Shown: positions 1 through 48,037 of the stretch, piece after piece
Numbering within the stretch: the stretch's first letter is position 1
Layout of the letters: every line of letters begins with the position of its first letter
Assembly (NCBI GenBank): GCA_016188495.1
Contig: JACPHU010000008.1
Coordinates: forward strand, 1-48,037
Direction of reading: 5' to 3'
DNA length: 48,037 nt
From: Candidatus Uhrbacteria bacterium
GTDB lineage: Bacteria; Patescibacteriota; Patescibacteriia; UBA9934; GWF2-40-263
The notes under the pieces: model-generated
Seen by the model: only the letters and a program-made list of their open reading frames with translations
Told to the model about the DNA's origin: nothing
Databases searched by the model: none
Program-made: the position numbers and the translations under genes

Positions 1-34
1 TACCCAAATAAAAAGTTCAGTGATATTCTCAGAA

Positions 35-104
35 TACAAAAAGGACATACGGTTTTCTTGTGAAGAGTTATACACCTCACAGGATACCAGATGTCCTTTT
101 TGTA
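35..104. repeat. 14-bp perfect inverted repeat with 42-nt loop upstream of the first gene
   Basis: tacaaaaaggacat (35-48) and atgtcctttttgta (91-104). Confidence 0.7.
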
Positions 105-119
105 TTTACTTAGCGATGA

Positions 120-3100
120 AATGAATTTTTGGGTTCACGGCTGCTGCTGTTGAGACAACTCTGGTTCACACACACGTACCCTCGGAAACTGGACCCAATG
201 AACCCGTTCCCCCAGAGCAGACTCTACCCGAACCACAAGCTGAACCTGTTTCTGCAGAACAAACTCAGACACTTTTAGGAGAACTAGAAGAACTTTTAAA
301 AATCGATTTTCCCCCTGCTCCACCCGAACCCATATTATCCGAACCTCCATTAAAAAATGAACTCGTATCTCCAGAGTTGGAATCTAGAAAATCAATCATT
401 ATTAAACCAGAAGAAGTTCCTGTAAGACCAGATGTGTTGAATATCGCTCATCTGCCTCCTGTAGAAAAAGAACTGAACTCTAAATATTCGCGCGTCACCC
501 AGCAGGAAGCTGAAGCACTTCTTGCCTGGATTGAATCAAGTAAGGAATCGGAACCTCTTGCTGTTCCAGAAAAATTAGACGTTCCAAAACCTGCAGAAAA
601 AGCGACTGAACGTTCAAGCCGTTTTGATTCCATAAAGAAAACGTTTCGCGGAGCCTATGAACGCTTCATCTCGCGTTTCAAAGGCGAGGTCCAGCCAGAA
701 GATGAAAAAGGGGCTGAAAAAAGATGGGGGGATGTGGCAAAAAATGCTGCCACCGGATTCTTAAGCGTGGTGGCAACCTATACCGGAGCCAAGCTCGTCG
801 CGGATCTTCCGCAATGGCTGTATCAAAAATATTGGACCAATCCTGCGGAACGACAACGCATTAAAGAAGCTCTTGCGAGCAAAGAAAAGGAGACGGATGA
901 AACCGCTGAACCAACCATTATCGACCAAAAGAAAGCACGCCTGGAGGAAGCCATTCATGCGTCTAAATTTTTAACGGCAGAAAAGAAACTTGAGCTATTA
1001 GCCAAACTTAAAGACACCGTCGAAACCTACGAGAAAGAAGAAAAGGCGTTGAGAACGGAACGCGATCAAAAAATCGCTCAGCTCTTGGACGAGGCGATCC
1101 AAACACGTGTAAAAAATACCGTCGTTTTGAAAGAAGCTCTCAACTCTGCCCTGATGGTCACGGGATTAAGCGCTATGCGCGGAGTGGCTTACGGATCAGT
1201 TTCTCTGTATGAACGTTATAAGGAAGTATCCCAAGAACGCAGAGAAGGCAAACGCACAGGCGGACAATTCAATGAGTGGATCGTGAAAGGAGTCACCGAA
1301 ACAGCCCACAAGCTTGTCGGGGGAGGAGCAGAAACATGGATTGGAAAAGGCATGAATGTTGTCCAAGGAGCGACCACTGTTTTACGTGCAGCTGGATTTA
1401 CTGAACTCGCAATCAGTGAATATATGAATGAAGGAGGAAGCAAACTGATAGAAACAAGTCTGAAAGCTTTTGAACAAAAAGGAATGTTAGAAGCGGCAAA
1501 AGCCAACATCGCCGCCCCATGGGAGCGTCTTGGACACGGCACTCAGTGGATTCGTGAAAAAACTATGGGAACTCCAAGTGCTACAGAAACTCCTTCTGGA
1601 ACAGTCTTATCTGAAAAACCAATCACAGAAACAACAAAAGCAGCTCCTGCCGAACCCGTTGCCCCTGAAGGCGCGGCGACAGGCATGGCAGCCGGAGAAC
1701 TCGCTAGAGCCGCTCACGAAACGTTTGGCGAAACAGAATTTTCAGAAGCTCAAATCGAACTTGGTACCGTTAAGCCTGGGGACGGTATTGTGGAACTGAT
1801 GGAACGCCAGGGCGTTCATCCAGACGAAGCTCTTCGAACAGCACGAGAAGCCGGTATTGTTCGGGGCGGAGGCGATACACGTTTGACGACCGAAGCGATC
1901 TATCGAATTTCTGTGCTGGCAAAAATGACCCCTGACGGCCACGCCATGATTAGTTTTATTGATAAAACAACAGGATCAGAACTCTCTCTAGAAGACCTGC
2001 GTGAACAAGGATTAGTCCGTGAACATGGAACCGTCCCAGGAGAAATCGCTACTCACAGTGAAAAAATACAGGCAACAATGGAACGGGGTAGTTCAGTCCG
2101 CCTAGAAACGGGACCTGGTCCAGAAGCCTCTCTAGAGGTTCCGCACAAACTATCCGGAGGAAGACTGGAGCTCTTTACGAAAAACGGCAGATTGACCTCA
2201 ATGGATACGGGCATCGATCGCTTGACGCCGGATGAGAAAGCTCTGATCAAAAATCTCTTTGAGAAAATACCTAATAAAAATGAAAAGGTAGCGGAATCTA
2301 TAGATCTCTTTATCTCTGGAACCACACGCCGTATACAAGAAACCGTTTCTTTAGAAGCTCTTTTAACCAGACTTGAAGAAAAAGGATTTGGTGATTCTAT
2401 CGAGGCTCAGATGGTAAGAAACACTCTCTTAGGAAATCAAGAAAGTTTTAAATGGATGGGTCCTGGAATTCTTCACGAAGAAAAACTTGCCAACATCGCA
2501 AATGAAAAAGTACGTCTTAATACGACCCTGTTGGAAAAAGGCGTACCTGAAGCAGATCGTATCGGAGACATTCGTATCCGCGGCCTTGGAAAGGTGGAGT
2601 TCCTCTATGATGCCGATGGAAAACCCTCGCTTGATTGGAAAAAACTGACAGAAGAAGCAGGACGATCCTTGCAAAAACGAGCTTCCAGTTTGCTTGTAGA
2701 AGGATGGGAAGGAACGCTTCGCAACGCAGTCCTCGTAGAAATGAATACGGTTGTGGAAAAACAGCAACTTCAAATCGGTGGAAAACTATTGTTGATGCAC
2801 GAAGCTTTGCGTGAATTAGAAACAGAAAAACACGGGAATTCACCAGAAGCACAGTATATTCGTGAACAAATGAAAACGTTCCTCATTAAAAATGGAGCTG
2901 CGCTGGATCAAGATAATATTCTTCTTAAAGAGATGATCAAAGAATCTGGAGCGCAGAATAGAATGCCGATCGCCATACCAGCTCCGGAAAGAGTAGACCA
3001 TGCTATTTCCCCTGTGGCTGTACAGGATACAGAGGAAATTCACGAGCCTCTGAAGGCGTTTAAAAGCGATGCTGGAAAGGTAAAATTCAGCTATAACCCC

Positions 3101-3487
3101 GATGGTTCTGTAGATGACGCTTATATTCCGGCTTATACACCCAAACGTGAAGCCGTTGAACGTGCTCTTGCAGACTGGGGTCTTACCAAAGACCAAGTCA
3201 AGCAGTACTTCTTCGATCGTCGCGGCGGGCTCTGGGAGCCAAGCGAACGCGGTACAGGGGCTTATGTCGGAACATCGCAAAGCCATCTAGATACCTCAGC
3301 CAGAGGGATGTCAGAACGCTTAATTAAAGACGTGGAACGTCTGGCCCGACAAGAAGCCACACTGGTAGCCATGGAAAAAGCGGGGTTGCAAACCACGCCC
3401 GAATATCAATACTGGAGACAAGAAACCACTGAGTTTCGTCAATATGTCAGAAAAGAATTGAAACCGCTTATCCCACGTACCGTTTAA
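120..3487 (+). CDS. Large hypothetical protein (Pro/Glu-rich N-terminus, hydrophobic segment, long helical regions); open frame continues upstream of the listed start at 377
   Basis: 1036-aa ORF from a TTG at 377. The same frame stays open back to a TGA at 120-122 and encodes ...PVSAEQTQTLLGELEELLKIDFPPAPPEPILSEPPLKNELVSPELESRKS. True start unresolved. Confidence 0.75.
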
Positions 3488-3493
3488 CAAAAC

Positions 3494-3526
3494 AAAAACA
3501 AGGTCTGCAAAAGACCTTGTTTTTTA
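3494..3526 (+). terminator. Rho-independent terminator
   Basis: acaaggtct-tgcaa-agaccttgttttttt after the stop at 3487. Confidence 0.85.
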
Positions 3527-3594
3527 CTCTTCTTATTCCCCTGAACCTCCATGCTGTGAGCTACCTGGCCGTGAGTCTGAACGGTCGAAAATAC

Positions 3595-3711
3595 ACCCTT
3601 CGACTCGTCGAGGACTCCTCGCTCAGGGAATATGATGAAGAAATTTACTCAGTTCACTAAAAATGAATATTCCCTGAGCGTAGGTCAGCACCTGACCGGA
3701 GTCGAAGGGGA
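3595..3711. repeat. REP-like inverted repeat, copy R1
   Basis: cccttcgactc...gctcagggaatat and gaatattccctgagc...gagtcgaagggg in inverted orientation, with nested small hairpins. Confidence 0.75.
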
Positions 3712-3726
3712 TTTTTTAAAACAGAA

Positions 3727-4227
3727 CTAGATTCTGTAATGCAACAACACACTCTGCTGGTTAAGTTTCTTCACTTCAACCAGTGTGAGATTCATTCGAT
3801 CAAATCCTGAGGCAAAGGGAACGCCTGTACCAAATAACACCGGTTCGATCGTTAAATAGAGATCTGTGACAAGACCTGCTTCAAGGAATTGACTGTAAAT
3901 AGACGACCCTCCGGCAATCACAATTGAACGAACTTCCTCTTCTGTCAGTTTATTTACTAACTCCACCACTCTACCACTCCACCACTCCACCCCTTCCATT
4001 TGAGCCATCATTCCCTCCTGTCTGGTCATCACAATCAATCGTCGCTCTTTCAACGGTCGGCCAATGGTCTCAAACGTCTTTCGACCCATAATGACCACAC
4101 CTGCTTCTTTTGTTTTCTGAATAAAAAACTCCAAATCTTCACGACTGGTCCAATCCAAAGATCGCTGGCCCGAAGACTCAGCAATAAATCCGTTTGCCGA
4201 TATAGCAGCAATAAGCCAAATATTCAT
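3727..4227 (-). CDS. folA: Dihydrofolate reductase
   Basis: MNIWLIAAISANGFIA..., VIMGRKTFETIGRPL, IVIAGGSSIYSQFL, typical DHFR motifs. Confidence 0.9.
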   Translation of the reverse strand: MNIWLIAAISANGFIAESSGQRSLDWTSREDLEFFIQKTKEAGVVIMGRKTFETIGRPLKERRLIVMTRQEGMMAQMEGVEWWSGRVVELVNKLTEEEVRSIVIAGGSSIYSQFLEAGLVTDLYLTIEPVLFGTGVPFASGFDRMNLTLVEVKKLNQQSVLLHYRI

Positions 4228-4228
4228 A

Positions 4229-4358
4229 GAGATCTTTGCAAAACTCGCGATCTTGACGTTTTCTGGCGCCCGTCGACCCCACTCTCCCTATTCTGAATAG
4301 GGTTCGCGGGGCTCGACAGCCCGAAAACGTCAATCTCATCGATTTTTGCAAAGATCTC
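4229..4358 (-). repeat. Structured hairpin element E1 (GATGAGA/GATCGC family)
   Basis: Minus strand: gagatctttgcaaaaatc-GATGAGA-ttgacg...cgtcaa-GATCGC-gagttttgcaaagatctc. It fills the thyA-folA gap and its 3' end is 1 nt from the folA ATG. Confidence 0.85.
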
Positions 4359-4364
4359 CATACA

Positions 4365-5204
4365 TCAATAAACGTTGACCGTTATCTTTAAATCTTCAAT
4401 CGGTCCAAGCGGTTGGTACTGATTTTTTAAGTGGGAAAAGAGTTCATCAACCAATTGAGTATCGCCTGTCAACGCCCGTTCATAACTGCCTTCTGGAATA
4501 CGGCATTGTATCGAGGGATGTTCATGGGTGCGATTTATGATCTGCAAAGCGCCGTCAAAATGATTATCGTAGATGTGGGCATTACTAATGGAATGGGTAT
4601 AAATCCCCGGCTCGACCCCAAGCTTTTGAGCCAAAATACACTGCAAGAGAGCAAATCCCGCCACGTCGTGAGGGCACCCAAGAATCATATCGTTGGAACG
4701 GACGATGTTATGCAAATGCAATTTTCCACCGGCAATATTGACGGTAAAAGTATAGGGACAAGGCAAATTTTTTTTTGTATCCACCGCCAACCCGTCATCT
4801 GATGGATCCCAGGTCACCACCACTGCATGTCTTGAATGCGGATTTTCAGACAAATGTTCTATCAGCGCTTGTATTTGATCTCGACCAAAATGATGCCGCC
4901 AACGATACCCGTAGGCTGCCTTAACGGTTCCGTCACTTTCCAAAAAATCATCCCAAATTTTGGTGTACGCGCGTAACCAATCCGGTTTATTTTCTCCCAT
5001 CAAAAACCACACCTGTTCGGCAATAAACAACTTGAGAGGAATCTTACGCAACGTTAACAAAGGAAAAGATTCCCCGACATCAACACGAAGTGTTACCCCA
5101 GGCACCATACGGGTTATGCGTCCAGACCATGGGTTAGGAATATCAATTCCGTGCTCCATAATCTCTCGAAGTGCTTGCTGATATTGAAGGTCAAAGGGTG
5201 TCAT
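4365..5204 (-). CDS. thyA: Thymidylate synthase family protein (dUMP versus dCMP specificity uncertain)
   Basis: FPLLTLRKIPLKLFIAEQVWFLMGE, AAYGYRWRHHFGRDQI, LPCPYTF (Cys retained), VRSNDMILGCPHDVAGFALL (PFN replaced by PHD). Confidence 0.85.
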   Translation of the reverse strand: MTPFDLQYQQALREIMEHGIDIPNPWSGRITRMVPGVTLRVDVGESFPLLTLRKIPLKLFIAEQVWFLMGENKPDWLRAYTKIWDDFLESDGTVKAAYGYRWRHHFGRDQIQALIEHLSENPHSRHAVVVTWDPSDDGLAVDTKKNLPCPYTFTVNIAGGKLHLHNIVRSNDMILGCPHDVAGFALLQCILAQKLGVEPGIYTHSISNAHIYDNHFDGALQIINRTHEHPSIQCRIPEGSYERALTGDTQLVDELFSHLKNQYQPLGPIEDLKITVNVY

Positions 5205-5310
5205 ACGCTCCTACTGTAGCAGAGACGGAGAAAAAAGTTTCCCCCTACTCTTATGTTCTGTGTGGAAAACTTTTGCTATACTTGAGGAAGTTTCAAAAAG
5301 AAGAGATTTT

Positions 5311-6030
5311 ATGCAACGAAAAGGACGATTCATCATGATTGATGGAATTTTAGGAAGCGGAAAATCAACGATCCTCAAAACTATTCATGAGTGGGTACAA
5401 ACATGCCAACACAAAACGTTCAGGCTTCAAGATTGGACACAGACACAGCCTCCTCGTTTTGAAGACATTGCTGAGTTTGACGTTTACTTTACTTACGAAC
5501 CAACCAGAACATGGGTAGGAGGAGCGATTCGTTACGAACTCTCACAGGAAGACGAACCTTATGGAGGAGAGGAGTTGGCACATGCGTTTGCCTTAGATCG
5601 CCAAATCATGTATCGACGATTGATTCTCCCAGCCCTAAAGGCAGGCAAAACGATCATTCAAGATCGAGGGGTATCCACTTCCCTGGTGTATCAGCCTGTG
5701 ATGCCTGGCGGACTCCCCTTGGAAGCAGTCATGAATCTTCCGGGTAATCGCCTTGCATTGGAACATGCGCCTGATACTCTCATCCTCACACGCATTAGCG
5801 CGGACGTCGCACGTGAACGCATCCTCAAGCGCGATGACGAATCCAAAGGTGTGTTCGCAGATCTGGCGTTTCTCAAAAAACAGGAAGAACGATTTGCCTC
5901 TGGCTGGTTCAAAGATTTATTTACCTCGCACGGAACAGAAGTATTGGAACTAGACACCTCAGGACCATTGGAAGAAACGCAAAAACAAGCGACACACCTT
6001 ATCAATCACATTTTGAGTACCACTTGTTAA
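5311..6030 (+). CDS. tmk: dTMP kinase-like nucleoside monophosphate kinase
   Basis: FIMIDGILGSGKSTI P-loop, YEPTRTWVGGAIR, ALDRQIMYRRLILPALKAGKTIIQDRGVSTSLVYQ. ATG at 5311 preferred over the upstream start at 5260. Confidence 0.85.
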   Translation: MQRKGRFIMIDGILGSGKSTILKTIHEWVQTCQHKTFRLQDWTQTQPPRFEDIAEFDVYFTYEPTRTWVGGAIRYELSQEDEPYGGEELAHAFALDRQIMYRRLILPALKAGKTIIQDRGVSTSLVYQPVMPGGLPLEAVMNLPGNRLALEHAPDTLILTRISADVARERILKRDDESKGVFADLAFLKKQEERFASGWFKDLFTSHGTEVLELDTSGPLEETQKQATHLINHILSTTC

Positions 6031-6060
6031 TTTAGACCATTCGTATCTTATTTTCCTTGT

Positions 6061-6933
6061 ATGAAAAAACCGCTCATTTCTGTTGGAGAACTTATCGACC
6101 AATCATGGGACGTCTATCGCTTGCGATTTGTAGAACTGCTAAGTATTTCAGGTTGGTTTATTATCACGGCGATTTTGCTGGCTGTGGCTCTGGCATTTTA
6201 TCCCTCCGCCACGACCCTTCAGGGAGGATCCGCTCTTACCACAACAGAAACGATGGGAGTTATTTTATTCTCTCTCACAACCTTGCTCATCACCCCTTTA
6301 CTGAGTTTTTGGTTATATACTTCTCTCACAAAAATACTCGGTGCTCATTTTTCTCGTAAACAGCTAGACCCCAAAAAAGCTCTGCGCGAGGGACGTGACG
6401 TCTTCCTTCCCACAGCACTGACATCTCTGAGAGTCATGATGATGATATTTCTCGCTATCGCGATCGGATTTGGCCCTGCGGCCGTCATGGCGCTAATCGG
6501 TTCCCTCACCGATGTCTCAGGCTTTATTATTCTGGCAAACCTGTTGCTGGTGATCGGTACCTTCGTCTCCCTCTTCCTCTCTATCAAATGGATGGTTTAT
6601 TACATCTTGGCACCTCTTCTCACAATCCTTGATGGAGTACGCGGATCAGAAGCGCTTGCACAAAGTCGATCACTGATTGAAGGTCGTTTTTGGAGCGTGT
6701 TGGTACGTATCGCTGTTCCTAAACTCGTTTTTGTACTCTTCGGAGTCTTTGCGATGTCTATCATAGGTTACCTTGTAGGTATTCTCATCAATGCCTCTAG
6801 TGGCATCAACTTAGACATTCAGCTGCGCATCAGCACAATGACCCAAACGATCATTCCTATCCTTATCGCAACCTTTATCAATCCTCTCGTCATTATTTCC
6901 GACGTACTGATTTTACGATCGTTGAAAGAATAA
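6061..6933 (+). CDS. Multi-pass membrane protein, GDPD membrane-domain/DUF-type family
   Basis: Repeated hydrophobic segments. ALAQSRSLIEGRFWSVLVRIAVPKLV motif shared with the next gene. Confidence 0.7.
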   Translation: MKKPLISVGELIDQSWDVYRLRFVELLSISGWFIITAILLAVALAFYPSATTLQGGSALTTTETMGVILFSLTTLLITPLLSFWLYTSLTKILGAHFSRKQLDPKKALREGRDVFLPTALTSLRVMMMIFLAIAIGFGPAAVMALIGSLTDVSGFIILANLLLVIGTFVSLFLSIKWMVYYILAPLLTILDGVRGSEALAQSRSLIEGRFWSVLVRIAVPKLVFVLFGVFAMSIIGYLVGILINASSGINLDIQLRISTMTQTIIPILIATFINPLVIISDVLILRSLKE

Positions 6934-6958
6934 CGAAAAGACAACCCGAGAGATTCCT

Positions 6959-7717
6959 ATGCTTTCAACACCACAGAACCTGCTTGTTGCATCGTTTAAC
7001 GTATATCGGTCTCATCTGTGGATTTTTGTCGGTTATACGGCCTGGCTGCTCATCCCCATGATGCTCTTTATCGTGGCTGGAAAAATTCCAGGACAAACCG
7101 CATCGTTTTTGTTCGCTATCCTGATGACGGCTGTTCAAATGATCCTTTCCCTCTGGATCACGATCTCGGTCATGCGCTGCGGGATGCAGCTAAAAAATAA
7201 TCAGCCCCTGGACTCCAATACCCTCTCTTTAGAAGCCTTACGCAATATCCGACCTTTGCTTATGGTCGTGATCTTGCAACTATTGATTGTAGCGGGAGGA
7301 ACTCTTCTTCTGATCGTTCCCGGAATTATTTTTTGGATTCGATACAGTTTTGCCCAACAAGCGGTGATTATCGATAAACAAACTCCCAAACAAGCTCTTT
7401 CCTTCAGTCGAAGTCTGGTAAAAGGACGCTTTTGGAGCGTATTAGTCCGTTTGCTTTTTGGTCCTGTCGTCATTGGCCTGGCCTATGCCCTTTTATTGGG
7501 AGGGGTCGTCGTGCTAGTAGGAAACCTTTTGGGAATAGACACAGAAACTCTTTTTTCAGAGGATCCGATCCTTTGGGTCCAAATCATTCAAAGCATAGGA
7601 GATGTTTTTATGATTCCATTATTTATTCTTTATTCCCTCTTTTTGTACGAAGAACTCAAAATCTCTCAAACGAAAAAAGAGTCTCCAAAACTTGAAAATG
7701 AAGTGACAGTCGCGTAA
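6959..7717 (+). CDS. Multi-pass membrane protein, paralogue of the preceding gene
   Basis: ALSFSRSLVKGRFWSVLVRLLFGPVV matches the motif of 6061-6933; 26-bp spacer. Confidence 0.7.
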   Translation: MLSTPQNLLVASFNVYRSHLWIFVGYTAWLLIPMMLFIVAGKIPGQTASFLFAILMTAVQMILSLWITISVMRCGMQLKNNQPLDSNTLSLEALRNIRPLLMVVILQLLIVAGGTLLLIVPGIIFWIRYSFAQQAVIIDKQTPKQALSFSRSLVKGRFWSVLVRLLFGPVVIGLAYALLLGGVVVLVGNLLGIDTETLFSEDPILWVQIIQSIGDVFMIPLFILYSLFLYEELKISQTKKESPKLENEVTVA

Positions 7718-7729
7718 TCTGAAAGCCGT

Positions 7730-9259
7730 ATGACATATGAACCGGTCATTGGACTTGAAATTCACATTCAGCTCAAAACAAAAACAAAGATGTTCTGTGC
7801 GTGTCCAACACACGACAGCGCCGTCAAGCCAAATGAACATATCTGCCCCATTTGTTTAGGACATCCGGGCGTACTGCCTGTGGTCAATGAACAGGCAATA
7901 CGTTCTGGTATTTTGATAGGATTGGCACTTAACTGTGAAATTGCCCCCCATTCAAAATTCGATCGAAAAAACTACTTTTATCCCGATCTCCCAAAGTCCT
8001 ATCAAATTTCCCAGTACGATCTTCCTATTGCTAAAAACGGACACGTTGATATCGAAATTCCTGGCGGAATGCGAGAAGTGACCCGGATCGGCATTACCCG
8101 CGCCCACTTAGAGGAAGATGCGGCAAAAAACCTTCACGGCGAGCACGGGAATACGTATGTCGATTTTAATCGTGGAGGAACACCTTTAATTGAAATCGTG
8201 ACGGAACCGGATTTTCGCTCTGCACAAGAAGCAAAAATTTTCCTTCAAGAACTCAGACTGATCGCTCGCTACCTTGGAATATCCGATGCAGATATGGAAA
8301 AAGGCCACTTGAGATGCGACGCCAACATTTCATTGCGTCAAATCGACGACCAGGGTGGAATCGTCGGAGCTCGCTTTAATCCGAAGATGGAAATTAAAAA
8401 CCTGAACTCATTCCGACATGTAGAACGTGCATTGGAACACGAAATCCAACGACAAACAAAACTCTGGGAAGCAGGAACCCCGCCGATGATTTCCATGACC
8501 CGAGGCTGGAATGATGTGAAAGGAGTTACAGAAGAACAGCGTTCAAAAGAAGAAGCCGCGGATTATCGTTACTTTCCAGAACCTGATATTCCTCCCCTGG
8601 AACTCAAAGAACTTGCTGAAGAAATACGTCGAAAGCTCCCTGAACTCCCGGCCGCACGCCGCGCTCGATTTGTAGAAGAATATTCCCTTAAAGGAAGTGC
8701 TGCCAGACAGTTATGTGAAGATCCAGCCTTGGCAGAGTTTGTAGAACACGTTTTTTCAGAACTTCACGCTTGGATGCTTGCTCTTCCAGAGCTTCAAGAA
8801 ACAGAGGAGACAGTCCTGGATCGTGAAAAAGAAAAGCTCGCAAAACTGGTCTCCGGATGGCTTTTGTCCAAACTTGGAGGACTCTTGAGCGAACGCGCCA
8901 TCGATGTACGAACCATGAAAATCGACGCGGAAAACTTTGCTGAATTCATTACCCTCATTTCAACACGCAAACTGAATAACACAGCAGGACTTAAAGTATT
9001 AAACGCTATGTTAGATGATGGAGATGATCCGACCCATATCATGGAAGAACAGCGTCTAGGCCGTATGGATGATGAAGGAACCTTGGCAGAACTGATTTCC
9101 TCTACCATAGAAAGTTATCCCGTAGAGGTGGCTCGCTACCTGGCAGGTGAAGATCAGTTACTCCAATTTCTTATCGGAATGGTCATGAAAGCCTCAGAAG
9201 GAACCGCAGACCCAGGAATTACCAAAAACATGTTATTAGTCGCCTTAAAAGCAGAGTAA
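7730..9259 (+). CDS. gatB: Aspartyl/glutamyl-tRNA amidotransferase subunit B
   Basis: YEPVIGLEIHIQLKTKTKMFC, CPICLGHPGVLPVVN, KNYFYPDLPKSYQISQYD, SKEEAADYRYFPEPDIPPL. Confidence 0.97.
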   Translation: MTYEPVIGLEIHIQLKTKTKMFCACPTHDSAVKPNEHICPICLGHPGVLPVVNEQAIRSGILIGLALNCEIAPHSKFDRKNYFYPDLPKSYQISQYDLPIAKNGHVDIEIPGGMREVTRIGITRAHLEEDAAKNLHGEHGNTYVDFNRGGTPLIEIVTEPDFRSAQEAKIFLQELRLIARYLGISDADMEKGHLRCDANISLRQIDDQGGIVGARFNPKMEIKNLNSFRHVERALEHEIQRQTKLWEAGTPPMISMTRGWNDVKGVTEEQRSKEEAADYRYFPEPDIPPLELKELAEEIRRKLPELPAARRARFVEEYSLKGSAARQLCEDPALAEFVEHVFSELHAWMLALPELQETEETVLDREKEKLAKLVSGWLLSKLGGLLSERAIDVRTMKIDAENFAEFITLISTRKLNNTAGLKVLNAMLDDGDDPTHIMEEQRLGRMDDEGTLAELISSTIESYPVEVARYLAGEDQLLQFLIGMVMKASEGTADPGITKNMLLVALKAE

Positions 9260-9264
9260 ACGCA

Positions 9265-9290
9265 AAAACCCACCATTATGGTGGGTTTTT
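9265..9290 (+). terminator. Rho-independent terminator
   Basis: aaaacccaccattatggtgggttttt. Confidence 0.9.
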
Positions 9291-9292
9291 GG

Positions 9293-9320
9293 TTGACAAA
9301 AAGGCTGTTTTTGATATGAT
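9293..9320 (+). promoter_or_regulatory. Sigma70-type promoter
   Basis: TTGACA (9293-9298), 16-nt spacer, TATGAT (9315-9320). Confidence 0.75.
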
Positions 9321-9393
9321 AGCGCGTTCTCAAATGAGAATATTTTGTCACGTTCTGTAAAAACTCTTCAAATTTAGCTTAAAAGGAGAAACG

Positions 9394-10197
9394 ATGCTTT
9401 GGATACCTGTGATATGCGCGCTCATGTGCTTTTTGATCTTTTTTTCTCCTCTATATCTGCCTGTTAGCGAGAATTCCGCATTATTTTTCGTGCTTCTTGT
9501 TTTTGCAACAATTTTCATGCATCTCAACACATTCACGTTTTATCCTGCACCTTGGCAAATAATACTGCTCTGGATAGGGATATGGAATGCAGTGTGGATT
9601 ACTCCATGTCTTTGCATCTTTTTCTGGAGGGAATTCCAGGCAGAGCGTCGACTCAAAGAGATGATCAAGGAAAAGTACCTGGCGTACAAGAACAGTCATC
9701 GCAAAACGTTGTCTGCCGCAAAAAAACGGGCAGACGTTTTATGCGCGATTATCAGCGGGGTTGAGTGGTCGTCGGTAAGGGACCAGATCCAGCAGCTTGC
9801 GCGCCAGACTCTTCCCCAGCTGTTGAGCTATCGGGAAGAGCTTAAAAACGCTATCGCCAAGACTTCAAGTCTGGTTGATGTATCACCGCACCAAACACAG
9901 CGCCTCTTCCTTCAGCAGACAAAAGCAATGGAAGATGTAATGTGGTATGAAGAAACTCTTGCCAGCACTGAGCAAAGAATAGAGGAGTCCCAAACCACAC
10001 TACGTTTTCTTGAAACTTCACTGCGGCGCGCGGTTCTCTCCAGATCTCAATCAGATCTTGATGCCGTGACCCAACGTCTGAGTGCTTTGAACGTTTCTGT
10101 GGGCGAAGTCAGTAAAAGCATCCGCACCGCGGACGCAGAAGTCGAAAGCACCCAATCGGGAGCTGTCAGAGCTCTCAACTCCTCGGTCAAACAGTAA
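9394..10197 (+). CDS. Hypothetical membrane-anchored coiled-coil protein
   Basis: 267-aa ORF with 2-3 N-terminal hydrophobic segments then a helical region; own promoter and terminator. Confidence 0.75.
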   Translation: MLWIPVICALMCFLIFFSPLYLPVSENSALFFVLLVFATIFMHLNTFTFYPAPWQIILLWIGIWNAVWITPCLCIFFWREFQAERRLKEMIKEKYLAYKNSHRKTLSAAKKRADVLCAIISGVEWSSVRDQIQQLARQTLPQLLSYREELKNAIAKTSSLVDVSPHQTQRLFLQQTKAMEDVMWYEETLASTEQRIEESQTTLRFLETSLRRAVLSRSQSDLDAVTQRLSALNVSVGEVSKSIRTADAEVESTQSGAVRALNSSVKQ

Positions 10198-10205
10198 ACC
10201 ACACG

Positions 10206-10241
10206 AACCTCTCTATGCATAAAACGCCTAGAGAGGTTTTT
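10206..10241. terminator. Terminator hairpin between convergent genes
   Basis: aacctctct...agagaggttttta. Confidence 0.75.
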
Positions 10242-10244
10242 AAA

Positions 10245-11198
10245 TCACATCAAAAACTCTTCCACAATCTGCTCCACAGACGTTCCTGGTTCAATCCACA
10301 CAATCCGTCCGTCGCGCTTGAACCAAGTCATTTGGCGTTTGGCGTAGTGACGAGTGTCGTTTTTTACCTCCTCGATCGCTTCAGATAATTTTTGTTCTCC
10401 TGAAAGAAATCGACAGATTTGCCGATAGCCTATTCCTGTCATGGACTCAACCTCGCATCCATAACGATCTTTTAATCGTCGAACTTCATCAATGAGCCCG
10501 CGTGCAATCATTTCATCTACACGTGTATCGATCCGTTCGTTGAGAACCTCCCTGGGAACAGAGAGACCGATTTGTAACACGTCGTACAAAGACTCCCCTG
10601 CTGTCTGCTGCTGACTAAATGGTTTTCCTGTGAGCTTTGTCACCTCAAGCGCACGCACTAAACGGCGCTTGTTTTGTTTATCGATAACCTCGGTGCCTTC
10701 TGGATCTAGCTGTTTATATTCATGAAATAGATCCCCAATGGTTCTTGCTTCTAACGACGCTCGCAAACTCAGATCCGCTGAAGTTTGCGTCAAATCAAGA
10801 TTATCGATAATGGTCTTAAGCCAAAATCCTGTTCCACCAACCAGAATAGGGAGATGTCCACGCGACACCATTTCTTGAATCTTTGTTTGAGCGTACGCTT
10901 TAAATTCTGCAACAGAATAAGATGTATCTGGATCAACTAAATCGATTCCCCAATGCGGAATACCCTCAACAAGAAAGGTTCTTCTTGCGCCAAAGAGCTG
11001 GTTGATAGATCCTCCTTTTTCGATGTCCGTCTCAACCCACTCCCCTTCGGGTTTAGCTGTGCCCACATTCATTCCACGATAAATCTGACGCGAATCAACG
11101 GAAATAATTTCGCCATGAAATTTTTTTGCGATATCAATAGCAAGACTGGTTTTTCCAGAAGCCGTAGGTCCAACAATAGCAATTATCTTGGGTAGCAT
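10245..11198 (-). CDS. miaA: tRNA dimethylallyltransferase
   Basis: IIAIVGPTASGKTSLAIDIAKKFHGEIISVDSRQIYRGMNVGTAKP; PILVGGTGFWLKTI. Confidence 0.97.
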   Translation of the reverse strand: MLPKIIAIVGPTASGKTSLAIDIAKKFHGEIISVDSRQIYRGMNVGTAKPEGEWVETDIEKGGSINQLFGARRTFLVEGIPHWGIDLVDPDTSYSVAEFKAYAQTKIQEMVSRGHLPILVGGTGFWLKTIIDNLDLTQTSADLSLRASLEARTIGDLFHEYKQLDPEGTEVIDKQNKRRLVRALEVTKLTGKPFSQQQTAGESLYDVLQIGLSVPREVLNERIDTRVDEMIARGLIDEVRRLKDRYGCEVESMTGIGYRQICRFLSGEQKLSEAIEEVKNDTRHYAKRQMTWFKRDGRIVWIEPGTSVEQIVEEFLM

Positions 11199-11214
11199 AA
11201 ATTTTAAACTTAAA

Positions 11215-11303
11215 TGAATATTCCCTGAGCCTGTCGAAAAGTTAAAAATTCTATGATCCTTCGACTCCGCTCCCTCTGGTCGCTTCGCTCAGGAAATATT
11301 CAG
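11215..11303. repeat. REP-like inverted repeat, copy R2
   Basis: gaatattccctgagcctgtcgaaaa...ccttcgactccgctc...cgcttcgctcaggaaatattc between miaB stop and miaA start. Confidence 0.75.
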
Positions 11304-11306
11304 ATT

Positions 11307-12695
11307 TTACTTTACTAACTCCCCTTCCAACACCCACATTTCAGCTTTTGTAATTTTTACATTTATGATCTCTCCAACCGATTCCTTTGCACCTACAAAC
11401 CGAACCAACTTCATTTCACGTGAGTTGCCGTAACACATTCCAGGTTGGTGAGCGAGTAATTCTTGAATCTTTTCTGGCATCAAAAGCATCTCGTCCGTAA
11501 TTTTTGGTGGCTCATGTCGATCAACCAAAACCGAAACAATCTGTCCAACATACCGTTGATTTTTCTCGTAGACGATGTGTTCTTGAATTTCCTGCAAAAC
11601 GTCCCATCGTCGTTTTTTTTCCTCATTGCTTACGTCATCCTTAAACGCCCGCCAGGCAGCTGTTCCTGATCGGGTGGAGTAACGAGCGGTATAGGAAATA
11701 TCAAACTGTACCTTTTGATACAGTTCCACCGTTTTTTCAAATGCTTCTTCGGTTTCTCCACAAAAACCAACAATAATATCTGTGCCAATGGCAAGATCTG
11801 GAATCTTTGCCCTTAAACGATCAATGACTTCTAGGTATTGTGCGGCTGTATAACGTCGATTCATACGACGCAACACATCATCGTCCCCTGACTGGACAGG
11901 GAGATGAATGTATCTCAGATGGGCAGACAGCGTCATCGCATCTATAACCTCATCGGTCATATGCGATGGATGGGGAGCCGTAAAATGCAAACGGGAAATT
12001 CCTTTAATTTGATTCACTTCCCAAAGAAGAGCCGCGAAATGATCTTTATAGGGATTCTCTTTTGAAAAAAACTCTGGATCTGGGGCCTGATAACTATTCA
12101 CGGTCTGGCCTAAAAGTGTCACTTCCACACATCCGTGCAAGGCAAGATCTTCAATTTCAGAAAGGATATCTTTGAACGATCGGTTCTTTTCAAGACCACG
12201 AGCAAAAGGCACTACACAATAGGTACAAAACTTATTGCATCCTGTTTGGATGGAAACAAATGCTTGTCGTGTCACTTCACGATCAGGATGGATTTTTAAA
12301 TAATCTTCGACCGTATCCTCACTATTGACAAGTTCAGGTCGCAACTCTCCAAGCCACCGAGGAAGCTGACCCATGTCTTTGGTCGGAAAATACAAATCTA
12401 CGATGTCGAGCTTCTTTTTAAATGCTCCATCACGGTCTCGGCCAGGCATACACCCGGTAATGCCAATGATAAGACCGCGGTTCTTTTCTTTGAGCGGACG
12501 AAAAGAATGAATGAGTCCAAAAACCCGATCCTCAGCGCTTTGCCGTACAGAACAGGTATTGATAAGGATCACATCAGCTTCGTTTTTCTCGTCTGTCGAA
12601 ATCAAACCCACTCCTTTAAGAAGGGCTTCCATACGCTGCGAATCATTCTTGTTCATCTGACAACCATAGGTAATGAGATGGTATTTGGGCTGCAT
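11307..12695 (-). CDS. miaB: tRNA-2-methylthio-N6-dimethylallyladenosine synthase
   Basis: YHLITYGCQMNKNDSQRM; CNKFCTYCVVPFARG radical-SAM motif; TRAM-like C-terminus. Confidence 0.96.
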   Translation of the reverse strand: MQPKYHLITYGCQMNKNDSQRMEALLKGVGLISTDEKNEADVILINTCSVRQSAEDRVFGLIHSFRPLKEKNRGLIIGITGCMPGRDRDGAFKKKLDIVDLYFPTKDMGQLPRWLGELRPELVNSEDTVEDYLKIHPDREVTRQAFVSIQTGCNKFCTYCVVPFARGLEKNRSFKDILSEIEDLALHGCVEVTLLGQTVNSYQAPDPEFFSKENPYKDHFAALLWEVNQIKGISRLHFTAPHPSHMTDEVIDAMTLSAHLRYIHLPVQSGDDDVLRRMNRRYTAAQYLEVIDRLRAKIPDLAIGTDIIVGFCGETEEAFEKTVELYQKVQFDISYTARYSTRSGTAAWRAFKDDVSNEEKKRRWDVLQEIQEHIVYEKNQRYVGQIVSVLVDRHEPPKITDEMLLMPEKIQELLAHQPGMCYGNSREMKLVRFVGAKESVGEIINVKITKAEMWVLEGELVK

Positions 12696-12734
12696 ATAGC
12701 GTTGAGAGTACCAAAATTGAAGAAATCAGCAAAT

Positions 12735-12765
12735 AAAAAAACCGGCGAATATCACTCAACCGGTC
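12735..12765 (-). terminator. Terminator hairpin overlapping the 3' end of the upstream ORF
   Basis: Minus strand: accggttgagtgatattcgccggttttttt. Confidence 0.7.
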
Positions 12766-13238
12766 GCGCGTTGCGGGACTTGTTCCTGATGCCCTGTATA
12801 GAAAAATAGAAGAGCGGCAGCTAAGAGTTCACGACGAAAAAATGTTTGTCCAGTTCTCTGCTTAACCAACGTAATACTCTCTTGCAGATGATTGAGTAAA
12901 TTTTCTGCCCAAGGTTTTACTTCAAGAGTCCTGGCGGCCTGACGGACGTAACGCCTTAACCGTTCATCCGTCCACCCCGTGTTCCGGTTCTGTTGGTCGA
13001 TCATCCACAAGAATTCAATAGCTTCTTTTAACCGTTCTTGGGTATAAACTCTACCCTTGAGAACTTGAAAAAGTGCTTCTGCTTCGTGGCTTTGCAGAAC
13101 AAAGCGCCAATGAGGGTGGCATGTACCGCCCTTGGTAACTGAATCGAGGGTTTTTTTGAGAGGCCTATCGTCGATTTCTTCAACAGGCGGACCTGTTGCC
13201 TCTCCATGTATGCTTACAAGTCTTAATTTTCTTTGCAT
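12756..13238 (-). CDS. Hypothetical protein
   Basis: ATG at 13238 preceded by AGGAGG (ccaaggaggttccgATG); no family recognised. Confidence 0.65.
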   Translation of the reverse strand: MQRKLRLVSIHGEATGPPVEEIDDRPLKKTLDSVTKGGTCHPHWRFVLQSHEAEALFQVLKGRVYTQERLKEAIEFLWMIDQQNRNTGWTDERLRRYVRQAARTLEVKPWAENLLNHLQESITLVKQRTGQTFFRRELLAAALLFFYTGHQEQVPQRATG

Positions 13239-13319
13239 CGGAACCTCCTTGGTTTTGCTTGGGGAACTCGATCTTTTCAAAATTAAACCCAGTTGTCAAC
13301 AGAAACCTAGACAGGTTCA

Positions 13320-13348
13320 TTGACAAAAGACAATTTTTATGCTATTAT
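13320..13348 (+). promoter_or_regulatory. Sigma70-type promoter of module 1
   Basis: TTGACA (13320-13325), 17 nt, TATTAT (13343-13348). Confidence 0.75.
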
Positions 13349-13390
13349 TGAGCTATAATTTTAATGTTTATTTCATAAACATCAAACAAT

Positions 13391-14386
13391 ATGGGTCTAT
13401 TCAAACGAAAGGAGTCTCCTCAGGAGCTTAAAAACGAAGCATCAGAAATGGGAATTGAGTTAAATACATACGACGCAGAAAAAGAAGATGAACCAACGAA
13501 TGCAGAAATGGGTCGTGAACGTGTTGATAAAATGATGGCAGGTGCAAAAGAACTTTGGTCAAAAATGACTGGAAAACTCTCTTCTCTGGCAGGAGGCGCA
13601 ATGGAAAGAGCCAAAGATCTCCTTTTTAAGGGGGTAGGTTACATGGAAAAAGATGCCAAAAAGACAGTTAAAGAAGCTAAAGCTGTCTCCAGTTATGTAG
13701 CCGAAAGCGGTCGCGAAGCTGTCGATATTGGAAAGGCAGGTTTAGAATGGGGAAAAGATGCTGCTAAAAGAGATTACGCACAAACCAAAGAAGATGTTAA
13801 AGATCTTCTTGATAAAGCAAAAATGCTTGGATATACAGGTTCCGTTTTGGCACTTATGGGAACAGTTGAGGGTTACCGAATGGTAAAAGAACTTGGAAAA
13901 AAAGGGGTTGATATCGCATCTGAAAAATTTAAAAAAGCCGCCGATGTTGTTAAAGAAACTGGTATTAATTTTGCTGTTGATGGAATGGTCTTGGCTCTTG
14001 AAGGAGCTCTCAAAGCAGAAGAAATGGGAATAGATGCGAAAAAATGGTTAGAGGGAAAAGGCCGCAAGGGACTAGAAATTTACGAACGTGCTAAGAGTGG
14101 TGCAAAAGAATTGTGGAAAAAGGGTGTTGAAGCCAAAAATAACTTTTGGAATCGTGCAAAATCAGCAAAAGATGGTTTAATGAATTGGTACAATAGAGAA
14201 TCATTACGAATGGCCAGAGAAGCTGAGCTTCGTGGAGAAGTTGCTGAACTTAAAGAACAACTCTCACGTGTAACAGCTCTTGTTGAAGCAAGAAACAGAT
14301 TGGATTCAGTCGAACCGGAAATAGACTTAACTTCTTTTCTTGATGAAAACGTTCAAGCAGGAGAAGCTCAAGCTGCCTTAGCTTAA
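13391..14386 (+). CDS. Hypothetical amphipathic helical protein
   Basis: 331-aa ORF, Lys/Ala/Glu-rich helical repeats (AKELWKKGVEAKNNFWNRAKSAKDGLMNWY). Confidence 0.75.
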   Translation: MGLFKRKESPQELKNEASEMGIELNTYDAEKEDEPTNAEMGRERVDKMMAGAKELWSKMTGKLSSLAGGAMERAKDLLFKGVGYMEKDAKKTVKEAKAVSSYVAESGREAVDIGKAGLEWGKDAAKRDYAQTKEDVKDLLDKAKMLGYTGSVLALMGTVEGYRMVKELGKKGVDIASEKFKKAADVVKETGINFAVDGMVLALEGALKAEEMGIDAKKWLEGKGRKGLEIYERAKSGAKELWKKGVEAKNNFWNRAKSAKDGLMNWYNRESLRMAREAELRGEVAELKEQLSRVTALVEARNRLDSVEPEIDLTSFLDENVQAGEAQAALA

Positions 14387-14425
14387 TTTACAGAGTCCTA
14401 AATTACACTAAACGAAAACACCCTT

Positions 14426-14779
14426 ATGACACGAGAGGAAGTCATCACACTCGTTCAGGACTCTGATCTGAATGAGACGATTCAAACAGCTCTAATTAAA
14501 CGCATAACAGAAGAAGGACTCACACAGGATGTGTTAGATGCCTTAAAAGAAGCGTTCCAAATGGAGATTGATAAAGGCTTTGATGCCTTAGGTATCGATA
14601 TCTCTGATACGCCTGAGTATAAAGAGAAAGAAGCGGCAATGGTGAAGGAAGTAGAATCAGCTAAAGCTGAGTATGACTCCGCTATGGCTGATATTGATCA
14701 ACAGACTAAGACCTTACAGCAAGAAACCAGCAAAGCACTGGATGAGCTGGAGGCGGAAATTATTAAGGATCAGATTTAA
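14426..14779 (+). CDS. Small helical protein, paralogue A
   Basis: MTREEVITLVQDSDLNETIQTALIKRITEEGLTQDVLDALKEAF..., near-identical to 17251-17598. Confidence 0.85.
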   Translation: MTREEVITLVQDSDLNETIQTALIKRITEEGLTQDVLDALKEAFQMEIDKGFDALGIDISDTPEYKEKEAAMVKEVESAKAEYDSAMADIDQQTKTLQQETSKALDELEAEIIKDQI

Positions 14780-14788
14780 CCGCTATTT

Positions 14789-14817
14789 AAAAACCACCCG
14801 TTTGGGTGGTTTTTTGA
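14789..14817 (+). terminator. Rho-independent terminator
   Basis: aaaaaccacccgtttgggtggtttttt. Confidence 0.9.
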
Positions 14818-14828
14818 TTCTCTGGACA

Positions 14829-14920
14829 CGCCCCTTCGACCGTTCGACAGGCTCACGATCGTCCTGAACTTGTTGAAGGACGACTTCGCTCCCGTGGGTC
14901 GCTTCGCTCAGGGAATATCA
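14829..14920. repeat. REP-like repeat, copy R3
   Basis: ccccttcgaccgttcgacaggctcacgatcgtcctgaacttgttgaaggacgacttcgctcccgtgggtcgcttcgctcagggaatatc. Confidence 0.7.
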
Positions 14921-14925
14921 GAGTG

Positions 14926-16713
14926 TTAAAGAGGAAGTTTTGAGGCTTGTTGTGCGCGGTCAATAAGTTCAGCAGATGGAATCATCACATCTTCCTCTTG
15001 TCCAAAGACATTGATCTTGTAATCCCCTCCTTCAACTTCTTTGGCTCCAATCACAATGGTCCATGGAATTTTTGAGGTGGCGGCATCACGAATCTTTTTA
15101 CCGACTTTATCATTAGAAATATCTACGTCTGCTCGAATACCTGCTTGGACGAGCTGATTCAATAATGTCTGTACAAAGCCAATATGATCTTGCCCCACGC
15201 TCACCAGACGCACCTGCTCAGGAGCAAGCCAGAACGGAAACACACCAGCAGTGTGTTCAAGAAGGTTTGAAAGGAAACGCTCGATAGAACCCATGATAGC
15301 CGCATGGATCATCACCACGCGTTCTTTCTCTCCTGCCTCATTCACACAGGTTAAATTAAATCGCTCTGGCTGAAGACGATCGACTTGAATGGTCGCTACT
15401 TGCCATTCGCGTCCAATAGAATCTTTGGTAATAAAGTCGATTTTTGGTCCATAAAACGCGGCTTCCCCTACGCCCATAAAATAATCGGCTCCACGTTCCA
15501 CAAGCATTTCTTTCAAACCTGACACAGATTTCTCCCAAACATCCAATCCTCCAAGATACTTTTCCATGTGTTCTGGATCGTGTGTAGAAAGTCTCAAACG
15601 AAGTTTAAACCCGAAGGCCCCGTAAAACGTCTCAATAATATCCCAAATCTTCATAGCTTCCTCTTTCACTTGGGATTCTCGGCAAAACACATGGGCATCG
15701 TCTTGGGTAAAGGATCGCAAGCGTGAAAGTCCGTGCAACTCTCCTGTTTGCTCGTCGCGATAACACATGGTCGTGTTGGCAAGGCGTTGTGGCATTTCCC
15801 GATAACTATGAGACTTTCGGTCAAAGATCTGCGTGTGATGAGGACAGTTCATCGGTTTCATGGCAAAGATATGACCTTCACGAGTCTCAATCTTAAAAAG
15901 CTCATCTTTAAACTTATCCCAATGGCCAGATGTCTCATACAACTCTTTCTTGGTGATATGAGGAATTTCAACCCGTTGATATCCACGAGCCTGACGTAGA
16001 GTCCACACAAATTCATCCAGTTTATTGCGCAACAAGGTTCCTCGAGGGGTCCAGAGAGGCAATCCAGGACCCACAAGGTCTGAAAACACGAACAGATCCA
16101 ATTCTTTTCCCAATTTTCGATGATCTCGCTTTTTCGCCTCTTCTAACATGACAAAATACTGATCTAGTTCTTCTTGGGTTTCAAAACACAATCCGTAAAT
16201 ACGCTGCATTTGGGCGTTGTGCTCATTACCTCTCCAATAGGCGCCAGCGAGCTTCCACAGTTTAAAGGCCCCGACCTCTTTCACGCTACTTACATGAGGA
16301 CCTCGGCACAGATCAACAAAATCTCCTGTATGGTACACAGAGGCCGTATCTGGATGCTCCACATCAATATCCTGTGCCTCGTCCGCATTGATTTTTGTCG
16401 TTCCCTTTTCTCTCAAATCTCTGAGCAGCTCGACTTTAAAATCCTGGTTTTTTTGTGCAAAAAGACCCACGGCTTGGTCCATAGACAATTCCTCTCGGAT
16501 CATCTCGTGACCTTCCTGAATGATACTGCGCATTTCACGTTCGATCTTCTCGAGATCCTCTTCTGCAATAGGTGAAGGGAAAAGAATGTCATAAAAAAAA
16601 CCGTTTTCTATGACAGGTCCCACTCCCAGCTTTACTCCTGGATAGAGTCGCTGGGCAGCCGCTGCAAGAACATGGGCGGCGGTATGTCGCATGGCATGTT
16701 GTTTATCGTGCAT
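14926..16713 (-). CDS. thrS: Threonyl-tRNA synthetase (no N-terminal TGS domain)
   Basis: MRHTAAHVLAAAAQRLYPGVKLGVGPVIENGFFYDI; MKPMNCPHHTQIF; RLRSFTQDDAHVFC. Start at MHDKQHAMRH (16713) preferred. Confidence 0.95.
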   Translation of the reverse strand: MHDKQHAMRHTAAHVLAAAAQRLYPGVKLGVGPVIENGFFYDILFPSPIAEEDLEKIEREMRSIIQEGHEMIREELSMDQAVGLFAQKNQDFKVELLRDLREKGTTKINADEAQDIDVEHPDTASVYHTGDFVDLCRGPHVSSVKEVGAFKLWKLAGAYWRGNEHNAQMQRIYGLCFETQEELDQYFVMLEEAKKRDHRKLGKELDLFVFSDLVGPGLPLWTPRGTLLRNKLDEFVWTLRQARGYQRVEIPHITKKELYETSGHWDKFKDELFKIETREGHIFAMKPMNCPHHTQIFDRKSHSYREMPQRLANTTMCYRDEQTGELHGLSRLRSFTQDDAHVFCRESQVKEEAMKIWDIIETFYGAFGFKLRLRLSTHDPEHMEKYLGGLDVWEKSVSGLKEMLVERGADYFMGVGEAAFYGPKIDFITKDSIGREWQVATIQVDRLQPERFNLTCVNEAGEKERVVMIHAAIMGSIERFLSNLLEHTAGVFPFWLAPEQVRLVSVGQDHIGFVQTLLNQLVQAGIRADVDISNDKVGKKIRDAATSKIPWTIVIGAKEVEGGDYKINVFGQEEDVMIPSAELIDRAQQASKLPL

Positions 16714-16805
16714 AAAAATCAATAAAAAAAGCTCACCACAACATTTATCTTTCATCACGGTGATAACAAAACGATAACGCTCTGGCCAACTTTGGTCAAG
16801 AAAAA

Positions 16806-16833
16806 TTGATAAAAACTCATTTTATGCTATGAT
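16806..16833 (+). promoter_or_regulatory. Sigma70-type promoter of module 2
   Basis: TTGATA (16806-16811), 16 nt, TATGAT (16828-16833). Confidence 0.65.
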
Positions 16834-16848
16834 TTATTTATAATTTGC

Positions 16849-17214
16849 TTGTTTAATTCTCTCTTACTTATGGAATCATTTAATACTTTTCCACCCGGAG
16901 GACATGAACATCAACCATCATTGAATCCAGAAGAACTAAAAAAACTAGGGATAGAAATAAAAGGATATGGCGATGATAATGAGGAAGAAGAGGAAGACCC
17001 AGAAAAAGATTTTCGCAAGAAACTTAGCTTAAAACCAGACGAGTTATCACTTGAAGACGAAGTTGAGGATGAAGACGAATCAGAAGAAGAGCAGGAAGAA
17101 GAACAAACTCTTTCACCAACAGAAAACGCAAGTCTGGATGATGATACAGAACTCATCCATGAGGGCAGTCGTGTTGACGAAATCTCAACTGATGACGCAC
17201 AAAATTTCTTATAA
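16849..17214 (+). CDS. Small, highly acidic protein
   Basis: 121-aa ORF (start at 16849 or the ATG at 16870), Glu/Asp-rich low complexity. Confidence 0.7.
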   Translation: MFNSLLLMESFNTFPPGGHEHQPSLNPEELKKLGIEIKGYGDDNEEEEEDPEKDFRKKLSLKPDELSLEDEVEDEDESEEEQEEEQTLSPTENASLDDDTELIHEGSRVDEISTDDAQNFL

Positions 17215-17250
17215 CGAATCCTAACTACCCCCTAAATACAAACAAACACT

Positions 17251-17598
17251 ATGACACGCGAGGAAGTTATCACACTCGTTCAGGACTCTGATCTGAATGA
17301 GACCGTTCAAACAGCTCTGATTAAACGCATCACAGAAGAAGGACTCACACAGGATGTGTTAGATGCCTTAAAAGAAGCGTTCCAAACAGAGATTGATAAA
17401 GGCTTTGAGACGCTAGGGATCGATATCTCTGATACACCTGAATATAAAGAGAAAGAAGCGGCAATGGTGAAGGAAGTAGAAGCGGCAAAAGCCGACTTTG
17501 ATTCTGCCATGGCTGATATTGACCAGCAGACGAAGACCTTACAGCAGGAAACCAGCAAAGCGCTGGATGAGCTGGAGGCAGAGGTGATTAGGGAATAA
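17251..17598 (+). CDS. Small helical protein, paralogue B
   Basis: Near-identical at DNA and protein level to 14426-14779. Confidence 0.85.
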   Translation: MTREEVITLVQDSDLNETVQTALIKRITEEGLTQDVLDALKEAFQTEIDKGFETLGIDISDTPEYKEKEAAMVKEVEAAKADFDSAMADIDQQTKTLQQETSKALDELEAEVIRE

Positions 17599-17606
17599 GG
17601 AAAAAT

Positions 17607-18233
17607 ATGAATCCATTTCAAAAAACAGAAAAAGGTTCACCTGAAGAAACTTCAGGTGAACCTAAAAAAGGTGAACGAAAAGAAATAATAAGCTCTGAAA
17701 CAACAGATGAACGGATTGCTACCATCCTAGAAAAAGCGAACGGTAAATTCTCATTTGTTTTAGAAAAATTGTCTGATTATAAATTAAGAACTAAACAAAG
17801 AATTAGGAATTTTATACAAAATTTTCCAGAAAATCTACAAAAAGTTGCTAGAGATGTAACAGAATGGAATGATGCCCAGATTGACAAAATAAATAATGAT
17901 CCAGCATTGCAACTACTCAGTAAAAAAACTCTACAAATGATAGACGCTGGAAATAGAATAGGAAAAAACTTAGAATCAAAATATGTCATCGTACAAAAAA
18001 TCATGAAAATTTACGACCTCACCGAACAACAATTTAAAGAATCAGAACAAAATTTTGCCATTACTGCATCCCGATTTATCAGTCGTGTAAAAACTACTAA
18101 AGAGACATTCATGAATTGGGTAAACAAAAAACGCAAAGAAATATCTGGAATAGGAGAGTCTAAACGTCAGGATCAACTTCTTACAAAACTTAATAAACTA
18201 CAAAAAATCGAATCGGAATCAAAATCTGATTGA
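17607..18233 (+). CDS. Hypothetical helical protein
   Basis: 208-aa ORF directly downstream of paralogue B. Confidence 0.7.
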   Translation: MNPFQKTEKGSPEETSGEPKKGERKEIISSETTDERIATILEKANGKFSFVLEKLSDYKLRTKQRIRNFIQNFPENLQKVARDVTEWNDAQIDKINNDPALQLLSKKTLQMIDAGNRIGKNLESKYVIVQKIMKIYDLTEQQFKESEQNFAITASRFISRVKTTKETFMNWVNKKRKEISGIGESKRQDQLLTKLNKLQKIESESKSD

Positions 18234-18235
18234 TC

Positions 18236-18267
18236 AAAAAATCATCCAAAAATTTGGATGATTTTTA
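18236..18267. terminator. Terminator hairpin between convergent genes
   Basis: aaaaaatcatccaaaaatttggatgattttt. Confidence 0.85.
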
Positions 18268-18282
18268 TGTTATTCCTAAAAT

Positions 18283-19503
18283 CTACCGAATATCAATATA
18301 AATGTGATCTTTCAAACGTGGAACCGTATGAACCCAGAAGGGGAAAAAATCTACTTGAACATTTGTGGCAACTCCTTCTGCAAGAAGAAGATCACTCACC
18401 TCTTGCTCTGTCATTCCCACAAATCTCGCCACATGCAACGCCTCGCTTGTTTGAGATGTAATGGCAGGAGCAGATAGAGTCACATGAATATTTGCTTCCT
18501 GGTTTTCTTGATTGACTCCATCAACAGAAACAACCATGGTACTTGGATCTACTTGGACAAATTCCTGACCTTGTCCCAGGCCTTCATACAGTTTGGCTGT
18601 GGCGATCTTCTCTAAAGCTTGTTTATCGTAAAATACAGCGGTCACCTTAATGGTCAAGGTCACATCAAACGCTTTCGCTTCTGTTCCAGGTTCAACGCTA
18701 AAAACTTTTTCAACCGTTTCTGCCTCATAGGAAGCGCCAGAAAACGTTTCATCCGCTTCTGCAAGCAACATTTCTTTCGCATCGTTCATTAATGATTCTT
18801 GAAGCGTGAGAGCGGCCGCTTCCATTTCCTCTTGGGAAACAATAGCGATCGTTGAAACACCTCCGGTAAACGCTTCTGAACTTTCTGCATACACAGCAGA
18901 TTGACGTGCTTCAGAAAGACCAGGGATCGTGAATCGTGTTGGTTTGATATCTCCCGAAGCTCCTGGAAGATCCGCGTACACTTGTGCCTCTACACTGCCA
19001 CCTGCAGGAATAGTCACGGCTGATTTAAGACGAAACAATATCCCCTCTTGAGACAAAAGCCGCGTGGTTGCCACAAGGGCTTGAGCAAAAGAAAGATTGT
19101 TATAAATCTTCACGGTCCCTGTAGAAATATCCTCTACGGTTTTAGAAGAAGTTCCTGTTGGAGTAAAAGATTGGGTTTTTCCAAGCGTGCCAGAGAGTAT
19201 TTGGCCATGAACATCGGTTGGACGAGTTGGTGTGGCAAAAACATTCGCAACGAATTCCGTAGTAACCGGCGCTTGACTAGACTCCACATGGATAACGGCT
19301 TGAACGGTCGAAAGATATAAAACAGCCAACAGGGCGCACGCAACCAAAATAATAAACGTTAACGCGATCCGTCGATACATGATAAGCGGAATAGCCGCAG
19401 GCTGATGGAGATCTGGTGTTTTTTTCTGAGCTCCTCCTGTCACGACGGCCACACGCTTCTTAGGAACAGTCTTCTTGGTGGTCATATAGTTCCAGTATAG
19501 CAA
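18283..19503 (-). CDS. Membrane-anchored baseplate J-like domain protein
   Basis: One N-terminal TM segment (IALTFIILVACALLAVLYLS), then VKIYNN...IPAGGSVEAQVYADLPGASGDIKPTRFTIPGL, resembling baseplate-J-like proteins annotated in CPR genomes. Confidence 0.65.
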   Translation of the reverse strand: MLYWNYMTTKKTVPKKRVAVVTGGAQKKTPDLHQPAAIPLIMYRRIALTFIILVACALLAVLYLSTVQAVIHVESSQAPVTTEFVANVFATPTRPTDVHGQILSGTLGKTQSFTPTGTSSKTVEDISTGTVKIYNNLSFAQALVATTRLLSQEGILFRLKSAVTIPAGGSVEAQVYADLPGASGDIKPTRFTIPGLSEARQSAVYAESSEAFTGGVSTIAIVSQEEMEAAALTLQESLMNDAKEMLLAEADETFSGASYEAETVEKVFSVEPGTEAKAFDVTLTIKVTAVFYDKQALEKIATAKLYEGLGQGQEFVQVDPSTMVVSVDGVNQENQEANIHVTLSAPAITSQTSEALHVARFVGMTEQEVSDLLLAEGVATNVQVDFFPFWVHTVPRLKDHIYIDIR

Positions 19504-19509
19504 AATTTT

Positions 19510-22500
19510 CTACTCAACTGAAACATTTTGTCTTCCAACTAATTGCGCGATGGCGCTAATGATCCCCTCTGTCGGGGCAACAGTGTAATCCGTTTGAATA
19601 CGTCTCATCTGTCCGGCAGCCTCAATAAGAAAACACACAGGCTTTGCTCCAGGAGAACCTAAAAGAATTTCACGCAACTGTTCAATCATTTCCGGAGTTG
19701 GTTTTCCTTTCAGAGCAATAGAGAGCGAACCTCGGTGAAGAACAGCAACGGGAGGTGCTTCTTCAGACAACGACTGTCTGAGCGTATCTGAAATCCACTG
19801 CCCCCCTTTGAGCATGGACGCGATATCCGGTATAGCCTGTTCATCAAGAGAAATAAAACTATTGGCAAGAAGTTTCGGTTCTTCGCCTTCGCGAATAGAA
19901 ACCTTAGCGGATACCAACACCATTTGATCTGGAACCAAGACAGATTTAACCTCCTTAAATGTCCTGGGAAACACAATGATCTCTGTCTGACCTGAGAGAT
20001 CTTCAAATCCAACAAACGCCATGGGATCCCCTTTTTTCGTGATAATTTCCTTCACGGTTGTGATAATTCCCCCGCAACGCACAAACTCTCCATCTCGTTG
20101 CTGGGAAACCTGTACGCAGTCTAATAACACACCTTTAAACGCCTGGGCAAACGGTTCATAAGGATGGCTGCTGACAAACAATCCCAACAATTCCTTTTCC
20201 CAAAACAACAGTTCGCGCATAGAGGCAGGTTCGACCTCACGCAGGGATAATCGTTGTGGCATCACCTGGGGGGAAGCGGAAAAAAGACTTTGCTGCTGGG
20301 AAGCTTTTTCCTTTTGAATATTTCTATTGTAGATAAGCATTCGTTCTGTATTTTCCAACAACTGTTTGCGTTCTCCGAAACGATCCAACGCTCCTACTTT
20401 GATGAGAGCTTCCAGAGATTTTTTATTGAATGCTCGATGAGAAACGCGCTCGGCAAAATCTGTCAGGTCTTTAAACTCCCCTCTCTCCTTTCGTTGCGTA
20501 ATAATAGATTCGATCACTTCTTCTCCTAAGTTTTTAATCACCAACAATCCAAAACGAATCTGTGTATCGCTGATAAACGTAAAATCTTTGAGTGATTCAT
20601 TAATGTCCGGTGGCAACACCGCAATACCCATACGAGTACATTCCTTCACTGCTTCGGCAATCTTCTCCAAATCTCCTGACTCCGCGGTCATGAGGGCCGT
20701 CATATACTCCGCAGGAAAATTCGCCTTCATGTAGGCGGTCTGATACGCCACCATTCCGTAAGAAGCCGCATGAGCTTTATTAAATCCGTAAGCTGCAAAC
20801 GGTTCAATGAGCTTCCAAAGTTCTTGGGCTTTGGCTTTGGAAAGGCCGTGCTCCACAAACCCGTCAATCAGTTTCACTTTTTGTTGGGCCATTTCCTCTG
20901 GAATTTTCTTTCCCATGGCTTTGCGCAATTTATCCGCCTCAAGCCACGTGTATCCGGCCAAATGAATAGCCGCAAGCATCACGTCATCTTGATACACCAA
21001 AAGTCCATAGGATTTCTGGAGAAAATTCTCCATACGCGGATCCATGAAATGGACCAAGGAAGAATCGTGCTTGCGACGAATATACTCAGGGATCACTTCA
21101 ATAGGGCCCGGACGATACAACGCTACCATGGCCATAATGTCCTCCACACGTCGGGGCTTGAGATCCATCAAGTACTTAGTCATGCCGTCTCCGTTGAGCT
21201 GGAAGACTCCCATCGTGTGGCCGGCTGCTAATAAATGAAAGGTCTTTTCATCGTTTACGGGAATCGTGTCTGTAACGACCTCGATCCCCTTCACCGTCTT
21301 CACCAGCGCCACCGCATCTCCCAAAATCGAGAGGTTCCTGATTCCCAAAAAATCCATTTTCACGAGTCCCGCAGCTTCTACGGATTTCATTTCATACTGA
21401 GTGATAATTTTTCCCTCCCGCGTATCAATCTGCAACGGAGTAAAATCTGTCAGGTCCGTGGGAGAGATAACCGTTCCCGCGGCGTGGATAGAAACGTGCC
21501 TGGCACAACCTTCGATCTGTCGCGACAAATCAATGACACGACGGATATTGGCATCCGTATCAAATTTCTTTTTGAGGTCAGGCGCTTCTGACAGCGCCCG
21601 GGTAAGCGTCATAGGAAATCCTTGAGACCCCATTGGTACCAGCTTTGCCACTTCGTCAATCATCGCATAAGGAAATCCTAACGCGCGTCCCACATCCCGA
21701 ACACTGCCTCGGGCAAGCATGGTTCCAAAGGTACAAATCTGCGCCACTTTCTCGTATCCATATTTTTGACGCACGTAATCAAGCACCTCGTCTCGTCTAT
21801 TATCCGCAAAGTCCGCGTCGATATCAGGAGCAGAAGGCCGTTCAGGGTTCAAAAATCGTTCAAATGGCAATTGATACAACAAGGGATCAATAGAAGAAAT
21901 TCCAATGGAAAATCCGACCAATGAACCTGCGGCCGATCCACGGGTGGTGGTCACAATGCCGTTATTACTTGCCCAAGTAAGAAAATCAGAAACAATTAAA
22001 AAATAAGGACAAAATCCCTTTTGATCAATAATGTCCAACTCATAATTTAATCGCCCCACTTCTTCTTCAGAGAGTTCACGTTTACGTTTTTCTTGAAGGT
22101 TTTGAAACGCGCGATCCGTGAGCACCTGTCGAAACGACTTTCCTTCTTCAATTTCAAATTTTGGAAAATTCCACTTCCCCAGTTCCAAATCTACCTGACA
22201 ACGATCGGCAATAAGACGCGTATGTTCAATCGCCTCTGGAATATCTTTAAATCGCTGTTCCATGTACTCCCCACTGACCATGGAGGCGTCATAGTCAAAC
22301 TGGTTCATACGATCAAACTGTTCCAGTGTCTTCCCGCCTTTAATACAATTCAAAATTTTCCACGCTTCCACGTCTTGTGGTTTCAAATAGAAGGTGTTTT
22401 TGGTGGCAACCACAGGAACGCCTAACTCGCGTCCCAACCGAATCAGCTTTGTATTGGTTGCTTCCTGTTCAGCAATTTCGGGACGGTCAACAAGTTCGAG

Positions 22501-23016
22501 AAAAAAATTTCCTTCCCCAAAGGTCTGTACATACCAACGGATCACCTCTTTGGCCTGTTCCTCTTGATCCATTTTCAACAGATCATCAATCTCGCCCAGA
22601 TGTCCGCCGGAGAGAACAATCAATCCTTTCGCATGAAGAGCAAGCACCTCTTTATCAATACGAGGTTTGTAATAAAATCCTTCTAAAAATCCGATCGAGG
22701 AAAGTTGAAGAAGATTTTTATACCCTTCGTTATTTTGTGCTAGACACACAAGCCGGTAGGGCTTGGTGTCGATGTGCGCTCGCTTTAGGTGTCGTCCTTC
22801 GCGCGCCAAATAAAAATCAATTCCGAGAATGGGCTTAATGCCGGCATCCTTCGCCTTTTGATAAAACTCAATGGCGCCGTACATGGCCCCATTGTCTGTA
22901 ATGGCGACGCAGTCTTGTCCAAGCTCCTTCACATGCTTCAAAAGCTCCTTTGTTTTAGGCAAAGCCTCAAGAAGCGAGTAATGGGAATGGGTATGAAGGT
23001 GGACGAATTTACTCAT
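19510..23016 (-). CDS. dnaE: DNA polymerase III subunit alpha
   Basis: FVHLHTHSHYSLLEALPK PHP domain; TTRGSAAGSLVGF; PDIDADFADNRRDEVLDYV; HAAGTVISP. Confidence 0.97.
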   Translation of the reverse strand: MSKFVHLHTHSHYSLLEALPKTKELLKHVKELGQDCVAITDNGAMYGAIEFYQKAKDAGIKPILGIDFYLAREGRHLKRAHIDTKPYRLVCLAQNNEGYKNLLQLSSIGFLEGFYYKPRIDKEVLALHAKGLIVLSGGHLGEIDDLLKMDQEEQAKEVIRWYVQTFGEGNFFLELVDRPEIAEQEATNTKLIRLGRELGVPVVATKNTFYLKPQDVEAWKILNCIKGGKTLEQFDRMNQFDYDASMVSGEYMEQRFKDIPEAIEHTRLIADRCQVDLELGKWNFPKFEIEEGKSFRQVLTDRAFQNLQEKRKRELSEEEVGRLNYELDIIDQKGFCPYFLIVSDFLTWASNNGIVTTTRGSAAGSLVGFSIGISSIDPLLYQLPFERFLNPERPSAPDIDADFADNRRDEVLDYVRQKYGYEKVAQICTFGTMLARGSVRDVGRALGFPYAMIDEVAKLVPMGSQGFPMTLTRALSEAPDLKKKFDTDANIRRVIDLSRQIEGCARHVSIHAAGTVISPTDLTDFTPLQIDTREGKIITQYEMKSVEAAGLVKMDFLGIRNLSILGDAVALVKTVKGIEVVTDTIPVNDEKTFHLLAAGHTMGVFQLNGDGMTKYLMDLKPRRVEDIMAMVALYRPGPIEVIPEYIRRKHDSSLVHFMDPRMENFLQKSYGLLVYQDDVMLAAIHLAGYTWLEADKLRKAMGKKIPEEMAQQKVKLIDGFVEHGLSKAKAQELWKLIEPFAAYGFNKAHAASYGMVAYQTAYMKANFPAEYMTALMTAESGDLEKIAEAVKECTRMGIAVLPPDINESLKDFTFISDTQIRFGLLVIKNLGEEVIESIITQRKERGEFKDLTDFAERVSHRAFNKKSLEALIKVGALDRFGERKQLLENTERMLIYNRNIQKEKASQQQSLFSASPQVMPQRLSLREVEPASMRELLFWEKELLGLFVSSHPYEPFAQAFKGVLLDCVQVSQQRDGEFVRCGGIITTVKEIITKKGDPMAFVGFEDLSGQTEIIVFPRTFKEVKSVLVPDQMVLVSAKVSIREGEEPKLLANSFISLDEQAIPDIASMLKGGQWISDTLRQSLSEEAPPVAVLHRGSLSIALKGKPTPEMIEQLREILLGSPGAKPVCFLIEAAGQMRRIQTDYTVAPTEGIISAIAQLVGRQNVSVE

Positions 23017-23073
23017 AAAATTCAAAAAACGCTCTTGTGCAGGAGCTTATCATTTCAAGGGTACAAATTCAAA

Positions 23074-23102
23074 ACCCACCAAAGCGCTGGCATAAGGTGG
23101 GT
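23074..23102 (-). terminator. Terminator hairpin, copy 1 of a similar pair
   Basis: Minus strand: acccaccttatgccagcgctttggtgggtttt. Confidence 0.75.
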
Positions 23103-23125
23103 GTGAGGAAAATCAATAAAAAAAT

Positions 23126-23425
23126 TTACACTTTTACTGAAGGTCTGGATCCCAAATTTTCTGCTGGTTTATCATCTCCTTCTTTTGAGTATCCTACCTT
23201 AGGATTAGTTTCTTGCCAGTTAGGTCGTGAGACTGCATCGTCATCACTCAGTTTTTCAAGCATCTCCGGCTTCGTGGGGTTTGTGTGTTCTGTATTATCA
23301 AACGGCTTTGGGTAATACAAGCTGCTATCTGTAACATTTTCACTGTCATCTTTATCTTTTCGTTTAAAAGATTCTGTATTGGGCGGTATATAACCCCTTT
23401 GTTCAATACTCATAATTGCGCACAT
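23126..23425 (-). CDS. Hypothetical protein
   Basis: 99-aa ORF followed by a terminator; weak support. Confidence 0.5.
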   Translation of the reverse strand: MCAIMSIEQRGYIPPNTESFKRKDKDDSENVTDSSLYYPKPFDNTEHTNPTKPEMLEKLSDDDAVSRPNWQETNPKVGYSKEGDDKPAENLGSRPSVKV

Positions 23426-23535
23426 TAAGTAATGACTTATAAAAACTATTATTACTTTACCAAAAAAGGAATATCCATCAAAACGTTCGACCTAAAATCA
23501 ATCCTTTCGTCCAGGTATTCATAGACGATTGTAAA

Positions 23536-23567
23536 CAAAAACCCACCGAAGCGTTGGCTAAGGTGGA
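23536..23567 (-). terminator. Terminator hairpin, copy 2 of a similar pair
   Basis: Minus strand: ccaccttagccaacgcttcggtgggtttttg. Confidence 0.65.
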
Positions 23568-23588
23568 CTAAATACATGTTTATTCCTC

Positions 23589-23903
23589 CTATTTCTTTTT
23601 CTTTGTTGACTTTTCCTTGGAAGATTCTGAAGCTTTTGTAAACTTTTTCTCGATCAAATACTCCACGGCTTTGGTAGCGGTATGCATGATCGCTCCGAGG
23701 GCTGTGGAGCTGTGATCAAACTTTTGTCGAATGCCGTCGAGCGCCGATTCCATTTTTATCATGGTCTCTTGTACTTGAGAGACGGTATCGTTTGCGCGTT
23801 TAAACAAAATAGCGATTTGCCAAATGAGCCAGAACATCGCGGCCGTAAACCACAGCGCACAAAACGCCAGAACGATGTACAAAATATCAAGCGGTGTAAA
23901 CAT
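23589..23903 (-). CDS. Small membrane protein, DUF948-like
   Basis: N-terminal TM, helical region, Lys-rich tail; SD-like aggagg upstream of the ATG at 23903. Confidence 0.65.
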   Translation of the reverse strand: MFTPLDILYIVLAFCALWFTAAMFWLIWQIAILFKRANDTVSQVQETMIKMESALDGIRQKFDHSSTALGAIMHTATKAVEYLIEKKFTKASESSKEKSTKKKK

Positions 23904-23934
23904 ATCCTCCTATAAAATAATGATCGCTCTTATG

Positions 23935-24058
23935 TAGGACTTTCTCATTTGGATGAGATGCGCTGTGCTGGAGCCATAAAAAATCGGAGGCGTATCAGAC
24001 ATACGATGGAGATTTTTTATGGCGAAGCACAAGCAGATCGCCGAATGAGAAAGTCCTA
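23935..24058 (+). repeat. Structured hairpin element E5 (divergent member of the GATGAGA/GATCGC family)
   Basis: taggactttctcatt...tg-GATGAGA-tgc...gca-GATCGC-cg...aatgagaaagtccta; 15-bp perfect outer stem; ends next to the pheT stop codon (24059-24061). Confidence 0.8.
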
Positions 24059-26437
24059 TTATGATCTCATGATAGCACCAAAAGTCTCTTCAAGCACCTG
24101 ACGAATCTTATTGATCTCTGCATCTACCTCTATTGCTTCGAGAGTCCGCTCACTCGATCGAAAAGAAAGGTGTATAGCGAGAGACTTTTTTCCCTCTTCA
24201 ATTCCCTGTCCACGGTACACATCAAATAATTCAAATACTTCGAGAAGTTCAGAGGACTGATGAACCGCTTGTGAAATAGATTCCCATTCTGAACGCTCTT
24301 GAACCAGAAAAGCCAAATCGCGCTTGACGGAAGGAAACAAAGGAAGAGGCTTATAACTTTTACCAAGCGTAAAGATAGAAAGAAGCGCTTCAAAATCCAA
24401 ATCAATCAAAACAGTAACAACATCTATTCCAAACGCTTGTTCAACTCTGCGACTCACTTGCCCAATCACTCCAACCTGTTTACCTAAAACGGTAATAACG
24501 GCAGATCGTCCCGCGTGCCAGCGTGTTCCATCTGTTCCACGTTCAAGCAAGTATTCACGAATACCTGTCTGTCTGAAAAAGCGTTCTAATATCCCTTTGG
24601 CACGAACAAACAACGCTTCCCCGTCTGTACCATAAGATCCAATCACTAACGACAACGACTGTTTGGGAATAGCCGATGTTTGTGCGAGATAAACGGGAGC
24701 CAGCTCAAAAATGTCTGCTTGAGGCAATCTCGCTTGGTTGGCTTCGATAGAAGTCAAAAGGCTAGGCACCAGGCTTGTTCGCATGTACTCCTGTTCGCTA
24801 TTTAAAGGATTGCGAAGCTTCACGGCTGTCTGAATATCGATTCCGTACTTTTCTAATTGGGACTCCGAAACGAATGAATAACTATAAGATTCTGAAAGAC
24901 CAGCACTAGCAAGCAGATGCTTTACTCTGCGCTCCCACACCAAACTCGGATTGGAAAACGCTTGCGGCAATTGGCCAGAAGGAAGCTGTGAGGGAAATTG
25001 GTCATATCCGTATACGCGTGCAATTTCCTCAACAAAGTCGACACTGGCTTCGATATCATGATCACGCCAGTAAGGTACAGCGACCTGATTTTTTTGTATT
25101 GTAAATCCTAGTCGTTTTAAAATGGCGATCTGTTCTTTTTTCGGCAGCTCAATTCCCATGAGGCGATTTGCTGCCTTATCATCAAACGGAAGAACAAGGG
25201 GTTGATACTCTTGAGCACACTCATCAAATACCTTGGACACCACTTCGCCTCCGGCAACCTCTTTAATAAGTTCAACAGCGCGTGCAAGCGCAGGTTTAAG
25301 AGCTTGGGTTGATAATCCCTTTTCAAATAACAATTGGGAATCAGAATACAAATTTAACGCCCGAGCGGTTCGACGAACAGAAACAGAATCAAACGCAGCA
25401 CATTCAATCACCACTCTTGTTGTTGCTTGTGTAGTTCCTGTAGAGAGCCCTCCCATGACCCCGGCAACCGCAACCGGCTTTTTTGCATCCGCAATGACCA
25501 ACATTTCATCAGTAAGCTCGTAGGTTTTTTTATCCAGAGCCTCAAACGTCTCCCCTTTGAGTGCACGACGTACCACGATTTTTTGTCCTTCAAGCGTATC
25601 GGCATCAAACGTATGCAATGGCTGACCGTATTCGTGCAAAATGTAATTGGTGATATCGACCAGATTATTGATCGGCCTGTGGCCCGCCAAAAGCAACCGT
25701 TTTTGCAGCCACCAAGGAGAAGGACCGACAACCACTCCATCGATCACCACAGCGGTATAGCGAGGACATAAAGAAGACTCCTGTACCTCAACAGAAAACC
25801 CGGCATCCCATTCAACCCTTTTTAATTTCGTTGCTTTCCAAGTAAACCTGTCTTGGGTCACAGCCGCTCCTTCGCGCGCTTGGCCGATGACAGATTTACA
25901 ATCCGGTCGATTGCTCGTGACTTCGATATCAAAAATGACATCGTCCAAATCCAAGGCCTCGGCAATAGGTGTTCCTGCTTGTGCATTGGTAATGACAGAG
26001 ATATCCCAGATATCTTTTTCCCCTGCAGGTAACTTCTCAAATCCAACTTCTGCAGAGGCACAAATCATGCCGTAACTTTCTACTCCTCGGATCTTGGTTT
26101 CCTGAAGTTCAATTAAATCCCCTTCCCCATGCCAACGCACCCGAGCCCCGGGCAATGCCACAACAACTTTTTGGCCTTCAGATAAATTCTCTCCTCCGCA
26201 AACGATCTCGACCTGCTTGGCTCCAATATCAACAACCGCCACACGAAGCTTGTCCGCATTTGGATGGGTCTTCACCTCAAGAACGTCACCAACCACCATC
26301 TGAGCAAAACGTTCAGCCACACGATCAATGACTTCCACAGAATTCCCAGAAGCGGTCGTGCGTTTAGCAAATTCTTCAGGCGAAAGATCTGTCTCCAGAT
26401 ACTCTTTCATCCAGTTGTAAGAAATAAGAATGTTCAT
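24059..26437 (-). CDS. pheT: Phenylalanyl-tRNA synthetase beta subunit
   Basis: MNILISYNWMKEYLETDLSPEEFAKR; tRNA-binding domain; PFPSVKRDLAFLV-type C-terminus. Confidence 0.96.
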   Translation of the reverse strand: MNILISYNWMKEYLETDLSPEEFAKRTTASGNSVEVIDRVAERFAQMVVGDVLEVKTHPNADKLRVAVVDIGAKQVEIVCGGENLSEGQKVVVALPGARVRWHGEGDLIELQETKIRGVESYGMICASAEVGFEKLPAGEKDIWDISVITNAQAGTPIAEALDLDDVIFDIEVTSNRPDCKSVIGQAREGAAVTQDRFTWKATKLKRVEWDAGFSVEVQESSLCPRYTAVVIDGVVVGPSPWWLQKRLLLAGHRPINNLVDITNYILHEYGQPLHTFDADTLEGQKIVVRRALKGETFEALDKKTYELTDEMLVIADAKKPVAVAGVMGGLSTGTTQATTRVVIECAAFDSVSVRRTARALNLYSDSQLLFEKGLSTQALKPALARAVELIKEVAGGEVVSKVFDECAQEYQPLVLPFDDKAANRLMGIELPKKEQIAILKRLGFTIQKNQVAVPYWRDHDIEASVDFVEEIARVYGYDQFPSQLPSGQLPQAFSNPSLVWERRVKHLLASAGLSESYSYSFVSESQLEKYGIDIQTAVKLRNPLNSEQEYMRTSLVPSLLTSIEANQARLPQADIFELAPVYLAQTSAIPKQSLSLVIGSYGTDGEALFVRAKGILERFFRQTGIREYLLERGTDGTRWHAGRSAVITVLGKQVGVIGQVSRRVEQAFGIDVVTVLIDLDFEALLSIFTLGKSYKPLPLFPSVKRDLAFLVQERSEWESISQAVHQSSELLEVFELFDVYRGQGIEEGKKSLAIHLSFRSSERTLEAIEVDAEINKIRQVLEETFGAIMRS

Positions 26438-26440
26438 AGA

Positions 26441-27496
26441 TTAAAACTGATTCACGAATCGGAGATCATTTTTATACAGAATGCGAATATCATCGATTTT
26501 TATTCCCTCGCGCATCATGAGCGTGCGTTCAACTCCCCAACCAAACGCAAAACCGGTGTACACATCAGGATCAAGCCCGCCGGCTTTAATGACATTTGGA
26601 TGAACCATGCCAGCGCCTCCAAGCTCAAGCCAACCCGCTTTACACAATCGACAAGTACCATCGTCATTACCACCACATACTTCACAGGTAATATCGACTT
26701 CAAAACTTGGTTCGGTAAAGCGGAAATGATGGGGACGCAAACGTGTGCGACGGTTGGATCCAAAGTAAGTCTGTGCAAAATAATCCAACACGCCTTTGAG
26801 ATGAGTCACAGAAACTCCCTTATCGATCATGAGTCCTTCAAACTGATGGAACATGGGCACATGGCTAATATCGATTTGCCGCCGGTAACATCGTCCGATG
26901 TTGATCATGCGAATAGGAGGCTTTTGTGTTTCCATGGTCCGCACCTGAGAATTGGATGTGTGGGGCGTTAATAACAACTTCCCTTCTTTTTCGCCGCTAC
27001 CTTCTGGGGCATCCACGAAAAATGTTTCCCAATCATCGCGTGCCGGATGATCTTTGGGCATGTTCAGGGATTCAAACGCGTAATAATCCCAATCAATTTC
27101 AGGAACACGAACGGCAGTAAATCCAATATGTGAAAAAATATCGGTGATCTCTCCAATGGCTTGCGTCACTGGATGCAAATGACCCTCTGAAGAAAAGCTG
27201 CCTGGTTGGGTGATATCAATCCATTCACGCTCTGCTTGCCCCATCACTTCGGACTGACTCATTTTTTGCTCCTGAAAATGAAAGGCTTGCTCGATGGCTT
27301 CTTTGACCTCGTTGGCAAGTTTCCCCACGAGTTTGCGTTCTTCTACCGCAAGCTCGACCATGTCTTTCATGACCTCATTGAGTTTGCCTTTTCGGCCTAA
27401 AAACTCGGTCTGGAGACGCTCTAAATTCTGTCGATCGGTAACCTTTTCAACCAGCTCTAAAAACTCTGTTTTCAATTGTTCTAATTTTGTTTTCAT
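26441..27496 (-). CDS. pheS: Phenylalanyl-tRNA synthetase alpha subunit
   Basis: HPVTQAIGEITDIFSHIGF; DHPARDDWETFFV; FGWGVERTLMMREGIKIDDIR. Confidence 0.96.
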   Translation of the reverse strand: MKTKLEQLKTEFLELVEKVTDRQNLERLQTEFLGRKGKLNEVMKDMVELAVEERKLVGKLANEVKEAIEQAFHFQEQKMSQSEVMGQAEREWIDITQPGSFSSEGHLHPVTQAIGEITDIFSHIGFTAVRVPEIDWDYYAFESLNMPKDHPARDDWETFFVDAPEGSGEKEGKLLLTPHTSNSQVRTMETQKPPIRMINIGRCYRRQIDISHVPMFHQFEGLMIDKGVSVTHLKGVLDYFAQTYFGSNRRTRLRPHHFRFTEPSFEVDITCEVCGGNDDGTCRLCKAGWLELGGAGMVHPNVIKAGGLDPDVYTGFAFGWGVERTLMMREGIKIDDIRILYKNDLRFVNQF

Positions 27497-28608
27497 ATAG
27501 AAACCATGGACTTAATGGCTCCCCAAATCTGATCGCCAAATGTGACAAAATCTTTATACGTCACAAGAACCACCAAAACCATCAAAAGCATAAAACCTAA
27601 GTTGTGCACAACGACCTCGATCTTTTGGTTCACGGCTCGACCTCGGATTTTTTCGATGAGAAGAAAAAGGATGCGTCCTCCGTCCAGTGCTGGAAACGGA
27701 AGAACGTTAATGATCGCCAAGTTGATGGAGAGGACCGCGGTAAATTGTAAGAGATAGATGAGTCCCATGGCCGCTACTTTTCCAGTCATCACGGCAATTC
27801 CTACAGGACCAGATAAGTCCATAGAAACCTGCTGGGTCACGACCAGATCTCGAATAAGGCTGCCGAAGGCCTTGAGAATTTCAAACGTAAATTGATAGGT
27901 GGTAGAAATTCCTTGTCCAATGGCTTGAAAAAACGGATAAGCGACCAAACCTGTTGAAAGAAATCCGATACCTACGCCGGTCGTTTTCGCCTCAGGAAGA
28001 TATGTTGAGGTCAGCGTAAGCGTTCGCAGAGTTTCGTCTTCGCCTTTGACAACCACCTCAACTCCTTCTCCTGCGTGTTGAGCAAAATAAGCACGAGCTT
28101 CTTCATCGCGAGTAAAGGCAATCCCGCCGACGGAAACAATTTCATCTCCGCTGACAATACCCGCAGCTTGCGCAGGTGAATTTTCTAGAACCTGCATAAC
28201 CACGATCTTCTCATCCATGACTCGTGCGGAACTGGGAAGAGAATCATCAATCACGCTTGGTAACCCAATCATGTACCCCACACTAAATAAGGCCACGGCC
28301 AAGAATATATTCATCGCAACTCCTGCGATCAACACAAGAAATCGTTGCCAAGCTTTTTTTGAAGCAAAACTGTCTTCATCATGAGAATGTTCTCCTGACT
28401 CGCCTTTAATTTTGACAAAGCCTCCAAGTGGGATTGCATTAACGGAGTAAGTGGTTTCTCCACGTTTGATTCCCCATATGCGCGGAGGAAATCCAAATCC
28501 AAACTCTTCGACTTTCATTCCCATGCGCTTGGCCATCAAAAAATGACCCAGCTCGTGAACGAACACTAGAAGAGACAGGACGATAAGAAAAATCAAAAGT
28601 GTTCCCAT
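27493..28608 (-). CDS. rseP: RIP/site-2 zinc metalloprotease with PDZ domain
   Basis: VFVHELGHFLMAKRMGMKVEEFGFGFPPRI (HExxH); INVLPFPALDGGRILFLLIE. Confidence 0.92.
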   Translation of the reverse strand: MGTLLIFLIVLSLLVFVHELGHFLMAKRMGMKVEEFGFGFPPRIWGIKRGETTYSVNAIPLGGFVKIKGESGEHSHDEDSFASKKAWQRFLVLIAGVAMNIFLAVALFSVGYMIGLPSVIDDSLPSSARVMDEKIVVMQVLENSPAQAAGIVSGDEIVSVGGIAFTRDEEARAYFAQHAGEGVEVVVKGEDETLRTLTLTSTYLPEAKTTGVGIGFLSTGLVAYPFFQAIGQGISTTYQFTFEILKAFGSLIRDLVVTQQVSMDLSGPVGIAVMTGKVAAMGLIYLLQFTAVLSINLAIINVLPFPALDGGRILFLLIEKIRGRAVNQKIEVVVHNLGFMLLMVLVVLVTYKDFVTFGDQIWGAIKSMVSI

Positions 28609-28632
28609 AAATCAAGAATATCATTTAAAAAC

Positions 28633-29832
28633 TTAGGAAATAATTCGGACGAAATGCCTTTTGCCTTTTTGAATCAACACACCCTCAAGGGAAGGTTCGA
28701 TCATCTGCTCAGCATCTTGAACAACGGTTTCATTTACCTTTACACCACCACCGGCAATCAATCGACGAGCTTCAGACTTTGAAGTTGCTAAACCTGAATG
28801 AACAAGAATGTCTGTAATGGACAGAGTCTTAGAAATCTTGTGTTCTTCAATCTCGTCAGGAATCTCCTTTTTTTGAAATAACTGATCAAAACGGTCGGAT
28901 ACCGCTTGAGCCTCAGCACTGTCAAAATAAAGTCCAACAATTGTCCGAGCAAGATGAGCTTTGAGCTCGCGTGGATTCACTCCATCGTCAAGCTCTTTTT
29001 GAACAGACTGATAATCCTCATCGGTGAGTATTTCAAACCCAGGAACAATCATGCCGTCGGTCCAGCTCATAATCTTCCCAAACATTTCATCACTGGTATC
29101 AGATAGACGAATCATGTTGCCCTCGCTCTTGCCCATTTTCTTCCCTGTTGGATCAACTAAGAGCTTATCTGCCACGACAAATTTTTCTTTGCCTTTCATG
29201 GCTTTCATGAGCGTACGCCCGGCAAGCATATTAAACGTCTGATCATTTCCTCCAACCTCACCGTCCACATCCATCGCCACGCAGTCATACCCTTGCATAA
29301 GCGGATACAGAAACTCGTGAAGGTAGATAGGTTTTGCCTCAGCCAGACGCTTCTCAAACATATCGCGCTCGAGCATTTGTTGAACGGTAAAGTTAGAAGC
29401 AACTTCCACGACATCGGCAAAACTCATTTTTCCAAGCCAATCATTGTTATATTTTACTTCAACGGGATTTTCTCCATGAAAATCCAAAATTTTTCCGGCT
29501 TGTTCTTTGTACTTTTGAGCATTTTCTAAAACCTGTTCCCGAGTGAGGCGTACCCGCGTGGCAGACTTGTCCGTTGGATCTCCAATCATGCCGGTAAAAT
29601 CTCCAATCAAAAGAATGATCTTATGTCCCAACTCCTGAAACTGACGCAATTTTCTCAACTGAATAGAATGTCCGACATGGAGATCTGGTCCTGTTGGATC
29701 GATTCCTAAATAAAGGGAAAGCTGCTTCCCTTCCTTTAATCGTGCTTCAAGAAACTCACGTGATGGATACACGTGCTCCACTCCACGGGTTAAAAGACGT
29801 TCTATTTTTTCTGGATCTGTTGATACGGACAT
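28633..29832 (-). CDS. tyrS: Tyrosyl-tRNA synthetase
   Basis: LYLGIDPTGPDLHVGHSIQLRKLRQFQELGHK; KMGKSEGNMI; S4-like C-terminus. Confidence 0.95.
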   Translation of the reverse strand: MSVSTDPEKIERLLTRGVEHVYPSREFLEARLKEGKQLSLYLGIDPTGPDLHVGHSIQLRKLRQFQELGHKIILLIGDFTGMIGDPTDKSATRVRLTREQVLENAQKYKEQAGKILDFHGENPVEVKYNNDWLGKMSFADVVEVASNFTVQQMLERDMFEKRLAEAKPIYLHEFLYPLMQGYDCVAMDVDGEVGGNDQTFNMLAGRTLMKAMKGKEKFVVADKLLVDPTGKKMGKSEGNMIRLSDTSDEMFGKIMSWTDGMIVPGFEILTDEDYQSVQKELDDGVNPRELKAHLARTIVGLYFDSAEAQAVSDRFDQLFQKKEIPDEIEEHKISKTLSITDILVHSGLATSKSEARRLIAGGGVKVNETVVQDAEQMIEPSLEGVLIQKGKRHFVRIIS

Positions 29833-29849
29833 ATCTTACTCGTTAAAAA

Positions 29850-30620
29850 TTACAGCTTCTCTAGCCATTCTCGAATCAGCTTCTTGGTATCTTCCGGATC
29901 CTCTACAGCAATAGCGTCGATCCCTGTGCGCTTCACGGGCTCATCATTTCCTCCTTCATACAAAGCATCTCCCGTAAAAATCATTTTTTCTATCTCAATA
30001 CCCAGATGCTTTCGCATTTCTTCGACTCCATATCCCTTATCGATTCCTTTCATGGTCACATCAATAGAAGATTTCCCTGGAACCTTAATTTCAAATTCTG
30101 GAAGAGACTGTTTGAGCACCGCGACGATTTCCCATCTGCGGTCTGCGGCAGATCCCTTGTAAGCATCTTTCAATTCAAGAGGGGCTTGCTGACCCAACGC
30201 TGAAAAAGTGACCTGTGTCCCTCGATCTTCAATAATTTCGCCGTACGTCTTTTCCGGATGTTGATACTCAATCGCCTTGAACGCCTCTTCAAATGCGTTT
30301 TTAATCTTATTGCGCTGTTCCAAGGAAAGCTGATGGGCATAAACTGTATGCCACTGACCGTTTTCATACCGCAAAAAACTCGCGCCAGAGGTTGGAAATA
30401 AGAGTAAATTCTTAAAAAGATCCTCGCGTCCCTGCAAACTCAATAGCAGTTGAGTTTCGAAAACAGGAAGCCATCCACCGCCAATAACGGCGACTTTGCG
30501 TTTTTCTAATAGTGTTGAAAAAAGGTCAACCATTTCTGCATCCATGGGAAGCTTGCTTTTTGCCAATGTCCCATCAAGATCAAACACGAAGAGCTCCTTT
30601 TGACGAATATCTGTGGTCAT
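29850..30620 (-). CDS. HAD-superfamily hydrolase (HAD-IIB / phosphomannomutase-like)
   Basis: LFVFDLDGTLAKSKLPMD; IEKMIFTGDALYEGGNDEPVKRTGIDAIAV. Confidence 0.8.
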   Translation of the reverse strand: MTTDIRQKELFVFDLDGTLAKSKLPMDAEMVDLFSTLLEKRKVAVIGGGWLPVFETQLLLSLQGREDLFKNLLLFPTSGASFLRYENGQWHTVYAHQLSLEQRNKIKNAFEEAFKAIEYQHPEKTYGEIIEDRGTQVTFSALGQQAPLELKDAYKGSAADRRWEIVAVLKQSLPEFEIKVPGKSSIDVTMKGIDKGYGVEEMRKHLGIEIEKMIFTGDALYEGGNDEPVKRTGIDAIAVEDPEDTKKLIREWLEKL

Positions 30621-30692
30621 ACAAAATGAGAATAATAAATTGACGATTGAGCTAAATTCACGTACGATTTAGATAAAATTAACCTAAAAAAT

Positions 30693-31244
30693 ATGGAAAT
30701 GACTTGGATCCTTGTCATTATTGTCGCTGTTATCCTGCTTTGGCTCATTCTAACATACAACAAGTTGATTGTAGCCAAAAATAGGGTTGAAGAAGCTTGG
30801 TCAGATATTGAGGTTCAGATGAAACGCCGATACGACCTGATTCCCAACATTGTGAGTACTATCAAAGGATACACAAAACATGAAGATAGTGTGTTTACAA
30901 AAGTCACAGAAGCCCGAAGCGCGGCTATGGGAGCACGCACAATGAAAGAGCATGCAAAAGCTGAAAATATGCTCACCGAAACGCTTAAATCCCTTTTTGC
31001 CGTCTCAGAAAACTATCCTCAGCTTCAAGCGTCAGGAAACTTTTTGCAACTGCAAAACGAATTAACGGATGCCGAGGATAAAATCCAAGCTTCACGACGT
31101 TTTTACAATGCAAATGTCCGCGATTACAACACCAAACTTCAAGTATTTCCTACCAATTTAATTGCAAAAACGCTTGGATTTACCGCACGAGAATTTTTTG
31201 ATGCTCCTGATGTTGCTATGGAGGCACCAACGGTTCAGTTTTAA
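30693..31244 (+). CDS. lemA: LemA family protein
   Basis: YNKLIVAKNRVEEAWSDIEVQMKRRYDLIPNIVSTIKGYTKHE. Confidence 0.93.
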   Translation: MEMTWILVIIVAVILLWLILTYNKLIVAKNRVEEAWSDIEVQMKRRYDLIPNIVSTIKGYTKHEDSVFTKVTEARSAAMGARTMKEHAKAENMLTETLKSLFAVSENYPQLQASGNFLQLQNELTDAEDKIQASRRFYNANVRDYNTKLQVFPTNLIAKTLGFTAREFFDAPDVAMEAPTVQF

Positions 31245-31280
31245 CATTTCTGATCCTTGCTACCCCCTTGCTTTCCAATT

Positions 31281-32159
31281 ATGTATTCACAAATCGACGG
31301 CAATAAACGCAAAACTTGGTTCCTCATCGTTCTTTTTACGATGATGATCATAGCTCTTGGCTGGGTCTTGGGAGAATACGCGGGAGCAGGAAACGCAGGA
31401 ATCCTCATCGCTGTCATAGTGACAACGATCATGAATCTGATCGCTTTTTACAAAGGAGATAAAGTTGCCTTGGCTTCCTCAGGAGCAAAGGAAATTCAAA
31501 AAATGGATCACCCAAGATTGTATCGCGCCGTAGAAAATCTCGCGATTACAAGCGGACTCCAAACGCCAAAGATCTATGTGATTCAAGACCCAGCAGCAAA
31601 TGCCTTTGCCACAGGCCGCGATCCCCAGCACGCTTCCGTTGCCGTCACCACAGGATTGTTAGATCTCATGGACGACCAGGAGCTCGAGGGTGTCCTTGCC
31701 CACGAGATCTCGCACATCAAAAATTACGATATTCGTGTGATGACCGTTGTGGTTGTTCTTGTAGGAGTTGTTCTCTTACTTTCAGACTGGCTCTTACACT
31801 CTTTTTTCTGGAGAGAACGCGATGATAACCAATCCAACTTTATTTTACTCGTTATTGGATTAGTCCTTGCCCTTCTCTCCCCCGTGTTTGCAGAACTCAT
31901 CAAACTGGCCGTCTCGCGTTCAAGAGAATATCTAGCAGATGCTTCCGGATGTTTGCTCACACGCTATCCCGAAGGTCTTGCACGGGCACTGCAAAAAATA
32001 GCCGACCAGGACCAGGCTCTAAAAAAGGCCAATCATGCTACCGCCCATCTTTTTTTAGCCAATCCTTTTGATCCAAACGTCACCAAAAAATTTGAACAGT
32101 TGTTTAGTACCCATCCTCCTATTGAAGAGCGCATCAAAAAACTCAGAAACATGTTATAG
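31281..32159 (+). CDS. htpX: HtpX-type zinc metalloprotease
   Basis: ANAFATGRDPQHASVAVTTGLLDLMDDQELEGVLAHEISHIKNYDI; SREYLADASG. ATG at 31281 preferred. Confidence 0.93.
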   Translation: MYSQIDGNKRKTWFLIVLFTMMIIALGWVLGEYAGAGNAGILIAVIVTTIMNLIAFYKGDKVALASSGAKEIQKMDHPRLYRAVENLAITSGLQTPKIYVIQDPAANAFATGRDPQHASVAVTTGLLDLMDDQELEGVLAHEISHIKNYDIRVMTVVVVLVGVVLLLSDWLLHSFFWRERDDNQSNFILLVIGLVLALLSPVFAELIKLAVSRSREYLADASGCLLTRYPEGLARALQKIADQDQALKKANHATAHLFLANPFDPNVTKKFEQLFSTHPPIEERIKKLRNML

Positions 32160-32188
32160 AGACATTACCTTATTTTGAAAAACTTCTT

Positions 32189-34681
32189 ATGAACCAAGAC
32201 CAGGAGATCGTTGATAAATTTTCCACACACCTAAAAAATGTCCTCACACGGGCCCTGTGTTTAGTTGTGGAAACCAATGAAAAAATCATCCAACCCGAAC
32301 ATCTTCTCTGGGCTCTTGGAACACAAAAAGGCTGTATTGGAGCGGAGGTTCTCAAAAAAGCAGGGATCAAAAATACAGATTTCAAAAAACTCATCAACAG
32401 CAAACCAAATAAAGCACCAACGATTGACTCAGAGAACCTTAATCTTCACCTTTCTGAAAATGCCAAACGCATTGTTGAAAAAGCCGTTCTTACAGCTAAT
32501 AGTTACGGACACCGCTATGTCGGAACAGAACACTTGCTTTCAGGAATTATCCAAATTGAAGATAAGGAAACGCAGGCATTTTTTACGTATATAAAAACCA
32601 ATCTCAAAGAACTGAAATCCCAACTTTCTATTGTCTTGAAAAGCACATCAAAATTTCCAGACTTCACACGTTCTGTTTCTGCAGAACCAGGCGCAAATCC
32701 ATTGCAGGCACAAAAAGTTGACGGCTCACCAGAAACAGAAAAAAAGGTTTCCGCTCTTGAATATTTTGCGGTGGAACTCACATCTGAGGATGCCCAAAAA
32801 CGCATTGATCCGGTGATCGGGCGTGAACTGGAAATCGAACGCGTAATGGAAATTTTGTGCCGACGTACAAAAAATAACCCCCTACTCTTGGGCGAACCAG
32901 GTGTAGGAAAAACCGCCATTGTAGAAGGGCTCGCAAAACAAATCACCCAAGGTCTTGTTCCTCCTGTCTTGCAACACAAACGGATCTTTGCCGTTGACAT
33001 GGCCCTTTTAATTGCAGGGACCATGTATCGAGGAGAATTCGAGGGACGATTAAGACAAATTGTCGATGAAACAAAAGCGAATCCTGATATTTTACTCTTT
33101 ATCGATGAAATACATACCATCGTGGGAGCAGGTGCTGCCTCCGGATCCATGGATGCAGCCAACATTTTAAAACCGGCATTAGCTCGCGGAGAAATACGTT
33201 GTATTGGCGCAACCACTCCAGGGGAATTTAAAAAACATATCGAATCCGACCCAGCGCTGGAGCGTCGTTTTCAAACCGTTCTCGTAGAAGAACCAACTCA
33301 AGAAAAAGCGATCGAGATCTTAGAAGGAATCGCTCCTTACTATGAGCAATTCCATCGCGTACGGATCACGCATGAAGCACTCAAAAATGCCGTCATCCTT
33401 TCCAGCCGCTACATGCAAGACAAACAGCTTCCAGACAAAGCGATCGACCTGATCGACGAAGCGGCTGCTTCCACGCGCGTGAAAGATCTGAGTCCAGGAC
33501 CTGCTCAAAAGGAACGAGAGCTCTACCACACACTGGAACAATTGAAAGAAACAAAACGTAAAGCCGTTCTAGAAGAACAGTTTGAAGAAGCCTTGCGTCT
33601 CAAAGCAGAAGAGGAACGTCTCCAAACACATCTGGAACATCTGCGCGCGCAAGAAGACCGCTCTCCTGTTCCGATCATTTCTGAAGAAGAAGTGGCCCGT
33701 GTTGTCTCACGCGCTTCTGGAATTCCCTTAGAAAATCTTCTCTTATCCAACAAAAGCCAGCTCCTTAAACTGGAAGAACAACTGCGTCTGCAAATTCTTG
33801 GACAAGAACCAGTCATTGAGACCGTTGCAGGAGCTTTGCGTCGAGCAAAAACAGGCGTGGCCCACCCTAACCGTCCACTGGCTTCATTTTTATTCCTCGG
33901 TCCTTCCGGCGTTGGAAAAACAGAACTCGCCAAAACAATCGCAAACATTCTCTTTCATTCCAAACAACATTTCATTCGTTTGGATATGTCTGAATATGCG
34001 GAAGGTTTCAGTATTTCTAAAGTCATAGGGGCTCCGGCAGGATACGTGGGCTATAAAGAAGGTTCGAACCTCGCAGATCGCGTGAAACAGCATCCCTACA
34101 GTGTGGTCTTGTTTGATGAAATAGAAAAAGCCCATGGCGACGTCCAAAACCTCTTGCTCCAAATTTTAGAAGAAGGAGAATTGACAGACTCCACAGGACG
34201 AAAGATCAATTTCAAAAACACGATCGTGATCATGACTTCAAACGTCGGGTTGGAACGGTTTGAACGCGGAGATATGGGATTTATGGCGGGCGCACAGCAA
34301 CGAGAACTTTCCTTAACGGAGGATCTGCGTACAGAACTGACAACCCGTTTTCGGCCGGAACTCTTGAACCGTATTGATCATGTGTGCATCTTCCAACCAC
34401 TGAAAGAAGACGTTCTTGAACAGATCATACAAAAACAACTAAATGAATTGGCAACTCGACTTAAGGAACAAGGTCTGACGATCACCATACATCAACATCT
34501 CGCCTCTCACCTTCGATCCCTTATCGAACCTCTCTTTGGGGCACGGACGATTCGCTCACAAATCCAAAAACAAGTCGAACATAAAATTGCAGAACGCCTC
34601 ATCCAATCAGACCGGGTTTCTTCTTTGCGTATAGATGTGGTCGGAAAAAAAATTCGCGTCATAAAAAACGTTTCTCGTTAA
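32189..34681 (+). CDS. clpC: ClpC/ClpB-family AAA+ unfoldase
   Basis: Clp N domain; GEPGVGKTAIVEGLA and GPSGVGKTELAKTIA Walker A motifs; short UVR-like middle region favours ClpC. Confidence 0.92.
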   Translation: MNQDQEIVDKFSTHLKNVLTRALCLVVETNEKIIQPEHLLWALGTQKGCIGAEVLKKAGIKNTDFKKLINSKPNKAPTIDSENLNLHLSENAKRIVEKAVLTANSYGHRYVGTEHLLSGIIQIEDKETQAFFTYIKTNLKELKSQLSIVLKSTSKFPDFTRSVSAEPGANPLQAQKVDGSPETEKKVSALEYFAVELTSEDAQKRIDPVIGRELEIERVMEILCRRTKNNPLLLGEPGVGKTAIVEGLAKQITQGLVPPVLQHKRIFAVDMALLIAGTMYRGEFEGRLRQIVDETKANPDILLFIDEIHTIVGAGAASGSMDAANILKPALARGEIRCIGATTPGEFKKHIESDPALERRFQTVLVEEPTQEKAIEILEGIAPYYEQFHRVRITHEALKNAVILSSRYMQDKQLPDKAIDLIDEAAASTRVKDLSPGPAQKERELYHTLEQLKETKRKAVLEEQFEEALRLKAEEERLQTHLEHLRAQEDRSPVPIISEEEVARVVSRASGIPLENLLLSNKSQLLKLEEQLRLQILGQEPVIETVAGALRRAKTGVAHPNRPLASFLFLGPSGVGKTELAKTIANILFHSKQHFIRLDMSEYAEGFSISKVIGAPAGYVGYKEGSNLADRVKQHPYSVVLFDEIEKAHGDVQNLLLQILEEGELTDSTGRKINFKNTIVIMTSNVGLERFERGDMGFMAGAQQRELSLTEDLRTELTTRFRPELLNRIDHVCIFQPLKEDVLEQIIQKQLNELATRLKEQGLTITIHQHLASHLRSLIEPLFGARTIRSQIQKQVEHKIAERLIQSDRVSSLRIDVVGKKIRVIKNVSR

Positions 34682-34690
34682 ATGTGATCT

Positions 34691-35533
34691 ATGAATTCTT
34701 ATCAGGAAAACATAGGAGGAGAGAGAAAACGGACATTGCAAATCCTGGATGAAGAACGCCGTCGGCGCGAGCAATTCCAACAAACAAGAAATCTTGCTCA
34801 TGTTCAGCGTACGGGCCTTGGCGGATCTGCCTTATCAAAAAAACCCCCTGTCATGATGCGTTCGGGTTTAGCCGGTGCACCTTTACCATTGGCAGCCTTA
34901 TCTGCAAATCGAACCCAAAATCTTTCTCAGAGAGAAAACGATAATGTACAAGATCTGAGCCAAAGGCAATCAGCGCAGGAGTATTCTTTAAGACAATCCC
35001 GTGCAGCATCGATACAACAAGCTAGACAAAACGCTTCTCAAACACAACAAGAGGAAGAAACAACAAAAAAAACAGAGGAAGAACGTGAAGAACAAAAAAA
35101 GAAACAACAGGCTGACATGTTGAATGGATCCCTCATGGTCTTTGGCAGTCTGACAACCGGCCTTGACGCAGCCTCCACAGGCACCTCTTTCCTGTTTACC
35201 CTGATCCTTCGTATTCCCATTTTGTTGTGGAAAAATATCCAGATGATCTATGGGACGCATTTTGCCAAAGGAAAAAGCCGATTTATTCCGCCTATCTCAT
35301 GGGGACCCATCCCCATGCCGGCAGACAAAGACGCCATTCTGCTCCAGATCAAAATTGTCATGGCAGACTTAGCACTAGGTATCGCGCTTGTCGTGGTAAT
35401 GTTCGGAGGATTTTGCGTTGTTCATGATTTTACAAAATTTATGACCTCTCCCCTTCAAGCAGGAGCTAATCTTGCACAAGGAGGAAGCGAGATGTGCACA
35501 GGTGGTATAATAACGAGCATATTCGGTCTTTAG
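34691..35533 (+). CDS. Hypothetical membrane protein
   Basis: Gln/Glu-rich N-terminus then several hydrophobic segments. Confidence 0.75.
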   Translation: MNSYQENIGGERKRTLQILDEERRRREQFQQTRNLAHVQRTGLGGSALSKKPPVMMRSGLAGAPLPLAALSANRTQNLSQRENDNVQDLSQRQSAQEYSLRQSRAASIQQARQNASQTQQEEETTKKTEEEREEQKKKQQADMLNGSLMVFGSLTTGLDAASTGTSFLFTLILRIPILLWKNIQMIYGTHFAKGKSRFIPPISWGPIPMPADKDAILLQIKIVMADLALGIALVVVMFGGFCVVHDFTKFMTSPLQAGANLAQGGSEMCTGGIITSIFGL

Positions 35534-35602
35534 AGATTTTTTTAAAAATCTCATGAAAAGATTTTTTCAAACTTGCCATCTTTCGTTTATCTTTCTCACT
35601 CT

Positions 35603-36829
35603 ATGACAGAGCGTACAAAAAAACTCTTGCTTGTCGGCGGATTTATTCTCTCTGTTTTTGCCATCGCCTTCGTGCTGTATCTTCTTTTTTTTAAACCGGC
35701 TCCTCCTCCTGCGACCGTAGAACCGACGGGCGCTGAAATTTTTACAGGAGAACTCCCTACGTCTTTAGAAGGCCAGATCGTACGTCCGACCACGGAAACA
35801 GGAGAAACAACGACAGGATTGCAAGAAGCGGACACGATCGCTCGAGGAGGATTAACGCAAACCACCGAGCTCACGACGTCTGCCGTCTACGATACGGTTC
35901 TCAGCGGTGATGGAGATAAAATAAACTATTACAATACGGCAGACGGACGTTTTTATACGATCGATGAGGATGGAAACGTGGTAGCCCTTTCACAAACACA
36001 ATTTCCAAATGCAGAAACCGTTGAGTGGAATAAAACTTCAGAAAAAGCGCTCATCGAATTTCCGGACGGATCTAATATTGTCTATGATTTTGGATCGGAA
36101 AAACAAGTGACCCTCCCAAACCACTGGGAAGACTTTGACTTTTCCCCAACAACCGATGAAGTCATTGCAAAAAGCATTGCATTGGATCCCAATAACCGAT
36201 GGTTGGTTGTGGCAAGCGACGATGGATCCAGCACACAAAGCATCCAAGCCTTGGGAGAAAATGCAGATAAAGTTTCCGTAAACTGGTCTCCTAATGATCA
36301 GGTGGTGGCTTTTGCTCAAACCGCCAACGCGATCCAGGGCGGCGTGGATCGAAATGTTATTTATCCTGTTGGAAAAAACCAAGAAAATTTCAAAGGACTT
36401 GTAGTCGAAGGGTTAAACTTTGATTCCCTGTGGTCACCCTCTGGAAAACAGCTCCTCTATTCCGTGACCGGCGATTACAGCTCAAATAAACCTCTTCTCT
36501 GGATTGTCGATGCAACCGCTTCTACCATGGGCGATAATCGACGATCGTTAGGCCTTAACACATGGGTTGATAAATGCGATTGGAGCGCAAGCTCAACCGT
36601 CTACTGTGCGGTACCTCTTGAACTTCCTCCCAACGCAGGTCTTCAACGCTCTCTCTATCAAAATCAACCTGATGCAATCTATAAAATTGACCTCACAACG
36701 GGCAGGTCTACACTGGTTGCCATTCCTGCTGAATCAACATCGGTGAACGACATCCAGGTCTCAGAAGATGAATCGCTTTTGTATTTTTCAAATGAGAACG
36801 GGCAACTGGAACTCATGCACCTAAAGTAG
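35603..36829 (+). CDS. Membrane-anchored beta-propeller/TolB-like protein
   Basis: N-terminal TM (LLLVGGFILSVFAIAFVLYLLFF), then repeated blade-like motifs (VNWSPNDQVVAFAQT, LWSPSGKQLLYSVTG). ATG at 35603 preferred. Confidence 0.7.
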   Translation: MTERTKKLLLVGGFILSVFAIAFVLYLLFFKPAPPPATVEPTGAEIFTGELPTSLEGQIVRPTTETGETTTGLQEADTIARGGLTQTTELTTSAVYDTVLSGDGDKINYYNTADGRFYTIDEDGNVVALSQTQFPNAETVEWNKTSEKALIEFPDGSNIVYDFGSEKQVTLPNHWEDFDFSPTTDEVIAKSIALDPNNRWLVVASDDGSSTQSIQALGENADKVSVNWSPNDQVVAFAQTANAIQGGVDRNVIYPVGKNQENFKGLVVEGLNFDSLWSPSGKQLLYSVTGDYSSNKPLLWIVDATASTMGDNRRSLGLNTWVDKCDWSASSTVYCAVPLELPPNAGLQRSLYQNQPDAIYKIDLTTGRSTLVAIPAESTSVNDIQVSEDESLLYFSNENGQLELMHLK

Positions 36830-36862
36830 AGATCATTTCAATCGTTTAACCCATTCTTTACT

Positions 36863-37519
36863 ATGCAACATCGTTGGCTTACCTTTCTATGCTTTGCCGT
36901 TTTGGGTGTTGTGGTGTTTATTTTCTTTTGGTATCGAAACCAACCGATCGAAATAGCGACAACACAACAAGAAAAGGTTGAGATAGGCTCTCTCACACAA
37001 CCAACAATGACATTCGTGAACCCTACCAAAGGAGCAAAGGAACCAAAACTGACCATCGTCGAATTTGGTGATTTTGAATGTATCCCCTGCAAAGCCCTTG
37101 CTGATTCATTGCAAGTAGTGGTCAAAACCTACCCCAACGACGTAAAGGTCGTTTGGAAAGATCTCCCTAATGAATCCATCCATCCCCTTTCCACTCCAGC
37201 GGCGATCGCTGCCCATTGCGCAGATCGACAAGGAGCTTTTTGGCAATATCATGACGAACTTTTCTCACAACAATCCTATTTGACAGAGGCGCAATTTCCA
37301 CAAATAGCCCAAAGCTTGGGTCTTCAGATGGATAAATTCACTTCTTGTTACGAAGCGCGCGAAACTCTTCCGATTATCAAAAAAGATTACGAGGAAGGTC
37401 TCGCTCTAGGACTGACCGCAACTCCTGCAATCTATGTCGGTGACGAAGAAGTGCTTATTGGAGCGATGACCACTCAAGATTTGCTTGATCTGGTCGCCTC
37501 AAAACTTTCTTCGCCTTAA
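36863..37519 (+). CDS. DsbA-family thiol:disulfide oxidoreductase
   Basis: N-terminal TM; TIVEFGDFECIPCKALADSL (CxxC); LGLTATPAIYVGDEEVLIGA. Confidence 0.88.
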   Translation: MQHRWLTFLCFAVLGVVVFIFFWYRNQPIEIATTQQEKVEIGSLTQPTMTFVNPTKGAKEPKLTIVEFGDFECIPCKALADSLQVVVKTYPNDVKVVWKDLPNESIHPLSTPAAIAAHCADRQGAFWQYHDELFSQQSYLTEAQFPQIAQSLGLQMDKFTSCYEARETLPIIKKDYEEGLALGLTATPAIYVGDEEVLIGAMTTQDLLDLVASKLSSP

Positions 37520-37522
37520 TCT

Positions 37523-38629
37523 ATGAACCGTTCTCTTGCCGCACTACTTATCTGCTGTTTTTGTGCGCTCAACTTTTTTTTCTCTTCTTCTGTTGTGTTA
37601 GCACAAAACACGAACGGAATCCCTGTTGAAAACGCGCTGGTCCCAAATTTAAGCGTAGATATTCCAGGCCTTACCTTTTCTGAAGTGTTAAAAAACAATG
37701 GCGTTTTGCAAGTCGATTTTCTTGGAGATTATATCAGCGGGCTCTATCGTTATCTTCTTGGAATCGGAACAACTATCGCTATTATTTTTATCATGGTGGC
37801 AGGATTGCGCTATACCCTTGCTGCTGGAGGAGGAGATGTGAAAGAAGCCCAATCCATGATTCGAAATGCGGTGGTGGGTCTCGTCCTTTTACTCTCCGTA
37901 TACGCAATCCTCTTTATCATCAACCCGGAATTAACCAAATTAAACAGTTTAAACCTGCTGGATATCGAATCCATTGGGTTGGATGCAGGAACCTCTGGAG
38001 AAGAAGGGGTGGTCACATCTTCCGGAAGAGCCTCCTGTGATAAAATAGTGGAAACAGCGAAGTCGGAAGGAACCTGTGACATATCACAATCCGTCATTTC
38101 CCCTACAGGAAATAAGCCAAATTGTGCCAAACACCATTGGTTTGACAAAGGAATCAATGGAGATTACAAAAAAATCACCAATCTCGATTATGCCGCTTCC
38201 TGGGGAACTTCCATCAAAGCCCCTTTTGACGGAACCGTGACCTATAAAAAAAGCACAACCACTTCAAATCGCTGTGGAAATACGATCACCCTCACCGGAA
38301 CAGGAAAAGCCACTGGCGCAAAGATCTCCATCTGCCACGCAAAAGATTTCTTAAACGATTCAGGAGCGTATCTCAATGGCCAGACCATCACGCAAGGAGA
38401 CGTGATCGGACATCTGGGTGGAAATTGCTGCACAGGGGAAAAACCTCCCGATACATGGGATGCCGCAAAAAATGGATGGTGCAAGGTTTCCGGCACCACG
38501 TGTACGGATCCCACAAAGAGCGAGTCCTGCAGTTGCCAACCGATCGAACAAGCAGGAAATACCTCGGGCCCTCACGTGCATATCACGTGGTGGACCGGAG
38601 GCGATCTACTCGCGTGTATCGATTATTAG
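37523..38629 (+). CDS. TrbC/VirB2-like pilin domain fused to M23 (LytM-like) peptidase domain
   Basis: Signal peptide; GIGTTIAIIFIMVAGLRYTLAAGGG..IRNAVVGLVLLLSVYAILFIINP; LDYAASWGTSIKAPFDGTV...ITQGDVIGHLGG...NTSGPHVHI. Confidence 0.82.
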   Translation: MNRSLAALLICCFCALNFFFSSSVVLAQNTNGIPVENALVPNLSVDIPGLTFSEVLKNNGVLQVDFLGDYISGLYRYLLGIGTTIAIIFIMVAGLRYTLAAGGGDVKEAQSMIRNAVVGLVLLLSVYAILFIINPELTKLNSLNLLDIESIGLDAGTSGEEGVVTSSGRASCDKIVETAKSEGTCDISQSVISPTGNKPNCAKHHWFDKGINGDYKKITNLDYAASWGTSIKAPFDGTVTYKKSTTTSNRCGNTITLTGTGKATGAKISICHAKDFLNDSGAYLNGQTITQGDVIGHLGGNCCTGEKPPDTWDAAKNGWCKVSGTTCTDPTKSESCSCQPIEQAGNTSGPHVHITWWTGGDLLACIDY

Positions 38630-38639
38630 TTCACAGAAC

Positions 38640-39779
38640 ATGAAATATCACAGACGAATTATCGCCGTTATTCTTTTTTCGGTTATCACCGTTGGTTTAT
38701 TATTTGCTAAACCGATCGTTGCTCAGACATCCACGAGCGCCCCGAAACTCCTTACTCCTACACTCCAAGTAGATATCCCAGGTGTGAAATTCAGCGAGGG
38801 AAAAATCGAGGGAAAAATACTCAAAGTAAACTATCTCGGAGATTACATCGCGGGTATTTATAAGTATCTGATTGGTATTTCCACCACCATTGCGATTGTG
38901 ATGCTCATGATCGGAGGACTGCAATGGTCTTTAGGGGCTTCTTCTCAAGAAAATATTTCCAAAGCAAAAAAACGAATAAACAATGCGGTGATTGGTCTGG
39001 TTTTGCTCTTAAGCGTATACACGATCCTTTTTATCGTTAATCCAAATCTCACCTTTTTAAAAACCCCTGAAATCCAAGTCATCCAATACGCGAATCTTGA
39101 ATCCGTTATCACGACAGCGATCGAGGAATGCAAGGATGTAAAAGGAATCGTACAAAAATGTTCTGCAACCACTCTTAAAAATCCTTCGGGATGGAGTGCG
39201 GATCTGACAAATATCGTCAACTCTGTTGCCACAACGCAAGGCGTTGATGCTATTTTACTGGCCACGCATATTCAAAAAGAAACATCAGGAAATATCAATT
39301 ATTCTCGCAATATCGGACCTTGCGGAGAAATCGGCATTTCCCAATTCATGCCAACCACGTTTGAATCCATTGTTGGACAGCAATGCTGTACCAGTATGGC
39401 AGCCAAAAATGCAAGCAACAGGGAAAGCTATGGAAAACTGTGCGATAACGGAGCTGTCGATGCCTGGCCGCCAAAAACTTCGGATATTCCACATTGCAAC
39501 ACCAGTATTTGCGGAAACTGCCAAGTCGCCATGACATCCTGTATTGATTATTTCGATACATCAAAACCAAACGGCGTTCAAAATAGCGTCACAGCAACCG
39601 CAAAACTGATCAAATACAATCTTTCCAACGGAAGAATCGCGGGAGATGTTGCTTTGGCTATGTGCGCCTATAACGGATCCGGCAAACAGGCAGCCGCGTA
39701 CGCCCAAGAAGCGGCAAAAATCTACGAAGACTTTTGTAAAAATTCCGGTGGAACCTTAGGGGGAAGCATCTCTCCATAA
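38640..39779 (+). CDS. TrbC/VirB2-like pilin domain fused to SLT-like lytic transglycosylase domain
   Basis: Signal peptide; GISTTIAIVMLMIGGLQWSLGA..INNAVIGLVLLLSVYTILFIVNP; ATHIQKETSGNINYSRNIGPCGEIGISQFMPTTF. ATG at 38640 preferred. Confidence 0.82.
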   Translation: MKYHRRIIAVILFSVITVGLLFAKPIVAQTSTSAPKLLTPTLQVDIPGVKFSEGKIEGKILKVNYLGDYIAGIYKYLIGISTTIAIVMLMIGGLQWSLGASSQENISKAKKRINNAVIGLVLLLSVYTILFIVNPNLTFLKTPEIQVIQYANLESVITTAIEECKDVKGIVQKCSATTLKNPSGWSADLTNIVNSVATTQGVDAILLATHIQKETSGNINYSRNIGPCGEIGISQFMPTTFESIVGQQCCTSMAAKNASNRESYGKLCDNGAVDAWPPKTSDIPHCNTSICGNCQVAMTSCIDYFDTSKPNGVQNSVTATAKLIKYNLSNGRIAGDVALAMCAYNGSGKQAAAYAQEAAKIYEDFCKNSGGTLGGSISP

Positions 39780-39784
39780 ATATG

Positions 39785-39913
39785 GAGATCTCTGAAAAAT
39801 TTGATGAGATTGCCTTGAACGGGCTGTTGAACCCCGAGAACCCTACTCATTGTAGGGAGAACGGGGTCAACGGGCGCCCGTGAAAGGCAAGATCGCAAAT
39901 TTTTCAGAGATCT
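39785..39913 (+). repeat. Structured hairpin element E2 (GATGAGA/GATCGC family)
   Basis: agatctctgaaaaattt-GATGAGA-ttgcct-TGAA-CGGGC...GCCCG-TGAA-aggcaa-GATCGC-aaatttttcagagatct; 17-bp perfect outer stem immediately followed by the radA ATG (39914). Confidence 0.9.
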
Positions 39914-41224
39914 ATGTATATCTGTACCAATTGCGATGCTCAATCCCCCAAATGGTCTGGCAAATGCCTGGAGTGTGACAAATGGGGTACGCTGATTGAA
40001 GAATCTGTAGAGACGAACAAACGTTCGTCTCTTTCGTCTATAAAAGCAAAACCCGTACAAAGCAAACCGTTAAAACAAATCGCTCAACAAAATGAAACGG
40101 ACCGAATCCTCACGCAAGATAAAGAAGTTGACAGGGTTTTAGGAGGTGGAATCGTTCGCGGGTCTCTGGTTCTTCTCTCTGGAGAACCCGGCATTGGAAA
40201 ATCAACGCTTGTGGCGAGCATCGCTGGATCCATCAATGGTGACGTGCTTTATATTTCAGGAGAAGAGTCTCCTACCCAGCTTGCCTCACGATTTGATCGT
40301 CTCAAGACAGACATAAACCATGTTCGATTCCTAGAACCGTTTCCTGTGGAAACGCTCGTCGCGACTCTTGAAAAAGAACAGCCGATGCTTGCGATTATTG
40401 ATTCTGTTCAAACGCTCACGTCGTCCTTGATAGAAAGTACCTCTGGAACCCCCACGCTTGTACGCTATGCCACCGCTCTTTTGCTTGAGGTAGCCAAACG
40501 TACAAATATCTCCATCCTGTTGGTTGGCCAAGTCACCAAGGATGGAACCGTGGCAGGACCAAAGACCCTAGAACATTTGGTGGATGTGGTAATGAATCTT
40601 GAAGGCGATCCGGTCCATAGTTACCGTTTGCTTCGAGCTTCCAAAAACCGCTTTGGTGCGACCGATGAAATAGGCGTCTTTGAAATGACAGAAACGGGAC
40701 TTCTGGCGGTAGAGAACCCTTCAGAACGTTTCCTTGCAGAGCGTTCCCCTACCCCAGGATCAGTCATCGCCGCCACGGCCGAAGGATCGCGCGTGTTTTT
40801 GGTAGAAGTCCAGGCGCTGGTGGAACAAAGCTTTTATGGAACCCCCGTTCGTCGCGCGTCTGGTTTTGATCAAAATCGTTTGCAAATGCTCGTCGCGATC
40901 CTTTCAAAACGAGCAGGTCTTAAATTGGGAGACAAAGACGTGTATATCAACGTGATCGGCGGAATGTCCCTCCAAGAACCTGCGGCTGATCTGGCCATCT
41001 GTGCAGCCATTACCCATGCCTATAAAAATAAAACGGACACTTCCGCAACTGTGTACATGGGTGAAGTAGGCTTAGGAGGCGAGATCAGAACCGCCCCTCT
41101 CACGCAACGAAGACTCATGGAAGCTCTCAGGCTCGGAATCTCCTGTGCCGTCATCCCTCTCAAAACAAAACTGAAAAAAATCGAAATGGAACTAAAACAG
41201 ATAAGCACAATAAAGGAAATATAA
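39914..41224 (+). CDS. radA: DNA repair protein RadA
   Basis: CTNCDAQSPKWSGKCLECDKWGTL zinc finger; GEPGIGKSTLVASIAG; KNRFGATDEIGVFEM; LonP-like C-terminus. Confidence 0.96.
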   Translation: MYICTNCDAQSPKWSGKCLECDKWGTLIEESVETNKRSSLSSIKAKPVQSKPLKQIAQQNETDRILTQDKEVDRVLGGGIVRGSLVLLSGEPGIGKSTLVASIAGSINGDVLYISGEESPTQLASRFDRLKTDINHVRFLEPFPVETLVATLEKEQPMLAIIDSVQTLTSSLIESTSGTPTLVRYATALLLEVAKRTNISILLVGQVTKDGTVAGPKTLEHLVDVVMNLEGDPVHSYRLLRASKNRFGATDEIGVFEMTETGLLAVENPSERFLAERSPTPGSVIAATAEGSRVFLVEVQALVEQSFYGTPVRRASGFDQNRLQMLVAILSKRAGLKLGDKDVYINVIGGMSLQEPAADLAICAAITHAYKNKTDTSATVYMGEVGLGGEIRTAPLTQRRLMEALRLGISCAVIPLKTKLKKIEMELKQISTIKEI

Positions 41225-41257
41225 AAACCCCGCAGAAAGAACCTCTGCGGGGTTTTG
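41224..41257. terminator. Terminator hairpin between convergent genes
   Basis: aaaaccccgcagaaagaacctctgcggggtttt. Confidence 0.9.
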
Positions 41258-41274
41258 CGTCGTACCTCCCTAAA

Positions 41275-42225
41275 TTACTTTATATGCACGGCTGTATAGG
41301 ATGCGCCTGTAATAGTAACTCTCCACCTCACGGAACCTTCACTCACAACAAAAACAGTTCCTTGATAGAGTTTGCCACCGCTGCCACCCCACAAATAACC
41401 AAGTCTTGCCGTCTGGTTTGTTTCATGGAAAAAGATCGTCGATCGCCCAGAGGTTGATTTGATCTCAATCTCTCCATAACGATTTTTGCCTAATTCCTGA
41501 CATTCTCTCGATAAAATAGAGACAATAAATGGATTGACGACATCCGTTAACGAACTCGTCTCTGACGAGAAAGCGCTTAGTAAATAGTGCCAAATAACGT
41601 TCTCTTTTCCATCACTACTCTTTGAAAAAGAGGGATAGACAATGAGATATCTAGCTTCGAAAGAACCAAGAAAATTCTCTTGTCTAAAGTTATAACCTCG
41701 ATTATCCCACACAAACATGACTCGACCATCGTTAACCAATTGATAGTCAACATCCTTTGGAAACGAAAATGGTTCTGAATAAAGACCGGGGATAACAACT
41801 CTTTGATCATCAACAAGCATTCTATTTGTAGCAGATGAAAGAACCTCTGAAAGACTCCAGGCTAATTTTCTTCCTACCCAAACGCACGAAACTTCTTGTT
41901 GAATTTCATCACCTATCCAATGAATACATGACCAAACATTTTCCTTACGTTTGGTAAAGGTGATACGTTCTCCGTCAGAAGTTTTTACAGTGAATACTGT
42001 GTGATCCGAATTCCATTCCAAGGAAGTAAACGTTCCCTTATGAGGAGTCTCATAACGATCGGCCCCAAAGATCAGAAACTCAGAAAAGGGTGTAAGAAGA
42101 ATCTGGGTCCCGTCTTTTAACGTTTCAACTTTGAAACCGTCTTCCAAAAAGGACTCTTGAGCAGAAGCATTCGAAACCATCAAAAAAAGGAACAGACCTG
42201 ATAACAGAAGCATTCTTTTCATCAT
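41275..42225 (-). CDS. Hypothetical secreted protein
   Basis: MMKRMLLLSGLFLFLMVSNASAQE signal peptide; ATG at 42225 preceded by ggaggg. Confidence 0.75.
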   Translation of the reverse strand: MMKRMLLLSGLFLFLMVSNASAQESFLEDGFKVETLKDGTQILLTPFSEFLIFGADRYETPHKGTFTSLEWNSDHTVFTVKTSDGERITFTKRKENVWSCIHWIGDEIQQEVSCVWVGRKLAWSLSEVLSSATNRMLVDDQRVVIPGLYSEPFSFPKDVDYQLVNDGRVMFVWDNRGYNFRQENFLGSFEARYLIVYPSFSKSSDGKENVIWHYLLSAFSSETSSLTDVVNPFIVSILSRECQELGKNRYGEIEIKSTSGRSTIFFHETNQTARLGYLWGGSGGKLYQGTVFVVSEGSVRWRVTITGASYTAVHIK

Positions 42226-42323
42226 CCTTTTACCCTCCAAAATCATTATTCTAAAAATGCTAGATTGATTCCCAACGTTCCAAATCTAATAAAAATAAGT
42301 TACAAAAAAATTGTAACGGATGT

Positions 42324-42352
42324 TTCATACAATCGAAACTCTTTTTTGTCAA
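42324..42352 (-). promoter_or_regulatory. Sigma70-type promoter for the secreted-protein gene
   Basis: Minus strand: TTGACA (42352-42347), 17 nt, TATGAA (42329-42324). Confidence 0.65.
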
Positions 42353-42407
42353 TCATTGTTGAACGATTGAACGATTCTCCATTCTTACATTCCATTCTAA
42401 ACCAATA

Positions 42408-44456
42408 TTATTCCAAATGAACCTCTTCAAAGGATCGGTCTATTTTTTCAAGAATAAGTGAATGCTGTTTCAGGGAGGGATCTTCACCCAAAAGCTCGTC
42501 GGCCTTGTCACGGGCTTTTTTCATAATGTCTGTATCTTGAATCGTGGCAAGCTGAAAATCCGGAAATCCGGACTGAGCATTGCCAAACACGTTTCCTGCC
42601 CCGCGCAATTCCAAATCCTTCTGTGCCAGCTTAAATCCGTCTGTGGTCTGTTCCATGGCTCGCAACCTCATTTCTGTGGTACCGCTCAATTGTTCAGGAA
42701 GAAGATAGCAATAAGACTGGATATCCGATCGTCCCACGCGTCCGCGCAACTGGTGCAGTTGAGCCAGTCCAAAACGCTCAGCGCCGATAATCACCATGAC
42801 GTTCGCGTTTGGTATATCAACCCCAACCTCTACGACCGTGGTTGAAACCAATAGATCGATCTCCCCGTCTCGAAACGCGGTGATGATTTTTTCTTTTTCA
42901 TCCGACTTTAATCGACCGTGAAGCGTGGCTGAGGAAACCGTCTTTAACGGTCCGTTCTTCAACTCTTTGGCGACCTCTGTCACGGATTTCACGCCCAACG
43001 TATCGGAAGGATCAATAAGTGGGCACACCACAAATACTTGTTGACCCTGTTTGATTTGCTCATGAACATGTGACCACATTCCCCGCCTTTGAGACTCCAA
43101 AACCACGGCCGTTGCCACAGGTTTTCGACCTTCCGGCATCTGATTCAAAATAGACAGATCAAGATCCCCGTAAATAGTGAGAGCCAGTGATCGAGGAATG
43201 GGGGTAGCGGTCATGGACAATAAGTGAGGAGCCAAACCCTCTGTTTGAAGCAGCGCATGGCGCTGTTCTACCCCAAAACGATGCTGCTCATCTACAATAA
43301 CCAGTCTTACATCCGAAAAATTGACTTGATCCTGCAACAAGGCATGCGTTCCGACTACGCACTTCACTTGGCCCATATTGATCTGAGAAATAAGAGTTTC
43401 TTTCGCTATCGGCTCCATTCCCACCTTGTGTTGAGTGCGTGTCAGTAAACCCACCGGTTCATTCAATAATCGCATGAGGGCAGCCTGTTGCTGAGAGGCA
43501 AGAATTTCTGTTGGAGCTAAATAAACCACTCGCTCTCCTGCGTGAAGCACGCTCGCCGCGGCAGCAGCGGCTACAACCGTCTTTCCGCTCCCCACATCTC
43601 CCTCAAGCAACCGATTCATCGGATGATCTTTTTCAAGATCTTGTACGATCTCCCAAATGGCTTTTCGTTGAGCTATCGTAAGATTAAACGGAAGGGATTG
43701 GACAAAGGCCTTGAGAAAAGATTCATCAAACGGAATAGGAAGAGCACTCTTTTGAGAACGCTCAGAACGAACCCGGGCAAAAAGAAGCTGATGAAGAAAA
43801 AGCTCATCGAATTTTAATCGTGAAATAGCGGACTCAAGATCTTGCTTTGAAGAAGGAAAATGAATATCACGAAGCGCTTGCGCAAGAGAAGGGTAACCTT
43901 CGGATTCTATGATCTTCGCAGGAACCCAATCCGAATATTCATCCGCCGCAGGAAGGGCTGCTTTCATGCCGTCGCGAAGCCGTCGCATCGTGAGCGTTCC
44001 TGTAAGTCCATAAATAGGAACGATACGTCCGGTGTGTGTTCCGGTATGTGCAGACCTTTCAATAACAGGATTAAGCAACGAGAGACCCATCCGATTATCG
44101 ACTCTGCCAGCCAATGAAAGTTTCATGCCAACGGAAAGACTCTTTTCAAGATAAGATTGATTAAACCAGATCACGGATAACTTCCCTGTTTCATCCGCGA
44201 TCATCCCCTCAATGATTTTTAATCCTCTTTTTTTAGCAGGGCGCGAAGTGAGCGATTGAAGAGTCCCCATCACCGTGACGGTATCCCCTGCCTTTACCTG
44301 ACCTGCTCCACAGATACGAGAAAAGTCATCGTAACGAAACGGTAAATACCATAAAAGATCCCGGACAGATCTCATACCCAAAGCTCGCAAATCAACCAAC
44401 GCTTTTTGTCCGATTCCCGGTAAGTCGCTTAAAGGTGAAGTAAGATGGATAGCCAT
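42408..44456 (-). CDS. recG: ATP-dependent DNA helicase RecG
   Basis: NRLLEGDVGSGKTVVAAAAA; VIVDEQHRFGVEQR; LSMTATPIPRSLALTIYGD; QLHQLRGRVGRSDIQSYCYLL. Confidence 0.96.
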   Translation of the reverse strand: MAIHLTSPLSDLPGIGQKALVDLRALGMRSVRDLLWYLPFRYDDFSRICGAGQVKAGDTVTVMGTLQSLTSRPAKKRGLKIIEGMIADETGKLSVIWFNQSYLEKSLSVGMKLSLAGRVDNRMGLSLLNPVIERSAHTGTHTGRIVPIYGLTGTLTMRRLRDGMKAALPAADEYSDWVPAKIIESEGYPSLAQALRDIHFPSSKQDLESAISRLKFDELFLHQLLFARVRSERSQKSALPIPFDESFLKAFVQSLPFNLTIAQRKAIWEIVQDLEKDHPMNRLLEGDVGSGKTVVAAAAAASVLHAGERVVYLAPTEILASQQQAALMRLLNEPVGLLTRTQHKVGMEPIAKETLISQINMGQVKCVVGTHALLQDQVNFSDVRLVIVDEQHRFGVEQRHALLQTEGLAPHLLSMTATPIPRSLALTIYGDLDLSILNQMPEGRKPVATAVVLESQRRGMWSHVHEQIKQGQQVFVVCPLIDPSDTLGVKSVTEVAKELKNGPLKTVSSATLHGRLKSDEKEKIITAFRDGEIDLLVSTTVVEVGVDIPNANVMVIIGAERFGLAQLHQLRGRVGRSDIQSYCYLLPEQLSGTTEMRLRAMEQTTDGFKLAQKDLELRGAGNVFGNAQSGFPDFQLATIQDTDIMKKARDKADELLGEDPSLKQHSLILEKIDRSFEEVHLE

Positions 44457-44482
44457 AGATAAAGAAATAGTAACACAAACGA

Positions 44483-44509
44483 AAAAACAGCAATGATTGC
44501 TGTTTTTTC
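44483..44509. terminator. Terminator hairpin
   Basis: aaaaaacagcaatgattgctgtttttt. Confidence 0.8.
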
Positions 44510-44525
44510 CAAACCATTGTACCGA

Positions 44526-46799
44526 TCAACGGCTAATGGAACTTCCCCATCTTTTTTGATAGGTATTTTTTGTTTCGTCGCGTTTTTTCACCAACGTCTG
44601 GTACTGTTCTCGCACGGATGACTGTGTTGGAGTCAATTTGATGATTAATTGTTTCTGTACCGTCTCAATGAATTCCTGCAGAGGAACCGGGGTGGAAGGG
44701 GCTTCCAATGGCAAGATACCTCGCACGTCATGCAACGTGGTTCTTAATTCTTCTAAGAGTTTATCCAGACGAATTTTTTCTACATATTCTGTTTGCGCAC
44801 TTTCAAAGCGCAATTGCAAAGATGATAATTCATTCTCTAACGTTTGTTTTTCTGTTTCTTTCTTTCCTCTTGTCCTCGCGTGAAGCCAACCTTTAGCGTC
44901 TGAGATTTCTTGCGTTAATTTTTTAATCAGTTCTTTCTTTTCTGTTATCTCTGTTTTAAGAGAAGAACTGTTTTTATTAAGTGCTTCTAAATCTTCTCCT
45001 GAAGCTACCACAAACTCTATGTTTTTATTCTGGTTCATAACGACCTCTTGATGCAAAGATCCTTGTAACCGAACCATGGCTATATCTAACTCAGAAGAGA
45101 ATGCCTGTGCTAATTCTTGCAATCGAATACGAGATTCGGCGAGCGCGATGATTCCATCATTTTTTTCCCTATAGACAAAATTTGAAAGCTGCTCTTGATC
45201 CCAATCCGCATCAACCTTATCACTCAACTGCTCCTTCAATTGAGTTCTCTTCTTCTCGATGGCTTGTTGTTCTTTTTGTAAACGCGTTTTAACCTCTTCA
45301 AACTTACTGTCTCGCAACGCAACATACGTCTTAGCATCAAACGTTAAGTAATGTGAGATGCCCGAATGATCTAATGCTAATGCTTGTTCAGAGGTGACAG
45401 CTAGGTCTGAAACGAGTTCAGCATCGCGTATTTTTTTAACAACTTCTGGTTGAGGAAGAGCGAGAATCTCTTGAAATTTTTGATAAAAATTTTCTAACTC
45501 ATCTAAAATACGTTCTACTCTTTTTGGCTTCGCTAACAAAGAAGGAAAAGGTCGATCGTTTGGAGAAAAATACTGAGAACTTGCGTCTCTGTTTGAAAAA
45601 ACTTTTTTCGAATCCCCCCTACGAAATTGATCCAGTAGATGTTCTTGATCTACGATCATTTTTTCCAAAAGATCAATGGGCGTTTTTTGACTCTCTCTCA
45701 ATCCCAATCTAGAAGCACTTAACATTTCTTGACCATCGACAAAGGCTTCAGCCAATCCGTCTAATTTTTTATCACCCCATTGTTCATACGCTTTCACCTG
45801 TTTAAGCAAAGTGACTCCGGAATCTGTACCCAAAAGACTATTCAAACGATCTATGGTTTTTTGTTTTTCTTGTCGGACCTGTTGTAGACGATCAGAAACT
45901 TCGTTCCAACGTCGTGGTAAAGATTCAATTGTCTCTACCGCTTCTTGTAGCTGTATCACACCATCTCTTTTGGCCTCCTTCTGAAGATCGCGATCAATGA
46001 CTTGTCCGTAGTACTCCTTTATAACCGATTTAACTTTCCCTTCCCCATATTTTTTCGCATCTTCCAAATCGTCCCCAACAATAAGTATCTGTCTGTCTAA
46101 TTTAAATCCGGATGCCAATCCATCCCAAGACCCTCTTAGTTCATATTGTTGTCTTACTCTCTCAAACATTTCTGTTCTTATGACCTCTTGGCCTTCCGGG
46201 GTTTGATCAAATACTGTTTTGCGTTCTTGTTCTAATTCTTGAATGGCTCGTTCTAATGCATTGGCAACGCTGGGATAAGTCAACGTATCTAATGATAAAG
46301 CCGCATGAACTTTTTCTTTTGCGCTACGTCTTGCCGCAATTGATTCACGAGCTGTTTGGCGTTTTGTTGTACGGGATTCCCTGGACTGTTTTACTGTTTT
46401 TATTTCAGATTCTTCTGAATATTGTTGAGCGTTAAGCAAATCTTCTAAAGAAGATATTCCTTCGTCTTCGAGAATCGCATGGAACTGTTCGTTCTCAAAC
46501 AATTTTTCTAATTCACTTGTTGCCTTCGTTAAGGCTTTTCCTTCTTTTTTTGCTCCAGCCACAGATACACCCGCTTTCTCGTGCGTTTGTGTCAACTCTG
46601 TCAAAAGCGTTCGCATGGACTCTAATCTCGAATCAATCATTCCTATGGATTGTCGCAGACTCTCAAGGTGCGATTGTTCTGCTTCTTGTGTTTTTAACGC
46701 TTCCGCTTGCTCTTGAGCAGCTTTTTCTTCACGTTTCTGTCTCGCTTCCTGTTCTTCTCTCTCACTAATTTTTTTGGAGAATGTGTCTGCTAATGCCAT
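44526..46799 (-). CDS. Large coiled-coil hypothetical protein
   Basis: 757-aa Glu/Gln/Lys-rich heptad-like ORF. Confidence 0.75.
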   Translation of the reverse strand: MALADTFSKKISEREEQEARQKREEKAAQEQAEALKTQEAEQSHLESLRQSIGMIDSRLESMRTLLTELTQTHEKAGVSVAGAKKEGKALTKATSELEKLFENEQFHAILEDEGISSLEDLLNAQQYSEESEIKTVKQSRESRTTKRQTARESIAARRSAKEKVHAALSLDTLTYPSVANALERAIQELEQERKTVFDQTPEGQEVIRTEMFERVRQQYELRGSWDGLASGFKLDRQILIVGDDLEDAKKYGEGKVKSVIKEYYGQVIDRDLQKEAKRDGVIQLQEAVETIESLPRRWNEVSDRLQQVRQEKQKTIDRLNSLLGTDSGVTLLKQVKAYEQWGDKKLDGLAEAFVDGQEMLSASRLGLRESQKTPIDLLEKMIVDQEHLLDQFRRGDSKKVFSNRDASSQYFSPNDRPFPSLLAKPKRVERILDELENFYQKFQEILALPQPEVVKKIRDAELVSDLAVTSEQALALDHSGISHYLTFDAKTYVALRDSKFEEVKTRLQKEQQAIEKKRTQLKEQLSDKVDADWDQEQLSNFVYREKNDGIIALAESRIRLQELAQAFSSELDIAMVRLQGSLHQEVVMNQNKNIEFVVASGEDLEALNKNSSSLKTEITEKKELIKKLTQEISDAKGWLHARTRGKKETEKQTLENELSSLQLRFESAQTEYVEKIRLDKLLEELRTTLHDVRGILPLEAPSTPVPLQEFIETVQKQLIIKLTPTQSSVREQYQTLVKKRDETKNTYQKRWGSSISR

Positions 46800-46888
46800 A
46801 ATTAAAATTGATAATAAATTTTCTCTATTTTATAACGAAAAAAGAAAAAAATCCTATTTGCTGTGGAGAAGTCTATAAAAAACCAAAA

Positions 46889-46921
46889 CGAAAACACAAC
46901 AGGATCACTGTTGTGTTTTCG
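46889..46921 (-). terminator. Terminator downstream of tRNA-Arg
   Basis: Minus strand: cgaaaacacaacagtgatcctgttgtgttttcgttttggtttttt. Confidence 0.8.
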
Positions 46922-46998
46922 TGGTGCACTCGGCAGGATTTGAACCTGCGACCCTCAGCTCCGCAAGCTGATGCTCTATCCAGCTGAGCTACGAGTGC
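46922..46998 (-). tRNA. tRNA-Arg (anticodon GCG), CCA encoded
   Basis: GCACTCGTAGCTCAGCTGGATAGAGCATCAGCTTGCGGAGCTGAGGGTCGCAGGTTCGAATCCTGCCGAGTGCACCA; 7-nt anticodon loop TTGCGGA. Confidence 0.93.
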
Positions 46999-47000
46999 AT

Positions 47001-47130
47001 AGAAATCTTTTTAAAATCGCGATCTTGCCTTTCACGGGCACCCAGGCACCCCGGAAGACGTACGTTTGGGTACGCCTTCCGGGGCTGCCAGCCCGTTCAA
47101 GGCAATCTCATCGATTTTAAAAAGATTTCT
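47001..47130 (-). repeat. Structured hairpin element E3 (GATGAGA/GATCGC family)
   Basis: Minus strand: agaaatctttttaaaatc-GATGAGA-ttgcct...aggcaa-GATCGC-gattttaaaaagatttct; 18-bp perfect outer stem, 2 nt upstream of tRNA-Arg. Confidence 0.9.
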
Positions 47131-47181
47131 TACTTATAAGTTTCAAAATTTTCAAGAGACCATATAACAAATCATCCGAAT

Positions 47182-47311
47182 GACGTTGTTCCAAAACTCG
47201 ATGAGATCAACTTGAACGGGCTGCTGAGCCCCGAGAACCCTACTCAGAGTAGGGAGAACGGGGTCAGCGGGCGCCCGTGAAAGTTGAGATCGCGAGTTTT
47301 GGAAGAACGTC
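47182..47311 (+). repeat. Structured hairpin element E4 (GATGAGA/GATCGC family)
   Basis: gacgttgttccaaaactc-GATGAGA-tcaact-TGAA-CGGGC...GCCCG-TGAA-agttga-GATCGC-gagttttggaagaacgtc; one mismatch in the outer stem. Confidence 0.9.
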
Positions 47312-47316
47312 GAATG

Positions 47317-47814
47317 TCACAGTTTATACAGTCTCCTAACCGAATCCGTCAAGCTTTCTTCTGTTCGTTCAATGTTCTCTAGACAAAATGGCAAGAGAAT
47401 TTCACGGACGAGGTTTGGGTCTATATCTTCAAGGGGAATGGTCAACAACGGCTGCCAGGGAGAGCGAAACTTGAGATATAGAATTTTGATATGAGGGGGT
47501 TCATAGGCAATAGAAAAATCTTTAATGGCCTCAAAATCATAATACGTATCATCTACGACCACGCCTGTATTGGTAATAATCACCGGGACACGTTCGGGCG
47601 GAATAAACGTAGAGAGCGCGGTGATGACTCCAACCATCAGAATAATAACAGCGAAAAGAAAATTCGCCGTAGCAACACCATAGATAATAAATACCACACC
47701 CAACACAATCGCAATGGCATACCAGCGTTTTGAACGCTGGTGCGCAGGATACTCGTCTATCTCCCAATCAAGTTGGGGTTCACCGATATGAATCTGTGGC
47801 TCCACGGCTTCCAT
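47317..47814 (-). CDS. Hypothetical membrane protein (two TM segments, PH-like C-terminal part)
   Basis: 165-aa ORF with hydrophobic hairpin YAIAIVLGVVFIIYGVATANFLFAVIILMVGVITALS. Confidence 0.7.
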   Translation of the reverse strand: MEAVEPQIHIGEPQLDWEIDEYPAHQRSKRWYAIAIVLGVVFIIYGVATANFLFAVIILMVGVITALSTFIPPERVPVIITNTGVVVDDTYYDFEAIKDFSIAYEPPHIKILYLKFRSPWQPLLTIPLEDIDPNLVREILLPFCLENIERTEESLTDSVRRLYKL

Positions 47815-47954
47815 AATGAATGTATCGTATCATAAAAAAGAAGATTTTACCTTCCACAGGAAACTTTTTTCCAAAAATCCTGGGAAAGATTCCAAGCCGT
47901 GTCTACTGATTTAATAATCTAACCCATGAGGGTATCGTTGTTGGATGTAATAAT

Positions 47955-48037
47955 CTAACCGTGAGGTTTGGATTTCTTCCGTGAGGCAGCGATCTGTTTT
48001 TTAATGATGGTGAGTTTCCTAAGAATGGTTCGTCTGA
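47955..48037 (-). CDS. Partial CDS, basic C-terminus ...RRTILRKLTIIKKQIAASRKKSKPHG*
   Basis: Open minus-strand frame from the window end to TAG at 47957-47955; too short to identify. Confidence 0.35.
   Translation of the reverse strand, partial: RRTILRKLTIIKKQIAASRKKSKPHG

Follow-up and report, generated by a model that had tools for sequence, protein, structure and literature searches.

The stretch of 48,037 nt from a Candidatus Uhrbacteria genome that was analysed here (the window) contains long intergenic hairpins whose helices vary in sequence but remain paired around an unchanging internal loop. This raises the question of whether the hairpins are a structured RNA maintained by selection on its fold or a repeat that has spread as mobile DNA. 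The sequence-only reading had placed five such hairpins in the window, had attributed their changing stems to selection on a folded molecule and not to simple repeat spread, and had named a non-autonomous palindromic element as an alternative. The five copies and the tRNA gene next to one of them are as follows:

4229..4358 (-), copy 1: IS1182-type ends (GAGATCTTTGCAAAA), between the thymidylate synthase and DHFR genes
23935..24058 (+), copy 2: IS701-type ends (TAGGACTTTCTCATTT) and a divergent apex
39785..39913 (+), copy 3: IS1182-type ends, between an ORF ending at 39779 and radA starting at 39914
46922..46998 (-), tRNA-Arg(GCG) gene, immediately following copy 4
47001..47130 (-), copy 4: tRNA-leader form, ending 2 nt before tRNA-Arg(GCG) on the same strand
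47182..47311 (+), copy 5: IS1182-like ends (variant GACGTTGTTCCAAAACTC)

Fold, covariation and distribution of the hairpin

All five copies were confirmed at these positions and on these strands, each as one long hairpin with a folding energy of -68 to -85 kcal/mol. The element is about 130 bp long, has no open frame of note and is without a transposase gene. The pattern GATGAGAT...AGATCGC at the correct spacing occurred five times in the window, compared with 0.02 occurrences expected from shuffles. The GATGAGA/GATCGC loop was identical in all five copies, as had been reported, and its columns were invariant or almost so across 29 genomic copies; the reading of it as a 7x6 loop was refined to a bulged A, a short UGA/UCG helix and a tandem G.A (AGAU/AGAU), which is followed by further tandem G.A modules (UGAA/UGAA and AGAA/AGAA). 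A kink-turn or box C/D reading of the loop was dropped because bases on each of its strands are unpaired or pair weakly. The outer stems varied between copies but paired, and the next helices covaried as claimed.

Covariation was judged against shuffled and partner-slid controls and was very strong. For the 29 genomic copies, the score was 0.430, whereas shuffling lowered it to 0.155 and sliding the partners left no more than 0.106; in the same copies, 93.2% of the cells were paired (78.4% when shuffled), and both sides had changed in 36 of the 52 pairs. The interior of one genomic copy had shrunk to a 72-nt hairpin. Among the non-Watson-Crick cells on the GATGAGA strand, G-U outnumbered A-C by 48:9 in set A1 and by 63:24 in set A3, counts that include related sequences, and in the distant set the ratio was 33:26, with no clear bias. 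Double-stranded DNA alone would not give a bias of G-U over A-C, which supports the view that the fold matters on the GATGAGA strand.

The family proved larger than the five members first counted. Blastn of the source genome found the element in more than 40 places, and a covariance model built from 29 copies of this genome (R1) located about 72 distinct places in its 1.19 Mb, some of them with other palindromes nested in the apex. The search of relatives that had been proposed also yielded many further copies: R1 matched 49 of 96 relatives, all belonging to the same family or order, and gave no match in the other sampled families of the class among these 96. A second model, R2, built from 32 diverse copies (covariation score 0.676, compared with 0.171), matched 23 of 380 genomes from across the phylum. 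These weaker matches in distant Patescibacteria retained the pairing and a GATGARR...TCGC-like loop in noisier alignments, and they are probable members of the family. Exact copies of a 22-base stretch of the core were present in Candidatus Uhrbacteria and in other Patescibacteria or bacterial MAGs. The impression that no described RNA family is involved agreed with an Rfam 15 scan of the window and the tRNA loci, in which no family exceeded the gathering cut-off for the hairpins; likewise, such elements in Patescibacteria or Uhrbacteria were not found described in the open-access literature. These counts rest on draft assemblies and on gene contexts assigned with a simple gene caller, and related copies enter them separately.

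Mobility and insertion-sequence ends

Four of the window copies lie between short direct duplications: CATA at 4225-4228 and 4359-4362 for copy 1 (TATG on the element strand), TTATG on both sides of copy 2, TATG at 39781-39784 and 39913-39916 for copy 3, and GAAT at 47178-47181 and 47312-47315 for copy 5. The PheT gene (24059-26437, -) has its stop codon directly at copy 2, and an ORF at 47317-47814 (-) has its own at the right end of copy 5. Among 127 distinct copies away from tRNA genes, a 4-nt duplication was found at 36 and a 5-nt duplication at 26, compared with 3.1 and 0.9, respectively, expected from mismatched flank pairs; in the class with IS1182-type ends, duplications flanked 24 of 102 copies (0.99 expected). 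Empty sites were also recovered. In the congeners G002, G003 and G005, only 4-9 nt separate a stop codon from the start ATG of radA, where the window reads TATG-hairpin-TATG; in addition, G063 and G059 have both flanks of the hairpin at L130:13891 (G009) but not the hairpin itself. Within genus g5, hairpins from different genomes were up to 98% identical, which indicates recent activity there.

PF01609 transposases were searched for in relatives, and an unbiased scan for inverted repeats then revealed three insertion sequences (ISs) whose terminal inverted repeats (TIRs) of 15-18 bp are the outer stems of hairpins:

L208, IS1182-like: ends GAGACCACTGCAAAACTC; nearest NCBIfam family IS1182, the copy frameshifted
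L211 and L212, IS982-like: ends CTGTGAATTACGAAA; nearest to IS982
L213, IS701: ends TAGGACTTTCTCATTT; above the NCBIfam cut-off

Two of the three assignments, IS1182-like and IS982-like, fell below the NCBIfam cut-offs. The best stem matches were 17/18, 14/15 and 16/16 for the IS1182, IS982 and IS701 types, respectively, and were never reached in 100 shuffles; copy 2 of the window agreed with the L213 (IS701-family) TIR at 16 of 16 positions. The ends of eight other ISs from the same transposase search did not match the stems. The length of the duplication differed between the end classes, being 4 bp for the IS1182 type (5 bp if the shared end base is included) and 5 bp (TTATG, ATTAA) for the IS701 type. 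For the IS982 type, 8 bp were readable at one hairpin (TCCACAAG, C20:1704 of the source genome) and at the IS itself (CTAGTAAG, L211), a tentative reading from two single cases.

The IS1182-like (L208), IS982-like (L212) and IS701 (L213) elements come from the same bacterial family and share their TIRs with the hairpins, but they carry transposase genes and are without the core, which was searched for in L208, L211, L212 and L213 and gave no match. Because the core is absent from the ISs, the hairpins are not internal deletions of one IS, and derivation from a single IS was rejected, as one core occurs with several kinds of ends. A search for TIR pairs of a full IS in the source genome (a draft) and in genus g5 gave hairpin-sized pairs only, and the PF01609 search likewise gave no complete IS with such ends in the source genome.

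Since the outer stems of the dispersed copies are the TIRs of three ISs, much of the covariation in these stems does not reflect compensation in RNA; it is largely the result of one core carrying different IS ends. Caution is needed in general, as stem covariation among repeat copies can arise from the exchange of transposon ends. The objection to simple repeat spread therefore failed for the dispersed copies, with their target-site duplications, empty sites and IS-end stems, for which the non-autonomous palindromic element was the apt description. These hairpins are short and non-autonomous, share TIRs with autonomous ISs, show target-site duplications and have empty sites in relatives, as miniature inverted-repeat transposable elements (MITEs) do, and on this evidence most copies are miniature transposable elements.

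Two further observations on repeats were made. Another MITE with the same IS1182-type ends (GAGACCGTTGAAAAACTC) and a different interior was present in five copies (L050:1589, L051:2025, L052:292, L053 and L054:1888), with duplications such as GGATA, AACTT and CCCGA. In G027, contigs C22, C38, C41 and C50 (L170-L173) start within two 97-nt repeats ending in GAGACCGTTG, which are likely to be ends of a multi-copy IS that the assembly collapsed. No full IS was obtained for the repeat end in L171; another collapsed repeat end of G027 aligned to the left end of the IS1182-like element in L208.

Hairpins at tRNA genes

In the source genome, 15 of the 72 copies stop 0-7 nt short of a tRNA gene; all 15 lie on the tRNA strand with the GATCGC side facing the tRNA, and fewer than one would be expected by chance if about 50 tRNA genes and 10% intergenic DNA are assumed. 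The tRNA population comprised 34 copies located 0-7 nt upstream of tRNA genes, including 47001-47130 of the window, and a 4-nt duplication was found at 2 of the 34 (0.8 expected). The copies that the model alone found in relatives had the same arrangement. A pattern search of relatives for the GATCGC-to-tRNA arrangement gave 62 matches, compared with 16 for the reversed control; these matches were not counted as evidence on orientation because they had been selected for it. The arms of the tRNA copies were the best paired (95.8%), yet these copies were the most diverged, with 47% identity between the 5' arms of different copies.

Some tRNA junctions were occupied in more than one genus. Hairpins were found at the tRNA-Leu(CAA)/tRNA-Met junction in G027, G002 and G026, and at the junction of a conserved gene with tRNA-Arg(GCG) in the window, G008 and G032, where the stems differ and are paired. 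Between hairpins at shared junctions in different genera, 5 to 11 of the 18 stem positions had changed on both arms and were paired in both. Selection on the fold, as proposed in the sequence-only reading, is therefore supported at these loci. The tRNA-Arg(GCG) junction had no hairpin in G002, G003 and G005, which means that loss or repeated gain also occurs. Two copies were located inside tRNA/rRNA operons, where they are very likely transcribed: the copy in L215 separates 16S rRNA from tRNA-Ile, and the copy in L294 separates tRNA-Ile from tRNA-Ala. Some tRNA copies bear IS-type ends (C25:24531, C15:154427 and C12:18129 of the source genome).

Among neighbouring genes on the same strand, the element was mostly antisense (23:4 in the source genome and 20:12 in relatives), which is the reverse of its orientation at tRNAs. 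Both orientations would fit an RNA hairpin of the GATGAGA strand that attracts cleavage: ahead of a tRNA, such cleavage may do no harm or may be of use, whereas within an mRNA it would be damaging.

Two other arrangements were observed near tRNA genes. In the source genome (C2:1899-2239) and in G004 (L126:981-1280), two hairpins flank one tRNA gene, and the GATCGC end of each faces it. In L120 (G003) and L122 (G005), the interval from the g165 homologue to tRNA-Arg(GCG) contains a truncated tRNA-like sequence (GTGGCTCAGTTGGATCTGAGACAGATC), at the place where the window has two hairpins.

Origin of the family and comparison with known elements

We consider it likely that the hairpins are a structured, IS-mobilised family with a conserved folded core, part of which is kept as a transcribed tRNA leader. 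The sequences show that dispersed copies moved into intergenic DNA and left short target-site duplications, and that the same core lies between the TIRs of at least three unlike ISs, nearest to IS1182, IS982 and IS701, whose transposases would move the hairpin in trans. The fold of the core on the GATGAGA strand would be needed at some step, as RNA or as single-stranded DNA. The tRNA form, as seen at the loci compared, has one orientation, is nearly free of duplications, occupies the same loci across genera and keeps its pairing during sequence turnover. There, the hairpin would be transcribed as a pre-tRNA leader or spacer and may be tolerated or used in processing of the primary transcript, with RNase III and RNase P as candidate enzymes. 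The tRNA form may have been recruited from the mobile form or may have given rise to it. A wider proposal, which we put forward only tentatively and regard as doubtful, is a phylum-wide structured RNA element with two forms, namely a conserved hairpin fused to the 5' leaders of tRNA genes and rRNA-operon tRNAs, and a mobile form carried by unrelated transposases because its terminal repeats have changed again and again; if true, a structural RNA module would be switching transposon vehicles.

The order of events may also have been different. It is quite conceivable, although we lean against it, that a structured RNA family, acting in cis as a pre-tRNA or rRNA leader element, is primary, and that the dispersed copies are accidental captures between IS ends. 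The compensatory changes between hairpins of several genera at shared tRNA loci, the scarcity of duplications at tRNA copies, the GATCGC-to-tRNA arrangement in many relatives (62 vs 16), the copies at 16S rRNA/tRNA-Ile (L215) and tRNA-Ile/tRNA-Ala (L294), and a fold constraint specific to the GATGAGA strand would all agree with this order; however, most copies of the source genome lie away from tRNAs, the antisense position prevails among same-strand genes (23 vs 4), and some tRNA copies have IS-type ends. We find it rather unlikely that the copies are nothing but ordinary decayed MITEs, functionless everywhere and paired owing to young age and arm-to-arm template-switch correction. The duplications, empty sites and IS ends are those of such elements, and in a dense genome survivorship would be expected to leave copies in intergenic DNA behind stop codons; much of the closeness to stop codons can be put down to survival in small gaps, so that targeting need not be invoked. 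Template switching between the hairpin arms alone could keep them complementary, and gene conversion between arms may contribute. Such correction should, however, also erase the conserved mismatches of the invariant loop, and the tRNA copies are the most diverged yet best paired, G-U exceeds A-C, and the uniform orientation at tRNAs is the part that survivorship leaves unexplained.

A REP/BIME-type element moved on single-stranded hairpins by a Y1 (RAYT or IS200-IS605) transposase is disfavoured and seems highly improbable. REP/BIME elements with RAYT are also intergenic palindromes in many copies, with conserved irregularities on one strand, but the hairpins described here are longer and have target-site duplications and the TIRs of DDE-type transposases, whereas Y1 transposases are not known to leave target-site duplications. 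The REP-like palindromes in the source genome are separate insertions nested in the hairpins. A second palindrome of this appearance (CCCGCCCGA..TCGGGCGGG, also CCTGCCGGTAGGCAGG types) is inserted in the apex or stem of copies L020, L023, L027, L028 and L055 and looks REP-type.

The family resembles ERIC, Correia (CREE) and QMITE2, which are likewise short, non-autonomous, intergenic, multi-copy hairpins with TIRs and short duplications. To our knowledge, each of these has been described with one set of ends. Compared by description, the present family differs from them in having a hairpin core with the ends of at least three IS families, conserved tandem G.A loops, covarying helices and a tRNA-leader population. 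RNase III cleaves the transcripts of Correia elements, insertion of ERIC exposes an RNase E site, and QMITE2 is found mostly in 3' UTRs; the review on these three elements nowhere mentions tRNA (PMC10969869). An element whose identity lies in a folded core, with ends taken from unlike IS families, would change how MITEs are defined and detected. In addition, the shared tRNA loci, occupied in different genera by hairpins with different paired stems, offer a ready test of tRNA-leader hairpin function in Patescibacteria, which are hardly open to manipulation.

Two other repeats were noted in the window. The ORFs at 14426-14779 and 17251-17598, 2.8 kb apart, are 91% identical over their first 300 nt and matched no transposase or other confident Pfam family. 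Three imperfect GCTCCCTCTGGTCGCTTCGCTCAGGGAATAT-type repeats, at 3596-3633, 11262-11299 and 14881-14918, look like fragments of another mobile palindrome.
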